Below are positions 1-64,000 of a DNA stretch of 64,000 nt, one piece after another (the stretch's first letter is position 1; the number at the start of each line of letters is the position of its first letter). A program made the translations under genes and the position numbers. Below the pieces are notes generated by a model. It made no database searches, was not told the DNA's origin, and saw only the letters and a program-made list of their open reading frames with translations. Source of the stretch: Neolewinella agarilytica (GTDB lineage: Bacteria > Bacteroidota > Bacteroidia > Chitinophagales > Saprospiraceae); the NCBI RefSeq assembly GCF_900110645.1, contig NZ_FOFB01000008.1, positions 124,001 to 188,000 on the forward strand. Direction: 5' to 3'.

Positions 1-82
1 TAATATCCAGCGTTGACTGCGGAATAGTGTGCAGCGCGTTGTCGCCAAGAGGAGTGGGAATGAGATAAAGTATACCTGCCAT
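1..82 (-). CDS. rsmI: 16S rRNA 2'-O-ribose methyltransferase RsmI-like, N-terminus only
   Basis: Only the first 27 codons lie in the window; the gene continues leftward past base 1. The start codon is the ATG complement at 80-82. The peptide opens with MAGILYLIPTPLGDNALHTI, and the LYLIPTPLG signature is typical of the N-terminus of tetrapyrrole-methylase-fold enzymes of the RsmI family. These 2'-O-methylate C1402 of 16S rRNA using S-adenosylmethionine. It is divergent from the SDR gene. The family call rests on this short N-terminal motif alone, so a sister SAM methyltransferase of the same fold remains possible. Confidence 0.7.
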   Translation of the reverse strand, partial: MAGILYLIPTPLGDNALHTIPQSTLDI

Positions 83-149
83 AGAGAATGGGAGAATGTA
101 AAATGGGTGACTAGGAGAATGCGGAAATAGGGGCAAAGGTAAAGAAGTA

Positions 150-170
150 GGGCGCGGACGCAGGTGCCGG
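150..170 (+). repeat. dispersed repeat copy, intergenic
   Basis: Contains GGCGCGGACGCAGGTGC, the core of a short repeat found about 18 times in the window. It lies between the divergent RsmI-like and SDR genes, upstream of the putative SDR promoter. Confidence 0.75.
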
Positions 171-201
171 AGAAGGTTTTTAGAGCAACGCATAAATGAG
201 T

Positions 202-215
202 AGCGAATTTTCGCT
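202..215. promoter_or_regulatory. putative operator AGCGAATTTTCGCT upstream of the SDR gene
   Basis: The 14-mer is a perfect inverted repeat with 6-bp arms around TT. The identical 14-mer lies before fadN (6848-6861), and a 13/14 version lies before the XRE fatty-acyl-type regulator gene (14865-14878). A weak -7-like stretch ends in GACTTTG at about 225-231, just downstream. That would place transcription initiation after 196 and favours the SDR start at 286. Binding by the regulator is inferred, not shown. Confidence 0.55.
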
Positions 216-285
216 AAATTTTTCCGACTTTGCGATGCGGGATAATTCTTCCATTCTCTCATTCCTGTATTCACTCATTCAATCC

Positions 286-1059
286 ATGCCCAACATCAAA
301 GACAAATTCGACCTCAGCGGTCGCGTAGCCATCATCAGCGGAGCTTCCAAAGGTATCGGTAAGGCCATTGCCCGCGGGCTGGCCGAATGCGGTGCCAGCG
401 TCGTCGTCAGCAGCCGCAAACAAGACGCCGTGGATGCCGTTGCGGCGGAGTTCACCGCCGACGGACTTACCGCCACCGGCATCGCCTGTCACGTAGGCGA
501 CGAGGCGCAGCTACAAAACCTGGTCGAGCAGACCATCGCCACCTACGGCGGCATCGATATTCTGATCAACAACGCCGCGACGAACCCGGTCTTTGGTCCG
601 CTCGACCAGATGACCGGCGAAGTCTTCGACAAGGTGATGAACGTCAACGTTCGCGCCTGCATGTTGCTGGCTAACCTATGCAAACCCAGCATGGAAAAAC
701 GGGGCAAAGGCTCCGTGATCAACATTGCCTCCGTGGAAGGCCTCAAGCCTTCGCCGATGATGAGTATCTACTCCGTCAGCAAAGCCGCCCTGGTCATGCT
801 CACCCAGAGCCAGGCGCGGGAGTGGGGAAGTGACAATATCAGAGCCAACGCCATTTGCCCGGGGCTGATCCAAACCAAGTTCAGCGCCGCGCTCTGGCAG
901 AATGAGCAAATTCTCGACCACTTCGTCAGTCAACTTCCCCTGCAGCGTATGGCACAGCCGGAGGAGATGGTTGGCCTGGCGCTCTACCTGGCCAGCGACC
1001 TGGGGAGCTACTCAACGGGTGGTGTCTTTACGGCGGATGGGGGGCATTTGATCGGGTAA
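286..1059 (+). CDS. SDR-family oxidoreductase (DHRS4-like)
   Basis: This is a classical short-chain dehydrogenase/reductase of 257 aa, a normal family length. The cofactor loop SGASKGIG is at residues 18-25, NNAA (for NNAG) near 95-98, a catalytic Ser near 149, and the YSVSK catalytic Tyr/Lys at about 162/166. The segment after NNAA (TNPVFGPLD) resembles the DHRS4-like carbonyl reductase branch, which often sits among acyl-CoA genes. The frame is open back to 196, but the start at 286 fits the SDR N-terminus and lies after the palindrome at 202-215. It should catalyse NAD(P)-dependent oxidation or reduction of a hydroxy/keto substrate. The palindrome suggests co-regulation with fadN-fadA. The exact substrate cannot be read from the sequence. 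Confidence 0.85.
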   Translation: MPNIKDKFDLSGRVAIISGASKGIGKAIARGLAECGASVVVSSRKQDAVDAVAAEFTADGLTATGIACHVGDEAQLQNLVEQTIATYGGIDILINNAATNPVFGPLDQMTGEVFDKVMNVNVRACMLLANLCKPSMEKRGKGSVINIASVEGLKPSPMMSIYSVSKAALVMLTQSQAREWGSDNIRANAICPGLIQTKFSAALWQNEQILDHFVSQLPLQRMAQPEEMVGLALYLASDLGSYSTGGVFTADGGHLIG

Positions 1060-1075
1060 TGAGTGTCCGAACCCC

Positions 1076-1344
1076 GACCACGGAGTGGTCCAACATCCTT
1101 AGCCCCGGGTGCAGTCGCAAAGCGACGAAATCCGTGACAAGGATGCTCCTCCTCCTTGACCACGGAGTGGTCTAACATCCTTAGCCCCGGATGTAGTCGC
1201 AAAGCGATGAAATCCGGGGTAAGGATGCAAATGTGTTTGCGCGGCGCTTAGCGCCGCCATCCCAAGACATACTCTCCTTGCGTGGGGTAAAGTCCACTTC
1301 GTGTCCTTCACCCCACGCTAAGGATATTAGACCACTCCGTGGTC
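1076..1344. repeat. REP-like palindromic array (two direct units, one inverted) filling the SDR-GMC intergenic gap
   Basis: GACCAC-GGA-GTGGTC palindromes occur at 1076-1090 and 1158-1172, and in inverted form (GACCACTCCGTGGTC) at 1330-1344. The first two head units of about 82 bp that continue with TAACATCCTTAG or CAACATCCTTAG and a hairpin around GTCGCAAAGCGAC. The second unit folds further through CCCCGGAT and ATCCGGGG. The third unit is inverted, with stem GCGTGGGG/CCCCACGC. A palindromic head plus a second hairpin in alternating orientation is the layout of REP/BIME elements mobilised by RAYT transposases; no RAYT gene is present in the window. The remaining gap (1060-1374) shows no gene. 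Confidence 0.75.
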
Positions 1345-1374
1345 GTCAGTTGATTAGCCCAACAACAAAAATTA

Positions 1375-3003
1375 ATGACTTCTCAGCCTCCCCACTACCT
1401 CATCATCGGCGCCGGCTCCGCCGGCTGTCTGCTGGCCAACCGCCTCTCGGCGAACCCCGCCCATCAGGTATTGCTGATCGAGGCCGGAGGGCCGGTACGT
1501 AACCCCAACATCATTATCCCGGCCGGCTATCCGAAGCTGCACCGGACGTCAGTGGACTGGGGTTACTGGTCGGAACCACAGGAGCAACTCCTGAATCGAA
1601 AAATTTATCTGCCCCGTGGCAAAGTACTGGGCGGCAGCAGCTCCACTAACGCTATGGCCTACGTGCGCGGTAACCGCGCTGACTACGACGACTGGGCCGC
1701 CCTCGGCAACGCCGGCTGGGGCTATGAAGACGTACTTCCCTACTTCTGCCGCCACGAACACAACGTTGATATCGACAATGACTATCACGGCAGGGAAGGA
1801 GAGCTCAACGTCGAATTTCCTAGCCGTTACCGCTCGCCCTTCGCGGCGGCTTTCGTAGACGCTTGCACGGAGACGGGCTTCGAGCGGAACAACGATTACA
1901 ACGGTGCGCAGCAGGCAGGCGCCGGCCTCTTTCAGTTTACGATCAAAGACGGCAAACGCCACTCCGCCTACAGCGCCTTCCTGAAGCCGGTAATGGGTCG
2001 GAAAAACCTGACGGTACTAACGAATACGCAGGTGAGCAAAATACTGATCGACGGCGACCGCGCCGTCGGTGTGCTGGCCGGGAAGCCGGGCAAAAGCCCG
2101 CAGGAGTTTCGGGCCAGCCGGGAGGTGATTCTCTCCGCCGGGTCCTTTGCCTCCCCGCAGTTGCTGATGCTCTCCGGCATTGGCGACCGGGCGGAGCTGG
2201 GGCTGCACGGCATTGAGTGCAAGCGGGATCTTCCGGGAGTAGGTAAAAACCTGCAGGATCACCTGTTTGTGCCCATCGGAGCGCTGTCTCACCAGCAGGA
2301 AGGGCAAAACCATTACGTTCGGCCGGTAGCTATGGCGCGGGCAGCGCTGGATTATTTGCTACTGGGGAAAGGGGTCTTCAATAGCTCACCGCTGGAGGCG
2401 GTGGCCTTTGGCTCCACCTCCCTGAGCCCTGACCGAGTCGACTACCAGTTCCACTTTTCCTCCTTCCACGTAGGGGAGGGCTACGACTCGGATTTCCACA
2501 ACTATAAAACCTTTCCGACGGATGGCGACGGGTTCAGTATTCTTCCCTCACTACTCCGCCCTAAAAGCCGGGGCACCTTGCACCTGTCCCGCAGTACTGC
2601 GGGAGCGCACATCATGACCCCTCCCGTCATCCAACCCAACTTCTGCGCCCACGAAGACGATCGCCAGGTCCTGCTCGAAGCCACCAAAAAGGCCCTGGAA
2701 GTAATGGAAGCTTCCGCCTTCAGCCCTTACCTCAAACGCCGATTCTCCCCGCCCAACGTTAGTTCCGACGGTGCCATCTGGGACCACATCCAACGACAGG
2801 TAGAAACAATCTATCACCCCGTCGGCACTTGCAAAATGGGCCACGACGAGATGGCCGTAGTGGACGATCGGCTGCGAGTCCATGGCGTGGAAGGTCTGCG
2901 CGTGATCGACGCCAGCATCATGCCCACTATCGTAAGCGGCAACACAAATGCGCCGGTGTACATGATTGCGGAGCGGGGGGCGGAGCTAGTCACAAGCACC
3001 TAA
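1375..3003 (+). CDS. GMC-family FAD oxidoreductase (choline/alcohol dehydrogenase-like)
   Basis: The 542-aa protein opens with the Rossmann FAD motif GAGSAG at residues 12-17, followed by an E-A-G ribose-binding end. GMC signature 1 ([14 protein letters not shown]) and signature 2 ([15 protein letters not shown]) are both present. The C-terminal block [10 protein letters not shown] carries the active-site His at about 481, and the closing SGNTNAP segment carries the paired Asn at about 523-525. The family oxidises primary alcohols, choline or polyethylene-glycol-like substrates using FAD. The start ATG follows the REP array directly. The gene is transcribed alone and meets fadA convergently. 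The substrate is not resolvable; betA is the nearest well-known relative, but no betaine genes are nearby. Confidence 0.88.
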
Positions 3004-3025
3004 CCTGACCGCACAAAACGAGAAA

Positions 3026-3052
3026 AGCCCCGAAGCAAAATGCTCCGGGGCT
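3026..3052. terminator. hairpin between the convergent GMC and fadA genes
   Basis: Arms AGCCCCGAAGCA and TGCTCCGGGGCT pair over 12 positions with one mismatch around an AAA loop. The location between two convergent stop codons suits a shared terminator. The flanking T tracts are weak. Confidence 0.6.
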
Positions 3053-3101
3053 CTCCCAGTATAATACAGTTGTTTTGGCGTAAGTATACCAGACAAAGCG
3101 T

Positions 3102-4274
3102 CTAACTCAACCGCTCAAACACCCCCGCAATGCCCTGTCCACCACCTACACAGGCGGTAACCATGCCATAGCGTTGATTCCGGCGGCGCATCTCGTCGAG
3201 CAGCTGAATGGTCAGTTTTGCTCCCGTACACCCCAGTGGGTGGCCCAGCGCGATGGCACCACCATTAGGGTTCACCGTTTCGGGGTCCAGACCGAGAGTT
3301 TTAATGACCGCCAGCGCCTGAGTGGCAAAAGCTTCGTTGAGTTCGGTTTGCTCAATGTCACCAATCTTGAGCCCGGCACGCTCCAGGGCTTTAGGCACCG
3401 CAACGCAAGGACCAATTCCCATGTACAGCGGATCGACCCCGCCTACGGAACAGGAGGCGAGGCGGGCAATGGGTTCCAGGCCGAGTTTCTTTACCATTCG
3501 TTCGCTCATTACCAAGGTGAAAGCGGCACCGTCGGACGTCTGGCTGGAATTGCCGGCAGTAACCACACCTCCCTGCTCGAACACGGCGCGCAGGCGGGCA
3601 AGCCCTTCCATGCTGGTACTACGGCGAACTCCTTCGTCCATCTTAACGATGTGACTCGACTTCACCATTTTACCATCCTTAACGAAAACGTCTTCTACTT
3701 CTACGGGAACGATCTGCCCGTCGAAATGCCCGGCATCAATACCAGCAGCCGCTTTTTCATGACTGCGCACGGAGAAAGCATCAGCCTGTTCCCGTGTCAC
3801 CTCATATTTTTTGGCAACGGCTTCGGCCGTCTTTCCCATACTAACGTGGTAGTTGATGTTGTCCATCGCTGCTTTGTAGCTCGGGCTGAGCTTGTAGCCC
3901 GTCATCGGGATCATGCTCATGCTTTCGGCTCCGCCGGCGAGGTAAATATCGCCGAAGCCCGCCTTGATCTTACCCACTGCCATGGCAATGGACTCCAGCC
4001 CGGAGGCACAGTAACGGTTGATGGTGATACCGGGCACTTCCTTGCCGAGCGCACGCGCGGCGATCAGGCGACCAACCTGCAGGCCCTGCTCCCCTTCCGG
4101 GTTGGCACAGCCAACGATAACGTCGTCGACCAACTTAGGGTCCAGCTCCGGAACGGTGCTCATGAGGTGCTTGATGACGTCTACGGCGAGGTCGTCAGAG
4201 CGGTAATTTTTGAATCCTCCTTTTTTGGCGCGGCCAACGGCGGAGCGAAATCCTTTTACAATATAAGCTTCCAT
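3102..4274 (-). CDS. fadA: acetyl-CoA acyltransferase (3-ketoacyl-CoA thiolase)
   Basis: The 390-aa thiolase carries out the last step of fatty-acid beta-oxidation, cleaving 3-ketoacyl-CoA with CoA. The acyl-accepting Cys is at residue 89 (NRYCASGLES), the conserved His at 345 (GGAIALGHPLG) and the second catalytic Cys at 375 (ACVGGGQG). The NEAFA motif lies between them. Length and motif order are those of degradative thiolases. It lies 124 bp downstream of fadN on the same strand, so the two probably form a fadN-fadA operon. That gap holds a dispersed-repeat copy. No acyl-CoA dehydrogenase gene is in the window, so the pathway is incomplete locally. Confidence 0.93.
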   Translation of the reverse strand: MEAYIVKGFRSAVGRAKKGGFKNYRSDDLAVDVIKHLMSTVPELDPKLVDDVIVGCANPEGEQGLQVGRLIAARALGKEVPGITINRYCASGLESIAMAVGKIKAGFGDIYLAGGAESMSMIPMTGYKLSPSYKAAMDNINYHVSMGKTAEAVAKKYEVTREQADAFSVRSHEKAAAGIDAGHFDGQIVPVEVEDVFVKDGKMVKSSHIVKMDEGVRRSTSMEGLARLRAVFEQGGVVTAGNSSQTSDGAAFTLVMSERMVKKLGLEPIARLASCSVGGVDPLYMGIGPCVAVPKALERAGLKIGDIEQTELNEAFATQALAVIKTLGLDPETVNPNGGAIALGHPLGCTGAKLTIQLLDEMRRRNQRYGMVTACVGGGQGIAGVFERLS

Positions 4275-4320
4275 AATTGAATGCTTGATTTTTTGAATGA
4301 TAGAATGAGTGAATGATTTA

Positions 4321-4340
4321 GCGCGAACGCCGGTGCAAGG
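4321..4340 (+). repeat. dispersed repeat copy between fadN and fadA
   Basis: GCGCGAACGCCGGTGCAAGG matches the repeat with few mismatches and is followed by GGCTTAACGAGCAA. A related tail (TTTTAACGAGCA) follows the copy at 34088, so some copies share a longer 3' extension. Confidence 0.65.
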
Positions 4341-4398
4341 GAAGGCTTAACGAGCAATACTGTTGCAGCATTCGCCCATTCCTCCCTTCACTCATTCA

Positions 4399-6798
4399 CT
4401 AATTGCGCAGCGGCTTGTTGTTCTGCAGCGTGTACTGAATCCGTTCCAGTGTCTTCTGGTTACCCAGCAGGCTCAGGAAGGCTTCCCGTTCCAGGTCGAG
4501 CAGGTACTGCTCGCTCACCTGTTGCGTCTGCGTCAGCTCACCACCACAGAGGATGTTGGCTACGTGGCCGGCAACGACACCGTCGTACTCGGAGATGTAC
4601 TTACCGAGTTTGAATTCATTGATGGCGGTGTAAAGCGCCGCCAGACCAGCACGGCCTAAGACCGTGATGTCTTCCCGGATGCTCGGTGCCACGTATTCTC
4701 TGGAGAGTTCCAGCACCTTACGCTTGGCTTCGCCAATATTGCGTTGCAGGTTGGTTTCCACGAAGTCTTTTCCTTCAATCAGGTAGCCATAGTCAAAGGC
4801 TTCGCTGGCCGAGGTAGACACCTTCGCCGTAGCAATCGTCTGGAAAGCATCAATCAGCGTAGGCATCATCACATCCCCTTCGAAGAACTTATCGGAGGCA
4901 CGCAGTGCCATCTCTTTTGTTCCACCGCCACCGGGGATGAGCCCGACACCAACTTCTACCAAACCGATATAGCTCTCGGCGGCATAAACACCTGCATCGG
5001 CGTGCATACTGATTTCACAGCCGCCACCGAATACGTAGCCCTGCGTGGCTACCACTACGGGTACCTTACAGGTCTTAATCTTCATGTTTAGCTGCTGGAA
5101 GCCGTGAATCAGCCCGTCGAGCTGATCAAATTCCTGCTGCATGGCAAGCATACCGACGTTCATCAGGTTAGCGCCAACGGTGAAGTTCTTGGCATTATTG
5201 CCAATCACGATACCCTTCCAGCCTTCCGCTTCTGCTTTGTCAATCGCCTCACTGATCGCCTCACCGATAGCATCATCAATGCTGTTGGACTTCGAGGTGA
5301 ACTCTACACACATTACCCCGTCGCCGAGGTCATGCACCGTGGCGGAGTCATTCTTAATGATCGGCGCGTTTTCGCGCAGGGTATCCAGAATGATGTAGTT
5401 CTCCAGGCTGGGAACCGGCTTATAGCTCTTCGTTGCCTGGTCGTAGTACATCCGCTTACCCCCCTCAACTTTGTAGAAGGAGTCATGTCCGGCTTTTTGC
5501 ATTTCAAGTACCCAGTCGGCTACTTTGCCGTCCGTTTCTTCGATCATCTTGATGCCTTCGGCCAGTCCGATCTGATCCCAGGTCTCAAATGGTCCGTACT
5601 CCCAGAAGTAGCCGGTGCGCATGGCATCGTCAATGCTGTACAGGTCGTCAGCAATTTCGGGTACCCGGTTAGCGGAGTAAGCGATCAGGCCGGCGAAGTA
5701 TTCGCGGAGAAACTTATTCTCCTTGTCATCACCTCCGACAATAGACTGCATTCTGCGGCCCATGTCTTCAATCATCTTGGCTTTCCCAATGGCGGGCCGT
5801 GGGCGGGTGGCCGGAGCGTACTCCAGTGTTTTCAGGTTGAGGGCATGGATGATGCTCTTGCCCTTGTCATCCCGTTCGCCGGTTTTCTTGTAAAAACCCT
5901 GGCCGGACTTATTACCGAACCACTTATTATCCAGCAGGTGAGCCATGAATTTAGGCTGTTCTTTACCCTTTACCAGCTCGATGTATTCGTCATCAGAGAC
6001 GTTGCTCATCACAAAGCCAGACACCTTGGCACTGGTGTCAATACCCACCAAATCCTGCAGGCGGTAAGTCGCTGTGTTGGGGCGGCCTATAAGGCTGCCG
6101 GTGATGGCGTCGACCTCTTCGATGGTCATATCGTACTTCACCGTCAGGTCCATCATCTGAACACCAGACATAACACCGATTCGGTTACCGATGAAGCCGG
6201 GGGTGTCCTTACACAGTACCGTTTGCTTACCGAGGTAAACATCACCGTAGTGCATAAAGAAGTCTACTACATCCTGCTTCGTGTCTCCGTGGGGAATTAC
6301 CTCGAAAAGGCGGAGGTAACGAGGCGGGTTGAAAAAGTGAGTGCCGCAGAAGTGAGCCCGGAAGTCTTCACTGCGGCCTTCGGCCAGCAGATTGATCGGA
6401 ATACTGGAAGTGTTGGAGGTCACCAGAGAACCGGCTTTGCGGTACTTGTCAACCTTTTCGAAAATCTGCTTCTTGATGTCCAGGCGCTCAATTACCACCT
6501 CAATGATCCAATCACAGTCAGCGATTTTTTCAAAATCGTCTTCAAAGTTACCGGTCGTGATATGGCTGGCCATATCTTTCCTGAAAAGAGGAGCAGGCTT
6601 GGATTTAATGGCAGCAGCCAGGGCACTAACGGCCTGGCTGTTTCTTTTGACGGGGTCTTTTTTTTCCTCGTCGGTAAGATTAAAAGGAACGATATCGAGC
6701 AGGAGCACGTCCAGACCAATATTTGCGAAATGGCAGGCGATGCCTGAACCCATCACACCGGAGCCGAGAACGGCCACTTTCTTAAGGCGATATTGCAT
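4399..6798 (-). CDS. fadN: 3-hydroxyacyl-CoA dehydrogenase / enoyl-CoA hydratase fusion (FadN type)
   Basis: This is a 799-aa bifunctional beta-oxidation enzyme. The N-terminal NAD-binding Rossmann motif is GSGVMGSG at residues 12-19. The HFFNPP segment and two helical dehydrogenase domains follow. A C-terminal crotonase-fold domain has the oxyanion-loop sequence YVFGGGCEISMHAD and the hydratase segment VGVGLIPGGGG. The order dehydrogenase then hydratase is that of Bacillus FadN, opposite to E. coli FadB. It hydrates 2-enoyl-CoA and oxidises the 3-hydroxy product. It is the first gene of a probable operon with fadA. The palindrome at 6848-6861 lies about 50 bp upstream of its start and may control it. 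Confidence 0.92.
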   Translation of the reverse strand: MQYRLKKVAVLGSGVMGSGIACHFANIGLDVLLLDIVPFNLTDEEKKDPVKRNSQAVSALAAAIKSKPAPLFRKDMASHITTGNFEDDFEKIADCDWIIEVVIERLDIKKQIFEKVDKYRKAGSLVTSNTSSIPINLLAEGRSEDFRAHFCGTHFFNPPRYLRLFEVIPHGDTKQDVVDFFMHYGDVYLGKQTVLCKDTPGFIGNRIGVMSGVQMMDLTVKYDMTIEEVDAITGSLIGRPNTATYRLQDLVGIDTSAKVSGFVMSNVSDDEYIELVKGKEQPKFMAHLLDNKWFGNKSGQGFYKKTGERDDKGKSIIHALNLKTLEYAPATRPRPAIGKAKMIEDMGRRMQSIVGGDDKENKFLREYFAGLIAYSANRVPEIADDLYSIDDAMRTGYFWEYGPFETWDQIGLAEGIKMIEETDGKVADWVLEMQKAGHDSFYKVEGGKRMYYDQATKSYKPVPSLENYIILDTLRENAPIIKNDSATVHDLGDGVMCVEFTSKSNSIDDAIGEAISEAIDKAEAEGWKGIVIGNNAKNFTVGANLMNVGMLAMQQEFDQLDGLIHGFQQLNMKIKTCKVPVVVATQGYVFGGGCEISMHADAGVYAAESYIGLVEVGVGLIPGGGGTKEMALRASDKFFEGDVMMPTLIDAFQTIATAKVSTSASEAFDYGYLIEGKDFVETNLQRNIGEAKRKVLELSREYVAPSIREDITVLGRAGLAALYTAINEFKLGKYISEYDGVVAGHVANILCGGELTQTQQVSEQYLLDLEREAFLSLLGNQKTLERIQYTLQNNKPLRN

Positions 6799-6847
6799 GA
6801 ATTATTAAGTTGTATTTGCTAGTAACGCCCTAAGGCGAACAAAAGTT

Positions 6848-6861
6848 AGCGAATTTTCGCT
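6848..6861. promoter_or_regulatory. putative operator AGCGAATTTTCGCT upstream of fadN
   Basis: This is identical to the palindrome at 202-215. It lies 50-63 bp before the fadN start codon. A -7-like TATCTTCG (minus strand, 6871-6864) lies on one side and TAACTTTTG on the other, so a bound protein would overlap the probable promoter. Confidence 0.6.
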
Positions 6862-6917
6862 GGCGAAGATAGTCCTTCAGCGCTGGAGTTGCAATTCGCG
6901 GTGGAAGTTAAGCTTTT

Positions 6918-6940
6918 GGGCGCAGAACGCAGGTGCAATG
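6918..6940 (+). repeat. dispersed repeat copy, intergenic
   Basis: GGCGCAGAACGCAGGTGCAA lies between the divergent fadN and small-lipoprotein genes. Confidence 0.65.
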
Positions 6941-7024
6941 AAATGATGTAATCAGCAAGGTAAAACGCCCTACTCTTTGAGTCACAACTCTGGCCAGGGC
7001 AACCGTTACTATCCTGCCCCGTAC

Positions 7025-7032
7025 TATCTTTG
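7025..7032 (+). promoter_or_regulatory. -7 box TATCTTTG abutting a start codon
   Basis: This is a perfect match to the Bacteroidota -7 consensus TAnnTTTG, ending 5 bases before the ATG at 7038. A transcript from it would have almost no 5' leader. No convincing -33 TTTG is found at the usual spacing. Confidence 0.55.
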
Positions 7033-7037
7033 CTCCC

Positions 7038-7313
7038 ATGCGCCCCTTTTCGCTCCTGCTCTTTCTCCTATGTCTCTCCTGTTCCGTAGAGCAGGAAGAA
7101 GTCAACCTCCGCCTGACCATGGCCGAACGAGACATCGTTGACGCCAGGGTAACCGTCTACATGGACAGTATCCGACGCGTACTCGACACCCTTTGCACCA
7201 ACACTTACGAGGACCGGGTCGCCATTGCAACGGACAGCATCGTCCAGCGACGCCTGGAAGAAGAAGCCCGCCTCCGGGCCCGTATCCCCGAAAACCTGCG
7301 CAATGATCGCTAA
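7038..7313 (+). CDS. small lipoprotein, unknown function
   Basis: A 91-aa protein with a hydrophobic leader and lipobox (LLCLSCSVEQ, Cys near residue 15), so it is probably a lipoprotein. The mature part is highly charged and helical (many E, R, D) with no recognised domain. Its last 11 bases overlap the start of the next lipoprotein gene, indicating translational coupling. It is preceded by a -7 box almost touching the ATG. The gene pair looks like a membrane-associated two-protein unit of unknown role. Confidence 0.65.
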   Translation: MRPFSLLLFLLCLSCSVEQEEVNLRLTMAERDIVDARVTVYMDSIRRVLDTLCTNTYEDRVAIATDSIVQRRLEEEARLRARIPENLRNDR

Positions 7314-7734
7314 GCTCCCTTCACCAGTTTTAATATGGCTCCTGGCGCTACTGGCTCTCTCCGGCTGCGAGCCAGATGTGACAGACTCGAGCATGGTTAT
7401 GGAAGAACGCTTTCAGGATCGAACCCAAGCGCTCACCGCTAAGATCATGAACGACTGCCACAAAGACGTTCTGGAAGCGGCCACCCTCCGCGCAGATTCT
7501 CTGCTCATCAACCGGGCCCGCCGGATGCAACGGATCGAAGGGCGGCCACCCCGCCCAAACCGGCCCGGCGCCCCTCCACCCAAAGCACTCTCGGCCCCCC
7601 TGCCACTACGGCCGCTGTTCCCCTTCGAAATCAGGTATGACACCCTGCTGCAACAGCAACTCCTACGGGATAGCCTGCGGTCGGATAGTATTTCCAGAGG
7701 CCTGCCAGACGTAAACTCTTTCTCGCCGGAGTAA
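7303..7734 (+). CDS. small lipoprotein, unknown function, overlapping the previous gene
   Basis: The chosen ATG at 7303 gives 143 aa beginning with a signal peptide and lipobox LALLALSGCEPD. A longer frame back to 7225 would add residues that mask the signal. The mature part has a charged helical stretch, then a Pro-rich linker (RPPRPNRPGAPPPK) and a second helical end. The ATG lies inside the last codons of the upstream lipoprotein gene. No domain is recognised. A periplasmic partner of the upstream protein is a reasonable guess. Confidence 0.65.
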   Translation: MIAKLPSPVLIWLLALLALSGCEPDVTDSSMVMEERFQDRTQALTAKIMNDCHKDVLEAATLRADSLLINRARRMQRIEGRPPRPNRPGAPPPKALSAPLPLRPLFPFEIRYDTLLQQQLLRDSLRSDSISRGLPDVNSFSPE

Positions 7735-7736
7735 TC

Positions 7737-8135
7737 AAAAGCTGCGCAGCTGCCCCTCCCTCTCTTCCGCCTCCTCTCTCCTCATCTGCGGGAAACAAAC
7801 CAGTCGCGCAGCGACAAAAAATCTGTGCATTAATCGGTGTGAATCCGTGATAATCTGTGGTTAACCCCATTTCCGAACAGCGTCCCTCTGTGCACCTCCG
7901 TGAATCACCTCTCCGCACCTCTGTGGTTAAACCTAAAGCTGCGCAGCTGCCCCTCCCTCTCTTCCGCCTCCTCTCTCCTCTTCTGCAGGAAACAAACCAG
8001 TCGCGCAGCGACAAAAAATCTGTGTATTAATCGGTGTGAATCCGTGATAATCTGTGGTTAACCCCCATTGCCGCGCAGCGCACCTCCGCGCATCACCTCT
8101 CTGCATCTTGTGGTTAAACCTAAAGCTGCGAAGCA
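7737..8135. repeat. tandem repeat of about 190-197 bp (two copies plus a partial third)
   Basis: Each copy begins AAAGCTGCGCAGCTGCCCCT and runs through a pyrimidine-rich stretch, then CAGTCGCGCAGCGACAAA, then phrases built from AATCTGTG, AATCCGTG and CTGTGGTTAA. GCTGCG starts at 7741, 7938 and 8125, giving periods of 197 and 187. The third copy is cut short after GCTGCGAAGCAGCC. The array fills the gap between the lipoprotein pair and the convergent M23 gene. No coding signal is convincing in it. Confidence 0.85.
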
Positions 8136-8161
8136 GCCACTCGAAAACCCTCCCTCAAATC

Positions 8162-9064
8162 CTAGAACCGAATAAACTCCGTTGGGTCCACCGCCTTCCC
8201 TTCATGCCAAAGCTCAAAGTGCAGGTGTGGTCCTGAAGACAATTCCCCCGTATTACCAATGATGGCAATCGCCTCACTGGCCCTTACCCGGTCGCCTACC
8301 TTTTTCAGTAACTGAGAGTTATGCTTGTAGAAGGTAATCAGGTTATTATCGTGCTGAATTCCCACTACGTTACCGTTAGAGCTGGTGAACTCGCTGATGA
8401 AAACAATGCCATCCCTCACCGCCTTGATCGGGGTGTCCTGCGGAGCGAGAATGTCAACCCCCAGATGATCACCGGTCAATTTGAAGCCGGCGCTGATCTC
8501 TCCGTTCACTGGTGCAACCAATAAAAGTTGTGCCAATGGCACATCCGTACTACCGGGCGAGGGAGCCATACCACTACTCCCACGGCTGTTTTCTCCTACC
8601 CGTTCCAGGGCCATCTCCCGGCGAAGTCTTACCTCTTCTTCTGAGAGGGGTACGGGTTCAATATTTGCGGTATCTACTTTAATGCCGCGCTCCTCAATAT
8701 CAGCACTGGTCACCACTTCTCCGTGAATGTTACGCTTCATCGTTTCGATGGTAACGGCCTGTTGTTCCATCTGAGCACCCATCTCATCAATGAGATCTTC
8801 CATCTCATTGAGCTCCTGCCGCTGCACAATGTCTCCGTAGCCCGGAATGTAAGTCCGCAGGGGCGTGTAGGCAATTAATAAGAACACCACAACGGCCACC
8901 AGAAAAATGAGCGTTGAGATGGCCACGTACAGATTGAGCGGGGTCAGGTTATAAGAGCCTACCTCCCGATAGCTTTTCACATCACGGACAACCAGCTGGT
9001 ACTCATCCTTGCTGTTCTCTTTGAAGCGCTGCCAGCGGCCTTGTTTTTCGGTTGTTTCTTCCAT
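8162..9064 (-). CDS. membrane-anchored M23-family peptidoglycan endopeptidase
   Basis: The start at 9064 gives 300 aa beginning MEETTEKQGRW; a longer frame to 9097 has a poor N-terminus. The layout is a short cytoplasmic tail, one membrane helix (YVAISTLIFLVAVVVFLLIA), a periplasmic coiled-coil-like stretch, and a C-terminal M23 domain. The zinc ligands are intact: HLGVD supplies His and Asp, and HLHFE near the end supplies the HxH His pair. Such enzymes cut peptide cross-links of peptidoglycan, or act as LytM regulators when ligands are lost, which is not so here. It is divergent from porW. Confidence 0.9.
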   Translation of the reverse strand: MEETTEKQGRWQRFKENSKDEYQLVVRDVKSYREVGSYNLTPLNLYVAISTLIFLVAVVVFLLIAYTPLRTYIPGYGDIVQRQELNEMEDLIDEMGAQMEQQAVTIETMKRNIHGEVVTSADIEERGIKVDTANIEPVPLSEEEVRLRREMALERVGENSRGSSGMAPSPGSTDVPLAQLLLVAPVNGEISAGFKLTGDHLGVDILAPQDTPIKAVRDGIVFISEFTSSNGNVVGIQHDNNLITFYKHNSQLLKKVGDRVRASEAIAIIGNTGELSSGPHLHFELWHEGKAVDPTEFIRF

Positions 9065-9335
9065 GGGGAAGGGCGTTATTTTTAATCTTAAGCCCACACT
9101 TTGGGTAGGGAGCTTAACGTTTCTTATTGGTTACGGGTGCCTGAAGGCACCGAAAAAGAGTTGATGGACGCAAGTTGTCCATAAGCTTATATGGCCTGTG
9201 GCCTTACCTTTGCGCCCACTTTGCGGTGGGTGTAGTGGTCAGCAAAGATAGCATCCCGTTCCACCTTCCCGCTACGTTTTGGCGTCTTCATCCTGCTTAA
9301 CCCTGATGATGACTGCCTTGATAAATTGAATCAAT

Positions 9336-12335
9336 TTGAAGAAGTTAACGCAATTTTCCCTTCTGCTATTGGCTTTACTGATCCTGGTTACCAGCTGTTC
9401 CTCCACCAAACGGAGAGACGAACAAGGGCCGATCGGTAAGCTGTGGCACAATATGAACTCCCACTACAACGGCTATTTCAACGCCCGGGAGCTCATGACC
9501 GAAAGCTTGCTCACGCTTGATGAGCAGCACGTTGACAATTACACCCAACGCCTGGACATGTTCCCCTTTCTGGAAGTTGATAACCCCAGTATCGTAGGAG
9601 AAGACATGGATATTGCCATTGAGAAGGTGGCCATCGTCGTCAAGAAACACCCCTACAGCAATTGGGTGGATGACAGCTACCTGCTGGTAGGCCAGGCTCA
9701 GCTCATTAAACAAGACTATGAAAGCGCGGAGAAAACCCTCCGCTTTATGGTCAACGAATTCCGGCCCCGGCCAAAACGCAGCAAGAGCAAAGTAAAGAAA
9801 GGGAGCAGTAGTGCTGAAGAACCGGAGGAGGAAGAATACGTCAGCCGGCGGGAAGTAGAATCTAATCCGGAACAAGAGCGCCGCGATCGGCTCCGGGCCC
9901 GAAAGGAAGCTCAAAAAGAGCGGGATAAGATTAATAAAGAACGAGAAAAGGAACGCAAAGCCAAGAAAAAAGAGCGCGAACGGGAACGCAAAGCCCGCCT
10001 TAAGGCCCGGAAGAAAGGCATTCGCCTTCCGCCAGTAAAGCGGGACACATCGGCCCAGGCAGGCCTGGAAAACGAACCCGATCCGATTGAGGAAGAAGAG
10101 GCTGACCTCGGCCCGGTGGGTATGATTTCCATATTCAGCAACAACAGTGACCTTGAAGGAGAGGGCGAAGCCTACGGGAAAAAAGCCGGCAGCTACGTCG
10201 CCAAGCACCGTCCTGCTTTTCAGGAAGGTCGTTTATGGCTGGCCTGGACATTGATCAAGCGCGACAACTTCGACCAGGCCCAGATCATCCTGGAAGACCT
10301 GCGGGCTAACCGCGGCACCTTTGCCGACGTGCGTCGTAAAGCAATGGCCGTTCAGGCATTCCTCTACGTTGAGCAGGAGAAGCTGGAAGAAGCCATCCCC
10401 TACCTCGAAGAAGCTGCGGAGGTAGCCAAAGAGCGCAACGAGCGAGCCCGCTACCACTACATTGCCGGCCAGCTTTATCAGGAGCTGAGCCAGCCATCCG
10501 GTGCAGCCTCAGCTTTTGAGAAAGCCATCGCCGCCCGCCCCAACTACGAACTGGAACTGGGTGCCCGCCTCAACCTGGCCCAGAATGCCTTCCTGAGTGG
10601 TTCCGGCTCCGCAGCTGATGCCCTCAAGAAACTGGAGCGAATGGCCCGGGAGGACAAAAACATCCCCTACGAGAGCCAAATCATCTACTCCATGGCAGCC
10701 ATTGCCCTCCGGAGTGGAGATAAGGAAGCAGGGGCAGAGTACCTGCGCCGTGCGCTGGCCAGCCCATCGGCCGGTCCCGTTCAGCAGCTTGAAGCCTACA
10801 ACCTCCTCGGAGATCTGGCCTATGCCGCCAGTGATTACCTGCCAGCGAAACTCTACTACGATACCACTCTGACCGTCATGGCACAGAGTGACGATCGTTA
10901 CGCCGCCATCAGTCAGCGACGCGATCAACTGTCGGGCATCGCATCTGCCCTGCAGGACATTACCGTAAAGGACAGCCTGCTCCGGATTGGAAGGCTAAGC
11001 GAGGACGCCCGCAACCAGTGGGCCGCCGAGCTGTTCGAACAGCGGCGCGCAGCCGCCGCTCAACCCATCAATCCCGTTGCCTCCGTCGGAGGCCGGGGCC
11101 CCGTAGCAACCATCGGCAACAGCGAGTTCTTCGCCTATAAGCCGTCCATCGTTAAGAAGGGAAAGCGCGACTTTGAGCGCCGCTGGGGCGACCGATCACT
11201 CGAAGACGACTGGCGCCGTTCCAGCCGGACCGACCGGGACATCTTCAGCGACCCGGGCGATGCCGCAGGCAGTAACCCTGACGACACGGATCCGCAGATG
11301 GTTACCGAAGACGAAATTAAAGCGCTCCTCGACGGCGTGCCCACCACCCCCGCTGAGCAAAAGACGATGGAGGTGAAACAGGCAGAAAACTGGTTTAACC
11401 TCGGCCGCGAATACCGTGACCGATTAGAGAACAACCCGAAGGCGCTGGAGGCCTTCGAGACCCTGAACCGACAATTTCCCGGTGCTAACACCGAAGCGGA
11501 AAGCTGGTATTACCAATATCTCATTCATAAAGACATGGGTAATGCCTCCAAGGCTCAGGAGTTTGCCACCAAGCTGGCTGGCCAGTACCGGGGCTCCAAA
11601 TATGCCCGCCTGGCCAACGACCCCAGCTACGCCAGCGAGTTGCTGCAGAAGGACAGCAAGTTGATGCGGGACTACGAGACGGCCTACGCTGCCTTCGAGA
11701 AGGGAGACTTTAAAACAGCACACGAGCTGGCTACTAAGGGCCGGGCCTCTTTGCTGGGGCAGCACCCACTGAAATCCCGCTACGCCCTATTGCTGGCCAT
11801 GACGACCGGTAACACCCAGGGACGAGCTGCCTACATTGCCTCCTTGCGGCAGGTAGTAGCTCAGTTTGACGGAACGCCCGAGCAAACCCGGGCTAAAGAA
11901 ATTCTCCGTCTGCTCGGTGAGTCTGGTGCCCGGCTCCCGGGTCAGGCTGGTGCCCTTGGTGGTGGCTTTAAGGAGAGTATGAAGGAGTTGCATTACTTCA
12001 TCGTCGTATTCGATAAAGAAGACACCGACCTGAACGCCGCTAAGATTAGCGTTTCCAAGTTCAACGCCAAGTACAATAAGCTTGACCGCCTACGGATTAC
12101 CAACTTCTACATCGGTAAAAATAACGACGTGCCCGCCCTGGTACTACGTCGATTCAAGAATGGAACGGAAGCCGTGAAATACCTGAAAAACGCGAAGGAG
12201 CGTGAGCAGGAATTCCTCGATGCCGGTAAGTTCAGCTACGACATCTATGCTGTTTCCCAGAGCAACTACCGGGAAATCCTGAAGCTGCGCTCCGTGGAAG
12301 AATACCGAACCTGGTTCCGCGAAAACTACGAGTAG
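9336..12335 (+). CDS. porW: T9SS-associated TPR lipoprotein, PorW/SprE-like
   Basis: A 999-aa lipoprotein with leader and lipobox ILVTSC (Cys21), followed by the HNMNSHYNGYFNA segment seen near the start of PorW/SprE proteins. These are needed for type IX secretion and, in Flavobacterium, gliding. TPR-like helical repeats fill the central and C-terminal thirds. The only start that keeps the signal peptide is TTG at 9336: an upstream ATG at 9306 in the same frame runs into TGA at 9327. Residues about 145-230 form a very charged K/R/E insert (REKERKAKKKERERERKARL) that looks like a single long helix. The family call is from N-terminal similarity and architecture. Confidence 0.75.
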   Translation: MKKLTQFSLLLLALLILVTSCSSTKRRDEQGPIGKLWHNMNSHYNGYFNARELMTESLLTLDEQHVDNYTQRLDMFPFLEVDNPSIVGEDMDIAIEKVAIVVKKHPYSNWVDDSYLLVGQAQLIKQDYESAEKTLRFMVNEFRPRPKRSKSKVKKGSSSAEEPEEEEYVSRREVESNPEQERRDRLRARKEAQKERDKINKEREKERKAKKKERERERKARLKARKKGIRLPPVKRDTSAQAGLENEPDPIEEEEADLGPVGMISIFSNNSDLEGEGEAYGKKAGSYVAKHRPAFQEGRLWLAWTLIKRDNFDQAQIILEDLRANRGTFADVRRKAMAVQAFLYVEQEKLEEAIPYLEEAAEVAKERNERARYHYIAGQLYQELSQPSGAASAFEKAIAARPNYELELGARLNLAQNAFLSGSGSAADALKKLERMAREDKNIPYESQIIYSMAAIALRSGDKEAGAEYLRRALASPSAGPVQQLEAYNLLGDLAYAASDYLPAKLYYDTTLTVMAQSDDRYAAISQRRDQLSGIASALQDITVKDSLLRIGRLSEDARNQWAAELFEQRRAAAAQPINPVASVGGRGPVATIGNSEFFAYKPSIVKKGKRDFERRWGDRSLEDDWRRSSRTDRDIFSDPGDAAGSNPDDTDPQMVTEDEIKALLDGVPTTPAEQKTMEVKQAENWFNLGREYRDRLENNPKALEAFETLNRQFPGANTEAESWYYQYLIHKDMGNASKAQEFATKLAGQYRGSKYARLANDPSYASELLQKDSKLMRDYETAYAAFEKGDFKTAHELATKGRASLLGQHPLKSRYALLLAMTTGNTQGRAAYIASLRQVVAQFDGTPEQTRAKEILRLLGESGARLPGQAGALGGGFKESMKELHYFIVVFDKEDTDLNAAKISVSKFNAKYNKLDRLRITNFYIGKNNDVPALVLRRFKNGTEAVKYLKNAKEREQEFLDAGKFSYDIYAVSQSNYREILKLRSVEEYRTWFRENYE

Positions 12336-12349
12336 ACGGTAAACCGCAT

Positions 12350-13360
12350 ATGCCTCAAGCCATCATCCATAGCGGTATGCCGCCGTCGCTTCCCGGCCGG
12401 AGGAACCTGCTTTGTGTGCTGGATTGGGGGCTGGGCCATGCTTCCCGTTCTCTGGCTTTGCTTAGGGCGCTGGAAAAAGCCGGCGAACTAACCTTCCTTG
12501 CATCCTGCGGCCGCGCCCGAAAATTTCTGGAGCAGGAACGACCCGATCTGACCGTCTACGAACTCCCCGCCTACGACGTCCGCTACCCCACCGGAAACAT
12601 GCCCCTGAACGTGGGCCTGCAACTCCCCAAATGGCTGCGCACGATTGCCCGCGAAAAGCGACAAACGGCCCGACTCGTGGAAGAACTCAGGATCGACAGG
12701 ATCATTTCCGACAGCCGTTTCGGCTGCTACCACCCGAGGGTGGAATCGGTCATGCTGACCCATCAGTTACACCCCATTTTCAACTTCGGGCCCATGTCAT
12801 GGAGCTACGTGAAGTACCTGCGACGGTTCCGGGAAGTCTGGGTGCCCGACACCGCAGACCGCAAAATGAGCGGCCGGCTATCCGACCCGAAAGGCTATAA
12901 AAAAGTTCGCTTTATCGGTCCGCTCAGCCGCCTGGAGCCAACGAAGCCGGCGCCCGAAAACTGGCGTACACTATCTCTGCTGAGTGGGCCCGAACCCATG
13001 CGCAGCCGGTTGGAAAAAATACTGTTGGGCCAACTTCGCCAGCTACCCGGTCCACATCTGCTCATTCGCGGTGTGCCCGACGAAGAAGAGGTGGTGGAAG
13101 AACACCGTATCGTGGTAAAGCCCTTCGCCGACCGGCAGTTCCTGGCCCGTCATTTACCCATTGCGCAACACATCATCTGTCGCTCCGGCTACAGCACCCT
13201 GATGGATCTGGCTGCTTTGAACCTAAGCGCAAAAATTATTCTGATTCCTACCCCCGGGCAGACCGAACAGGAGTTGCTGGCGCAAACGCAGGTGCAAAGT
13301 GGGGACGCCCTGGCAGCTTTTGCTCAGGGAGAAATTGATTTGGCGGGGCTGATTGGCTAG
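12350..13360 (+). CDS. MurG-like glycosyltransferase-family protein
   Basis: This 336-aa protein starts 14 bp after porW and may be co-transcribed. The N-terminal segment CVLDWGLGHASRSLALLRAL is the glycine-rich donor/acceptor loop of GT-B fold enzymes of the group common in Bacteroidota and archaea. The C-terminal ICRSGYSTLMDLAAL and IPTPGQTEQ segments match the nucleotide-sugar-binding region of MurG-like enzymes. ATG codons at 12350 and 12377 are both possible starts. The acceptor is unknown. A dispersed-repeat copy lies inside the 3' end and encodes LAQTQVQ. Confidence 0.78.
   Translation: MPQAIIHSGMPPSLPGRRNLLCVLDWGLGHASRSLALLRALEKAGELTFLASCGRARKFLEQERPDLTVYELPAYDVRYPTGNMPLNVGLQLPKWLRTIAREKRQTARLVEELRIDRIISDSRFGCYHPRVESVMLTHQLHPIFNFGPMSWSYVKYLRRFREVWVPDTADRKMSGRLSDPKGYKKVRFIGPLSRLEPTKPAPENWRTLSLLSGPEPMRSRLEKILLGQLRQLPGPHLLIRGVPDEEEVVEEHRIVVKPFADRQFLARHLPIAQHIICRSGYSTLMDLAALNLSAKIILIPTPGQTEQELLAQTQVQSGDALAAFAQGEIDLAGLIG
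13279..13300 (+). repeat. dispersed repeat copy inside the glycosyltransferase gene
   Basis: GGCGCAAACGCAGGTGCAAA lies in frame near the 3' end of the gene and encodes AQTQVQ. Confidence 0.6.
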
Positions 13361-13370
13361 TACAGTCTGC

Positions 13371-14840
13371 TCACAAATCCCGCAAGGCTTTTTTCACCCG
13401 ACTGTATTGCTCTCGTTTTTGCACAATGACGGGCTCCGTAGCCCGCTCCTTACAATCCATAATCGGACAGCGTTCGCAAGTGGTGTTCACCACCCGCCTT
13501 GAAATTGCCGGATCATCCGCCCAGCGGATGGTTTCCCTCAGCTTATCATTTACCAGCAAACCAATGGTAAGGCTCACGTTCCGACTGGGATCCGGATAGC
13601 CGGATCGGGCCAGGGTAAGGCAGAGATACTCATCCTCCGTCCCGAAATACTGACTCCGCTGGGCGGAAATACGCATCTCCCCCGCTTTAGAATCCTTCAT
13701 TTCTTCCAGCAGATGAACACTTACCCAGCGGCGGCAGTAATGCTCGAAGAGCCCATTCTCATGCGGCTGATGACGACGATGCAGGTGGAGCTCCTTATCG
13801 ATAGAAAATCCATCAGTAGCCGGCGTATGCATGAACCGCAGGAAGAACAATTCCTTCAGGCCAAAAAACTGTGGCAACACATTCGTAAGCCGCTGGTAGA
13901 ACATCTCCGGCGTAGCATTGAACCGCTGCATAATGTTTTCTACTGCGGATGCACTCCATGTTTCCTGATCAAACAAATCCCGAATGCTCGACACAAAGGG
14001 CTGCAAAGGCACGTGGAGAGCTGCGCTGAAATAGGTCGCTTTACTATGATTGAGCACTTCTTCAAATACCCGGCTCCTGACCAGGCTGCTGGTGTTTGCC
14101 CGCTCGGTCAGATTAAGCTGGTTAAAGCCCAGTTCTTTGCCAAACTGGAAACCCCGCTGGCGGGGGGTAAGGCTACCGTTCAGAAGAAGTTTTCTGCCTT
14201 TTGGTACGTAAACCGAGCGAAATATGGCCAGCTCGGGATGTTCATCCAGGCCGTTGGGCAGAATCTTGTAATCAAAGCGATCTTCCAGCAGGCCCGCAAG
14301 AATGCGCGGGGGAACGGGGCGCACGTCTGGCAAATCATACTTGTCCGAAAACTCATCCACTGCTCTTTCCAGTTCAGGAAAGTAGTTGTCGTTCAGTTCC
14401 AGATAAGAGCGCAGTGCAGCGAAATAGAAGTTCTCCTCCCGCAGAGCATAGGAACGCGATAATTCTAAAAGCGTGCTGATGAAGGCCCCGACGCGCACCG
14501 GTGCCTGAGCAATGATCTCCGCAACTTTGCCCAACTCGATGCCGAATAGCTCCAGGGGGAGCTCATTCAAAAAGTTAGACTGTAATAGCTGGGTAACCGG
14601 AGCGAGATTGCGGCCCAACTCCCCGTTGGTAAGGTCTTTAGCATTCGTGCCGAGGGCCTTGGCGAGGTTTCGAACCTTATCCGCTTTCGGAAACTTTTTC
14701 CCTTTTTCGATCTCATTGAGGTAGGAAAGGGACATCCCCGAACTTTTAGACAAATCGGCAAAGGAAAGCTTCTGCTCCTGGCGAAGCTGCTTTACTTTAA
14801 GGCCAAAGATGATTCTTTCATTCGCGGTCTTAGCGTTCAT
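13371..14840 (-). CDS. XRE-family regulator of the ScfR/RamB/PrpR type (HTH + ImmA/IrrE-like + DUF2083-like)
   Basis: A 489-aa transcription factor. Residues about 12-66 form a Cro/C1-type helix-turn-helix (LSYLNEIEKGKKFPKADKV is the recognition region). The middle corresponds to the ImmA/IrrE-like region but shows GFQFGKELGF instead of the HExxH zinc site, so peptidase activity is not expected. The C-terminus has CERCPIMDCKERA, a Cys cluster like that of short-chain acyl-CoA-sensing ScfR/PrpR/RamB proteins. A copy of the palindrome found before fadN and the SDR gene lies 25 bp upstream of its own start, suggesting autoregulation and control of lipid catabolism. The ligand is inferred to be an acyl-CoA. 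Confidence 0.8.
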   Translation of the reverse strand: MNAKTANERIIFGLKVKQLRQEQKLSFADLSKSSGMSLSYLNEIEKGKKFPKADKVRNLAKALGTNAKDLTNGELGRNLAPVTQLLQSNFLNELPLELFGIELGKVAEIIAQAPVRVGAFISTLLELSRSYALREENFYFAALRSYLELNDNYFPELERAVDEFSDKYDLPDVRPVPPRILAGLLEDRFDYKILPNGLDEHPELAIFRSVYVPKGRKLLLNGSLTPRQRGFQFGKELGFNQLNLTERANTSSLVRSRVFEEVLNHSKATYFSAALHVPLQPFVSSIRDLFDQETWSASAVENIMQRFNATPEMFYQRLTNVLPQFFGLKELFFLRFMHTPATDGFSIDKELHLHRRHQPHENGLFEHYCRRWVSVHLLEEMKDSKAGEMRISAQRSQYFGTEDEYLCLTLARSGYPDPSRNVSLTIGLLVNDKLRETIRWADDPAISRRVVNTTCERCPIMDCKERATEPVIVQKREQYSRVKKALRDL

Positions 14841-14864
14841 AGAGCGCCAATTTAGGGAAATGCT

Positions 14865-14878
14865 GGCGAATTTTCGCT
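14865..14878. promoter_or_regulatory. putative operator GGCGAATTTTCGCT upstream of the XRE regulator gene
   Basis: It matches the fadN palindrome at 13 of 14 positions. On the minus strand it lies just upstream of a -7-like TAAATTGG (14854-14847), which ends 6 bases before the start codon. A bound protein would sit in the promoter spacer, a usual site for repression. Confidence 0.55.
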
Positions 14879-14915
14879 TGTCTCATCATTCAATGAGCGG
14901 GCGGCAGGCAAATCA

Positions 14916-16211
14916 TCAATTCTTTCCCTGCTTAATTGCCTCATAAACCATGGTCATAATCCGTGGTCGGACCCCCATCGTATAAATCGCTCTCCGGTTA
15001 CGGCTCGGGTGTACGCGGTTACTAAGGAAAATAAATACCAGCTCCTGCTCGGGGTCCGCCCAAACGAGTGTACCCGTATAGCCGCTGTGTCCAAAGCTTT
15101 GGGAGGAAGCGGCCTCTGCCACCGAGCTAAGGTCTTCGTTGTATTCTATGAGTGGCTTATCAAAACCGAGGCCCCGTCGGTTGCCTTCGTCGGGGTACTG
15201 ATAGCGGGTAAATTCTGTTACCGTAGACTCCCTGAAGTAGCGCCGGCCGTTGAGCTCACCGCCATTCATCAACATCTGGTAAAGCTTACCCAGGTCTTCG
15301 GCGGTAGAGAAAAGGCCGGCGTTGCCACTGAGGCCGTTCATCAGTGCAGCGCCTTCATCATGAACGACACCGTGGAGCGTATCCATCCGAAAAAAGGTAT
15401 CCACCTCGGTCGGCACAATTCGTTGGAGGGGTATATTCCGGTCCAGTGGCCGGTAGCCGAGTGTAGTGGCGCCCAGCGGGTCATAGAACTCCTGCCGTAA
15501 ATAGTCGTGATAGCCCATGCCCGTACGCCGCTCTACTAAATCTGGCAACAGGTAAAACAGCAGGCCGGAGTATTTATATTCTCCTTCGGGCTTTACGGGA
15601 GATTTACGAATGGCTTTGTAAATATTTTTCTCCCGGTAAGCCCGGTGCAGCCAGAGATCGTCCATAATCCGGATAGGGTACCGTCGGCTGCTGTCGCGCT
15701 TGAGCGTCCGCCCCCGGAAGCGGTAGTCGTTCGTCCGGCTACTGTCCCACCTTTTCTGCCAGGGGTAGCGGCCATTGCCTCTCAGTGTACCCTGCCAGTA
15801 GGGGACCCAGGGCAGCAGACCCGCCCGGTGGGCGAGCGCGGAGCGAAGGGGGAGGTTCGCCTTGTCCGTCCCGGCAAAAGCAGGAAAGGTGGCTCCGAGC
15901 GGAGCATCCAGATCGAGCTCGCCCCGGTCATAAAGCTGCATCAGGTAGAGCAGGCCTGAACTTGTTTTGGTGACGGACGCGAGGTCATATACGTCGTTAT
16001 GGAGCACCGGCCGTTTCTCAGCATAGGTATGGTAGCCTGCAGTTACGTGGACCAGAGGCTCCCCTTTGTGTAAAACCAGCACCTGCGCGCCGGGGAATGC
16101 GCCGGCCTCAATACCTTCTTCGAGGACGGTACGGATGGAATCCGCTAAATCATTTGATTGAGCCGAGAGCGTAGCAGAAAACAGGAGAAAAAGATATGGT
16201 AGAGCGCGCAT
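14916..16211 (-). CDS. exported beta-lactamase-fold serine hydrolase (class C / esterase-like)
   Basis: From the ATG at 16211 the protein has 431 aa and a clean signal peptide (MRALPYLFLLFSATLSAQS). The longer frame to 16322 is rejected because its extra 37 residues hide the signal. The nucleophile motif SVTK is at residues 79-82. The Tyr motif appears as YSG in KYSGLLFYLL rather than the canonical YSN. Members cleave peptides or esters; many are not beta-lactamases. It lies 43 bp downstream of the OMP gene on the same strand. Confidence 0.85.
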   Translation of the reverse strand: MRALPYLFLLFSATLSAQSNDLADSIRTVLEEGIEAGAFPGAQVLVLHKGEPLVHVTAGYHTYAEKRPVLHNDVYDLASVTKTSSGLLYLMQLYDRGELDLDAPLGATFPAFAGTDKANLPLRSALAHRAGLLPWVPYWQGTLRGNGRYPWQKRWDSSRTNDYRFRGRTLKRDSSRRYPIRIMDDLWLHRAYREKNIYKAIRKSPVKPEGEYKYSGLLFYLLPDLVERRTGMGYHDYLRQEFYDPLGATTLGYRPLDRNIPLQRIVPTEVDTFFRMDTLHGVVHDEGAALMNGLSGNAGLFSTAEDLGKLYQMLMNGGELNGRRYFRESTVTEFTRYQYPDEGNRRGLGFDKPLIEYNEDLSSVAEAASSQSFGHSGYTGTLVWADPEQELVFIFLSNRVHPSRNRRAIYTMGVRPRIMTMVYEAIKQGKN

Positions 16212-16254
16212 TGGGCTAATATGGGAAAAATGACGGAATTGAGTGTCTGCTCCC

Positions 16255-16917
16255 TCAGTCTCCCACCGCCCAAAACATCCCCAAATGCCCCCCCACACCC
16301 GCTCGCCGGCTGGTGGAGGCAACCGTATCTCCGGTTTTAATCAGATCATTAAAACCGATCAGGTAGCGGCCTTCCAGCTGGATGGTCAGCTTGCCCAACT
16401 CAAGATTGAAGCCCAGCCCCCCTTGCAGGCCGTAATTGGGGCGGAAGGGAATATCGAAGCCATAATAATCGGGCGTGCCTTCGGTAGGCGCCACGTATTC
16501 GGTTGGAATTTCTTCCGTACTGCTGAGTGGAAATGATAAATAGGGCCCCGCCTGAAACATGGGCTGAAAGACGCCCCTGCCGATACTGAATTGCGTCAGA
16601 ATCAATAATTCAATGTAATCCGTTTGCCGTTGATACTGGCCGGCAAAGGTCGTATCAATGGTTTCTATCCATCCGGCCTGGGAATAAGACAACTCCGCCT
16701 GAAAGCCCACCAGCTTATTATCAAAATAGCGCAGACCCAGGTTGAAGCTATTACCGGACAGAGGCTCCACGTCAGCATTTGGCGTAAAGTCCACCTCGTG
16801 TTGCATCACCCCAAAACCAACGCCGAACTGCAGGCGGTTGATCACCTCCGTAGAGTCAGGCTGCTGAGCAGATAAAAAGCAGGGCAAGAGAAAAAGGACA
16901 ATCAGCAGGCGGTTCAT
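16255..16917 (-). CDS. outer-membrane beta-barrel protein, porin-like
   Basis: The start ATG at 16917 gives 220 aa with signal peptide LLIVLFLLPCFLSAQQ. The mature part alternates polar and hydrophobic residues in strand-like blocks (NSFNLGLRYFDNKLVGFQAE, LQGGLGFNLELGKLTIQLEG), as in small outer-membrane barrels of the PorT/OmpW-like kind found in Bacteroidota. No enzyme motif is seen. It is probably co-transcribed with the serine hydrolase downstream. The role is unknown. Confidence 0.75.
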   Translation of the reverse strand: MNRLLIVLFLLPCFLSAQQPDSTEVINRLQFGVGFGVMQHEVDFTPNADVEPLSGNSFNLGLRYFDNKLVGFQAELSYSQAGWIETIDTTFAGQYQRQTDYIELLILTQFSIGRGVFQPMFQAGPYLSFPLSSTEEIPTEYVAPTEGTPDYYGFDIPFRPNYGLQGGLGFNLELGKLTIQLEGRYLIGFNDLIKTGDTVASTSRRAGVGGHLGMFWAVGD

Positions 16918-16988
16918 GGGCAATTATTGGAGAAGGCAATTCCTTCGGATTATGACAAATTTCCACTTTTAATCGTTATTGAGGTACC

Positions 16989-17780
16989 ATGCGCTACTTC
17001 CTGCTCCTCACTATTCTCATTTCTGCCTGCGCCACCACCCGTTCACAGCCCGGGAATAGTGTAGATCGCTTCTTCCTGGACCCCACCGGAAAAACGTATT
17101 TTCTGCTGGCCGATGAACGGTTGGTAACCGACAATCCGCTGGGACAAAACCGGTTCGAGTTTTTTGACAGCAGCCTGGGAAGTCCGGACGTGGTGGACGT
17201 CGCCAACCCCTTTTCCGTCATGTTGTTTTACGCAGATTATGGTCAGTTGATCATTCTGGATCGTACGTTGAGCGAACGCAGCCGCCTGGACCTCTTCTCC
17301 GTGGAAGATATCCTGGAGCCCTCGACCGTGGCCCGGGCCTCCGATAATAAGGTGTGGGTGTTTGACAATTGGGATTACCGGCTCAAGCTGCTCGACCAGT
17401 CGGGGAAGGTCCGTCAGCGCAGTAACGATCTCCGCCTGGAGATTCGTGCCGTGATACCACCGGACGCCATTTACGTCAATCGCGGGCAGGTCTTACTGCA
17501 TTATAGAGCTGATCACCGGGCAGCCTTATTCACTAACTATGGCCGCTTTGAGCGGTGGATAACTTTTCCACCGGCGGAGGATTTCGCCTGGAACCCGCCC
17601 TACTTGCTGGGCCGCAGTAAAGACAGCTTCTGGATTTGGGATGCCGTCACTAATCAACAAAAGGAGCAGCCGCGGCCGCAGGTGCCCGGAGAGGTGAAGG
17701 AGCAATGGATACCGATGGCGGAGGGCTACCTCCGCTTGAACACAGCAACCGGCAAAACAGAGGAAGTTAAATTCAATTAA
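16989..17780 (+). CDS. lipoprotein, conserved-looking, unknown function
   Basis: A 263-aa protein with a leader and lipobox LISACATT (Cys near 14). The mature part has short repeating beta-rich blocks (KTYFLLADERL, QLIILDRTLS, KVWVFDNWDYRLKLLDQSG) that suggest a beta-propeller-like sensor or scaffold. No catalytic motif is seen. A dispersed-repeat copy near the 3' end encodes QPRPQVPGE. It is divergent from the OMP gene and precedes the GH73-like gene. Confidence 0.65.
   Translation: MRYFLLLTILISACATTRSQPGNSVDRFFLDPTGKTYFLLADERLVTDNPLGQNRFEFFDSSLGSPDVVDVANPFSVMLFYADYGQLIILDRTLSERSRLDLFSVEDILEPSTVARASDNKVWVFDNWDYRLKLLDQSGKVRQRSNDLRLEIRAVIPPDAIYVNRGQVLLHYRADHRAALFTNYGRFERWITFPPAEDFAWNPPYLLGRSKDSFWIWDAVTNQQKEQPRPQVPGEVKEQWIPMAEGYLRLNTATGKTEEVKFN
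17667..17690 (+). repeat. dispersed repeat copy inside a lipoprotein gene
   Basis: CAGCCGCGGCCGCAGGTGCC lies in frame and encodes QPRPQVP. Confidence 0.55.
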
Positions 17781-17785
17781 AACAA

Positions 17786-17817
17786 TTTGTTTTTAATGAA
17801 GCCATTTCCTATCTTTG
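17786..17817 (+). promoter_or_regulatory. Bacteroidota-type promoter upstream of the GH73-like gene
   Basis: TTTG at 17786-17789 and TATCTTTG at 17810-17817 are separated by 20 bp, matching the -33/-7 pattern of the Bacteroidota housekeeping sigma factor. It lies just after the preceding lipoprotein gene and about 110 bp before the start at 17930. Confidence 0.65.
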
Positions 17818-17929
17818 CAACAGACGAATAAACTTGTCTTTTTATTCCGTTGACAATTCACACTCGGAGCGGCCATTCGGATTTATTGGTCAGGGCAGGG
17901 CAAAGACCCGCCCATTAAGGTTGCAAAAA

Positions 17930-18676
17930 ATGACACTTTCTCTTTCACGCGTGTTGTCCTTCGCCGGGCGGCACTGGCTTCGCCTGCTCATCATTGGCGG
18001 GGCCCTTTTCGTCCTTACCCGCAAGCAGGTAAATTTCAACGTTCGCTTAGGAAGTCCTGCTCCGACGGAGGAGGCCGCTCCTGCCCCCGTCAATGTGCCG
18101 CCCGTCACCCTCAACTCTGAGACTCCGATCCTAACCGAAAAGTTGCCCGAGCAACCGATCGCGGAGCAGAGCGGTGGCTTTTTTGAACGCTTTAGTTTGT
18201 TTGGTGGCGGAGGTGGGGAAGCCTCAGCCTATGACCAGCTCACCCGCCTGGAACAAAAGACGGTAGAAGATTTCATCCGCCGCTTCAGCAACGTAGCTCA
18301 GGCGGAGCAGGAAAAGTTTGGCGTTCCTTCGAGTATTACGCTGGCCAATGCTTTGCTGCATACCCGGGCCGGCAGCGCGCCAGCGGCGCGCGACCACAAC
18401 AACTTCTTCGCCCTGGGCTGTGATGACGACTGGCCGGGCTCCACCGGCCGGGCCGACGGTAAATGCATCCGCCGCTACGAGACCGCCTGGACGAGCTTCC
18501 GCGACCACAGTCTCTATGTCACCTCCGGGCGATACGCCCCCATGACACAGTTCGGGGAGACAGACTACCAGCGCTGGGCCGCTGGCCTGGGGGAGCTCGG
18601 CTTCAATGATACGGATGATCTCTCCCGACAGTTACTGCGCACCATTGATCGCTGGCAGCTTTTTCGCTTTGATTAA
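17930..18676 (+). CDS. membrane-anchored glucosaminidase-domain (GH73-like) protein lacking the catalytic Glu
   Basis: The ATG at 17930 gives 248 aa, with one membrane helix near residues 14-32, a Pro-rich linker, and a C-terminal FlgJ/AtlA-type glucosaminidase domain. The domain is recognisable from VPSSITLANALL, the HNNFFALGCDD block, the CIRRYETAWTSFRDHSLY block and a RYAPMTQFGETDYQRWAAGL end. Active enzymes read AxLESGxG at the catalytic site; here it is ALLHTRAG, with CAT (His) where Glu is expected. It may bind rather than cleave peptidoglycan, or use another residue. A promoter lies at 17786-17817. Confidence 0.78.
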   Translation: MTLSLSRVLSFAGRHWLRLLIIGGALFVLTRKQVNFNVRLGSPAPTEEAAPAPVNVPPVTLNSETPILTEKLPEQPIAEQSGGFFERFSLFGGGGGEASAYDQLTRLEQKTVEDFIRRFSNVAQAEQEKFGVPSSITLANALLHTRAGSAPAARDHNNFFALGCDDDWPGSTGRADGKCIRRYETAWTSFRDHSLYVTSGRYAPMTQFGETDYQRWAAGLGELGFNDTDDLSRQLLRTIDRWQLFRFD

Positions 18677-18715
18677 GGAGCTACGATTATCGGCAAACCT
18701 GTTATCTTAGCCCAT

Positions 18716-18832
18716 ATGACTAACCTTTCCAGATCAATCAATCGAAAGCCTGCTTACCTGTTGGTTTTTTTCGCCATGGTATTGTTGCTTTCCGGCTGCC
18801 GGGCTGCTGGTTGCGGCTGTCCGATGTACTGA
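18716..18832 (+). CDS. 38-residue Cys-rich lipoprotein
   Basis: A short gene with its own -7-like box (TATCTTAG, 18703-18710) ending 5 bases before the ATG. The product begins MTNLSRSINRKPAYLLVFFA, continues with a hydrophobic stretch and lipobox LLLSGC, and ends RAAGCGCPMY. The mature peptide is only about 11 residues, with three Cys in total including the lipidated one. The order of positive N-region, hydrophobic core, lipobox and immediate stop is hard to obtain by chance. The function is unknown. It follows the GH73-like gene on the same strand. Confidence 0.6.
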   Translation: MTNLSRSINRKPAYLLVFFAMVLLLSGCRAAGCGCPMY

Positions 18833-18988
18833 CTTTTGTCAGGAAAACATGAAAAAACGGTCTCAACAATAGGTCTACGGCCAAAAATCGTCGAATCTGG
18901 CTACATTTGTCGACTTTCGTGCAAATAGTGTGTTAGTAAGACGGACTTAGGTCTCAAGGGTTTCTCTTTGCTTTTAAAAAGATAATTC

Positions 18989-19028
18989 TCTGCACCTGCG
19001 TCCGCGGCCTCCGCTGAGCTTGCCGAAG
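18989..19028 (-). repeat. long dispersed repeat copy in the aconitase leader
   Basis: TGCACCTGCGTCCGCGGCCT followed by CCGCTGAGCTTGCCGAAG is the extended form of the repeat, about 40 bp. It is about 90% identical to the coding copy at 28996-29037. It lies 42 bp before the aconitase start codon. Confidence 0.8.
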
Positions 19029-19070
19029 TGCCCAAATGAGCCCACCACTAAGAAAAAGAAAATTTACCAC

Positions 19071-21350
19071 ATGGCATTTGATATCGATCTGATTAAGAAG
19101 GTCTACGCTGACCTCCCCGGCAAAGTTGCCGAAGCCCGCAAAGTGCTGGGCCGCCCCCTCACCCTGAGCGAAAAAATTCTTTACAGCCACTTACACGAAG
19201 AGAGTCCGCTGGCCAACTACGGTCGTGGAAAGGATTACGTGATGTTTGCCCCTGACCGCGTCGCGATGCAGGATGCTACGGCTCAGATGGCCCTGCTCCA
19301 ATTCATGATGGCAGGACGCGACAAAGTCGCCGTGCCTTCCACCGTTCACTGTGATCACCTGATCCAGGCCAAAATTGGTGCAGATGCTGACCTGCAACAC
19401 GCCATTAATACCAGTAACGAGGTCTTCAACTTTCTGGAGTCTGTTTCTGACAAATACGGCATCGGCTTCTGGAAACCAGGCGCAGGTATCATTCACCAGG
19501 TTGTTCTGGAAAACTATGCTTTCCCCGGCGGAATGATGATCGGTACGGATAGTCACACCGTGAACGCTGGTGGCCTTGGTATGGTCGCTATCGGTGTTGG
19601 CGGTGCGGATGCCGTTGACGTAATGGCCGGTATGGCCTGGGAGCTCAAGAACCCAAAACTGATCGGGGTAAAACTGACCGGTAAGCTTTCCGGATGGTCC
19701 GCTCCGAAGGACGTTATCCTGAAAGTAGCCGACATCCTCACCGTAAAAGGTGGAACGGGTGCCATCGTTGAATACTTCGGCGAAGGTGCCAAGAGCATGA
19801 GTTGTACGGGTAAAGGTACCATCTGTAATATGGGTGCCGAGATCGGGGCCACTACCTCTACCTTTGGCTACGACGAAAGCATGGACCGCTACCTTCGGGC
19901 AACCGGCCGTGAAGACGTTGCCGACGCTGCTAAAGAAGTAGCCGAGCACCTCACCGCCGACGCGGAGTGTTACGCTGATCCGGAAAAGTACTTCGACCAG
20001 GTAATCGAGATCAACCTCTCTGAGCTGAAGCCACTGATCAACGGACCATTCACGCCAGACCTCTCCACGGCTGCCGGCTCCGAAATGACGGAAAGAGCAA
20101 CGGCTAACGACTGGCCACTGGACGTGGAATGGGGCCTTATCGGTTCCTGTACCAACTCCAGCTATGAGGATTTATCCCGGGCCGCTTCCATTGCACGTCA
20201 GGCCGTGGCTAAAGGGCTGACCACTAAAGCAGAATTTGGTATCAACCCGGGCTCTGAGCAGGTTCGCTTCACAACGGAGCGCGACGGCATCATTAAGGCC
20301 TTCGAAGACCTCAACGCTAAGATCTTCACCAACGCATGTGGGCCATGTATCGGCCAGTGGGCGCGCTACAATGACCCCATGAATGCTCCGAAGAACAGCA
20401 TCATCCACTCCTTCAACCGGAACTTCTCCAAGCGTGCCGACGGTAACCCGAACACCCACGCTTTCGTAGCTTCTCCTGAAATGGTAGCCGCTATCGCGAT
20501 TTCCGGTCGTTTGGACTTCAACCCAATGACCGACACCCTCGTTAATGATAAGGGCGAAGAAGTGATGCTCGACGAGCCAACCGGTTACGAGCTTCCACCG
20601 GATGGTTTTGACGTAGAAGACCGTGGTTTCAACGCACCGGCCGAAGATGGCAGCGGCGTAGAAGTAGTGGTCGCACCAACGTCTGATCGCCTGCAGCTGC
20701 TGACCCCGTTCGTGCCCATCACGCAGGATGATATGACGGATATGCGCGTACTCATCAAGGTAAAAGGTAAGTGTACGACGGACCACATCTCAATGGCCGG
20801 CCCCTGGTTGAAGTACCGTGGTCACCTCGAGAACATCTCTGAGAACTGTTACACGGGCGCTATCAACTTCTTCAACGACAAGGCTAACAAGGTATTGAAC
20901 TACGTCGTCAATGATTACGTAGCCGTGCCGGACTCCGCAAAAGCCTACCAGGCTAAAGGCATCGGGACCGTAGTCTTCGGTGAAGAGAACCTGGGAGAAG
21001 GGTCATCCCGCGAGCACGCTGCCATGGAGCCTCGCTTCCTGGGCGTAAACGCAGTTATCGTGAAGTCATTCGCGCGTATCCACGAAACGAACCTGAAGAA
21101 GCAGGGTATGTTAGCCCTCACTTTCGTGGACAAAGACGACTACGATAAAGTCCGCCAGGACGATGTCGTTACCATCAAGGGCTTCGACCAGATGGCTCCA
21201 GGCAAAAACCTGACCATCAAACTGGACCACCACGACGGTACGAACGACGAGTTCGAAGTAGCGCACACCTACAACGCCGCTCAGATCGAGTGGGTACGTG
21301 CCGGCTCTGCTCTGAATAAGATTCGTCAGGACGTTGCTGCAGGGGCGTAA
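19071..21350 (+). CDS. acnA: aconitate hydratase
   Basis: From the ATG at 19071 the protein has 759 aa and begins [12 protein letters not shown]; an in-frame ATG at 19020 falls in the dispersed repeat and is rejected. It isomerises citrate to isocitrate in the TCA cycle. The [4Fe-4S] ligands are visible as GSCTNSS and NACGPCIG. The HCDHL and [11 protein letters not shown] substrate segments and the C-terminal swivel domain ([14 protein letters not shown]) are present. Length and order resemble the mitochondrial-type aconitases usual in Bacteroidota. A strong terminator follows. Confidence 0.95.
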
Positions 21351-21420
21351 AACACTTTGCGCTTTTAGACGAGAACCACGCTTCGCCTGGTTTTCTTTTA
21401 GACGGCCTTCGGCCTTTTAG

Positions 21421-21456
21421 AAAACCGCTTCAACCTTATGGGTTGGGGCGGTTTTC
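21421..21456 (+). terminator. Rho-independent terminator after aconitase
   Basis: AAAACCGCTTCAACC pairs with GGTTGGGGCGGTTTT around a short loop and is followed by CTTGTTTTT. A smaller GGCCTTCGGCC hairpin lies just upstream at about 21403. Confidence 0.85.
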
Positions 21457-21520
21457 TTGTTTTTGGTCGTACGATGAGCGGCTTTGAGCTCGTGAAGAAT
21501 TTAAGCCCGACATTAGCGTC

Positions 21521-22210
21521 ATGCGAATCCCTGACAGATATTACGGACTCCACCCGGCGTTTGCCTGGCTGATAAGCCTGGTGATGGCTGGTTTTGGTTT
21601 AATGGTCACCTTTGCCGTTTTTGAAGTGGACGATTCTCTGGGCTTTTTCGGGGATATGCTGGGGCTCCTCCTCATTGCCCCTTTGCTGATGTTTTTATGG
21701 ACGCCTTTTATCCGAGTGGCGGGTTGGTATAAATATTACTCTCCACTGTTTTTGGTCTTTGGTGAATCAAAGACCCGCATAGAAATTCATAGCGGCCCAT
21801 CCGTTGATTATCTCCTCCATTTACGGGGTATACCTCCCGGCAAAGAGTTGCAGCGAACGGTCCTCGCCTTCTACCTGCAGGGCTTGCTTAATATTGCCGA
21901 CAAGGTGGCGAGTTCAGAAGACCCCGCGACCGTCGAAATTGTTGGCACCTCTTATTTCTTCTCCGATCGGTCCGTAGAGCGGATGGGGTTTCAGGTAAGT
22001 CCTGGAGGCTGGTTGCATCGCATTAATCTGGTGTTCAGCTTTCTGGAGTTATTCCTCCTGAACTCTCTGTCGGCCGGAAAAGTAAAGGTTCCCAATATTT
22101 TTAAAGTGAAAAAAGCCAGTATGAGTGGCGAGCGGCTGCTGGAGCATCGGGAATATATCCAGCGGCTGTATGATCGAATGGCGACGGAGAGGAATCGGGC
22201 GTGGGAGTAA
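21521..22210 (+). CDS. membrane protein, unknown function
   Basis: A 229-aa protein with two predicted membrane helices near the N-terminus (LISLVMAGFGLMVTFAVF and MLGLLLIAPLLMFLW) and a soluble remainder with no recognised motif. The second half contains a basic stretch (VKVPNIFKVKKASMSGER). It stands alone after the aconitase terminator and meets the DUF1501 gene convergently with almost no gap. Confidence 0.7.
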   Translation: MRIPDRYYGLHPAFAWLISLVMAGFGLMVTFAVFEVDDSLGFFGDMLGLLLIAPLLMFLWTPFIRVAGWYKYYSPLFLVFGESKTRIEIHSGPSVDYLLHLRGIPPGKELQRTVLAFYLQGLLNIADKVASSEDPATVEIVGTSYFFSDRSVERMGFQVSPGGWLHRINLVFSFLELFLLNSLSAGKVKVPNIFKVKKASMSGERLLEHREYIQRLYDRMATERNRAWE

Positions 22211-22211
22211 A

Positions 22212-23678
22212 TCACCCTAGCACTTCCCGCACCACCTCCCCATGCACATCCGTCAGCCGGAAGTCCCGGCCCTGGAAGGGATAGGTTAAACGAGTATGGT
22301 CCACCCCGAGCTGGTGGAATATCGTTGCCTGAAGATCATGGATGTGAACGGCTCCTTCGGTGGGGTAATAACCAAATTCATCCGTAGCGCCATGGGTGTA
22401 GCCCGGGCGTAATCCGCCGCCGGCCATCCACATGGTGAAGGCTTCGCCGTGGTGATCCCGACCCTTGAAGGGGTTGGTCTTACCGCCCCGGTTTTCCTGC
22501 ATGGGGGTACGGCCGAACTCTCCGCCCCAAACGAGGAGTGTGTCCTCCAGCATCCCTCGTTGTTTCAGGTCGGTCAGAAGTGCCGACATCGGCCGGTCAA
22601 TTTCCCGGCAGCGGGCCTTGAAACCGCCGTGGAGATTCTCGAAGTCGTTGCTGCCATGGCTGTCCCACCCCCGATGATAGAGCTGGATGAAGCGAACGCC
22701 CCGCTCCGCCAGCCGGCGGGCCAGAAGGCAATTATTGGCAAAGGCATTCTCCCCCGGCTTTGTGCCATAGAGTTCGTGGATGTAGTCGGGTTCCTGGCTC
22801 ACGTCGGTAGCCTCCGGCACGGTCATCTGCATCCGGAAGGAGAGCTCGTATTGCTCAATGCGGGAGAGGACGTTCGGGTCGCCGACTTCTTCGTACTCCC
22901 GTCGGTTCAGGTCGCCGATGGCGTCCAGCGTCCGGCGGCGAACGTCGCGGGAAACTTTCTCCGGATTGTTGACGTAAAGAACGGGGTCTCCCTGAGAGCG
23001 AAACTCCACGCCCTGATAATTAGACGGCAAAAAACCACTACCCCAGAGACTTTTACCACCGCTGGGTTGTGACTCGCCGGAGACAAGGACGATGAAACCC
23101 GGGAGGTCATCATTGTCCGTCCCTAACCCGTAAGTTACCCAGGATCCGAAAGAAGGCTTTCCCGGCTGCGTACCGCCTGTGTGCATAAAGAGCTGGGCGG
23201 GAGCGTGGTTAAACTCTTCGGTTTTGACGGCCTTAAGGAAGGTGACATTGTCAACCTGCTTGCTGAATTCCGGGAGTAACTCGGACACCCACGCACGGCT
23301 TTCGCCGTGCTGCTGAAAGGCGAACTGTGGCCCCAGCATCTCCGGCACGCCGCGAATGAAGGCGAAGCGCTTCCCCTTAAGGAAAGAATCAGGGCAGAGT
23401 TGTCCGTCTAGCTTAGCCAACTCCGGCTTGTAATCAAAGAGTTCCAGCTGAGAAGGTGCGCCGGCCATGTGCAGAAAGATGACCCGTTTGGCGTGCGGGG
23501 CCAGGTGGAGCGCACGCTTCATGGCTTCACTAATTGCATCCTTGGGCGGCTCGGGCTTACCACAGCCAAGCATACCCAGGGCCATGCCACCAATGCCAAA
23601 GGCTGCGCTGCGGAATAGTTGGCGGCGAGTGAGGTAGGCCTGTTGACGGCGGAAGAATTCGTGGTCCAGAGAGGTCAT
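22212..23678 (-). CDS. DUF1501 protein with twin-arginine signal (planctomycete-type)
   Basis: A 488-aa sulfatase-like-fold protein. The N-terminus carries a twin-Arg motif (TRRQLFRSAAFGIGGMALG) followed by a Cys that could be lipidated, so Tat export is likely. The ending HIHDLQATIFHQLGVDHTRL and the block FGRTPMQENRGGKTNPFKGR are typical of DUF1501 proteins paired with PSD1-type cytochromes in Planctomycetes and Verrucomicrobia. The PSD1 partner lies immediately upstream on the same strand. Function is unproven; such pairs are thought to act on complex polysaccharides or other periplasmic substrates. A G13 tract and hairpin separate the two genes. Confidence 0.88.
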   Translation of the reverse strand: MTSLDHEFFRRQQAYLTRRQLFRSAAFGIGGMALGMLGCGKPEPPKDAISEAMKRALHLAPHAKRVIFLHMAGAPSQLELFDYKPELAKLDGQLCPDSFLKGKRFAFIRGVPEMLGPQFAFQQHGESRAWVSELLPEFSKQVDNVTFLKAVKTEEFNHAPAQLFMHTGGTQPGKPSFGSWVTYGLGTDNDDLPGFIVLVSGESQPSGGKSLWGSGFLPSNYQGVEFRSQGDPVLYVNNPEKVSRDVRRRTLDAIGDLNRREYEEVGDPNVLSRIEQYELSFRMQMTVPEATDVSQEPDYIHELYGTKPGENAFANNCLLARRLAERGVRFIQLYHRGWDSHGSNDFENLHGGFKARCREIDRPMSALLTDLKQRGMLEDTLLVWGGEFGRTPMQENRGGKTNPFKGRDHHGEAFTMWMAGGGLRPGYTHGATDEFGYYPTEGAVHIHDLQATIFHQLGVDHTRLTYPFQGRDFRLTDVHGEVVREVLG

Positions 23679-23694
23679 ATAAGGTAGCTTGTCC

Positions 23695-23707
23695 GGGGGG
23701 GGGGGGG
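23695..23707 (+). repeat. homopolymeric G13 tract
   Basis: Thirteen consecutive G residues lie 17 bp upstream of the DUF1501 start codon, so this is C13 on the coding strand. Long G/C tracts are prone to slipped-strand length change and could alter expression of the gene. Confidence 0.8.
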
Positions 23708-23741
23708 CAGGTCCGACTCGTTTACCGAGTAATCGGACCTG
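23708..23741. terminator. hairpin between PSD1 and DUF1501 genes
   Basis: CAGGTCCGA pairs perfectly with TCGGACCTG, enclosing a smaller CTCG/CGAG stem. It lies directly beside the G13 tract, between the PSD1 stop and the DUF1501 start. It could attenuate read-through or stabilise the transcript. Confidence 0.55.
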
Positions 23742-23759
23742 GAGGTCCTCCTCCCGGGT

Positions 23760-26012
23760 TCAACGTTTAACGAGTACTTCGTCAAGATTAAGAATTGCCC
23801 GGCAAACGGTTTCCATGGCAGCCAATTCAGGAGAGTTGGGTAAGGAATCTATCGCTTGAAACTCTGCCAGGTTAAGGGCGTACAGTTCTTGTAATCTAGC
23901 CGACTGGAAATCATCCGGTGGGCTGGCGGTCGCCCGCTCGAAGGCATAGGCGATCTGGTCCTCCACCTTGCTGTTATGCGCTTCCATGGCACCTGCGGCG
24001 AGCGCCTCCGCTGCTTCTACAAACACCGGATCATTCAGCGTCACCATTGCCTGTAAGGGCGTGTTCGTACGTATGCGACGGGACACGCAAAGCTCCCGCG
24101 ACGGTGCATCAAAGAGCAGCATCGTCGGGTAAGGGCTGGCGCGGCGGTAGAAAGTGTACAGTCCCCGCCGGTGGTTCTGGCCGTCCGGGCTCGTTTTCCA
24201 GCGGGCCACGTGGCGAATAACGTTCCACACGCCTTCAGGCTGATGGGGCATCACGCTGGGGCCATAGACCTTTGGGTTGAACAGCCCGCTGACCACTAAG
24301 GCCTGATCCCGGATCTGCTCAGCACTCAACCGGAAACGCGGCCCACGGGCCAGCCAGCGATTGTCGGGGTCCAGTGCCAGCTGCACGAAATCGGCGCTGC
24401 TGGACTGCCGGTAGGTCTGGCTGCTAACGATGGTGCGCAGCAGGCTTTTCAGCCGCCAGTTTTGCGCCTGCGTGAAATTAATCGCCAACCAATCGAGTAG
24501 TTCCGGATGGGTTGGCTTTTCACCCTGCACCCCAAAATCTTCCAGTGTCTTGACGATGCCCCGGCCAAAGAGTTGCTCCCAGACGCGGTTGACGAGCACG
24601 CGGCCGGTCATCGGGTTCCCCTCGTCCACCAGCCACTGCGCCAGCCCCAGGCGGTTGGGTGGAAAAGTCTTCCCCGTCTTGTCAAAAGTTGTTGGCGGAG
24701 CGGGCTCGATCGTATCCGCTTCCATCAACCAATTGCCGCGCACGAAAAGGCGATTGATGCGGCTGGAATCCGGTAAAAGGTCCTGCATTACTGGAACGGG
24801 CAGCGGCCTGAAGGCAGCAATGGCTGCTTCCAGCTCCGCTACTCTTGCGCGGGAGAGGGTGTCGTCCTGCAGCGCCCGTTCAAGGCCCGCCAGCTCCCGT
24901 AATCTGGCGGCGGACTGAAGGGGCAGCTTTGGCTCATCCGACGTTAAATCAGCGTCGGCCGTATTGTTAAAGTAGCCCTTTACGGCGTAGTATTCTTCGT
25001 GCCGAACGGGGTCGTAGGGATGACTATGACACTGCACGCAGCTGAAAGTAGAACCCTGCCAGACCTCCATCGTTACGTTGGCGCGATCCATAACGGCCTT
25101 GACCCGAAACTCTTCGTCGTCAGTGCCACCTTCGTCATTGGTCATGGTGTTGCGGTGAAAAGCGGTGGCCAGCAGGTCTTGCCCGGTAGGCGCAGGAAAG
25201 AGGTCTCCGGCGAGTTGGCGCAGGGTAAAGCTGTCGATTGGCATATCCTGATTAAAGGCTTCGATGACCCAGTCGCGGTAAAGGAACATGGTTTTCCGGA
25301 TGTGGTCTTTCTGGTAGCCCTGGGAGTCGGCGTAGCGTGCCAGATCAAGCCAGAAGCTGGCCCAACGCTCCCCGAAATGTTCGGAGGCGAGGAGCTCATC
25401 AATAACCTGCTGGTAGGCTTCTTCGGTTGGGTTATCGGCAAAGGCCCGGCTGACTTCCGGGCTGGGGGGCAGACCGATCAGGTCAAGGTAAAGCCGGCGG
25501 ATCAGGGTTGTGGGCGCGGCCGCAGGTGCGGCGGAAAGACCTTTGGCAAGCAGGGTTTTGCCCACGAAGGCATCCACCGGGTGCTCCGCCCCCGCAGGAA
25601 TGGCCGGCAACTCCGGCCGCACGTACGCCCAGTGCTCTTCCCAGGCTGCCCCTTCGGCTATCCAACGGCGGATGAGCTCCACCTCCGTCTCATTGAGGCG
25701 GTCGCCTTCGGGCGGCATCACCAGTCCCTCGCGCTCACTGGTGATCCTGCGGTAGACTTCGCTCTCCTCGGGCTTTCCGGGCACAACGGCCATTTTCTCC
25801 GAGCGCAACTCTTTATACATATCCTCCTCAAAGAGAAAACTCAGGCCGCCTAGCTGCCGGACACCGCCGTGGCAAGACATGCACTTCGCCCCAAGTATTG
25901 GCCGGATGTCATTGGCAAAGCTGACGGGGGACGCTTCTTGCTCACAGCCGGCCAATCCGAAAAAGATTAGCGGGCAAAACAAACCCAGCAAAACACGGAA
26001 TGATCGACACAT
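23760..26012 (-). CDS. PSD1 / planctomycete cytochrome-c-type lipoprotein (DUF1549-DUF1553)
   Basis: A 750-aa exported protein with lipobox FGLAGC (Cys23). One c-type haem motif CMSCH (AKCMSCHGG) lies just after the N-terminus and belongs to a PSCyt1-like domain. DUF1549-like (RLYLDLIGLPPSPEV, FGERWASFWLDLARYADS) and DUF1553-like (GRVLVNRVWEQLFGRGIV, RRIRTNTPLQAMVTLNDP) blocks follow. This is the standard layout in Planctomycetes, where the protein is always near a DUF1501 gene, as here. Electron transfer to or from its DUF1501 partner is plausible. A dispersed-repeat copy encodes an Ala/Pro stretch (SAAPAAAPTT). Confidence 0.9.
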   Translation of the reverse strand: MCRSFRVLLGLFCPLIFFGLAGCEQEASPVSFANDIRPILGAKCMSCHGGVRQLGGLSFLFEEDMYKELRSEKMAVVPGKPEESEVYRRITSEREGLVMPPEGDRLNETEVELIRRWIAEGAAWEEHWAYVRPELPAIPAGAEHPVDAFVGKTLLAKGLSAAPAAAPTTLIRRLYLDLIGLPPSPEVSRAFADNPTEEAYQQVIDELLASEHFGERWASFWLDLARYADSQGYQKDHIRKTMFLYRDWVIEAFNQDMPIDSFTLRQLAGDLFPAPTGQDLLATAFHRNTMTNDEGGTDDEEFRVKAVMDRANVTMEVWQGSTFSCVQCHSHPYDPVRHEEYYAVKGYFNNTADADLTSDEPKLPLQSAARLRELAGLERALQDDTLSRARVAELEAAIAAFRPLPVPVMQDLLPDSSRINRLFVRGNWLMEADTIEPAPPTTFDKTGKTFPPNRLGLAQWLVDEGNPMTGRVLVNRVWEQLFGRGIVKTLEDFGVQGEKPTHPELLDWLAINFTQAQNWRLKSLLRTIVSSQTYRQSSSADFVQLALDPDNRWLARGPRFRLSAEQIRDQALVVSGLFNPKVYGPSVMPHQPEGVWNVIRHVARWKTSPDGQNHRRGLYTFYRRASPYPTMLLFDAPSRELCVSRRIRTNTPLQAMVTLNDPVFVEAAEALAAGAMEAHNSKVEDQIAYAFERATASPPDDFQSARLQELYALNLAEFQAIDSLPNSPELAAMETVCRAILNLDEVLVKR
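25512..25532 (+). repeat. dispersed repeat copy inside the PSD1 gene
   Basis: GGGCGCGGCCGCAGGTGC lies in frame. Read on the gene's strand it encodes the Ala/Pro-rich APAAAP. Confidence 0.55.
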
Positions 26013-26325
26013 ATAGTAAGGCAGAAGGAACCAACTGAAGCAGCCCTAAAGTAAGCGTTTTCGAGCTTGAAAGAGACTAACGGTCTTTAGCATAATCTTT
26101 TCTTCTAGCTTTTTAGCTAAATCAAATGGCATACACCCATGGTCCTGTTGATCAATAGACTGCGCGTCTTAACGGTATGGCAGCATCATTTTACTATCCT
26201 GCTCTCCGCCCGAAGCTTTCCCCGGGTTGGTGGAAATAAAAGTTTAAACGAGTTCAATGAAGAAGAAACAAGGGGCTGTATCTTGAGGCACACCTTGAAT
26301 ACCTGAGTCGCTAAAATTTACCATC
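26013..26325. other. intergenic region, divergent PSD1 and NHL genes
   Basis: A gap of 313 bp between divergent start codons with no convincing gene. It should hold both promoters, but I see no perfect TAnnTTTG box. No hairpin or repeat stands out. Confidence 0.5.
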
Positions 26326-27426
26326 ATGCAACGAAGAACCTTCCTACGCCGCGCCGCCCTGGCTGCTCCTGCCATTGCTCTTCCAACTGTCCTTGCCTCC
26401 CGCGCCCGCGCCCCGGAAGAATTAATCGTCGGCCAGGGCAGTCATCGCTATCGGGTACGGGCAGACTGGGCGAAGGTTTCCCCACAACAGTATTCGCTGA
26501 TCAACTGCCACGAGATGGTAGCTGATAAAAGTGGGAAACTGTATCTGTTGGGAGATCACCCCGCCAACAACGTCCTCGTCTTCGATCGCTCCGGGAAGGT
26601 GATTGACAGCTGGGGCTACCGCTATCCCGCCGGCCACGGTCTGACCCTTTTCGATGAAGGAGACGAAGAGACCCTCTTCATCTGTGATACCGGCAGCCAT
26701 CTCGACCGTACCGGCCGCTGGCGCAACGAGCCCGGCAGCGTAACCAAAACACGGCTCAACGGTGAGGTCATTTTCCGGCTGGGGCACCCTAAAACCATTG
26801 GTGTCTACGCTGAAGGTGAGGCCTACCACCCAACGGAAACAGCCGTGGCTCCGAACGGAGACATCTACGTGGCAGACGGCTATGGTTCCAACTACATCGT
26901 TCGCTATGATGCCAACGGCCGGTACATCTCCCACTTCGGAGGCAAGAACAACAAAGACCCGCGCTATAATCTCAACCAGGCGCACGGCGTAGCCATTGAC
27001 CTGCGAAAAGGGAATGAGCCCCGGCTGGCAGTGACCAGCCGTAATGATCAGGCTTTCAAGTTTTTCACGCTTGATGGAAAGTTCATTGAGCAGGTGAGCC
27101 TGCCGGGCGCATATGTTTGCCGGCCCGTAATTCATGGCGAAAACCTGCTGGCCGGCGTCTGTTTTGCCGATACTGCAGCGGGCGCAAAACGACAGAAGCA
27201 TCATGGTTACATCACCATTCTGGATGCCAACAATAAGGTAATTTCCAATGCGGGTGGCACAGCGGCTACCTACAAAGACGGTGAGTTACAAACGATGCAT
27301 CAGGACCCCCGCGTTCACGGACTTTTTCATCATGGCCACGACGTTTGCGTCGACGCCGACGAGAACCTTTACCTCTGCCAATGGGACGCTAAAGGTGCAC
27401 CGCCGATTTTACTGGAGCGGGTTTAG
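26326..27426 (+). CDS. Tat-exported NHL-repeat beta-propeller protein
   Basis: A 366-aa protein with a twin-Arg signal (MQRRTFLRRAALAAPAIALP) and a six-bladed NHL-type propeller. Blade-like repeats include NNVLVFDRSGKVIDSWGY, NGDIYVADGYGSNYIVRYD and LYLCQWDAKG. It is similar in style to the propeller of peptidylglycine lyase-like proteins, and such proteins recur beside PSD1/DUF1501 genes, as here. It is probably periplasmic. No metal-binding signature is secure, so enzyme activity is not claimed. Confidence 0.82.
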   Translation: MQRRTFLRRAALAAPAIALPTVLASRARAPEELIVGQGSHRYRVRADWAKVSPQQYSLINCHEMVADKSGKLYLLGDHPANNVLVFDRSGKVIDSWGYRYPAGHGLTLFDEGDEETLFICDTGSHLDRTGRWRNEPGSVTKTRLNGEVIFRLGHPKTIGVYAEGEAYHPTETAVAPNGDIYVADGYGSNYIVRYDANGRYISHFGGKNNKDPRYNLNQAHGVAIDLRKGNEPRLAVTSRNDQAFKFFTLDGKFIEQVSLPGAYVCRPVIHGENLLAGVCFADTAAGAKRQKHHGYITILDANNKVISNAGGTAATYKDGELQTMHQDPRVHGLFHHGHDVCVDADENLYLCQWDAKGAPPILLERV

Positions 27427-27486
27427 TCACTGGCAGTTGTCGGATTACGGATTTGTGTCCGTTCTTTTGTTCGCATGGTTTATCCA

Positions 27487-28797
27487 TTAAAATTCCTCCA
27501 CCCAAACTTCTCCACTGCTGTTTCCAAACCGAAGTTCATCCACGGAGCCCATTCCCGAAAACTCGTAACGAATACCGATAATTTCTTTAGGACTTTCCTC
27601 GCTTTCCACCTGAAAAATACGTTTGCCGTTTACGCGGAAGGTTAACAGGCCATCCTTTCCCGTGCAGGAGAGATCCAGCCAGTTATCCCCGATGATCCCG
27701 AAGGGGGAGAGGTCGGTATTTCGTCCGTCATAGCTTTTGCCACCAGCATACAGACTAAGGTCAGCCACGCAACCGGGTGCGCTGAGGGGAATAATGATAG
27801 CATCATTTTTAAGCAACAGCAGAACCCTGGCATGTTGGCAAGCCGCCGCGCCGGTGGCATAGTCGTGGCGCAGTCGGGTCTGGAAAGTAAAATCGTTGGA
27901 CCATAAGCCCTCCGTTTTCCCCACGTTGGTAAGCACCGTGACCGGAGGTTCTGGCTGCAGGTCGAGGCCCAGGTCAAGCAGCTGCTTCTCGGCAATGGCG
28001 AGCTGTCCGTTCTGTCGGATGTCTTCGATTGGGAGATAAACGGGCACAGGTTCCCGGGAAACGGCGGCGACCCAGTCGTCTACCCGGAGGTAAAGTTCAC
28101 GTTCTGCAACGATCTGGTTTCCGACGACCAGCTTCGCACGGTAGTAGCCTGGCAGGTAATAAATGGAGGTGTGGACATTACCGTTTCGGTCCAGTTTTTC
28201 GCGCCGTCTTTCATCCCAGCTTTGCTGCAGAAAAACCTGATCAACGGGAGCTTTGCCCGCATCATAGCTGAACACTACGGAGTTGGGCACGCCGGTAGTA
28301 ACGGGGCGGAAGCTCAGGTGGTAATCTTCTGGCTTAATGATGGCAGGAAGGGACGATTCTTCCGGCGCGGGCGCAGGTGCAAAGGATTGATAAAGGAGCA
28401 GGGTCAGAGCCAATATGGCTGCAATGCCCAGCGGCCAGGCGTAGTTCTTCCAACCAGAGGAGGATTCCGGTTTAGGAGCGTCTTCTGAGGCTATCCGAGG
28501 AATAGAAGGTGCGGCAACAGTTACTTCCGTCTGGCTTGCCCGGAAAGCCCGCCAATGCTCATAGCCCGCAAAAACGGCCAGAGCATCCAGTGTTGTTGTG
28601 CTCGGCTGGCTGGCGTAGGCCACCCGACCCCAAACTCGTTTGAGCGTGGTCGTGCTGAGGGTAGTAGTGGTCGCTTCAGCTATCCGGTCGCTCAGTACCT
28701 CGAAGTCATTATTCGTCCATTGCTCCATCGGCCCCCAGGCAAGGGAGGTCTCTATTTTTTGGCGGAGAGCCGCAAGCAATTTTTCTTCCGGAAGCAT
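27487..28797 (-). CDS. membrane protein with an N-terminal regulator-like domain and a C-terminal beta-sandwich
   Basis: The ATG at 28797 gives 436 aa; an open frame extends to 28929 without supporting signals. Residues 1-85 contain STTTLKRVWGRVAY and LDALAVFAGYEHWRAF, a helical domain recurrent in Bacteroidota membrane-linked proteins. A single membrane helix follows (WPLGIAAILALTLLLYQSF). Beyond it an Ala/Pro linker (APAPAPEES), encoded by a dispersed-repeat copy, leads to a beta-rich exported region. A -7-like TACCTTAG (28809-28802, minus strand) ends 4 bases before the ATG. The ligand is unknown. Confidence 0.7.
   Translation of the reverse strand: MLPEEKLLAALRQKIETSLAWGPMEQWTNNDFEVLSDRIAEATTTTLSTTTLKRVWGRVAYASQPSTTTLDALAVFAGYEHWRAFRASQTEVTVAAPSIPRIASEDAPKPESSSGWKNYAWPLGIAAILALTLLLYQSFAPAPAPEESSLPAIIKPEDYHLSFRPVTTGVPNSVVFSYDAGKAPVDQVFLQQSWDERRREKLDRNGNVHTSIYYLPGYYRAKLVVGNQIVAERELYLRVDDWVAAVSREPVPVYLPIEDIRQNGQLAIAEKQLLDLGLDLQPEPPVTVLTNVGKTEGLWSNDFTFQTRLRHDYATGAAACQHARVLLLLKNDAIIIPLSAPGCVADLSLYAGGKSYDGRNTDLSPFGIIGDNWLDLSCTGKDGLLTFRVNGKRIFQVESEESPKEIIGIRYEFSGMGSVDELRFGNSSGEVWVEEF
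28364..28385 (+). repeat. dispersed repeat copy encoding an Ala/Pro linker
   Basis: GGCGCGGGCGCAGGTGCAAA lies inside the gene. Its complement encodes FAPAPAP, directly after the membrane helix. Confidence 0.65.
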
Positions 28798-28956
28798 ATG
28801 GCTAAGGTACAAAGTTTGTTCGCCAGCCTTTTCAGTTGAGCCGGACTGAAAGCCGGGAAACGAGGCTGTGTACCAACTTGAACGACCTTGCACCCGGCAT
28901 GAACGCTGTTCGTTCTGCCCAACCTCCACTTTTACGGCCTAAGCAAACAAAGAAGC

Positions 28957-30102
28957 ATGAAATATTTATTAGCCCTCCTTGCCTTGATCTTTTCCCTTGC
29001 ACCTGCGACCGCGGCCCCTGCTGAGCTTGCCGAAGCACAAAAAAAGATTCCTATGAAAGCTTCTGCCTGGGAGCTAAACGGGAACAAAGCAGCATTCATC
29101 ACTCACCTGGGTGTCCCCACTCTGCACATAAACGATGGTGGCCAGGATGCCACCGGCAGCAATATCATAACCATAAAAGACCTTGCCTTCGCCAACGGCA
29201 CCATCGAATACGATGCAGCTCTGGCGGATAACACCCGCTTCACCAGCATCCACTTTCGTCGCAAAGACGCAGCCAACTCCGAACACCTGTACCTGCGCGC
29301 TAACGCCGTTGATGACCCCAATGTCAACTCTGCCGTCCAGTACGCCGCCGTGCTGAATGGCGTCAATATCTGGGACCTGAGCAACGAATACCAATCCAAT
29401 GCCACCCTCAGGGCTGATGGCTGGAACCACATCAAGATCGTCGTTCGAGACGGTCAGCTACTCGCTTATATCAACGACATGACAAGGCCGGCGCTCTACG
29501 TTCCGATGATGGACGGCGACTGGACCTCGGGAAGTGTAGGCTTCGACGGTAATGTTTACCTGGCTAACATCACCGTAACGCCCGACGCAACGCCCGGCCT
29601 GGCCGCCGGCAAGGGGATCGACCCCGTTCATAACGACGCCCGCTACCTCCGCAACTGGCAGGTAACTACACCCCTTGACCTTCCCCGGGGCACCGAGCCT
29701 ACGGCTCTGCCCGATGAGGGAACGGCCTGGTCGGCCATCTCCGCCGAAAGACTTGGCATGGTTAACCTCAGTCGCAAATTCGGGGCAACACCCCGTGGAG
29801 CCCGCCGCATGGTTTGGCTAAAAACCACCATCACGGCCAAAGAGGCTTTGCAACGACAGTTGGACTTTGGCTTTAGCGACGAGGTATATGTTTACCTCAA
29901 CGGTAAGCCGCTCTACGTTGATAAAAATCTTTTCGGCACGCCCGGCATGAAAACCCCACGGGGGCGCTGCTCCATCGAGAATTCCCGTATTTCATTGCCG
30001 TTATCCGCCGGGGAAAATGAGTTACTGATCGGCCTTACCAACTTCTTTTTTGGCTGGGGAATTGTAGCCCGGCTGGACGATGGGGGCGGGTTGCTGTATT
30101 AA
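28957..30102 (+). CDS. exported LamG/DUF1080-like protein
   Basis: A 381-aa protein with a signal peptide (MKYLLALLALIFSLAPATAA). The middle looks like a concanavalin-type sandwich (GTIEYDAALADNTRFTSIHF, GWNHIKIVVRDGQLLAYIND), related to LamG or 3-keto-disaccharide hydrolase folds. A C-terminal domain ends with a Trp/Gly-rich stretch. The last part of the signal peptide and first mature residues (LAPATAAPAELAEAQ) are encoded by the long form of the dispersed repeat. Catalytic residues cannot be assigned. It is divergent from the membrane regulator. Confidence 0.72.
   Translation: MKYLLALLALIFSLAPATAAPAELAEAQKKIPMKASAWELNGNKAAFITHLGVPTLHINDGGQDATGSNIITIKDLAFANGTIEYDAALADNTRFTSIHFRRKDAANSEHLYLRANAVDDPNVNSAVQYAAVLNGVNIWDLSNEYQSNATLRADGWNHIKIVVRDGQLLAYINDMTRPALYVPMMDGDWTSGSVGFDGNVYLANITVTPDATPGLAAGKGIDPVHNDARYLRNWQVTTPLDLPRGTEPTALPDEGTAWSAISAERLGMVNLSRKFGATPRGARRMVWLKTTITAKEALQRQLDFGFSDEVYVYLNGKPLYVDKNLFGTPGMKTPRGRCSIENSRISLPLSAGENELLIGLTNFFFGWGIVARLDDGGGLLY
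28996..29037 (-). repeat. long dispersed repeat copy encoding the signal-peptide end
   Basis: TGCACCTGCGACCGCGGCCC followed by CTGCTGAGCTTGCCGAAGC is read in frame as LAPATAAPAELAEA. It is about 90% identical to the non-coding copy at 18989-19028, so the shared sequence is not explained by protein selection. Confidence 0.8.
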
Positions 30103-30512
30103 CTCATTGCTGAAAGCTCCGTGGTGAGCGCCGGTAGCGAGTATGCGTTGGCCCCGGGGGCTTTCCCCCTCTCTCTTTACACTGTGTGTATCACGAAATG
30201 CACGGTCAAGCCGCCTGAGACGTCTCCCCTCTCCTCCTGAGAGGGGCCGGGGGCAGGGCTAACGCATACTCGAAGCCGGACCCTCAAAGGAACATTTTAT
30301 CCTTCGCTCCGCTACGGAAAATGCACACTTCGAGGTCCTAAATTGGCAGTCTAGGACCTCGAAGTGTGCTCAGCCATGGAGCCGGAGGCGAAATTGCTGA
30401 GTTCCTTTGAGCGTCCGGTGAGAGGTTTTTCTAATGAATCGTGCATCTCGTGATACACACCTTTACACTGACCTTACCAACAAAGCTAAGCCGGAGCCTT
30501 ACCTTTACCCCC
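30103..30512. other. intergenic region of nested inverted repeats
   Basis: A gap of 410 bp with no gene. It holds the element 30184-30460 with its flanking 9-bp direct repeats. It also contains an outer inverted pair CGAGTATGCGTTGGCCC (30138-30154) and GGGCTAACGCATACTCG (30256-30272, 16/17), which crosses the left boundary of the element and so points to nested insertion or an older REP cluster. Confidence 0.75.
30184..30460. mobile_element. MITE-like element, 277 bp, 21-bp terminal inverted repeats, 9-bp target duplication
   Basis: The left end is GTGTGTATCACGAAATGCAC plus G, and the right end is its inverse with one mismatch (20/21). CTTTACACT directly flanks both ends (30175-30183 and 30461-30469). 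The interior has a long hairpin: CCGGACCCTCAAAGGAAC (30276-30293) pairs with 30401-30418 (17/18). Deeper in, 30323-30340 pairs perfectly with 30352-30369 over 18 bp around an 11-base loop. It has no coding capacity, so it would need a transposase from elsewhere. The right end overlaps the region just before the radical SAM gene. Confidence 0.8.
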
Positions 30513-31550
30513 ATGGCCAAGCTATACCCCAAAGACACGATCAACTTCCTGCGCAAACTCACGCCGCGCCGGGTCATCAATGCCTCGAAGGTGATCGCCA
30601 GCTACTATGCTACCCGCTGGCTGCAGAAGCCCGTGGTGTGGGGTAAACCCTTCACGGTATCCTTTGAACCAACGACGGCCTGTAACCTTCGTTGCCCGGA
30701 GTGCCCCAGTGGCCTGCGGCAGTTTACCCGCCCGACGGGCAACCTGAAGGCTGATTTCTTCCGCCGGACGATGGACGATATTGCCGACCGCCTGCTTTAC
30801 CTGATCTTTTACTTCCAGGGGGAACCTTACATCAATCCGGATTTTCTGGACATGGTCAAGGAAGCCAACGAGCGGGGCGTGTACACTATCACCTCCACCA
30901 ACGGCCACTTTCTGAACGACGCCAACGCCAAACGGACGATTGAAAGCGGGCTCGACCGGCTCATCATCTCCGTTGACGGCACCACCCAGGAGGTCTATGA
31001 GCAATACCGCAAAGCCGGTAAACTGGAGAGCGTCCTTCAGGGTGCCCGCAACCTCGTGAAGTGGAAAGAGGAATTGAATTCTCCGACGCCACACCTGATC
31101 TTTCAGTTTCTGGTCGTGAAGCCCAATGAGCACCAAATGGAGGATGTCGTTCGTCTGGCCGATGAGATTGGAATCGATGAGGTGAAGTTCAAAACTGCTC
31201 AGCTATACGACTATGAGCACGGCAACCCACTGATGCCCGAGCAGGAAAAGTACGCCCGCTACTTCAAGAAAAAAGACGGCACCTACGGCATTAAGAACAA
31301 GCTGCAGAACCACTGCTGGAAACTGTGGCACAGTTGTGTGATTACCTGGGACGGCCTCGTTGCCCCCTGCTGTTTCGACAAAGATGTAACTCACCGCCTG
31401 GGTGACGTGAAGGAGGAAAGCCTCCACAAAATCTGGGAAGGTGGCGCCTATGACGACTTCCGAACCAAGCTGCTTAAAGGCCGCTCCGAAATTGATATTT
31501 GTAAGAATTGTACGGAAGGCTGCGAGGTCTGGCTGGGAGCGGAGGTGTAG
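30513..31550 (+). CDS. radical SAM/SPASM domain protein
   Basis: The ATG at 30513 gives 345 aa; the open frame to 30441 starts inside the MITE-like element and is rejected. The radical-SAM cluster motif CNLRCPEC (CxxxCxxC) occurs near residue 55. A glycine-rich FYFQGEPYINP and the SVDGTTQEVYEQYR block follow. A C-terminal SPASM-like set of Cys residues (HCWKLWHSCVIT, APCCFDKD, CKNCTEGCEV) should bind an extra Fe-S cluster. Members modify peptides or build cofactors. No precursor peptide gene is seen next to it, so the substrate is unknown. A perfect hairpin follows the gene. Confidence 0.87.
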   Translation: MAKLYPKDTINFLRKLTPRRVINASKVIASYYATRWLQKPVVWGKPFTVSFEPTTACNLRCPECPSGLRQFTRPTGNLKADFFRRTMDDIADRLLYLIFYFQGEPYINPDFLDMVKEANERGVYTITSTNGHFLNDANAKRTIESGLDRLIISVDGTTQEVYEQYRKAGKLESVLQGARNLVKWKEELNSPTPHLIFQFLVVKPNEHQMEDVVRLADEIGIDEVKFKTAQLYDYEHGNPLMPEQEKYARYFKKKDGTYGIKNKLQNHCWKLWHSCVITWDGLVAPCCFDKDVTHRLGDVKEESLHKIWEGGAYDDFRTKLLKGRSEIDICKNCTEGCEVWLGAEV

Positions 31551-31569
31551 AGGGGTCGGTGACGGGCAG

Positions 31570-31613
31570 GGACGCTCGAAGGTCCCGCAATACTGCGGGA
31601 CCTTCGAGCGTCC
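31570..31613. terminator. perfect 20-bp-arm hairpin after the radical SAM gene
   Basis: GGACGCTCGAAGGTCCCGCA (31570-31589) pairs with 31594-31613 around ATAC, all 20 bases matching. The T-tract is weak (GGGTTTAACC), so it may be a REP-like element as much as a terminator. The arm begins GGACGCTCGAAGG, close to GGACGCTCAAAGG on the inner hairpin of the MITE-like element 1.2 kb upstream. Confidence 0.6.
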
Positions 31614-31652
31614 GGGTTTAACCTTTACGCAAAATCCATAATATCTCTCTCC

Positions 31653-32693
31653 GTGCAACTCACCATTCATCAACATACGCTTCCCCTCGCCAATCCCTTC
31701 CGGATCAGCCACGGAACCCGCACGGAACAGCCAACGCTGATCGTGGAATTAACCGATGAAGACAGTGGGCGGAGCGGGCTGGGCGAAGCTGCCATGACTT
31801 CCTATTACGGCCTGGACTCCGGGCGATGCGCGGCTACTTTAACCTCCCTTGCCCCTGCGTTTGCGCCGCTAAAAACACTGACGCCCGAAGAACTGCATCA
31901 GCTCATCGATCAAAAAGCTCCGGACCTTCACCCCTTTCTTCGCTGCGCGCTTGATGTTGCCGCCCACGACCTCTGGGCCCAAAACAAAGGCCTCCGCCTT
32001 GGCGACTGCTGGCCGGTCCGTGCTCCCCGAAAAACCCCTACCTGCTACACGATTGGCCTGGGCTCCATCCAGGAGATGATCTCCAAACTCGAAGCTTTTC
32101 CCTGGCCCGTTTACAAAATCAAACTCGGCGGCGGCGGAGACGACCTGGCCATCATCCGCGCGCTGCGCGGAAGTACGGACTCCCCCTTTTACGTCGACGC
32201 GAATACGGGCTGGACGGCCCGGCAAACCATCGACTTCAGCGGTCCGCTCTCTGAACTTGGCGTCGTCTTTATTGAGCAACCCCTAAAGCCCGACGATAGC
32301 GCGGGCCAGCGGGAAGCCTTTGCCCACAGCGTCCTGCCACTGATCGCTGACGAAAGCTGCCAGACCGAAGCCGACGTAGATCGCTGTGCAGCGGGCTTCC
32401 ATGGTATCAACATCAAGGTCGTTAAATGCGGTGGCCTCCTGCCCGCCCGGCGCATGATTGCCCGTGCCCGTGCGCTCAACCTGTCCGTTATGGTGGGCTG
32501 TATGACCGAAAGCAGCGTCGGCATCAGCGGCATTGCACAATTGCTGCCAGAACTCGACTATGCGGATATGGATGGAGCCATGCTTCTGGCTAAAGACATC
32601 GCCGAAGGCGTAACCTTTGATCCCGCAACGGGGCTCCCCGTCTACCCTGAGCGGAAAGGGACGGGCGCACGGCTGTTTGGGGCGCACAGTTAA
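31653..32693 (+). CDS. dipeptide epimerase (enolase superfamily, L-Ala-D/L-Glu epimerase-like)
   Basis: A 346-aa protein starting at GTG 31653 (MQLTIHQHTLPLANPFRISH). Enolase-superfamily residues are in order: the KIK acid/base Lys pair (VYKIKLGGG), metal ligands Asp (YVDANTGW), Glu (FIEQPL) and Asp (IADES), and the opposite Lys (INIKVVKCGG). This pattern fits muropeptide Ala-Glu epimerases used in peptidoglycan recycling. A dispersed-repeat copy inside the gene encodes SLAPAFAPL. Specificity is inferred from the superfamily branch. Confidence 0.85.
   Translation: MQLTIHQHTLPLANPFRISHGTRTEQPTLIVELTDEDSGRSGLGEAAMTSYYGLDSGRCAATLTSLAPAFAPLKTLTPEELHQLIDQKAPDLHPFLRCALDVAAHDLWAQNKGLRLGDCWPVRAPRKTPTCYTIGLGSIQEMISKLEAFPWPVYKIKLGGGGDDLAIIRALRGSTDSPFYVDANTGWTARQTIDFSGPLSELGVVFIEQPLKPDDSAGQREAFAHSVLPLIADESCQTEADVDRCAAGFHGINIKVVKCGGLLPARRMIARARALNLSVMVGCMTESSVGISGIAQLLPELDYADMDGAMLLAKDIAEGVTFDPATGLPVYPERKGTGARLFGAHS
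31847..31869 (-). repeat. dispersed repeat copy inside the epimerase gene
   Basis: CTTGCCCCTGCGTTTGCGCC lies in frame and encodes LAPAFAP. It differs from the core at several positions. Confidence 0.5.
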
Positions 32694-32716
32694 AAATCTG
32701 CTTAAGCAGGCGTACC

Positions 32717-33805
32717 TTGTCCGCTAATTCACGGTCATACTTTCAATCCAGCCACATCAGAAGTCCTGTTTACAGAATCCTGTCCCTCATTGGTGTACGT
32801 AGCTCTATACTCAGCTTACGGGTAGCGGTCTATTTGGTGGTGGGTATCATCATCATTGGGGCGGCGGGGCTGATGCTGCTTGAAGATTACTCCCTGGTGA
32901 ACGCTCTCTATATGTCCATCATTACCATTTCCACGGTGGGCTTTGGGGAAGTGGAGCCGCTTTCGTCAGCCGGAAAGCTGTTTGTTTCGGCTATGATGTT
33001 ACTGAACATCGGCATTGTGGCTTACAGCCTGGCGACTTTCTCGTACTATGTCATTGATGGAAAAATATTTGAGCAGATGGAACAGCAGCGGATGAGGTCA
33101 AAAGTTAATGCACTCAGTGATCACACGATCCTTTGCGGCTTTGGCCGGTACGGAAAGGAGATAGCCCGGCATTTGCTGGAGCACGGACAGCAATTTGTCG
33201 TCATTGATGAGAAGAAGGAAAAACTTCAGATGGACCAGTTCGCGGAAGCGGACATTGCTTACATCGTGGGAGATGCCACCCACGACGAGGTACTTAAAGA
33301 AGCCGGAATTGAAAAAGCCGGTAGCCTGATTACGGCGCTGAACGACGACTCCGACAATCTCTTTATTGTGATTACGGCCAAGGACCTCAACCCGAAAATG
33401 CAGATCATCAGCCGCGCCCACCAGGCGCGTAGCCGGGCAAAACTCCGCAGAGCGGGCGCCAGTCAGGTCATCATGCCCGAGCAGATCGGCGGCTTTTATA
33501 TGGCGACCCTGGTGAGTAAGCCCGGGGCGGTAGAGTTTTTCAGCTACGTCACCAACGAGATGGACTCCGATATTGGCTTCGAGGAAATTAAATTCAGCCA
33601 GCTACCCGAAGAAATGCGGGGCAAGAGCATCCGGGAAATGAGCCTGCGCAAAGAAAGCGGTGTTAACGTTATTGGTCACCGGCTGGCCCACGGACGCTAC
33701 ATCGTAAACCCCGATCCGGAAGCTGTTCTTCAACCTGGCGACAGCTTCATCACCGTCGGCAGTCAACCGCAAATACGCGCTCTGCGTACCTTTCTCAAAC
33801 GATAA
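32717..33805 (+). CDS. two-helix potassium channel with RCK/TrkA domain
   Basis: A 362-aa protein. Two membrane helices (VAVYLVVGIIIIGAAGLML and LFVSAMMLLNIGIVAYSLA) flank a pore loop with selectivity filter TVGFGE. A cytosolic RCK domain follows, with the Rossmann motif GFGRYG, then TrkA_C-like strands ending EAVLQPGDSFITVGS. This is the MthK-like ligand-gated K+ channel layout. The start is assigned to TTG at 32717, as no ATG precedes the first helix. It lies 24 bp after the epimerase gene on the same strand. Confidence 0.9.
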   Translation: MSANSRSYFQSSHIRSPVYRILSLIGVRSSILSLRVAVYLVVGIIIIGAAGLMLLEDYSLVNALYMSIITISTVGFGEVEPLSSAGKLFVSAMMLLNIGIVAYSLATFSYYVIDGKIFEQMEQQRMRSKVNALSDHTILCGFGRYGKEIARHLLEHGQQFVVIDEKKEKLQMDQFAEADIAYIVGDATHDEVLKEAGIEKAGSLITALNDDSDNLFIVITAKDLNPKMQIISRAHQARSRAKLRRAGASQVIMPEQIGGFYMATLVSKPGAVEFFSYVTNEMDSDIGFEEIKFSQLPEEMRGKSIREMSLRKESGVNVIGHRLAHGRYIVNPDPEAVLQPGDSFITVGSQPQIRALRTFLKR

Positions 33806-33810
33806 CCAGC

Positions 33811-33867
33811 AACCTGCAACCTGCAACCTGCAACTTGCAACCAGCCCCCTGCAACCAGCCCCCTGAC
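33811..33867. repeat. short tandem repeat (AACCTGC)n
   Basis: Four copies of AACCTGC/AACTTGC are followed by two copies of a 14-mer beginning AACCAGCCCCCTG. It fills the gap after the K+ channel gene and touches the next start codon. Confidence 0.7.
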
Positions 33868-33876
33868 CTCTCCCCC

Positions 33877-34083
33877 ATGCTCTCTCCCCGACTACAACGC
33901 ACCCTGATATACTGCCTCGTGGCTTTCTGTTTCATTGCTCCGATGTATTACCTGGTTTATGGCTTTGTGGGCGAAAACCTTTCTGCTGATCAACGCCTGC
34001 AAACAAGCCTGATTTACGGGGCAATCAACACCCTGTTTCTGGGGGCGATTCATTATTTTTTGATCAATAAGCCCAGGGAATAA
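33877..34083 (+). CDS. small membrane protein, two helices, unknown function
   Basis: The ATG at 33877 gives 68 aa with two hydrophobic helices (TLIYCLVAFCFIAPMYYLVY and TSLIYGAINTLFLGAIHYFL) and a short basic tail. The frame also opens at 33835, but that stretch is a tandem repeat. It follows the K+ channel gene and could be co-transcribed. No family is recognised. Confidence 0.6.
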   Translation: MLSPRLQRTLIYCLVAFCFIAPMYYLVYGFVGENLSADQRLQTSLIYGAINTLFLGAIHYFLINKPRE

Positions 34084-34469
34084 TGTAGCCGCGGCCGCAG
34101 GTGCAAAGGAGTTCTTTTAACGAGCAGGGGAGTTAGTGCAGCCAGAGAAAACCGACTCCGCCAACCATCTCCGGGGCAGACTCGCGATATACCGATGAAG
34201 GAAAAAGCGAACGGATTTGGAGGCAGGAGCCGATAGGCTTAAATGTAAAGCAAGCAGGGGCTCTTCTGCTTAATCAGAAAGGCGCTTTGGGGAAACTTTA
34301 GGAACTACTCTTAAGGTGAACTTAAAACGAGGAGTATTCTAAGTTTTCTGAATCAGGCCTGCATAACCAGAACAAAAGGAGCGCCTGGTGATATACACTT
34401 GGTGCTACCCAAGATTGGGTGTATGCCCAAAATGCTGTATGTTACCGCTGCGCAAACAAGCAGCAACGG
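34084..34469. other. intergenic region upstream of meaB
   Basis: It begins with a dispersed-repeat copy. An imperfect inverted repeat pairs AAACTTTAGGAACTACTC (34293-34310) with GAGGAGTATTCTAAGTTT (34329-34346). A small hairpin ACCCAA/TTGGGT lies at 34407-34420. I looked for a cobalamin riboswitch because MeaB serves a B12 enzyme, but saw no convincing B12 box. Confidence 0.55.
34088..34109 (+). repeat. dispersed repeat copy, intergenic
   Basis: GCCGCGGCCGCAGGTGCAAA begins 5 bases after the stop of the small membrane protein and is followed by TTTTAACGAGCA, as in the extended form at 4321. Confidence 0.75.
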
Positions 34470-35537
34470 GTGTCAAAAAAAGAAAAAGGAGCTCCGCTCA
34501 ATCCTCATCTTCGTTTCCGGGCGGCGGCCCGGCCGGCCTCCGCCGGCAATCTTTTCGCCGCCCTCCGGGGCGGGGAGCGTCACCGCCGGGCACTGGGCCA
34601 GGCCATCACGCTATTGGAAAGTACCCAGGCGGATGACCGGCAGCTGGCCGATGAGCTGATTGATCTGCTGGAAGCCAGCCCTCCGGCTAAGCCAACCTTC
34701 CGGCTTGGCATCAGCGGCACCCCGGGGGTGGGTAAGTCTACCTTTATTGAGTGCTTCGGTCTGGCCGTAGCGGAAGCCGGCCACCGGCTGGCCGTGCTGG
34801 CCATTGACCCCAGCAGCAGCCTCAGTGGCGGCAGTATACTGGGAGACAAGACCCGGATGGAAGAACTGACCCGCCACCCGAACGTTTTCATCCGCCCCAG
34901 CCCCACGGGCGGGCATTTGGGCGGAGTAGGTGCCAACAGTCGTGCGGCTATTCTATGCTGCGAGGCGGCGGGCTACGATTATATCATCGTCGAGACCGTC
35001 GGCGTAGGGCAGGCCGAATGGCAGGTACATGGCATGACGGACGCTTTCCTGTTGCTGGCCCAGCCAGCTGCCGGAGATGAGCTGCAGAGTATCAAACGTG
35101 GTATTCTGGAGTTGGCCGATCACATCGCCGTTAACAAAGCCGACGCGCTGCCGGAGGCAGCGAAACAGACCGCCCTTGAGCTCCGGCGGGGTCTCCACCT
35201 TGCACCTGCGCGCGTCGACGAATGGACCGTCAGGGTCACCACGATCAGCGCCCTTACCGGAGAAGGTGTGACCGAACTGCTCGAACAACTGTCTAACTAT
35301 GCAGACAAGATGCGCCAGGCCGGATGGCTCAGGCAGCGCCGGGCCAACCAACGAATCACCTGGCTTCGTGAACGCTGCGAACGGGAATTATTGGCTGATC
35401 TCGACGCCTTCCTCCGGGAACGGGAGCGAACAACCGACGGCCTGCAGCGTATTCTCGACGAACACATCAGCCTTTCTGCCGCTACAAACGTTATTTTGGC
35501 AGAGTTTAAACAAAGAAACAAAACTACTCTACTATGA
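34470..35537 (+). CDS. meaB: MeaB/ArgK-family GTPase (methylmalonyl-CoA mutase chaperone)
   Basis: The start GTG at 34470 (MSKKEKGAPLNPH) gives 355 aa; a frame opening at 34419 gives a Cys-rich N-terminus not typical of the family. The P-loop GTPGVGKST, the DPSSSLSGGSILGDKTRM switch block, the ETVGVGQ motif and NKAD guanine motif match the MeaB family. These GTPases load and protect adenosylcobalamin-dependent methylmalonyl-CoA mutase. No mutase gene is in the window. The 3' end overlaps the lemA start by an ATGA. A dispersed-repeat copy inside the gene encodes HLAPARVDE. Confidence 0.9.
   Translation: MSKKEKGAPLNPHLRFRAAARPASAGNLFAALRGGERHRRALGQAITLLESTQADDRQLADELIDLLEASPPAKPTFRLGISGTPGVGKSTFIECFGLAVAEAGHRLAVLAIDPSSSLSGGSILGDKTRMEELTRHPNVFIRPSPTGGHLGGVGANSRAAILCCEAAGYDYIIVETVGVGQAEWQVHGMTDAFLLLAQPAAGDELQSIKRGILELADHIAVNKADALPEAAKQTALELRRGLHLAPARVDEWTVRVTTISALTGEGVTELLEQLSNYADKMRQAGWLRQRRANQRITWLRERCERELLADLDAFLRERERTTDGLQRILDEHISLSAATNVILAEFKQRNKTTLL
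35198..35219 (-). repeat. dispersed repeat copy inside meaB
   Basis: CTTGCACCTGCGCGCGTCGA lies in frame and encodes HLAPARVD. Confidence 0.55.
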
Positions 35538-36124
35538 AATCAATCGGAACTCTTGGCATCATCGCTGCCATTCTGGCCGTTCTTCTCATTGCCGGTTGCG
35601 GCAGCTACAACGGCTTTGTTGACGCCGAAGAAGAAATGGAACAAAGCTGGGCCAACGTGGAAACACAGTACCAGCGCCGGGCAGACCTGATCCCAAACCT
35701 GGTGAATACCGTAAAGGGAGCCGCTGACTTTGAGCGGGGAACGCTTGAAGCCGTCACCAATGCCCGCGCCCGTGCAACCAGCATCAACATCGACGCCAGT
35801 GACCTGACGCCGGAAAAAATCGAACAATTCCAGCAGATTCAGGGCGAATTAAGCTCTGGCCTTGGTCGCTTGCTGGCTACAGCCGAAAGCTACCCACAAC
35901 TGAAATCCAACGCCCAGTTCCAGGAGTTACAAGCCCAGCTGGAAGGAACGGAAAACCGCATCGCCGTTGCCCGTGATCGCTTCAACGAAGAAGCCACGGA
36001 GTTCAATAAAAAGGTGCGTCGCTTCCCCGGAACAGTTTTCGCTTCCGTCTTCGGATTTAGCGAAAAGCCCCAGTTTGAAGCCCAGGCTGGCGCATCTAAT
36101 GCACCTGACGTAAACTTTGATTAA
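35534..36124 (+). CDS. lemA: LemA-family lipoprotein
   Basis: A 196-aa protein with leader and lipobox LLIAGC, then the LemA core (YQRRADLIPNLVNTVKG, LLATAESYPQLKSN, ENRIAVARDRFNE, FNKKVRRFPGT). LemA proteins form helical hairpins at the membrane and are regularly encoded with TPM-domain proteins, as here. The start ATG overlaps the meaB stop (ATGA), so the two are translationally coupled. The function of LemA is poorly known. Confidence 0.92.
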   Translation: MKSIGTLGIIAAILAVLLIAGCGSYNGFVDAEEEMEQSWANVETQYQRRADLIPNLVNTVKGAADFERGTLEAVTNARARATSINIDASDLTPEKIEQFQQIQGELSSGLGRLLATAESYPQLKSNAQFQELQAQLEGTENRIAVARDRFNEEATEFNKKVRRFPGTVFASVFGFSEKPQFEAQAGASNAPDVNFD

Positions 36125-36126
36125 TC

Positions 36127-36570
36127 ATGGTAAAATTCTTCAGCGCGGAGGAAGAAGCGCAAATTGTGGCGGCTATCCGCCGCGCTGAATTAAATACCTC
36201 CGGAGAAATTCGTGTCCACGTTGAGGTCGGTGCCGAAGCTGGTGCGCTGTCCGTGGCCAAATACATCTTTCAGGAACTGGGGATGCACAAAACCCGTGAT
36301 CGCAACGGAGTGCTGATCCTTCTGGAAGTCGACCGCCGGGAGTTCGCCATCATTGGTGATGAGGGCATCGATAAAGTCGTGCCCAAAAACTTCTGGGACG
36401 AAGAACGTGACCTGATGCGGGGATACTTCCAAAAGCGACAGTTTACTGAAGGCATCGTAGCGGCCATCGATCAGATCGGGGAAAAACTCATCGCCTTTTT
36501 TCCTTATCTCTGCGAAGACGAGAACGAGCTGCCGGATTCGATCAGTTATGGAGGGAAGCCTTCGGCCTAA
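36127..36570 (+). CDS. TPM-domain protein (soluble)
   Basis: A 147-aa TPM domain with no signal peptide. The segments GEIRVHVEVG, TRDRNGVLILLEVDRREFAI and GDEGIDKVVP match the domain core; such domains act as phosphatases in plants and as partners of LemA in bacteria. It lies 2 bp after lemA. The last 23 bases overlap the next TPM gene. Confidence 0.85.
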   Translation: MVKFFSAEEEAQIVAAIRRAELNTSGEIRVHVEVGAEAGALSVAKYIFQELGMHKTRDRNGVLILLEVDRREFAIIGDEGIDKVVPKNFWDEERDLMRGYFQKRQFTEGIVAAIDQIGEKLIAFFPYLCEDENELPDSISYGGKPSA

Positions 36571-37447
36571 TTCCCCTTCAGCCAATGTCATAAAAAACAG
36601 AACTATCAAAGACTTCTTCCCAAATATTCCCACACGAGCGCTCTTAATTGTCCTGCTCTTGTCTTTCGCCGTTTCGCTCACCGCCCAGCGGAGCATCCCG
36701 GCAAAGACCCAGGACCTGGTGAACGACTATGCCAATATGCTCAGCCCCCAGGAAGAAGACCGCCTGCGGACCAAGCTGGTGCAGTATGCCCTGGAAACGT
36801 CTACCCAGATTGCCATCGTAACGGAGGGCTCCCTCAACGGGGAAACCGCCTTTGATCGTAGCCTGGCCATTGCGCACGGCTGGGGCGTTGGCGGCTCGGA
36901 AAAGACGGATAACGGTGTGCTGTTTTACGTAGCGCGGGATGAGCGCAAAATTCAGATTCAGACTGGCTACGGAGCAGAAGGTTTCCTGCCTGACGCTATT
37001 GCCAAACGCATCATCGATCAGATCATGACGCCAGCCTTTCGGCAGGGGAAGATCTACGTTGGTTTTGACGAAGCGACCGGAGCAGTAATGGACCTCGGCA
37101 AGGGGGAGTACACGGCAGATGATATTCCTTCGGGTGGTGAACCGGGGATTCCTCCCGTGGTCATTTTTGGCTTAATCTTACTTGTCTTTATCATCCTGAG
37201 CTACTACGGCGAGAACCATGACGATGATGATGACGACGGTGGATACTGGCGTAACGGCCCTTACGATATGGACGATCCACACCGGCCCGTGCGGCGCAGA
37301 AGACGGCGCGGCGGTGGCTTTATCATATTCCCCGGCGGAGGTGGTGGCTTTGGCGGCGGCGGTGGCGGCGGCTTTGGTGGCGGCGGCGGTTTTGGCGGCT
37401 TCGGCGGCGGTGGCTTCGGCGGTGGCGGAGCTGGTGGGGGCTGGTAG
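36548..37447 (+). CDS. TPM-domain membrane protein with Gly-rich tail (YgcG-like)
   Basis: A 299-aa protein: a signal anchor (ALLIVLLLSFAVSLTAQ), a TPM domain (VNDYANMLSPQEEDRLRTKL, STQIAIVTEGSLNGETAFDR, GWGVGGSEKTDNGVLFYVAR), a membrane helix (PPVVIFGLILLVFIILSYYG), an Asp-rich stretch, an Arg-rich stretch, and a Gly/Phe tail of about 45 residues. This layout matches YgcG/BA42-type proteins of LemA operons. The Gly tail could cause length variation through its GGC-rich DNA. It overlaps the upstream TPM gene by 23 bp. Confidence 0.88.
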   Translation: MEGSLRPNSPSANVIKNRTIKDFFPNIPTRALLIVLLLSFAVSLTAQRSIPAKTQDLVNDYANMLSPQEEDRLRTKLVQYALETSTQIAIVTEGSLNGETAFDRSLAIAHGWGVGGSEKTDNGVLFYVARDERKIQIQTGYGAEGFLPDAIAKRIIDQIMTPAFRQGKIYVGFDEATGAVMDLGKGEYTADDIPSGGEPGIPPVVIFGLILLVFIILSYYGENHDDDDDDGGYWRNGPYDMDDPHRPVRRRRRRGGGFIIFPGGGGGFGGGGGGGFGGGGGFGGFGGGGFGGGGAGGGW

Positions 37448-37510
37448 CAAAAAGCCAGGGGCAGTTTATCAAGGGTAGTCTTATCGGTTCCGCGGAGGGC
37501 GCAGACAATT

Positions 37511-37533
37511 CGGCGCGGACGCAGGTGCAAACC
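37511..37533 (+). repeat. dispersed repeat copy, intergenic
   Basis: CGGCGCGGACGCAGGTGCAA is a close match to the core, between the TPM and DUF1800 genes. Confidence 0.75.
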
Positions 37534-37678
37534 AGGCTAAAGGGCAAGGTTTCACTCTCCTTACGCCAACGTCTCAACATAAAACACCCGTCTTTAACGT
37601 TAAAGGTAGGTTCGGAGGCCAGCGATTGGTGGCGAACGCCCTATTTTAGAGACCCCCAACGAATTCATATTTTCTATA

Positions 37679-39124
37679 ATGGTAATAACAAACTGTGCCA
37701 CCACTGGCCTGGAAACGTACGTGCCTTCCGAAGAAACTCCCTGGGACGCCGCCCGGGTGCAACACCTGTTTCGCCGGATCGGCTTCGGGGCCAAGCCCGA
37801 TGAGATAGCCCAGGCCCTGGCCGACGGCCCCGCCGCGACCGTAAATCGCCTGCTGGATGAGGCCGCCTCTCGCCCTCAGCGCCCGGCCCCGGAATGGGCC
37901 TACTGGGACTACGATGCTTTCCAGGCTGCCGAAGTAGACGTTTTCGCAACCTATGTCCAATGGTCACAAGGTTACATACAGGAAGCCATTGATTACGGTG
38001 TACGCGAAAAACTCTGCCTTTTCTGGCAAAATCACTTCGTCACCAAATACGAGAGCTACAGCTGCTCCAGCCTTTACTATCAATACCTGAAGGTGATTAC
38101 CGACAACTCTTTCGGTAATCTGAAGGACTTCGTCACGGAGATCACGGCTACTCCTGCCATGCTTTTCTTCCTGAACGGATTTGAAAACACCAAGGATAAC
38201 CCGAACGAAAACTATGCCCGCGAACTCTTCGAGCTCTTTACCCTCGGTGAGAATAACGGCTACACCCAGGAAGACATCGTGGAGGCCAGCCGTGCCCTCA
38301 CCGGCTTCAATGGCTGGACGAGCTACTGCGGAGGTATTGAATGGGCCTCCTGGGGCTTTGACAGTACCGAAAAAACGGTCTTCGGCCGAACCGGCAACTA
38401 CAATTATGGCACCCTCATCGACGTGCTTTTTGAAGAACGGGGAGAATTAATTGCCCGCTTCATATGCGGCAAGCTCTACACCTTCTACGTCAACAAGGCG
38501 ATGGACGAAGCGGTCGTCAATGATATGGCGCAGATTTTCCTGGACAACAACTTCAACATCATGCCGGTGCTGAAGGCACTGTTCAATAGTGCCCACTTCT
38601 TCGATGATGCCAACGTGGGTACTTTGATGAAAAGCCCGATGGATCTGATGATCTCCTTCCTCCGGCAGGGAGACTTCGGTGAATTCGACAACCTGATGAA
38701 CTGGGGCTTCTGGGGAATGGCTAATATGGGCCAGTACCTCGGGGAGCCGCCAGATGTTGCCGGCTGGAAAGGCGACCGGGCCTGGATTGATTCCAACCGA
38801 ATTACCCTCCGTTGGGAATTTATCGACGGCTTCTCATGGGCAGTACATAACCGTAGCGAAGCCACCTATCCCGAATTTGCCCGGGCCTTAACGGATGACA
38901 GCAACTCTCCGGAGGTTATTGCCCGGGCCATTGTGGATTATTTCATCCCCCGTGGTTTCGTAAGCGAAGACGCTTATGACCTGGCCACTGATGTGCTGAA
39001 ATGGGACGTACCGGTCAACTACTACGACACCGGAGAATGGAACCTTTACTGGGGCTCCGCTTCCTGGCAGATAACGGTCTTACTCCGTCACATCGGTCGT
39101 ATGCCCGAATTCCAGCTCAACTAA
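37679..39124 (+). CDS. DUF1800 family protein
   Basis: A 481-aa protein with the DUF1800 blocks RVQHLFRRIGFGAKP, EKLCLFWQNHFVTKYE, NENYARELFELFTLGENNGY and FICGKLYTFYVN. No clear signal peptide is seen from the chosen ATG, which is unusual because partners of this family are exported; the true start may lie elsewhere. It lies 52 bp before a DUF1501 gene on the same strand, a common pairing. Function is unknown; extracellular polymer metabolism has been suggested for such pairs. Confidence 0.85.
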   Translation: MVITNCATTGLETYVPSEETPWDAARVQHLFRRIGFGAKPDEIAQALADGPAATVNRLLDEAASRPQRPAPEWAYWDYDAFQAAEVDVFATYVQWSQGYIQEAIDYGVREKLCLFWQNHFVTKYESYSCSSLYYQYLKVITDNSFGNLKDFVTEITATPAMLFFLNGFENTKDNPNENYARELFELFTLGENNGYTQEDIVEASRALTGFNGWTSYCGGIEWASWGFDSTEKTVFGRTGNYNYGTLIDVLFEERGELIARFICGKLYTFYVNKAMDEAVVNDMAQIFLDNNFNIMPVLKALFNSAHFFDDANVGTLMKSPMDLMISFLRQGDFGEFDNLMNWGFWGMANMGQYLGEPPDVAGWKGDRAWIDSNRITLRWEFIDGFSWAVHNRSEATYPEFARALTDDSNSPEVIARAIVDYFIPRGFVSEDAYDLATDVLKWDVPVNYYDTGEWNLYWGSASWQITVLLRHIGRMPEFQLN

Positions 39125-39176
39125 ATTGATCCATCCGGCACACTGCTTTGTGGTAAGCCGACAATTATAGTCCACC

Positions 39177-40805
39177 ATGGGACAAAAGAACTCACACAAA
39201 AAAGGTCTCCGCCGGGGGGATAGCCTGCGCGACAAAGTCGCCCACCAAGCAGATCACGGCCGGAGAAATTTTCTACGGAACCTGGGTATCATCGGTACGT
39301 CCGGCTTCCTGCTCAATAAATTACCGGTCTCTGCGCTGGGCATGTCGCCCCTGGCAGCTGCGCTTACGGCAAACGGAGACGATGAACGCGTGCTCGTGCT
39401 CATCCGTCTGAAGGGAGGTAACGATGGCCTGAACACCATCATCCCCATCCACGACTTCGGCACCTACGAAGCCGCCCGGCCCAACATTCACATCCCCCGC
39501 AATGAGGTGGTGGAGTTGACTTCCTCGTTGGCCCTCCATCCACAGCTACAACCCTTGCAGGGGCTTTGGAACGACGGTGAAATGCGCGTAGTCCAAAACG
39601 TTGGTTATCCGCAGCAGAGTCTGAGTCACTTCCGCTCTTCAGACATCTGGGCGTCTACTTCAGACACCGAAGAAGTCGTTACCAGTGGCATCCTCGGTCG
39701 TTACCTGAACAACCAATATCCGGACTTCCTGAGTAACCCTCCGGAGACTCCGCCAGCCATTCAGATTGGTGGCCCGGGCAATCTCTTGTTCAATAACGCC
39801 GACGACTTCAACTACGCGATCTCTACGGAGAACCCTACCCAACTGTACAACATCGCCCGTACTGGCCAACTCTACGATGTAGAGGATGTACCGGACTGTA
39901 CCTACGGTGAGCAGCTCGGTTACCTGCGGGCGGTGGCGAATACTACCTTCCGCTACGCCGGTGTACTGGCGCAAGCCTATGACGAGGGCGCGAATACCGC
40001 TGAATACGCCAATGACCGCCTTGGGGATCAACTTGCACTCGTTGCCAGAATGCTACGCGGAGGACTCAAAACCCGCCTCTTTGTAGTGGAACTCGACGGC
40101 TTCGACACGCACGCCAACCAGCCTGATGCACACGCTGCACTGATGAACAGCGTGGGTGTAAACGTAAAGGCCTTCTTCGAAGACCTCAAGACTGGTGCCA
40201 TTGACGATCGGGTACTGGCCATGACCTTCAGTGAATTCGGTCGCCGGATTTACCAAAACGGTTCTACCGGAACGGATCACGGTGCCGCAGCACCGATGAT
40301 GCTCTTTGGCAAGGGCCTCAACGGCAATGGTACGACCGGCGGACTGGCCGATATGCACGACGTTGACGACGCCTTCAACATGAAGCAAAAGGTAGACTTC
40401 CGCTCCGTCTACGCCACCGTACTCAGCAATTGGCTGTGTATCGATGGTGACCTGGTGGACAACCTTATGGGGCAATCCTTCGCCCGCATGGATGACCTCG
40501 GTCTCTTCTGCCAGGGAACGGTTAGTGATAATAACCCTCGCGCCGCCAGCCTCGGTATGCGCGCCTATCTGAGTGGAGGCGAAGTCATCATCGATTATAC
40601 CCTTCCCTCCACAGCTAACGTCGGCATCCACTTCTTTGACGTGGCTGGCCGCAAACTGAGCTCTCCCTTCCGGGGCCAGCGCAGCGCTGGCGAGAACAGT
40701 CAACGCTTCAGCCTCAACAATATTGGCTGGGCCTCCGGCGTCTACGTCGTCAGCCTCGAAGTGAACGGTCGGATGTATAGCCGGAAGTTGGGGATGTTTA
40801 GGTAA
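39177..40805 (+). CDS. DUF1501 protein with T9SS C-terminal sorting domain
   Basis: A 542-aa protein. A Tat-like RRNFLRNLGIIGTSGFLLN lies near residues 22-40. The central DUF1501 region includes RLKGGNDGLNTIIPIHD, FSEFGRRIYQNGSTGTDHG and VYATVLSNWL. The last about 80 residues (VGIHFFDVAGRKLSSPFRGQ to SGVYVVSLEVNGRMYSRKL) form a T9SS type A-like sorting domain, so it should be exported across the outer membrane. It is a separate lineage from the planctomycete-type DUF1501 gene at 22212. Confidence 0.9.
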   Translation: MGQKNSHKKGLRRGDSLRDKVAHQADHGRRNFLRNLGIIGTSGFLLNKLPVSALGMSPLAAALTANGDDERVLVLIRLKGGNDGLNTIIPIHDFGTYEAARPNIHIPRNEVVELTSSLALHPQLQPLQGLWNDGEMRVVQNVGYPQQSLSHFRSSDIWASTSDTEEVVTSGILGRYLNNQYPDFLSNPPETPPAIQIGGPGNLLFNNADDFNYAISTENPTQLYNIARTGQLYDVEDVPDCTYGEQLGYLRAVANTTFRYAGVLAQAYDEGANTAEYANDRLGDQLALVARMLRGGLKTRLFVVELDGFDTHANQPDAHAALMNSVGVNVKAFFEDLKTGAIDDRVLAMTFSEFGRRIYQNGSTGTDHGAAAPMMLFGKGLNGNGTTGGLADMHDVDDAFNMKQKVDFRSVYATVLSNWLCIDGDLVDNLMGQSFARMDDLGLFCQGTVSDNNPRAASLGMRAYLSGGEVIIDYTLPSTANVGIHFFDVAGRKLSSPFRGQRSAGENSQRFSLNNIGWASGVYVVSLEVNGRMYSRKLGMFR

Positions 40806-40810
40806 GCTGT

Positions 40811-40869
40811 ACCCCCGGCTTCAGCCGGAGGGTGTGAGCCAATTAGGTCATCGCACGTTCCGCGTGCGA
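40811..40869. terminator. two hairpins after the sorting-domain DUF1501 gene
   Basis: ACCCCCGGCT/AGCCGGAGGGT (40811-40833) and TCGCACG/CGTGCGA (40851-40869) each form stems. The second lacks a T tract. They lie between two convergent genes. Confidence 0.55.
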
Positions 40870-40887
40870 GAAGACAGATACCTTTAG

Positions 40888-40930
40888 ATTCGGCATCTCC
40901 TGATCGGGGGGGTGCCGAATTTTAGTTTTC
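40888..40930 (+). terminator. likely terminator between the DUF1501 gene and the AT-rich orphan
   Basis: ATTCGGCA (40888-40895) pairs with TGCCGAAT (40913-40920), followed by TTTAGTTTTC. It would stop plus-strand transcripts at the end of the convergent orphan gene. Confidence 0.6.
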
Positions 40931-41503
40931 AGAAACAGGTGGTAAATCATACCGATATTCGCGGTATTCATCCAAATTTTCCGGAAACTGAATGCCTAGC
41001 TCATAGGCAATGTTTACAATCGTAATGATATCCTTGTGGAGGTTAAAATACTCGGGCTCTCCGGGTAGTGGGGCTCCTTGGTCAGCACTTAGTTCAGGGC
41101 CTTTATAATATGGATCACTTACTTCAAGCGTCCTTAGATTTTGGCCGTTTTTAAAATAATAGAAGCTAAAGGACTCGTCTGAGTCACCAAATACTCCCTG
41201 GAACATTTCATTTTCTCCACCGAAGCTATCAATCTGAGCCAGCTTATTATGTCGTCGTTGATGCATCATAAAGTGATATAAAGTGTATCCCCAATTGTCA
41301 ATTATAATACTCCATTCGTTATTCCGGCAAATAAAGACGGTATTTAGGATTGTGGATTCGTTCCCATTTTTTTGGACGTTAAGCAAACCACATTGTTCAA
41401 GAACAGCCTCATCGGGTAAACAACTGATATCCTTTATGGCAGCAAAGAATGGCATGCTCGGAAAGCAACGGCCATTGTCAAGTCGGCTAATAAACTGGTG
41501 CAT
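40922..41503 (-). CDS. AT-rich orphan protein, unknown function
   Basis: The ATG at 41503 gives 193 aa (MHQFISRLDNGRCFPSMPFF); an open frame to 41575 overlaps adenine deaminase and is not preferred. The DNA is clearly more AT-rich than both neighbours. The protein is acidic, with blocks such as VFICRNNEWSIIIDNWGYTL and DSDESFSFYYFKNGQNL. It resembles small immunity or effector-partner proteins in style, but no family is recognised and no toxin gene is adjacent. Recent acquisition is plausible. Confidence 0.6.
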   Translation of the reverse strand: MHQFISRLDNGRCFPSMPFFAAIKDISCLPDEAVLEQCGLLNVQKNGNESTILNTVFICRNNEWSIIIDNWGYTLYHFMMHQRRHNKLAQIDSFGGENEMFQGVFGDSDESFSFYYFKNGQNLRTLEVSDPYYKGPELSADQGAPLPGEPEYFNLHKDIITIVNIAYELGIQFPENLDEYREYRYDLPPVSEN

Positions 41504-41531
41504 GTGAAATGAGTTAATTACGAGCGAGCCG

Positions 41532-43193
41532 TTACCCTTCCCACAGGTCAACGAGAGAAAAACTCTCCCCATCAAACAAGCCCTTATCCCCCAGCTTAAG
41601 CGAGGGAATAACGAGCAGCGCCAGGAAAGACAGTGTCATGAACGGAGAGTTGAGCCCACAGCGGAGCTTGCGGCGGGCGAAGCCCGACAGTTCGGCGTAG
41701 CGGGCGGCCACCTTGGGGCCGCTGTCATCGCTCATGATTCCGGCGACGGGCAAGGGTAATACTTCCAGGTACTCATCGCGGCCGGCGGCGACACCGCCGC
41801 CTTCGGCAATGATGGCGTTGGCAACCCGGCACATGGCTTCATCGTCTACGCCCACCACAACGATGTTGTGACTGTCGTGAGCAACGGAACTGGCGATAGC
41901 CCCACGCTGTAGCTTCATCCCCGTGACAAATCCGACGGCTGGCGAGCTATCTTCATAGCGATTGATGACGGCGATCTTGAGCAGATCTCTACCGGGTTCA
42001 GAGACCGGCCGACCGGCTTCATCCAGGACGGGAGCGAGGATTTGTTTGCCCGTAACCAGTTCCCCGTCGAAGACTTCGATGACGCGCATCTTCCCGCCCT
42101 CCGGGCCGGGGGCGACGGCAAAGTCCGCCGGCGTTTTAGGCGAGCAGTTAAAGCGGTTGGGTGGTTCTTCGCGGGTGCCATCGTTGATGGGCTCTCCGAG
42201 GTTGTGATGACCGGCTTCGGCAACGAGCTGGCCCTTGATGTAGGTCGCGTAAACGGCCATGAAGCGGAGGTCATCGACGAGGATGAAGTCCGCCCGGTCT
42301 CCAACTCTTAGCTTACCGATGTCCAATCCGTAGTGCTCGACGGGGTTGCGGCAGGCAATGCTGAGTACGTCGAAGACGTCGTGGCCGTCGCGGATGGCCC
42401 GCATGACGAGCTGGTTGATGTGTCCGGCCATGAGGTCATCCGGATGGCTGTCGTCGGTGCAGAACATGATACGATCCGGGAACTCATCGATGAGCTCGTG
42501 CAGGGCAGCGTAGTTCTTCGCGGCGGAGCCTTCACGGATGAGGATCTTCATCCCGGCATCGAGTTTGTCGCGGGCTTCACCAGCGGAGGTGCACTCATGG
42601 TCGGTGGTGATACCGGCGCGGGCATAGGCGGCGGCTTCTTCGCCGCGCAGGCCGGGGGCATGACCGTCCACGGCTTTACCCCGTTCGATGGCGGCGGAGA
42701 TCTTAGCCAGCATCTCCAGGTCGCCGTGCAGCACGGCGGGGTAGTTCATTACTTCACTGAGATAGAGAATATCATCGCGCTCCAACAGGGTGACGATTTC
42801 TTTGATACCGAGCGTAGCGCCGGCCGTTTCAAAGCTGGTGGCTGGCACACAACTCGGAGCACCGAAGTTGATACTCAGAGGAGTTTTAGCGGCGTTTTCG
42901 AGCATATATTCCACCCCGGCAATGCCGAGCACGTTAGCAATTTCATGGGGGTCCGAGACGGTGGCTACCGTGCCGTGGGTCACGGCCAGTTTGGCAAACT
43001 CCACCGGCAGGAGCATGGAGCTTTCGATGTGGACGTGGGCGTCTACAAATCCAGGGAGAATGTAGTGTCCCCGCTTATCGCGGGAAGGGTCTTTTTCGAT
43101 GTTCTCGATATAGCCTTCGTCATTAACGGTAATGATGGCACCATAAATGGTGCGGGTATCGAGGTCTACTAACCGGCCTTTGATTTGCTGCAT
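41532..43193 (-). CDS. ade: adenine deaminase
   Basis: From the ATG at 43193 the enzyme has 553 aa (MQQIKGRLVDLDTRTIYGAI); the frame to 43229 lacks support. It deaminates adenine to hypoxanthine in purine salvage. The amidohydrolase metal motif PGFVDAHVHIESS is intact, followed by VSDPHEIANVLG and the FCTDDSHPDDL metal/catalytic block. A C-terminal AdeC domain is present (VAHDSHNIVVVGVDDEAM, GGGVAAG). Length and motifs match AdeC of bacteria. Confidence 0.93.
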   Translation of the reverse strand: MQQIKGRLVDLDTRTIYGAIITVNDEGYIENIEKDPSRDKRGHYILPGFVDAHVHIESSMLLPVEFAKLAVTHGTVATVSDPHEIANVLGIAGVEYMLENAAKTPLSINFGAPSCVPATSFETAGATLGIKEIVTLLERDDILYLSEVMNYPAVLHGDLEMLAKISAAIERGKAVDGHAPGLRGEEAAAYARAGITTDHECTSAGEARDKLDAGMKILIREGSAAKNYAALHELIDEFPDRIMFCTDDSHPDDLMAGHINQLVMRAIRDGHDVFDVLSIACRNPVEHYGLDIGKLRVGDRADFILVDDLRFMAVYATYIKGQLVAEAGHHNLGEPINDGTREEPPNRFNCSPKTPADFAVAPGPEGGKMRVIEVFDGELVTGKQILAPVLDEAGRPVSEPGRDLLKIAVINRYEDSSPAVGFVTGMKLQRGAIASSVAHDSHNIVVVGVDDEAMCRVANAIIAEGGGVAAGRDEYLEVLPLPVAGIMSDDSGPKVAARYAELSGFARRKLRCGLNSPFMTLSFLALLVIPSLKLGDKGLFDGESFSLVDLWEG

Positions 43194-43250
43194 GTGATTG
43201 GGAACGGAGGAGAGAAGACGGGGGTTCAAATTATGGCTCCTAAAACTTCC

Positions 43251-43274
43251 CCCTGCACCTGCGCCCGCGCCCTC
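43251..43274 (-). repeat. dispersed repeat copy at the end of the sugar-transferase gene
   Basis: CCCTGCACCTGCGCCCGCGC lies between ade and the glycosyltransferase and reaches the latter's stop codon. Confidence 0.7.
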
Positions 43275-44737
43275 TATTTACCTTTGCCCTGAAGCAATAC
43301 CACCACGGTATAGAAGAGAATCTTGAAGTCCAGCCCCAATGATCGGTTCTCGATGTAGAGAATATCGAATTTCAGTCGCTGGATCATCTCATCGACGTTG
43401 CTGGCGTAGCCGTATTTTACTTGCCCCCAGCTGGTGATGCCCGGGCGAACTTTCAACAGATGCCGATAATGCGGTGCCCGCGCGCTGATGAGATCAATGT
43501 AATGTTTTCGTTCAGGGCGAGGACCGACGAGGGACATCTCCCCCCGCAGTACGTTCCAGAATTGCGGTAATTCATCCAGCCGCCATTTACGCATTACGGC
43601 CCCCCAGGGGGTGCAGCGATCATCAGTGTCACTACTCAGTTGAGGGCCTCCCGCTTCTGCGTCGAGATACATCGAGCGAAACTTGATGATATTAAAGGGC
43701 TGTCCGTTAAGGCCGATTCTTTCCTGCTGATAAAAAACGGGCCCCTCACTGGAAAGCCTGACCCGAATAGCGATATAAGCCAATAAGGGGCTCAGCAAAA
43801 CGAGCATGATGGCCGAGACAAGCAGGTCAATTACCCGCTTCAGGAAGCGTTGCCAACGTGGCATCATCTCCTGCCTGATCTCGATGAGAACGGCTCCGAA
43901 AACGTGGTCCATCTTTACGGAGCCGAGCATGATGTCGTACATGTCGGGGATGATCTTGACGAGCACTTTCTCCTCATAGGCAGAGAGGACATTGAGCAGC
44001 TCCCGCAGTCGGTTATGCTGACTGGTTTCGATGGCGATGATGACTTCTTCGACGTTGTGGGTTTCAATGACTTCGGCCAGTTTTTTAAGATTTCCGAGTA
44101 AAGGCAGGCTTCTACTCAGCAGCGGCGGCGCAGAGCGCCGCGAATCAACAAAGCCCACAAAACGATACCCCAGCCCCTTCGGCTGATCACAAATTTCCTG
44201 ATGGAGGTTGACGGCCGCTTCGCTACCACCGATGATGAGGGTGTTGAAGCTAATCTCCCCCGCTTTGAGTCTTCTGCTCGCCCGGGTCAGGAGGACCATT
44301 CGGAAAAGGGCTGTAATGGAGAAGTGGAGGCCCAGCAGCGTCAGAAAATTCTGGTAGTAGTCATGATAATCTCCCGCAGCATCATCGAGCAGAATGGCGA
44401 AGAATAACAGCAGGACACCACCCGTGGAAAGCAGCAGTGTGTGGGCCAGCGTGCTGAGGCGGCTGAGACGATAAATGTCGCGATACTGATCGAAAAGGGC
44501 GTAGCCCAAAACCCAGCCGAGGGGAATGATGATACTGCCCCAGAAATAGTTGATATCGGTCAGGCTTTCGGGCGTAACGATATTGCCTTCCTTCCCGCTG
44601 CGAGCGAGGAAGAAGACCGTCCAGGCCAGCCAGGCAGCCAGAAAATCAGCCACCACATACACCCTCCGGTCGCGGCGGCGACGGCGGGCCGTGTCTGGCC
44701 GAAGGCCGGGAGGTTGATTTGGTACGGTTTGGGTCAA
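43274..44737 (-). CDS. undecaprenyl-phosphate sugar phosphotransferase (WcaJ/PssY-like)
   Basis: A 487-aa inner-membrane enzyme that attaches the first sugar phosphate to undecaprenyl phosphate in exopolysaccharide synthesis. N-terminal membrane helices lead to a Rossmann-like CoA-binding region (TLIIGGSEAAVNLHQEI), a further helix (VIDLLVSAIMLVLLSPLLAY), and the catalytic bacterial-sugar-transferase domain. The latter has KFRSMYLDAE, RKWRLDELPQFWNVLRGEMS, VGPRPER and RPGITSWGQVKYGY. It ends a minus-strand set of three genes. The sugar cannot be read out. Confidence 0.9.
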   Translation of the reverse strand: MTQTVPNQPPGLRPDTARRRRRDRRVYVVADFLAAWLAWTVFFLARSGKEGNIVTPESLTDINYFWGSIIIPLGWVLGYALFDQYRDIYRLSRLSTLAHTLLLSTGGVLLLFFAILLDDAAGDYHDYYQNFLTLLGLHFSITALFRMVLLTRASRRLKAGEISFNTLIIGGSEAAVNLHQEICDQPKGLGYRFVGFVDSRRSAPPLLSRSLPLLGNLKKLAEVIETHNVEEVIIAIETSQHNRLRELLNVLSAYEEKVLVKIIPDMYDIMLGSVKMDHVFGAVLIEIRQEMMPRWQRFLKRVIDLLVSAIMLVLLSPLLAYIAIRVRLSSEGPVFYQQERIGLNGQPFNIIKFRSMYLDAEAGGPQLSSDTDDRCTPWGAVMRKWRLDELPQFWNVLRGEMSLVGPRPERKHYIDLISARAPHYRHLLKVRPGITSWGQVKYGYASNVDEMIQRLKFDILYIENRSLGLDFKILFYTVVVLLQGKGK

Positions 44738-44740
44738 GCG

Positions 44741-45589
44741 CTAAAAGTAAAGCAGTTTAATATTGTCGAGATAGACTTCTGCCTCCGTTTCATCAGGCGG
44801 CAGCAAAGCCGATAGGATCAGTTGAAATTCATCGAGGTTGGCCAATACAATTACTTCACTCAGGTTGAAGTAGATTTTCGTCCATTCATTCCGCGGGGAA
44901 AATCCGGGGTCAAAGACCCGGACGTTTTCAATTCCCCGGTTACCCGTTACGCCCCAAACCACCGGTGCTTCGCTCCGGAAATCGAGTTCGAGCCAAACGT
45001 AGGGCCGAACGTCAATCAGGCCCTGCAGTTGCTGAAAGGTGGCCAGCTCAATGAGCGGCTCATCTTCATTAAGACGGAGACGACCACTAAAGCTTCCACT
45101 TCTTACGACATCCTCAACCCGCGTAAACGTGGCCTCGCCGACCACCACTTCGGTAAATGCCCGGTTAGTGCCAAGCTCAAAGTCTTCAAAAACAGCTGTC
45201 TTAACGTCGGAACGGTAAGTGATGGGCAGTACTCCAAGATCAATGACTTCACCTGGCACCAGGTCCAGCGTCCGGGTAACCGGAGTGTAGAAATCATACA
45301 CGTCCGGAGTAGCGCTGATCCCATTTTGCCGTATGCCGGCTTCCAGACGGATATTCTGACTACCAAGGGCATTAATCGGGATTCGGGCCGGAAGGGGGAA
45401 AGCCCCGATGAAGGAGTTATCATCATCGAAGAAAGCCCAAACCTCGGTTATGTTCGTAGTCTCAGGTCCGTTCCCGGCAACCGTAAAGTTGAAATCTTCC
45501 ACCAGGACGAAGGCCGGAGCCACCTCCAGGTCCGGCGGGCAGCCGGTCAGAAAAATCAAAGCGGCCAGAAGAAAAAAGAGCTGTTTCAT
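44741..45589 (-). CDS. lipoprotein with beta-sandwich domain, unknown function
   Basis: A 282-aa protein with leader and lipobox IFLTGC. The second half (VFEDFELGTNRAF, SGSFSGRLRLNEDEPL, YVWLELDFRSEAPVV, AEVYLDNIKLLYF) looks like a jelly-roll carbohydrate-binding module (CBM). It lies 3 bp upstream of the sugar-transferase gene on the same strand and 33 bp downstream of the Gfo/Idh gene, so all three are probably one operon. A surface glycan role is likely but unproven. Confidence 0.7.
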   Translation of the reverse strand: MKQLFFLLAALIFLTGCPPDLEVAPAFVLVEDFNFTVAGNGPETTNITEVWAFFDDDNSFIGAFPLPARIPINALGSQNIRLEAGIRQNGISATPDVYDFYTPVTRTLDLVPGEVIDLGVLPITYRSDVKTAVFEDFELGTNRAFTEVVVGEATFTRVEDVVRSGSFSGRLRLNEDEPLIELATFQQLQGLIDVRPYVWLELDFRSEAPVVWGVTGNRGIENVRVFDPGFSPRNEWTKIYFNLSEVIVLANLDEFQLILSALLPPDETEAEVYLDNIKLLYF

Positions 45590-45622
45590 TTAGTGTTTTT
45601 GAGCGAAGGCAGGGTAACAAGC

Positions 45623-46627
45623 TCACACCGTGGGCTGGGGCAACTTCCGCTGGTTATCGTTCACCGCTTCCATAATACGATGTGCTAAGGCTAACGCACG
45701 ATAACCGTCTTCGATGCTGACGGCAGCGGGTTTTCCGTTGGTTATGCTGTCCGCAAGACTTTCCAGCTCCATCTGAATCGCATTAACGGGGCCGCTATCG
45801 GGCTGATCGACGTGAATAATGCGTTTGCCCTTCGGGGTATCCAGGGGGAATTGCTGTCCAACGGCCGGTATATCCTTTGAGTTCTGCTCAAATAGGCGGA
45901 CGACCTGGCTTTCCTTCTCCAGCAAATCGAGGCTGATGTAAGCGTCGGGTTGGAAGAGGCGCACTTTGCGCATATTCTTCAGGCTGATGCGGGAGGCGGT
46001 GAGGTTCGCTACGGCTCCGCCCTTAAATTCGATGCGGGCGTTGACGATGTCGGGTTGATCGCTCAGGACGGCCACGCCGCTGGCGCGCACATCGGCCACT
46101 TCATCGTCGGCCAGCTTCAGGATGATGTCCAGGTCGTGGATCATAAGATCAAGCACAACGCTGACGTCTACCCCGCGCGGGTTGAACATGGCTAAACGAT
46201 GGGCTTCAATGAAGTAGGGCTTTACCGTCAGATCACCCAGGGCGAGCAGGGCGGGGTTAAAGCGCTCTACGTGGCCAACCTGCACCAGCTTGCGGGTTTT
46301 ACGGCTGAGCTCAATGAGTTCTTTGGCTTCCTCCAGCGTTTCCGTAAGGGGTTTTTCGACGAAGACGTGGCAGCCCCCCAACAGTGCCTGCTTCACCAGC
46401 GCGAAGTGGGTGGGCGTTGGGGTGACGACATCGACGACATCGCTGGCGGCGATCAGTTCTTCCGGGCTGTCGTAAGCCTTCACGTTAAACTCGGCCGCTA
46501 CGTGGCGGGCCATGTCAGTATCGGCGTCGTAGAAGCCGATCAGATCGTAGTGCGCCCTGGCCAGGCGAATGCACTTGAGGTGAATTTTACCGAGGTGGCC
46601 GACCCCGAGGAGACCCATTTTTAGCAT
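45623..46627 (-). CDS. Gfo/Idh/MocA-family oxidoreductase
   Basis: A 334-aa NAD(P)-dependent oxidoreductase of the glucose-fructose oxidoreductase fold. The N-terminal LGVGHLGKIHLKCIRL holds the Rossmann loop, and VFVEKPLTET holds the conserved EKP Lys. Such enzymes oxidise or epimerise nucleotide or free sugars. It heads the probable operon with the lipoprotein and the sugar transferase, which fits a role in making a glycan precursor. A TACCTTTG box (46639-46632, minus strand) ends 4 bases before the ATG at 46627; ATG at 46618 is an alternative start. Confidence 0.87.
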   Translation of the reverse strand: MLKMGLLGVGHLGKIHLKCIRLARAHYDLIGFYDADTDMARHVAAEFNVKAYDSPEELIAASDVVDVVTPTPTHFALVKQALLGGCHVFVEKPLTETLEEAKELIELSRKTRKLVQVGHVERFNPALLALGDLTVKPYFIEAHRLAMFNPRGVDVSVVLDLMIHDLDIILKLADDEVADVRASGVAVLSDQPDIVNARIEFKGGAVANLTASRISLKNMRKVRLFQPDAYISLDLLEKESQVVRLFEQNSKDIPAVGQQFPLDTPKGKRIIHVDQPDSGPVNAIQMELESLADSITNGKPAAVSIEDGYRALALAHRIMEAVNDNQRKLPQPTV

Positions 46628-46631
46628 TAGA

Positions 46632-46639
46632 CAAAGGTA
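46632..46639 (-). promoter_or_regulatory. -7 box TACCTTTG abutting the Gfo/Idh start
   Basis: A perfect TAnnTTTG on the minus strand, ending 4 bases before the ATG at 46627. A transcript from it would be leaderless, or begin just before the second ATG at 46618. The divergent DJ-1 gene has a similar box (TAGATTTA, 46696-46703) 4 bases from its own ATG. Confidence 0.55.
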
Positions 46640-46707
46640 GGAATTCTCGATTTGCTGCGCAGTACTTCGTGCTCTTGATTCTCGATATTTGATATTAGAT
46701 TTACGCC

Positions 46708-47457
46708 ATGCGTAACCTTTTACCGTTTGTCCTGCTCTTTACCTTTGCTTGCTCCTCAGAAGAGCCTTCATCCCACCTGCGCCCCGTCGCCCAAACAACG
46801 GAAGAAGTACCGGATTTCAGCGATCCCAACGAAGAAGTCTACAACGTGGCGCTGCTCATTATGGACGGCGTCTACAATACCGAACTGACGGCGCCCTATG
46901 ACATTTTTCAGCACACGATTTTTCGCGACGGTATCCGGCCGATGAAGACCTTCACCGTGGCCGCGAATCGCGAACCGGTAACGACTTTCGAAGGGATGCG
47001 AATCCTGCCCGACCTGGGCTATGAGACTGATAAATTGCCGCGTATCGACATCCTCGTGGTGCCGAGCGCGGAGCACCACCTGGACAGTGATCTGGAAAAT
47101 GAAGCACTGCTCGATTTTGTCCGCAAAGTAGATGAGCAGGCTACCTTCGTTACCAGTCATTGCGACGGCGCCTTCGTGCTGGCCAAAGCGGGTCTGCTGG
47201 ACGGGCATGTGTCTACCACTTTCCCGTCCGACATCGATAAAATGCGGGAAATGTTCCCCGAGCTGGACATTCGCAAAGACGTGCTTTTCGTACACGACGG
47301 CAAGTACATCACGAGTGCTGGCGGAGCGAAGTCCTTCGAGGCCGCACTCTACCTCGCCGAGCACCTCTATGGCGACAGCATCGCCCGCTCACTGGCTGGC
47401 GGGCTGGTGATTGACTGGGAGTTGGAGCAAGTACCGCACTTAGTGGTAGGGGAGTAA
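46708..47457 (+). CDS. DJ-1/PfpI-family lipoprotein
   Basis: A 249-aa protein. A leader with lipobox FTFACSSE marks it as a probable lipoprotein, unlike most cytosolic DJ-1 proteins. The class-I glutamine-amidotransferase-like fold has NVALLIMDGVYNTELTAPYD and the nucleophile-elbow SHCDGAFVLAKAG with its Cys. Members act as glyoxalases, chaperones or regulators. The GATase-like fold is clear, the function is not. The 3' end runs into a purine-rich tandem repeat. Confidence 0.82.
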   Translation: MRNLLPFVLLFTFACSSEEPSSHLRPVAQTTEEVPDFSDPNEEVYNVALLIMDGVYNTELTAPYDIFQHTIFRDGIRPMKTFTVAANREPVTTFEGMRILPDLGYETDKLPRIDILVVPSAEHHLDSDLENEALLDFVRKVDEQATFVTSHCDGAFVLAKAGLLDGHVSTTFPSDIDKMREMFPELDIRKDVLFVHDGKYITSAGGAKSFEAALYLAEHLYGDSIARSLAGGLVIDWELEQVPHLVVGE

Positions 47458-47506
47458 GGGAGTAAGGGAGTAAAGGGAGAAAGGGGAAAAAGGAAAAAAG
47501 GGGGGA
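47448..47506 (+). repeat. purine-rich tandem repeat (GGGAGTAA)n
   Basis: Three near-copies of GGGAGTAA continue into G/A-only sequence across the stop codon of the DJ-1 gene (TAA at 47455-47457). Confidence 0.6.
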
Positions 47507-47566
47507 CGTGGATTGATAGGAGCTTGATTTTGCGCCAGACACAGTTCAGTTAACACTCCCCAAAAC

Positions 47567-47604
47567 AAGAGGAGCAGACTGCAACGCGGCAATCTGCTCC
47601 TCTT
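47567..47604. terminator. perfect 12-bp hairpin between convergent DJ-1 and YceI genes
   Basis: AAGAGGAGCAGA pairs with TCTGCTCCTCTT around a 14-base loop. Convergent genes flank it. A diffuse CTGCAAC-type repeat follows (47620-47676), like that at 33811. Confidence 0.65.
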
Positions 47605-47679
47605 AAAGTATTCTCGTATCCTGCAACTTGGATCAGCCTGCAAGCCGGAATCTGCAACCTGTAATCTGCAACCTGCAGG

Positions 47680-48351
47680 TTACTTATTCGCTACGATCAT
47701 CAGCTCCAGGCCAACGTCGTTGCTGATTACCTTATCCTTAGTCAGCCCTTCGATGGCGCTGTTGCCATAAACGATTCCCCAGTCCAGGCGGTTAATCGTG
47801 AACTTAGGAGTAGTAGCCTTAAACTGGCCGCCATCCATGCTTACGGTAGCGGGGATCGTTACGTTACGAGTTTCCCCTTTGAGGGTAAGGTCGCCGGAAA
47901 TTTCGTGGGTTGTTCCGTCAGTAGTTTCGCTAACGGGCTGGACTTTGGTGATCGTGAAAGAAGCCATGGGGAACTTTTCCACTTCAAAGAAGTCTTCGCC
48001 TTTGAGGTGACCGATGAGCTTGTCGCCTCCTTTGTCAGCAGGCATATCCGTGTTCGTAATCTGGCGGATGTCCATCGTGAATTTGCCACCAACGAGCTTA
48101 CCTCCGGCGATGCGGAGCTGGCCGTCAGAAACGGGGATCGTACCGGTATGGCTGTCGCCAAGAACCTTAGCACCTTCCCAGTTGACGACACTGGCGGCGG
48201 GGTCAACAACGTACTGGGTAGCGGCTACGAGTTCAGTCGTTGCACCGGCGGCTTCACCAACGGCTTCAGAGGAGCCAATGGCTTCCCCTTCAGGGCCACC
48301 GCAGGAAGCAATAATGGTCGCAAAAGCGAGGAGATAGAAAAAGCGTTTCAT
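47680..48351 (-). CDS. YceI-family lipoprotein
   Basis: The ATG at 48351 gives 223 aa (MKRFFYLLAFATIIASCGG); the frame to 48357 begins at TTG and is less likely. The lipobox is IIASCGG. The YceI lipocalin-like domain has ASVVNWEGAKVLGDSHTGTI and LVGGKFTMDIRQITNTD, then strands ending AIEGLTKDKVISNDVGLELM. Members bind isoprenoids or long-chain lipids in the periplasm. Confidence 0.9.
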   Translation of the reverse strand: MKRFFYLLAFATIIASCGGPEGEAIGSSEAVGEAAGATTELVAATQYVVDPAASVVNWEGAKVLGDSHTGTIPVSDGQLRIAGGKLVGGKFTMDIRQITNTDMPADKGGDKLIGHLKGEDFFEVEKFPMASFTITKVQPVSETTDGTTHEISGDLTLKGETRNVTIPATVSMDGGQFKATTPKFTINRLDWGIVYGNSAIEGLTKDKVISNDVGLELMIVANK

Positions 48352-48535
48352 AGTCAATGTTGGTTTGTGGAGTGGGGCAAAACACGCCCCGGTCAGATTT
48401 TATATTAAGTGAGTAACAGCAAACATAGCTCCCTTGTTAAGCCGTAAGGCAAAAAAACAGGAATTAAATGTACCAACATCAGCCAGTAGTTGCGCTGAGG
48501 CTGGGTCTTGCTTTCTGATAGTTCCACCGGGATGC

Positions 48536-49948
<1,413 letters not shown>

Positions 49949-49990
49949 TGCTGGATATATTTTGTGGTTACCGGGGTACTTCCCTTATCT

Positions 49991-49998
49991 GCAAAGGT
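49991..49998 (-). promoter_or_regulatory. -7 box TACCTTTG upstream of gnd
   Basis: A perfect TAnnTTTG on the minus strand, 43 bases before the gnd ATG. No -33 TTTG is clear. Confidence 0.45.
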
Positions 49999-50022
49999 AA
50001 GTCTTTCGGCTTTGTTCGTTTT

Positions 50023-50049
50023 TGGGCGCAGCCGCAGGTGCAAAGATTG
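50023..50049 (+). repeat. dispersed repeat copy, intergenic
   Basis: GGGCGCAGCCGCAGGTGCAA, the same variant as the copy at 54498. The two copies bracket the Cys-rich/GLPGLI/TonB block. Confidence 0.75.
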
Positions 50050-50248
50050 GACGAGAAGCAGGGGTACTAAGACAGGTAGTAGGGCTAATTCCTTCCGTTC
50101 AGATTACCGGGCAAACAACCTGAAGAGAATTGGCTTTATTAAAAAATCGTTGCAACAGAATAATTTCGTTTCTACTCAACAATTGGACTTTCAGTTTGCA
50201 AAACACATTTATTAAATTCGATATAAGTTAATGTTTATGAATTGCTTG

Positions 50249-50269
50249 GTTGTTGTTGTTGTTGTTGTT
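50249..50269. repeat. (GTT)n microsatellite
   Basis: About seven GTT units lie 74 bp before the Cys-rich protein gene. Slippage could change promoter spacing. Confidence 0.65.
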
Positions 50270-50342
50270 AAAATTGTGGCATCTAATAAATGAGAGTAAA
50301 CAATGTTAATTTTTCTCTCTTATTTTCTGCTTTGGAATAAGC

Positions 50343-50690
50343 TTGAGTTTTAGCCCTGTTACTTTCCTGAATCTTGTTTTCATAAAATTATTTTTATTGA
50401 GTTTGTTGATGACCTTTGGGTTGTCTATGACAAACACCAGTTCGCTTGCTACAGATGGTAGCGAAGAAAACCTGTGCCTGAGTGAGTACAGCTTGGTTGA
50501 TTCAACCGTTCCTATGGAAGATACTCACCCTTGCTTAGCCGGTTGTGAGGAATATATTGTAAGGACTTACTGTGGAGCAACTGTTAGGTTTCAACATTGT
50601 CCGTGTCCGTGGTTTCCACCCTTTCAAGTCCAACGCTACAACATAATCAGGGGTATATGCGGCGATGGCAGCGGCGGAGGGGCGCCTTAA
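50343..50690 (+). CDS. Cys-rich exported small protein
   Basis: A 115-aa AT-rich gene. The start is taken as TTG at 50343; ATG at 50409 would lose part of the signal. A hydrophobic leader (FIKLFLLSLLMTFGLSMT) precedes a mature part with seven Cys (LCL, PCL, GCE, YCG, HCPCP, ICG) and a C-terminal GDGSGGGAP. The pattern suggests a disulfide-rich secreted peptide or surface-binding protein. It is followed within 100 bp by the GLPGLI gene and TonB receptor. No family is recognised. It is a candidate partner or substrate of that pair. Confidence 0.55.
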   Translation: MSFSPVTFLNLVFIKLFLLSLLMTFGLSMTNTSSLATDGSEENLCLSEYSLVDSTVPMEDTHPCLAGCEEYIVRTYCGATVRFQHCPCPWFPPFQVQRYNIIRGICGDGSGGGAP

Positions 50691-50785
50691 AATATGTATT
50701 CAGATAACTGAATGATCTAATAACAATATTTATGTGGGGAAATAGCGTTTTTGCTACGTCCCCACACTTTTTTATTTTATTTATT

Positions 50786-51640
50786 ATGACCAAATGGATC
50801 CTATTAGCTTGTATCTCTGCATTTGGAAGTGTTTGTTGTGCGCAGTTGACTAAAACAGTCGACTATGCTTTAATCTACGACCTTTCGTACATAAGAGATA
50901 CCTCTACCAACGAATACCACCATGGCTATGAATGCCTCGCCATACGGGCGGGTGATGAAGGACGTTTTCAAGATTTTAACGCTCATTTTAACGACTCCAT
51001 AATCCTCTCATTTGAAGAACGCTACCCTGGTTTGAATACTGCATCACTTCCTAAGGATAAACTTAACGCAGTATTGGACGAACTCGATGCCACCATGGCA
51101 AAATGGCAAAAGCCGCATACTGATAAATACAGGATAATAAAAGATTTTGGTAAAGGTCATTCAAAAATGGTGTCGATCTACGACTTAACTCCTCAGCACC
51201 TTGAACAACCATTAGCGCAAGACTGGCAGCTAACTGCCGTTCAGGACACCCTTGCCGGAATGCGCTGTTATCAGGCAACAACATGCTATGGTGGCCGTAA
51301 TTACGTGGCCTGGTATAACCCCGATATTCCTATTTCCGACGGTCCCTACGTTTTCGCTGGCTTGCCCGGCTTAATTGTGAAAATAAGCGACGAGCAAAAT
51401 TGGTACAGTTTTACGCTTAAACGGGTAAGTTTAGAACCGCACGAACGCTTTTGGAATGATTACTTTATGCTGTCCGCCAGTACGCCCGTTAGTCGGGAGG
51501 TATTTGTCCAAACCATGAAAGAAAGAAAAGAGAACCCTAAGATACCTGGGCTCATTGGACAAGAGCCAGAAGAGGTACGTCTCCGCAGGAAGAATGGATT
51601 TAAAAAACGCTTCGATTTGCTATTAGAGCAAAACAACTAG
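50786..51640 (+). CDS. GLPGLI-family exported protein
   Basis: The ATG at 50786 gives 284 aa (MTKWILLACISAFGSVCCAQ), a typical Bacteroidota leader ending in CAQ. The name motif GLPGLIVKI lies in FAGLPGLIVKISDEQNWYSF, preceded by the AWYNPDIPISDGPY-like block. The family (TIGR01200) is exported, of unknown function and usually beside a TonB-type receptor, as here. The gene is AT-rich, like the Cys-rich gene before it. It ends 9 bp before the receptor gene, so the two are likely co-transcribed. Confidence 0.9.
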   Translation: MTKWILLACISAFGSVCCAQLTKTVDYALIYDLSYIRDTSTNEYHHGYECLAIRAGDEGRFQDFNAHFNDSIILSFEERYPGLNTASLPKDKLNAVLDELDATMAKWQKPHTDKYRIIKDFGKGHSKMVSIYDLTPQHLEQPLAQDWQLTAVQDTLAGMRCYQATTCYGGRNYVAWYNPDIPISDGPYVFAGLPGLIVKISDEQNWYSFTLKRVSLEPHERFWNDYFMLSASTPVSREVFVQTMKERKENPKIPGLIGQEPEEVRLRRKNGFKKRFDLLLEQNN

Positions 51641-51649
51641 CCCGAGCAT

Positions 51650-54271
51650 ATGCGGCACCACTTACTCCTTCTGATATTCTTTTTTGCCGCCTGTTACTTC
51701 GGTACACTTTGGGGGCAGAAAAACCAGTTGACGGGGATAGTGACGGAAATAAGCGGCGAGCCACTAGTCGGTGCCAACCTGATGGCTAAAGACGGGTTGG
51801 AGGGGAATATTTTAGCTTTTGCGATCACTGATTCCAAGGGTAGGTATCAGCTGCTCCTACCGCCTGGCCTCGACTCGCTCTGGGTGGAAGTGAAGCACCT
51901 GACCCAAAACGCTGAGGGAAAGTGGCTACCCAATCGGTCGCAGGAACTCAACTGGCAGCTCTTACCGCGCACTTACGAGCTGCCCACCATGGAAGTCACC
52001 CAGCAAGCCGTAACCCGGCGCGGCGATACGCTGATCTTTGACGTGGCGCAGCTACGGGAGAAAAGCGACCAGAACATCGAACAGCTCCTCCAACGCATAC
52101 CGGGCATCACCGTCAGTCCAGAGGGGCAGATCAGTTATGAGGACCTACCGATTTCCAAGTTCTACATTGAGGGGCTGGATCTACTGGAAGGCCGCTACGC
52201 CATCGCGACCCGCAACCTGAGCGTAGACGCCATCCGCGACGTTGAAATACTGGAACGTCACCAACCCATCCGGGCGCTGGATTCCATCATCGTGCCGCCA
52301 AACGCGGCGATCAATCTTCGTCTGAAGTCCAGTATTACGTTCGCGGGAACGATGGAGGGTGGCCTTGGGCTTTCCCCGGCGCTCTACGACGCTCAGGGAA
52401 CGGGCTTCGGTTTCACCCGCCAGCAGCAGTTCAACGCCATTGGCTCGGTGAACAACATTGGTAAGCGACGAGCCAATGATTATCAGAACTTTTACGAGGA
52501 CACGGATTTCCGCCTGCCCCTGCTGTCACCCACCCTCGCTCGCAAACCTTTTGGCTTACCGACCGAAGCCTATCTCGATAACCAGGAATATACCGGCAGC
52601 TTGAGCTTTTTACGCAAAATCAAGGACCAAAGTCAGTTCAAACTGAATGGCTTTGTCGTTACCGACGCGATAGACTTTCAGGGGGGTAACACTACTGTTT
52701 TTCGAGACGATAACAACGCGGCAACCTTCAGCGAAAGCTTAGTCGCCCGCCAACAAATTGACCGCCTCAACGGCCGCCTGCTCTACGAAATTAACCGCAA
52801 GCGCTTTTACCTCAACAGTACGGTGGAAGTAGAAGCCAATCAGGACGAAACCCTGGGCGATAATGTTGTTAACGGCGCGTTCGTTCCGGAACAATTCGGG
52901 CAGGAAGATTGGGAGGTCGACGGAAACTTCCAGGCCATTGTACGCCATAAACAAAAAGCATTCCAACTCTGGGGCAACCTCAACTATCAGGAGCAGGATG
53001 TGGCGCTGGCCGTTGCACCACTAGTGGTTTCGGTGCCGGAGCTACCTCTACTCACTTTGGATACGGCCCGGCAAACAGCCCGGCGTACAGCGCTGACTGG
53101 TAACGTGTACACCAGCCTGGCAACCAGGAAAGGACGATGGCAGGCCAGCGGCCGGGTGGGGCTGAAATTCGAGCGAGAAACTCTGGGCTCTATCTTGCAG
53201 GAGGACCGGTCGGGGTCTGAACGTCTACCCGCAGCCTTATTTCAAAACGACACCCGCCAGCGGATTTTGCGCCCCTATTTCTACCAACAGCTCAAACGGG
53301 AAACTGACCGTCATTTCTGGACGCTCACGTTGCCACTTTCCCTTGACCTGTTTTCCTACGAAGACCGACTCCGACGGGGTGCCCTACGCCAAAACCTCTT
53401 GGTGACGAAGCCTGGCCTGGGCTACAGCTACCGTTTCCCGAAGGGACAATTCCTTTCCTTCGGCTACAGCTTCAACCTGGATTACCAACGCGACAACCAG
53501 TTGTTTGAGGGCTACATCCTGCGCCGCAACCGGTTTTTTGACCGCACGGCTGCCGACGTGAACCGCTCCCGGGCACACCAGCTGTCCGTAAGCTTTAGGG
53601 GGAATAACCTGGCGTCTACTCTTCGCTACCAGACTAACCTCAGCGCAGGTTTTACGTCCACTGATCTACTCGCCGAAGCCAGCTTCGATGCCACCGGCCA
53701 GAGCCAGAGCCTTGTACAGGAACGAAATACGAGGAGGCGCTATGCCTGGGGAAATCGACTGGTATGGGCCGTTAGTTCCGGCTTCGAATTACGGCTGAAT
53801 ACGGAGTATACCCTGGCGAACTACCCGATTGTGCTCAATGGCCGGGTAAGTCGTCAGTTTTACGATCAGTTTAGCCTGAAATTGGAAATGGAGCAGGTAT
53901 TCTCCAGCGCGGTTTTCCGGCTGTCTCCTGAGTTGGTCCGCACTTTCAGTGACCTGGCCAGTCTGGTGCAATGGCAGGAAAAGCTTGGGGGTAGTTACTA
54001 CCAGAAGTTGCCCGATGGCTGGGGAGCTACCCGGTTACAATACACCTACCAAAATTTTCGTAACGACGATCGGACGGCAACGACGAACCTCCTCAGCATG
54101 AGTTACGAGCGCAAGGTATTTGACGATAATTGGGAGCTGCGCCTAGTAGCGCGCAACTTACTCGGAACGGAAACTTATCAGTGGTCAGGCATTGATGTGT
54201 ATGCGGTTTCTGCTTCCTCTTTCCGGCTCCGTCCCCGGCAATTATTCGTGAGCCTGAAGCGCACGCTTTGA
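51650..54271 (+). CDS. TonB-dependent-receptor-like outer-membrane protein
   Basis: An 873-aa protein with signal peptide, a CarboxypepD_reg-like N-terminal domain (residues about 25-105: LTGIVTEISGEPLVGANL, ITDSKGRYQLLLPPGLD), a plug domain (NIEQLLQRIPGITVSPEGQI, YIEGLDLLEGRYA), and a long beta-barrel ending in FVSLKRTL. It lies 9 bp after the GLPGLI gene; this pairing recurs in Bacteroidota. It is GC-richer than the two genes before it. It probably exchanges a peptide or small ligand. No SusD partner is present. Confidence 0.85.
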   Translation: MRHHLLLLIFFFAACYFGTLWGQKNQLTGIVTEISGEPLVGANLMAKDGLEGNILAFAITDSKGRYQLLLPPGLDSLWVEVKHLTQNAEGKWLPNRSQELNWQLLPRTYELPTMEVTQQAVTRRGDTLIFDVAQLREKSDQNIEQLLQRIPGITVSPEGQISYEDLPISKFYIEGLDLLEGRYAIATRNLSVDAIRDVEILERHQPIRALDSIIVPPNAAINLRLKSSITFAGTMEGGLGLSPALYDAQGTGFGFTRQQQFNAIGSVNNIGKRRANDYQNFYEDTDFRLPLLSPTLARKPFGLPTEAYLDNQEYTGSLSFLRKIKDQSQFKLNGFVVTDAIDFQGGNTTVFRDDNNAATFSESLVARQQIDRLNGRLLYEINRKRFYLNSTVEVEANQDETLGDNVVNGAFVPEQFGQEDWEVDGNFQAIVRHKQKAFQLWGNLNYQEQDVALAVAPLVVSVPELPLLTLDTARQTARRTALTGNVYTSLATRKGRWQASGRVGLKFERETLGSILQEDRSGSERLPAALFQNDTRQRILRPYFYQQLKRETDRHFWTLTLPLSLDLFSYEDRLRRGALRQNLLVTKPGLGYSYRFPKGQFLSFGYSFNLDYQRDNQLFEGYILRRNRFFDRTAADVNRSRAHQLSVSFRGNNLASTLRYQTNLSAGFTSTDLLAEASFDATGQSQSLVQERNTRRRYAWGNRLVWAVSSGFELRLNTEYTLANYPIVLNGRVSRQFYDQFSLKLEMEQVFSSAVFRLSPELVRTFSDLASLVQWQEKLGGSYYQKLPDGWGATRLQYTYQNFRNDDRTATTNLLSMSYERKVFDDNWELRLVARNLLGTETYQWSGIDVYAVSASSFRLRPRQLFVSLKRTL

Positions 54272-54286
54272 GGGTACATTTAAGCA

Positions 54287-54453
54287 TAGGGTGTTCCCTT
54301 TATTGAGTTACGGGCATGACGGTTTTTAGAAGCTAGCTCGCAAGAGCTTCGTAGCACAGGTCTGGGGTTTGCTTCGCAGCTGCCTCCGGCGGTTAGCCCA
54401 GATAAGGCCCCAAAAAACCGTCACGGCTCATCCCCAATAGACGGAACACCCTG
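54287..54453. mobile_element. small inverted-repeat element, 167 bp, 10-bp flanking direct repeats
   Basis: CATTTAAGCA flanks both ends (54277-54286 and 54454-54463). The terminal repeats start AGGGTGTTCC on the left, and the right end is the inverse of AGGGTGTTCCGTCTATTG. They pair imperfectly for about 40 bp, to GACGGTTTTT on each side. It has no coding capacity and would be moved in trans by a transposase not in the window. It lies between the receptor gene and the twin membrane proteins. Confidence 0.75.
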
Positions 54454-54497
54454 CATTTAAGCACCAAGAATATAAACCCTGATTACCATTTACTGCA

Positions 54498-54522
54498 GGG
54501 CGCAGCCGCAGGTGCAAAGTGG
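54498..54522 (+). repeat. dispersed repeat copy, intergenic
   Basis: GGGCGCAGCCGCAGGTGCAA, identical over this span to the copy at 50023. Confidence 0.75.
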
Positions 54523-54603
54523 ATTATAAAAAAGCAAGGGTAAGCTGGCGGCGCTTTTGCCCTTGCTCCTTTTACCCCTTCACGGCACCCGCGCGCCGTC
54601 GCC

Positions 54604-55959
54604 CTAATGGTAGAAATAGATGAAGGCATTGTCCCGCCAGACGAGGCTGTCGCTCACCACCCGTTCTTTCCGGATTTTCAGCAAATGCTCCCCTCTGCCC
54701 AACTGGTATGTCGGCATGGTATACAAGAGTCCCGGCTGCTCCCGCTTCGGGTGATGATAAAACCGCCAGCTCGGTGCCACCACCAAACTATCGTCTACGT
54801 ACAGCTGCAAGCCGCTCGTAAAGGCCAGCAAAAGGCTGTCCATATCCGCTTTGTCGTTTTCCTGGTCACCGATTCCCACAATCCCTTCCAGCACGAAACT
54901 GTGGATTCTGGCCGGCTCCAGCCCGGGAAACTTCTTTTCTATGCGGCGATTGTCCATCTGCCCGATGTAGGGAACGAAAACATCCAGATAATCCCTGGTA
55001 AGAATGCGTTCCCCGATGGTCGCCTGAATAACGGTTTCCGCATCAAACCCTGGTCGGGCAATGAAATTCTCTTCGTAGTTACCCGGGTTGACCCGGTCTG
55101 CGCCGTCCCTGTTTTGCAGCGGGAAATAAATATTGCGGACCAGCACTAAAGAGCTCACACAAAGCCCCGCCAGAATGATGACCCAAAGCCAGCGAACGAG
55201 TTTTCGACCAAAGGGCAGGTCGATCAGATTATAGTAAAAGGGGCGATAGAAGCGAGCCAGCGTAACCCAGCCCATGAAGCGATAAAAGGGGAAGTAGATT
55301 CTTTGCAGCCACTTTCGTTTTTTTATCCACCCGAAGGTTACAAAGTCAACAAAGTATACCCCGCCCAGCAGGTAGCCCATCAGCGCAACGAACTGAAGGG
55401 CGAAAAAAGCCAGGGATCCAGACTCCGGAAATCCACCGTTGAGTAGTACAATCAACTGGTTGATCATGCCCACAAACAGCAGGTAGGTTCCGAGGCTTAT
55501 GACACAGAAAAAAAGCAGGAAGGAAAGAGAGAAGGCAATGCTGCACTGATTCTCTAAGCGCTCGATGTAGTCGTCAAATGAGCCTAGCCGTCGGCGTAGC
55601 CAGCCATCAAATCTGGGCTGAAAATTCAGTACTTCAAAGTCAAAGTCATCCGAAACAGAGCGCAGCCCGATAGCCCCGATCCATAGCCCCCGCAACAGTA
55701 AATGCAAGAGGAAAGATGCCAGCAGGGTAAAGTAGGAGATGAGGAGAATGAAATACCCTACGGCAAACAACTGGCTCGCCATGTTGCCGCCAATCACCTT
55801 GATCAGTAAAGGTCTTTGATAGTCAACAATTGGCCCGTAGGCCCCGATCAGGAGGAAGATTACCACCCCACTAATGATAAGTTCGAGCTGCCAGCTGTCT
55901 TGCTGGATGGTATTCAGCCAGTTGGTGAGACGTTTCTTCTTTTCTTCCATTGGCAGCAT
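54604..55959 (-). CDS. multi-helix membrane protein, copy 1 of a tandem pair
   Basis: A 451-aa protein that opens with LNTIQQDSWQLELIISGVVI, then about four or five membrane helices in the first 270 residues and a soluble C-terminal part (WRFYHHPKREQPGLLYTMPT). It is clearly homologous along its length to the upstream neighbour: both have SWQLELxISGxVIFLLIG, GWVTLARFYRPxYYNLID, and the ending FIYFYH or TIYFYK. The two genes are 3 bp apart. No characterised family is recognised. Confidence 0.72.
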   Translation of the reverse strand: MLPMEEKKKRLTNWLNTIQQDSWQLELIISGVVIFLLIGAYGPIVDYQRPLLIKVIGGNMASQLFAVGYFILLISYFTLLASFLLHLLLRGLWIGAIGLRSVSDDFDFEVLNFQPRFDGWLRRRLGSFDDYIERLENQCSIAFSLSFLLFFCVISLGTYLLFVGMINQLIVLLNGGFPESGSLAFFALQFVALMGYLLGGVYFVDFVTFGWIKKRKWLQRIYFPFYRFMGWVTLARFYRPFYYNLIDLPFGRKLVRWLWVIILAGLCVSSLVLVRNIYFPLQNRDGADRVNPGNYEENFIARPGFDAETVIQATIGERILTRDYLDVFVPYIGQMDNRRIEKKFPGLEPARIHSFVLEGIVGIGDQENDKADMDSLLLAFTSGLQLYVDDSLVVAPSWRFYHHPKREQPGLLYTMPTYQLGRGEHLLKIRKERVVSDSLVWRDNAFIYFYH

Positions 55960-55962
55960 AGC

Positions 55963-57312
55963 TTATTTGTAGAAGTAAATAGTGCGCCCGTCGCTCCACC
56001 GGAGCGTATCTCCCGAAATGATTCTGGTTTTGATTAAAAGCTCGTGGCGGCCAGGCGGGAGATCATGTACCGGGATCATGTAGGAGGTACCCGGTTGCTT
56101 TCGCTGATTATGAAAGTGAAAGAGCGGAGTGACATGATGGTACAGACTGTCGTTAATGTACAGCCGGGTTTTCTTCCTGAAGGCGTTGAGAATGCGTTCA
56201 TAGTCCGCATCGGGGTTACTTCGTTGACCGATCGTGAAAGCCCCATTGAGCTTAGTGCCGGTGTATTGGCTTACGTCCAGCGTAGGGTCGATGAGGAGTA
56301 AGCGCGGGTCATCATTTACGGGGATATAGGGAACGAAGGCTTCGATCCAACCGCTGGGAGAGGCATATCTGCTCTTTAGGCTTGTCCGCCAGATGCGGTT
56401 GAAATCGTTGCCTTCTTCGTCGTCGTAATTATTGGCGTCTTGCCAGACCTTACCATCACCGGTCATCACCGGAAAGTAGGCGTATTTAACCTGTTCAATG
56501 GAAGCACCTGCCAAAATCAGTACAATCACGAAGGGGAGCAGTAAGGCCAGGTAACGACCAAACCGATGGTCGATCAGGTTGTAGTAGAGCGGCCGGTAAA
56601 AGCGGGCGAGGGTAACCCAGCCCATAAAAATGTAGAGGTAGTAGTAGGGGCGATTTACCCAGCGGAGCTTTTTTAACCAGCCAAGGGAAATGAAATCAAT
56701 GAAGTAGATGAAGCTGAATAGTATCACCACCAGGCTCATCGTTCCAGCCCCGCCCAGGATACCCGTGCCCTGCCATTCTCCCCCAACGATTAAAAGGAAG
56801 CCACGCTGGAGGACAATGGCTACCAACGACCAGCTTACTAAGGAGAGAAAACAGAAAAGGATCAGGAAAGCAATAGTGAAAGCAACACTACAGAAGCGTT
56901 CCAGGCGGTTGATGTACTCATCAAAAGAACCTATTCGCCTCTTCAGCCTTTGGGTGAAGCGAGTTTTGAAGTTTAGCGCTTCATAGTCGATCTCTCCGGA
57001 AACGGAGCGTAAACCCACCGCTGCGATCCAGAGGCCGCGCAAAACGACGTGAATCAAGAGGCACATCAGTAAGGAAAAATAGGCGGTGCGAAGAACGTAA
57101 TAAACGAAGATTACCGTTCGGAAGCTATTGGAGGTATTGGCCAGCAGCATCGCTTCGTACTCTAGCTCGGATAGCGGTTGCCACCCACCAATGAGTAAGA
57201 AGATGACGAAACCACTGATCAACAACTCGAGTTGCCAGCTTTCCTGCTGCAAATAGTCCAGCCATGACTTGGCGGTCTGTTTGTCTTCCTGAGTATGTTT
57301 GCTCTCCTCCAT
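55963..57312 (-). CDS. multi-helix membrane protein, copy 2 of a tandem pair
   Basis: A 449-aa paralogue of the gene downstream, with the same order of helices and the conserved GWVTLARFYRPLYYNLIDHR loop. The N-terminus begins with a charged segment, then DYLQQESWQLELLISGFVIF. The soluble end carries HFHNQRKQPGTSYMIPVHDL and YFYK. Both may form one hetero-oligomeric complex. It lies 20 bp downstream of rpiB on the same strand, so it may share that transcript. Confidence 0.72.
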   Translation of the reverse strand: MEESKHTQEDKQTAKSWLDYLQQESWQLELLISGFVIFLLIGGWQPLSELEYEAMLLANTSNSFRTVIFVYYVLRTAYFSLLMCLLIHVVLRGLWIAAVGLRSVSGEIDYEALNFKTRFTQRLKRRIGSFDEYINRLERFCSVAFTIAFLILFCFLSLVSWSLVAIVLQRGFLLIVGGEWQGTGILGGAGTMSLVVILFSFIYFIDFISLGWLKKLRWVNRPYYYLYIFMGWVTLARFYRPLYYNLIDHRFGRYLALLLPFVIVLILAGASIEQVKYAYFPVMTGDGKVWQDANNYDDEEGNDFNRIWRTSLKSRYASPSGWIEAFVPYIPVNDDPRLLLIDPTLDVSQYTGTKLNGAFTIGQRSNPDADYERILNAFRKKTRLYINDSLYHHVTPLFHFHNQRKQPGTSYMIPVHDLPPGRHELLIKTRIISGDTLRWSDGRTIYFYK

Positions 57313-57332
57313 AGCGAGGAGAAAGATAAGAA

Positions 57333-57776
57333 TTACTTCTCCAGATCGGCGATTTTACCCATCCGGCGCAGCTGACGGGGAAGCGCCGCGTACTCCGCCT
57401 CCAGAAAAGCGTCTACCAATGTCTCCGCCAGCGCGATTCCGATCACGCGCCCGCCAAGGCAGATCATATTCATATCGTCGTGCTCAACGCCCTGAGCGGC
57501 GGAATAAGACTCGTTAATGAGGCAGGCCCGTACGTTTTTAATCTTGTTGGCCGCAATACTGGCCCCTACGCCCGAGCCACAGCAGGCGATGCCCCGGTCT
57601 ACTTCCCCCGCGCCAACGGCGCGGGCCAGGGGGATGACGAAGTCCGGGAAATCATCCGCCGCATCGTATTCAAAGGCTCCGAAGTCCTTTACGGTGAAGC
57701 CCTTCTTTTCGAGGTAAGCCTGAATTTGTTGCTTGAGTTCGATGCCGCCATGATCGGTAGCGATGCCAATTGTCAT
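57333..57776 (-). CDS. rpiB: ribose-5-phosphate isomerase B
   Basis: The ATG at 57776 gives 147 aa (MTIGIATDHGGIELKQQI), the usual RpiB length; the frame to 57875 is rejected. The motifs ATDHGG, DFPDF, GIACCGSGVGASIAANK and the C-terminal RQLRRMGKI match the RpiB/LacAB family. It interconverts ribose 5-phosphate and ribulose 5-phosphate. The catalytic Cys of CCGSG is present. It is divergent from zwf. Confidence 0.93.
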   Translation of the reverse strand: MTIGIATDHGGIELKQQIQAYLEKKGFTVKDFGAFEYDAADDFPDFVIPLARAVGAGEVDRGIACCGSGVGASIAANKIKNVRACLINESYSAAQGVEHDDMNMICLGGRVIGIALAETLVDAFLEAEYAALPRQLRRMGKIADLEK

Positions 57777-57942
57777 ATCGAGATAGTTGAATTTATCCGC
57801 TTGGAAAACGTAAATTTTACGGACTTGGGCCAAAATTACTTCGATTAGGGCGTAAACCTTCCTAAAAGTCGTCACCTTTGATAGATAAATATACCTGGCG
57901 TTACTTTGTCAGAGCCCACACGCCCCAAAATGACTTTTCATT

Positions 57943-59475
57943 ATGCCCAATAATCTTGATCCTCACGTTCTCGTCATTTTCGGCGCTTCCGGAGATTTGG
58001 CACAGCGTAAGCTTGTTCCAGCGGTTTTTGATCTTTTCCGTGGCGGCTATCTGCCGAAAAATTTCGCCCTGCTGGGGGCGTCTCGTACGGACTTTACCGA
58101 TGAAGCCTTCCGCGACAAGGTGGTCTTCAACAACGAACATTTTGATCAAAAGGACGCTACGGACGAACAGGTAAAGGAGTTTTCAGAAATGCTCTTTTAT
58201 CAGGATCTGGCTTCTTACGACAGCGAGAAAGACATTAAAGCCCTGGCGGCCAGGCTGAAAAAACTGGACAAAGAATTGAAGGTTGGCCAGAATTACATCT
58301 TCTATCTGTCCACCCCGCCAAAGCTCTACAGCACCATTCCTGCAGCACTGGCAAAGGCGGGTCTTAACGAGACTAAGGAAGGTTGGGCCAGACTCATCGT
58401 GGAGAAGCCCTTCGGCTACGACGAAGAGTCCGCCGTTAAGCTCAATCGGGATATTCAGACGCATTTTGAGGAAAACAGTATCTACCGAATTGACCACTAT
58501 CTGGGGAAAGAGACGGTGCAAAACCTGTTGGTGACACGCTTTGCTAATGGCTTCTTTGAGCCGCTTTGGAATCGTAATTACGTTCAATCTGTTCAGATTA
58601 CGGCCTCAGAGACCGTTGGTGTTGGCAGCCGTGGCGGCTACTACGACGAGAGTGGCGCCATGCGGGACATGGTACAAAATCACTTGCTGCAGGTACTGGC
58701 GCACGTAGCCATGGAGCCCCCCATCCGCGCAGATGCACACAGCATCCGTAACGAAAAACTGAAGTTGTTCCAGTCGTTGCGTCCCATCACCCGTAAAGAC
58801 GTGAAGAATCAGGTCATACGTGGTCAGTACACGGCCGGGGTAACGGAAAAAGGAAAAGAAATCGCTTACCGTGATGCCCCCGGAGTACCCGATGACAGTA
58901 AGACTGAAACCTACGTAGGGATGAAGTTTTTCATCGACAACTGGCGCTGGGCGGGCGTTCCTTTCTTCGTGCGGACGGGCAAATGCCTGCCGCTGAAACT
59001 GACGGAGGTGGTAATTACTTTCAAGAACCCCCCGCAGGCTATTTTTTCGGAGTACGATGATTACGCTATGAGCTGTGACAACCAGCTCATCATCCGTATC
59101 CAGCCCGATGAAGGCATGGCCCTTGAGTTCGGAATGAAGGTACCGGGAGAAGGTTTCCGCGTTAAGAATGTGGACATGGACTTCTTCTACCGCGACCTGA
59201 CGAAGAACGATGTGCCGGCGGCCTACACCCGGCTCTTGCTGGACTGTATGAAAGGCGAGCCTACGCTCTATGCCCGCGGAGACAGTGTCGAAGCCGCCTG
59301 GGCTTTCATCGATCCGATTCTGGAAGCCTGGAAGAACGACGAAGTGCCCATTTACAGCTACCCCGCAGGTAGCTGGGGACCCTTGCAGGCGGATGCGCTC
59401 TGGATCGGTGAAGGGGCCGGTTGGCGAAATCCTACGGCTACCCTGACGGATAAAAAACACTACACGAAGCAGTAA
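57943..59475 (+). CDS. zwf: glucose-6-phosphate 1-dehydrogenase
   Basis: A 510-aa enzyme that opens the oxidative pentose phosphate pathway. The NADP-binding FGASGDLAQRKLVPA is near the N-terminus. The active-site motif RIDHYLGKE holds the catalytic His185 area, followed by the LVTRFANGFFEPLWNRNY block. The C-terminal YPAGSWGP end is canonical. It is divergent from rpiB across 166 bp. A repeat copy and a hairpin follow its stop. Confidence 0.96.
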   Translation: MPNNLDPHVLVIFGASGDLAQRKLVPAVFDLFRGGYLPKNFALLGASRTDFTDEAFRDKVVFNNEHFDQKDATDEQVKEFSEMLFYQDLASYDSEKDIKALAARLKKLDKELKVGQNYIFYLSTPPKLYSTIPAALAKAGLNETKEGWARLIVEKPFGYDEESAVKLNRDIQTHFEENSIYRIDHYLGKETVQNLLVTRFANGFFEPLWNRNYVQSVQITASETVGVGSRGGYYDESGAMRDMVQNHLLQVLAHVAMEPPIRADAHSIRNEKLKLFQSLRPITRKDVKNQVIRGQYTAGVTEKGKEIAYRDAPGVPDDSKTETYVGMKFFIDNWRWAGVPFFVRTGKCLPLKLTEVVITFKNPPQAIFSEYDDYAMSCDNQLIIRIQPDEGMALEFGMKVPGEGFRVKNVDMDFFYRDLTKNDVPAAYTRLLLDCMKGEPTLYARGDSVEAAWAFIDPILEAWKNDEVPIYSYPAGSWGPLQADALWIGEGAGWRNPTATLTDKKHYTKQ

Positions 59476-59493
59476 GAAATGGCGGTACTTCTG

Positions 59494-59526
59494 CAGGCTC
59501 AGCAGGGGGCGCGCACGCGGGTGCGA
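59494..59526 (+). repeat. long dispersed repeat copy after zwf
   Basis: CAGGCTCAGCAGGGGGCGCG then CACGCGGGTGCGA is the extended form including the GCTCAGC tail, with a few mismatches. Confidence 0.7.
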
Positions 59527-59554
59527 TGGGAGCTTGTAAAGCAGTGGAAGCCCT

Positions 59555-59584
59555 GGATGAGGTACTGTCCACAGTACCTCATCC
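59555..59584. terminator. hairpin between convergent zwf and symporter genes
   Basis: GGATGAGGTACTGT and ACAGTACCTCATCC are perfect inverse arms around CC, 30 bp in all. The location between convergent stops fits a shared terminator, though no T tract is strong. Confidence 0.65.
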
Positions 59585-59602
59585 GGAAATTCGCCTTATT
59601 TC

Positions 59603-61144
59603 TTATTCCTCTCCCTTCCCAAAGACCATCTCCAGATACGCTTTGCCCGGGACTCTCTTTGGGGTGAGCTTACTAACGATGACGTAAACCAGAAAGGACA
59701 TCAGGAATGCCGGGATGATCTCGTGCACGTCGCGTAATGACTCGTAATTAAACCGGAAGGCTAATCGCCAGACGACGTTAACCACCATCCCTGCCACCAT
59801 ACTTGCCATGGCACCTGCATCTGTGCCCCATCGTAAGTACAGGCCTCCGAAAATACCCGGAAAGAAACTGGCGGCAAAAACGGCACCGGCAAAAGCCGTC
59901 AGTTCTACGATACCCGCAATCGGATAAACGGACAGCAGCCACACCAGGAAAAAGGTAAAAACACAGTAGGCGAACATGGCCCACTTCGTGCGGGGGATGA
60001 GTTTGTTCTCCTCCATCGGCCGCAGCACGTGCCAAATGTCTTTCACCATGGCGGTGCCGATAATGATGATGACGGAGGCGAGGGAAGACATTCCCGCAGC
60101 AAACAGACCGGCTACACAGATACCGCTGACAATTTTGTTGTCAAATTTATCCAGCATGAAGCCAATCACCTTGTCGGTGTCCTGAATCAGGTAGGCGGCT
60201 TCTTCCTGATTAACCATACCGTGTACTAATGCTCCCAGGCCCATGACGCAAATAAGGGAGACGCCCAGAAAGACCGGTGTCCAGATCATGGCAAACCGCA
60301 TGCTTTTGGCGTTGTCTACGGAGTAAAATCGAATGAGGTTTTTGGGCTCGGAGATCTGCTTCATCCCGATGGAAAGCCCGATGCCGAGGATGTACAGAAA
60401 AGAGACTAAATGGCCGAAGGTGACCAGCCCGTTACCCATCGGTTCTCCGCCCTTCGTTGGATGGTCGGTCTGGCTGATGACGATGAACAATTCTTCCACA
60501 CCTCCGACGAAGATGAAGGGTAAAGTCAGCATAAGGATCGCCACACCAAACATGATAATGCCCTGGATAGCATCCGTCCACAGAACAGAATACATACCTC
60601 CCCAGATCGTATAAGCGCAGGTGATGAACAAAATCGCAGCTGCACCCCAGAGATATGGGACATCAAGGACGGTTTCGAGTACTACGGCACATCCTTTGGC
60701 AATGCCCGCCATGTACCATATGGTAGCAAATAAAATAATGACGGCTGATAGCAGCCGGATGTATCTGGCCAGGCTGCTCTGATAGCGGAGGTGGAAGTAG
60801 TCGGGGATGGTGAAAGACTGCAGCCGGGCGGTATGTAACCGCATTCTGGGGCCGAGTAACTGCCAGGAAATGATGCAGAAGACCGTCCAGATGAAGCCCA
60901 TCCAGGCCCAACTCAGTCCATACTGAAAAGATTTGCCTGCCTGCCCGATGTAAGTATTGGTGCTGGCCGAGGTGGAAAAGAAGGCAAGTGAGATAACCCA
61001 ACCGGGAATCTTACGTTTAGCGACGTAGTAATCTGCTACCCCGGCAGAAGCCTGTTTTTTGAAGTGCCATCCTACATAGAGGCAGCCGCCAACGTAGAGC
61101 AAGGTGAGGAAAAGGGTGAAAAAGTGCTCCTGCAAATAGTCCAT
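59603..61144 (-). CDS. sodium:solute symporter (SSS family)
   Basis: A 513-aa inner-membrane transporter with about 13 helices. The N-terminus reads YYVAKRKIPGWVISLAFFST, and the helix FITCAYTIWGGMYSVLWTDA shows the SSS signature (GGMxSVxWTD). The substrate could be a sugar, amino acid or organic acid; the sequence alone does not tell. It is monocistronic and convergent with zwf. Confidence 0.9.
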   Translation of the reverse strand: MDYLQEHFFTLFLTLLYVGGCLYVGWHFKKQASAGVADYYVAKRKIPGWVISLAFFSTSASTNTYIGQAGKSFQYGLSWAWMGFIWTVFCIISWQLLGPRMRLHTARLQSFTIPDYFHLRYQSSLARYIRLLSAVIILFATIWYMAGIAKGCAVVLETVLDVPYLWGAAAILFITCAYTIWGGMYSVLWTDAIQGIIMFGVAILMLTLPFIFVGGVEELFIVISQTDHPTKGGEPMGNGLVTFGHLVSFLYILGIGLSIGMKQISEPKNLIRFYSVDNAKSMRFAMIWTPVFLGVSLICVMGLGALVHGMVNQEEAAYLIQDTDKVIGFMLDKFDNKIVSGICVAGLFAAGMSSLASVIIIIGTAMVKDIWHVLRPMEENKLIPRTKWAMFAYCVFTFFLVWLLSVYPIAGIVELTAFAGAVFAASFFPGIFGGLYLRWGTDAGAMASMVAGMVVNVVWRLAFRFNYESLRDVHEIIPAFLMSFLVYVIVSKLTPKRVPGKAYLEMVFGKGEE

Positions 61145-61246
61145 GCAGTTAATAAAATTTTTCTTTTTTTGAATGGCCAGACTTCAATCTACTTCTTTAT
61201 TATTAAACCCTCAATTACAGGGAGTTGGCAAGGCTCCTCCGGTCTT

Positions 61247-61267
61247 CTTTGGCACCTGCGTTCGCGC
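61247..61267 (-). repeat. dispersed repeat copy, intergenic
   Basis: CTTTGGCACCTGCGTTCGCGC lies between the divergent symporter and helicase genes; given as 20 bases, it runs TTTGGCACCTGCGTTCGCGC. Confidence 0.65.
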
Positions 61268-61354
61268 ATGAAAGTTCCCCCAGATAAAAAAACAGTTCTA
61301 AGGGACAACTAATGCTTCCGTTCGCGCCTTTAGAAAGGGTTAACCCCCTACCGA

Positions 61355-64000
61355 ATGAACGGAGTTTTTCGCGAGATCTGGACAAACCTTTCTGCCACCG
61401 AACGAGACGTTGCCACTGCCCTGAGCGTGGTTTACGAAGAACGTTCCGTGCTTGACCTATCCCGACTTCTTAACAAAATTGGCCTGCAGCCGCCAGTTGG
61501 CGAGTCTCGTTTTACCCATGCAGTTACGGAGCAGATTGTCCATAAATTGCACGAACTGGGTATTGCCGACCGACATGACGACCGCACCTGGCGCATTGCC
61601 GAAGAGCACAGTGAGTCCATCATGCGGCGTGCCAGCCGCCGGCCGGACTTTCCTCACCTGCTCAATGAGGTCCGTCGGGAGTTACCCTACAAGACCTACT
61701 GGCAACCCTCCAGCCCATTCGCGCTGATGCGTGAAATTCGCATCGCTTTTTACTTGCAGCAAGAGGCTAATTTTGACCGGCTGCAGAAAGAGACGGAAAC
61801 CTTCTATCCCGATCAGGCAAAAACGGGTATTTTCATTAATCCGCTTTTCGCCGAGTTCGATGCCCGCTGGGTTGACAAGCTATTACCAGCCTGGCAGGAA
61901 ATCAATGTCCGCAACGCTTTCCGTAAAGCAATTCTGACGTTGGAACCACTAGCTCCTTTGGTAGAATTTCTGGAACAATATGATGGCATCCGGGAACCCT
62001 CCGCCGGGATTCTCCGCGAGCTGCTCTGTGAAGCCTTCGTCTTACAAGGGGCCTGGAGCCGGCTACAACTCTGGGCTGACCTGGAAACGGAGCCCTGGCG
62101 TAAGGCCGCTATGAACCTTGTTTATCATGTTCTGCGGGACGATGATGAAGGAGCGTTGGAGCTAATTGGCGATGTTCGGAAGGGATATGAAAGAGAATTT
62201 GGCAGCAAGTTCCCCGCTCACCTGGCGGGATATTTTTATCTGCTGGCACTGCTGCGGAACGGCGGGGTTAAAAGTGCGGAAGGGATTGGTCGCCACCTGG
62301 AAAGCATTGACCCAACGCAGAACCTGCGCCTCGGAGGCACCTATCTGGTTCTGCGATCCTTATTCGCCTACCTCCGTAATGATGAGCATGCCCAACTGGT
62401 AGCAAGCGATGGGTTGATGCGGGCGGAGAAAAATGCTTTTACCCACACCTTTCAGGCGCTTTACCGGATGTGGACGGACAGTTCCACCGACCCGGTCGAT
62501 ACAGCCTACCTGGAGATGCTGGACGCTCTGCGGGACAAAGCCCAGGTGAACGGCTACCACTGGGTGGAGATGGAAATCACCAAAGTATTGGCTTCCCGGC
62601 ATCCTGAGGAGGATGCGCGTAAAGCTTTTGCCGCCCGGGCGGATGCACTCAGTGAAAAACTGCACATCTTTTCTTTGTCCGATGCGATGCCTCGCATTGA
62701 GCCCTGGGAACGAGCGCTCGAGGTCCTGGCCAGCATGGGCCCCTCAGAACAGCGTAATGATAAGCGGTCAAAAAAGACTGCCCGTTTTGTCTGGTTCGTG
62801 GATTTTGAAAAGAAAGAGCTCGAACCGCGTGAGCAAACACTTGGTAAAAACGGGAGCTGGTCCAAGGGCCGTAAAGTTGCCCTCAAGCGCGTCAAGCAGG
62901 GAGAAGTGGCGGGCATGACTCCCCAAGACGTCAGTGTCGCCCAGGCCATTGAAGAGGATTACAGCAAGTATCACCCTAACGGCCATTATCAAATCCGCTA
63001 CGAGGATGCCTTACTGGCATTGGTGGGCCACCCTAACCTATACCTCATCCAGAACCCTGCGGTAGGCGTAGACCTGGTGCGCAGAAACCCTCAGCTTCTG
63101 ATTGAAGAAGGTGATAATCGCCTTTACCTCCGTTTCGCGCAGGAATTCAGCGGTACGGGCGTTCAGGTCGTTAAGGAGACGCCTACCCGGTATCAGGTCA
63201 TTGAAGTCAATGAGTCCCATGATAATATCCACCGACAAATTGGCGATGGACTGGAGATACCCAAAAGGGCCCGTCACCGCTTGCAGGAAGTGAGCAGAAA
63301 CCTGAGCAAGGTTGTCGAGGTGCAAAGCACCCTGAGTGGCGTAATTGATGACGTGGATGAGGCGAAGACAGACGAGCGGACTTACGTCCACCTTCTCCCT
63401 ATTGGAGAAACCTTTAAGGTGGAGTTTTTCGTAAAGCCGCTTCCGGACGATGACCAATACTTTAAGCCTGGCCGTGGCCGCAGCAAAGTGATCGGTGAAA
63501 AAGATGGCCAGCGCCGCCTGGCTGAACGCAATATGGCCCGGGAGCTGGAGGCTGCCGAGAAAGTTATTATCGATACCCCGACGCTGCAAAAACTGGTGCA
63601 CCGGGATTACGAATGGCAGGTTGATGAAGTTGAAGACTGTCTCAACATCCTGCTCGAACTGCAGCCATTACGTGCACTGGACCACATCGTATTAGAGCAC
63701 CCCCGCGGAGAGAAAATACGCCTGGTGGGTAGTGTCGACTTCGGGGACCTGAGCCTCGGGGTGAAAGAGAAAGCCGGTTGGTTTGACGTGGAAGGAGAGC
63801 TGGTAGTCGACGACAATCAGGTCATCAACTTCCGGGAGCTGATGGATAAGGTGGCGGAAAACGAACAGAGCAAATTTATCCAGCTTAGCGAAGGCCAGTA
63901 TGTAGCCCTTACGGAAAACCTCCGCCGCAAATTGCGCGAGATGGAAGGGCTGCTGAGCAACGGCAAAGACGGCCTGCAACTACACCCGCTGGCTGCGGGG
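61355..64000 (+). CDS. SNF2-type helicase, N-terminal 882 codons (gene continues past the window)
   Basis: The frame opens at ATG 61355 (MNGVFREIWTNLSATERDVA) and is uninterrupted for 882 codons to the last base. The visible part is the long N-terminal region of large Bacteroidota SNF2 helicases: a helical domain, then beta-rich SNF2-associated segments (YEDALLALVGHPNLYLIQNP, LLELQPLRALDHIVLEHP, WFDVEGELVVDDNQV), and the pre-helicase hinge LTENLRRKLREMEGLLS followed by LHPLAAG. The ATPase core with Walker motifs would begin just beyond the window, so helicase identity is inferred. A chromatin-like translocase or defence-associated SNF2 role cannot be distinguished here. Confidence 0.68.
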   Translation, partial: MNGVFREIWTNLSATERDVATALSVVYEERSVLDLSRLLNKIGLQPPVGESRFTHAVTEQIVHKLHELGIADRHDDRTWRIAEEHSESIMRRASRRPDFPHLLNEVRRELPYKTYWQPSSPFALMREIRIAFYLQQEANFDRLQKETETFYPDQAKTGIFINPLFAEFDARWVDKLLPAWQEINVRNAFRKAILTLEPLAPLVEFLEQYDGIREPSAGILRELLCEAFVLQGAWSRLQLWADLETEPWRKAAMNLVYHVLRDDDEGALELIGDVRKGYEREFGSKFPAHLAGYFYLLALLRNGGVKSAEGIGRHLESIDPTQNLRLGGTYLVLRSLFAYLRNDEHAQLVASDGLMRAEKNAFTHTFQALYRMWTDSSTDPVDTAYLEMLDALRDKAQVNGYHWVEMEITKVLASRHPEEDARKAFAARADALSEKLHIFSLSDAMPRIEPWERALEVLASMGPSEQRNDKRSKKTARFVWFVDFEKKELEPREQTLGKNGSWSKGRKVALKRVKQGEVAGMTPQDVSVAQAIEEDYSKYHPNGHYQIRYEDALLALVGHPNLYLIQNPAVGVDLVRRNPQLLIEEGDNRLYLRFAQEFSGTGVQVVKETPTRYQVIEVNESHDNIHRQIGDGLEIPKRARHRLQEVSRNLSKVVEVQSTLSGVIDDVDEAKTDERTYVHLLPIGETFKVEFFVKPLPDDDQYFKPGRGRSKVIGEKDGQRRLAERNMARELEAAEKVIIDTPTLQKLVHRDYEWQVDEVEDCLNILLELQPLRALDHIVLEHPRGEKIRLVGSVDFGDLSLGVKEKAGWFDVEGELVVDDNQVINFRELMDKVAENEQSKFIQLSEGQYVALTENLRRKLREMEGLLSNGKDGLQLHPLAAG

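Follow-up and report, generated by a model that had tools for sequence, protein, structure and literature searches.

Genes and Palindromes at the Locus

The window analysed here is a stretch of 64,000 nucleotides from Neolewinella agarilytica. An exact operator-like palindrome, AGCGAATTTTCGCT (202–215), precedes the gene of an SDR family dehydrogenase (286–1059, plus strand; PF13561, 8.4e-64). The longest open reading frame for this gene opens at ATG 196, and the palindrome begins on its seventh base. The start is probably ATG 286, 71 bases past the palindrome, because in genomes G123 and G167 the distance from the palindrome to the start of the relative is 38 and 54 bases. Exact copies of the palindrome lie upstream of the SDR relatives in these two genomes and in G179. 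About 315 bases downstream on the same strand follows a choline dehydrogenase-like GMC oxidoreductase (1375–3003), the membership of which in the regulon is uncertain. On the minus strand, a fadN-like 3-hydroxyacyl-CoA dehydrogenase/enoyl-CoA hydratase (4399–6798; PF02737, PF00725, PF00378) is followed by a fadA-like thiolase (3102–4274; PF00108, PF02803), and the two probably form one operon. The second exact palindrome (6848–6861) stands 50 bases ahead of fadN, and it is also found ahead of fadN relatives in eight genomes (G123, G167, G179, G161, G099, G092, G591, and G592). Further along, the minus strand encodes a RamB/PrpR-like XRE regulator of 489 amino acids (13371–14840). A third palindrome, with one mismatch (GGCGAATTTTCGCT, 14865–14878), lies 25 bases ahead of its start codon and has a counterpart ahead of many regulator relatives; we infer that the regulator controls its own gene through this site. 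Gene starts were taken from a simple ORF scorer and are approximate.

The symmetric unit is AGCGAA-NN-TTCGCT, with arms of six bases and a spacer of two, A/T in the centre. The palindrome was confirmed as real at the three positions of the original prediction, and the remaining matches in the window all carry three mismatches. With up to three mismatches allowed, the window alone holds eight matches against 7.5 expected, which is not a significant enrichment, so the significance rests on the exact motif and on whole-genome counts. The whole genome (6,220,808 bases) contains 17 exact palindromes, every one with an A/T-A/T centre, against 0.07 expected from the base composition of the window, and the reversed control occurs once. 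The inner core, GCGAAWWTTCGC, occurs 27 times against three for its reversed control, and all 27 sites are outside called genes or at gene edges. Of the 25 one-mismatch sites in the genome, 21 were inspected.

Identity of the Regulator

The N-terminal part of the regulator is an XRE-type HTH for which PF01381, PF12844, and PF13560 exceed their cut-offs, and an IrrE-N-like (M78) region is recognized by PF06114 (24.9 bits, cut-off 22). In a fold search of the PDB, ranks one to six were all MtPrpR (chains of 6cz6, 6cyj, 6cyy, and 6d2s), with E-values from 8.7e-12 (6cz6) to 5.4e-10, TM-scores by target of 0.64–0.67 and identities of 18–20%. Profile search relates the regulator to PrpR with E-values of 0.00035–0.00072, HTH-only proteins scoring above. 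As a phmmer search of residues 140–489 alone against the PDB returned nothing at E 10, the link to PrpR rests on profile and fold. Three cysteines in a C-X2-C-X4-C arrangement (C455, C458, and C463) are putative ligands of a [4Fe4S] cluster, with C369 as putative fourth. All four are present in 105 of 122 aligned regulators, some rows of this alignment perhaps representing the same species twice. The 17 others have none of the four and all belong to family f8, which offers a comparative case where every putative Fe-S ligand is lost and the operator is kept.

The strict RamB equivalog model (NCBIfam NF038139) gave 42.7 bits against a cut-off of 700, and a RamB-type operator, TTTGC(A/G)AA, was also rejected, the putative operator of the regulator being AGCGAA-NN-TTCGCT instead. 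The earlier placement of the protein as RamB/PrpR-like is thus sustained by fold and cysteines and not by the RamB equivalog model. Taken together, a distant relative of MtPrpR and RamB, of the ScfR/IsaR kind, is supported.

Target Genes in the Genome

The 27 inner-core sites define 26 loci. Pfam families identify the gene faced as a fatty-acid or acyl-CoA gene at ten of them, and at three more the same follows by inference. The Pfam-assigned targets comprise three acyl-CoA dehydrogenases, ETF, fadN-fadA, two enoyl-CoA hydratases, an AMP-dependent ligase, SCP2, a fatty acid hydroxylase, and FabH; a FadH-type reductase would be a further target by inference. Inner-core sites also precede the regulator gene itself. 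The 13 remaining loci are not plainly lipid-related and include proteases, a LOG-family protein, a cytidylyltransferase, and a TonB receptor. As a control, 100 out of 138 genes of the same genome without a site were scanned. None of the families of acyl-CoA dehydrogenases, ECH, ETF, thiolases, and short-chain dehydrogenases had more than one match, and AMP-binding had one; as families with a single match mostly went unlisted, each of these could still hold one. The genome-wide bias towards acyl-CoA genes that had been predicted therefore holds, and in Neolewinella-like bacteria many promoters of fat-breakdown genes carry the palindrome.

Distribution of Operator and Regulator

Among 198 genomes of the order, 61 contain both motif and regulator, six the regulator only, eight the motif only, and 123 neither (Fisher 7e-35, kinship between genomes ignored). 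The corresponding numbers in the family of the window are 18, 2, 1, and 16 (p = 2e-7, kinship again ignored). The 67 regulator genomes, three of which are partial matches, were obtained after removal of 11 out of 78 with HTH-only matches, and they hold 218 sites compared with eight in the 131 others. Six of the 67 have no exact site, and three of these six hold the sister copy of the regulator described below (copy B).

It was predicted that the motif would be kept before relatives of the regulator. With up to two mismatches and 250 bases allowed, an operator was found ahead of the regulator in 43 of 78 named loci (two of 80 had been dropped for too short upstream DNA) and the reversed pattern in none. 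The same arrangement is seen at 19 of the 27 best-scoring loci elsewhere in the phylum, across 10 families outside the order, and is absent from eight. Of the genomes with the 35 named loci that lack an operator, 17 were checked, and six have no exact WW-centred site, so that these six presumably use another operator or none. A shared replacement was sought in 31 of the 35 loci, and no common palindrome was found. In a picked set of 35 regulator genomes of the phylum, 12 have no WW-centred site, and the centre is CG in some.

Copy B and Family f8

The one-base-wider operator of a sister clade of the regulator was unforeseen in the original prediction. Copy B regulators are preceded by palindromes with a spacer of three in eight of 11 cases and with a spacer of two in none; for the other 79 regulators the numbers are 45 with a spacer of two and none with three. 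Half-sites are unchanged in five of the eight. The corresponding 15-bp pattern, AGCGAAWWWTTCGCT, was found in 15 of 198 genomes, five times at a copy-B regulator and ten times as single scattered matches. The reversed control lies at a similar level, and evidence for the wider spacer is taken from the copy-B promoters only. In six of 11 genomes isocitrate lyase is no more than 5 kb from copy B; in three the two are on separate contigs, and in two no isocitrate lyase was found.

These observations can be accommodated by duplication of an acetyl-CoA-type regulator into copy A (beta-oxidation, spacer of two) and copy B (often beside isocitrate lyase, spacer of three), which a single spacer base would insulate from each other, the older operator having been recruited for a new fatty-acid regulon. 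We give this reading even odds; it is weakened by the fact that no more than six of the 11 copy-B genes have isocitrate lyase within 5 kb. If true, it would mean that two paralogues have been insulated in nature through dimer geometry and not through base recognition.

Another feature that had not been anticipated is the occurrence of this type of regulator beside glyoxylate genes elsewhere: relatives sit near isocitrate lyase or malate synthase. In family f8 the operator precedes the regulator, malate synthase, and aconitase; a 755-residue neighbour there, taken from its first residues as isocitrate lyase, is in fact aconitase. The f8 arrangement suggests that the older job of the regulator would be in acetate/glyoxylate metabolism. 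Isocitrate lyase gave no match in any of the six genomes of the genus of the window. In this lineage, beta-oxidation may have come under the control of a regulator of glyoxylate type, the direction of evolution being our reading of the distribution.

Promoter Geometry and Proposed Control

In seven genomes of the family of the window, a -7-like box starts on the last T of the palindrome at 15 of 76 sites, while random offsets gave a mean of 0.8 and a maximum of five in 2000 draws. Beyond the family, the distance from the palindrome to the box downstream is most often 23 or 17 bases (eight and seven of 43). Judged from sequence, repression is most likely in the family of the window, as the operator overlaps the box; it need not be general, because elsewhere the box lies most often 17–23 bases downstream.

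The overall scheme, to which we assign a probability of roughly 80%, is as follows. The ScfR/IsaR-kind product of 13371–14840 would bind AGCGAA-WW-TTCGCT and, in the genus and family of the window, would control genes of beta-oxidation and electron transfer as well as its own promoter, likely as a repressor. The operator would sit in the -33/-7 spacer, a position assigned by the -7-like box alone, where the bound dimer would block RNA polymerase, and a CoA ester would relieve repression. One acyl-CoA dehydrogenase promoter has a second operator some four to six helical turns off, the distance between the paired sites being put at 64 bp, and a tetramer would be able to bridge the two. Such paired sites, which suggest tetramer bridging, occur in 11 genomes, three of them (G582, G574, and G579) chosen because a close pair was already known there. 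The scheme also includes the older glyoxylate role, and the three-base spacer of copy B would hold the regulons apart.

The same regulator and operator might instead serve activation, or both activation and repression, of fatty-acid genes, a less probable alternative. Paracoccus RamB is reported as activator and repressor (PMC10370305), and MtPrpR as an activator (PMC6765138). The position of the box outside the family, most often 17–23 bases downstream, is a possible place for an activator as well. Within the family of the window, however, the operator overlaps the box, in a place suited to blocking the polymerase. It is improbable that the palindrome is bound by another transcription factor, with the XRE regulator just one among the targets of that factor. 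Co-occurrence does not on its own identify the binding protein, but the operator precedes the regulator in ten families outside the order, the regulator's operator is the sole exact WW site in genomes such as G435 and G273, genomes without the regulator are nearly devoid of sites, and the spacer varies with the regulator's own clade. The palindrome thus very probably binds the neighbouring regulator, as far as comparative sequence data can tell. Chance or a non-regulatory repeat, which would agree with the lack of enrichment of the loose pattern in the window, is already contradicted by the exact counts, the extragenic positions, and the recurrence ahead of related genes in relatives, and can be dismissed.

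Comparison with Known Systems

We know of no described fatty-acid repressor in Bacteroidota, and none was among the papers listed by literature searches. In other phyla, beta-oxidation genes are controlled by FadR, FadP, and PsrA-type regulators, including FadR of Thermus. These have GntR or TetR folds; they resemble the proposed system in the pathway controlled and differ from its XRE/PrpR fold. The present analysis names a regulator, a candidate operator, and a gene list for cultured Neolewinella. Two further cases for comparison emerge: the apparent takeover of beta-oxidation by a glyoxylate-type regulator, and related regulators with operators one spacer base apart.

The closest likeness in structure is to MtPrpR, the regulator of the methylcitrate cycle, which shares the fold and the C-X2-C-X4-C motif with a fourth cysteine; its authors name the Fe-S clade IsaR. 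Its imperfect box, TTTGCgAA (PMC6765138), includes GCGAA as does the palindrome here. The differences are in identity (~19% over the fold), in arrangement and spacing of half-sites, and in the target pathway. RamB, a member of the ScfR family that governs acetate metabolism in Corynebacterium, Mycobacterium, and Paracoccus, has the HTH and the PrpR-type core in common with the regulator, relatives of which likewise occur near genes of the glyoxylate pathway. The two boxes per promoter described for Paracoccus RamB in PMC10370305 are reminiscent of the paired sites seen here. Nevertheless, the NCBIfam score is far below the cut-off, the MtRamB box is given as TTTGC(A/G)AA in PMC6765138 in place of AGCGAA-NN-TTCGCT, and the regulon here is that of beta-oxidation.

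The Palindrome and Its Association with the Regulator

The palindrome was found at the positions claimed for it, exact at 202-215 and 6848-6861 of the window and with one mismatch at 14865-14878, and its symmetric unit is AGCGAA-NN-TTCGCT. A loose search of the window only is unremarkable, with 8 matches against 7.5 expected. The whole genome (G000, 6.22 Mb) holds 17 exact copies, all with an A/T centre, while the reversed pattern employed as control matched once and 0.07 was predicted from base composition; for the inner core GCGAAWWTTCGC the count in G000 is 27, versus 3 for its control. Apart from an ORF-start artefact at 202, the exact copies all fall outside called genes; of the 25 one-mismatch matches in G000, 21 were examined, and 9 of these are inside one.

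The putative binder of this operator is the RamB/PrpR-like XRE protein encoded at 13371..14840 (-), 489 aa. Relatives of the regulator (E < 1e-30) turned up in 67 of 198 genomes from the order, 3 of these as partial matches, and the exact motif in 69; both are present in 61, the regulator only in 6, the motif only in 8 and neither in 123 (Fisher 7e-35, uncorrected for phylogeny). The same split within the window's family is 18, 2, 1 and 16, and 218 sites fall in the 67 regulator genomes versus 8 in the 131 others. Conservation of the motif before relatives of the regulator, which was part of the original prediction, found support at 43 of 78 named regulator loci (up to 2 mismatches, up to 250 bases upstream) and at none with the reversed pattern; Neolewinella, Hymenobacter, Pontibacter and Xanthovirga are represented among the 43, Emticicia is not. 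Elsewhere in the phylum the motif, with any centre, precedes the regulator in 19 of 27 loci (10 families), with CG as the centre at five loci in family f25 and at one in f30, and an exact site with an A/T-A/T centre was present in 23 of 35 regulator genomes. By the same search, 35 of the 78 named loci have no site before the regulator. Seventeen genomes from such loci comprise 11 with 2-8 exact sites elsewhere and 6 with none, the latter suggesting a changed operator. The loci without a site include a set of Saprospiraceae-type regulators between L287 and L333.

No published account of the operator, or of such a fatty-acid regulator in Bacteroidota, was found in a search that covered subscription journals and regulon databases thinly, and a prior description may exist elsewhere.

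Target Genes

Genes of G000 were called by our own simple ORF scoring and assigned to families by Pfam. The expected bias to acyl-CoA genes was recovered: by Pfam, 10 of 26 site loci face a fatty-acid or acyl-CoA gene, namely acyl-CoA dehydrogenase A (two operator-like sites), acyl-CoA dehydrogenases B and C, an ETF subunit, fadN with fadA behind, an enoyl-CoA hydratase, an SDR-hydratase pair divergent from an AMP-dependent ligase, SCP2, a fatty-acid hydroxylase and FabH. Three more would have a lipid role: an Fe-S protein with a CCG protein behind it, a pair which we take to be of the ETF:menaquinone oxidoreductase type; a FadH-type reductase, whose Pfam matches are limited to Oxidored_FMN and Pyr_redox_2; and the SDR gene of the window. 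In a control scan of 100 of 138 non-site G000 genes, no beta-oxidation family matched twice.

The regulator's own gene belongs to the remaining 13 loci, as do a YiaAB protein with an SDR downstream, a TonB receptor and some unclear cases. Also among them are a 2-oxoacid dehydrogenase E1 alpha gene, whose exact operator (L044:4001-4014) lies 9 bases before the start codon (9 in G167, 7 in G591), two S8 proteases with operator-like sites upstream (L016:5001, L020:5001), and LOG-family (lysine decarboxylase-like) and cytidylyltransferase genes near exact operators (L039:5001, L046:5001). The protease site at L016:5001 recurs in G123 and G167, the LOG and YiaAB sites are kept in the same two genomes, and the LOG and cytidylyltransferase sites are kept in G591. 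As these sites are kept in relatives, some of the 13 loci are probably true members of the regulon.

Mode of Action

The -7 promoter consensus is TAnnTTTG. Across 76 oriented sites, taken from seven genomes in the window's family, the base after the palindrome is A in 61, and a -7-like box (at least 5/6) starts at the last T of the palindrome in 15, while random offsets gave a mean of 0.8 and a maximum of 5. Such an overlap, read from sequence, suggests the place of a repressor in this family. In other families the box lies mostly 23 or 17 bases downstream (8/43 and 7/43, from related genomes), and for this reason the sign of control may differ there.

Two Regulator Copies and Two Operator Spacings

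In the tree, the second regulator copies of G099, G186, G190 and G170 and the rows of G138, G065, G085, G041, G001, G110 and G176 form a clade of 11 (copy B; support 100/99), from which the 19 copy-A sequences in the window's family stand apart (also 100/99). Up to 400 bases upstream, strict palindromes were sought in which each arm differs from AGCGAA by no more than one change. Copy B showed a spacer of 3 in 8 of 11 and of 2 in none; among the remaining 79 regulators a spacer of 2 was seen in 45 and of 3 in none, a difference whose p-value (1e-9) overstates independence because the rows are related. The spacer-3 arms are AGCGAA in five of the eight, AGAGAA in G099 and G170, and AGCTAA in G186. 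Within the two-copy genomes G099, G170, G186, G190, G065 and G085, copy B has the 15-bp form and the other copy the 14-bp form (with one mismatch in G099 and G190); in G138 and G110 the operator of only one of the two copies is visible.

Isocitrate lyase lies within 5 kb of copy B in 6 of 11 cases, on another contig in 3, and has no match in 2. In the window's family it is about 2 kb from the second regulator in G099, G186 and G190, G170 has the second regulator and no isocitrate lyase match, and the six genomes of the window's own genus gave no match. In a survey with ten neighbours scanned with Pfam, the operator stands upstream of malate synthase, aconitase and the regulator in family f8, of aconitase and the regulator in f14, and of fadN, enoyl-CoA hydratase, PEP carboxykinase and pyrophosphatase in f12. 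Most simply, these patterns would reflect an acetate/glyoxylate regulator of older date, with beta-oxidation recruited later by its copy A; the order of events is tentative, as some of the tree's deep branchings are weak.

Kinship with MtPrpR and Paired Sites

The RamB/PrpR-like label stood in its fold and cysteines, and fell short in the RamB model match, which is far below the cut-off. Pfam finds an HTH and an IrrE-N region barely above the cut-off. A profile from 14 relatives retrieves structures of MtPrpR, the methylcitrate-cycle regulator, at E about 5e-4, and the first six PDB matches of an AlphaFold2 model (33 sequences, mean pLDDT 79.7) are MtPrpR chains (best E 8.7e-12), pointing to a similar predicted fold. 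C455, C458 and C463 fit a putative Fe-S ligand pattern, and C369, which is kept or lost together with them, is the likely fourth ligand: all four cysteines are present in 105 of 122 aligned regulators, while 17, all of f8, have none. Among these f8 regulators, of which L158:3095-4591 (+) and L180:1394-2923 (-) are examples, many retain an upstream operator. CoA binding would be expected from kinship.

The promoter of acyl-CoA dehydrogenase A (L037:5001-5078 and relatives) carries two sites in all 11 genomes examined, which are related to each other and of which 3 were picked for a close pair. The distances of 42, 52, 54 or 63-65 bases are near whole helical turns (Rayleigh p 2.5e-4 with all values counted and 0.01 with distinct values). 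MtPrpR is described as a tetramer (PMC6765138) and Paracoccus RamB as requiring two boxes (PMC10370305); by analogy with both, a regulator tetramer may plausibly bridge the paired sites.
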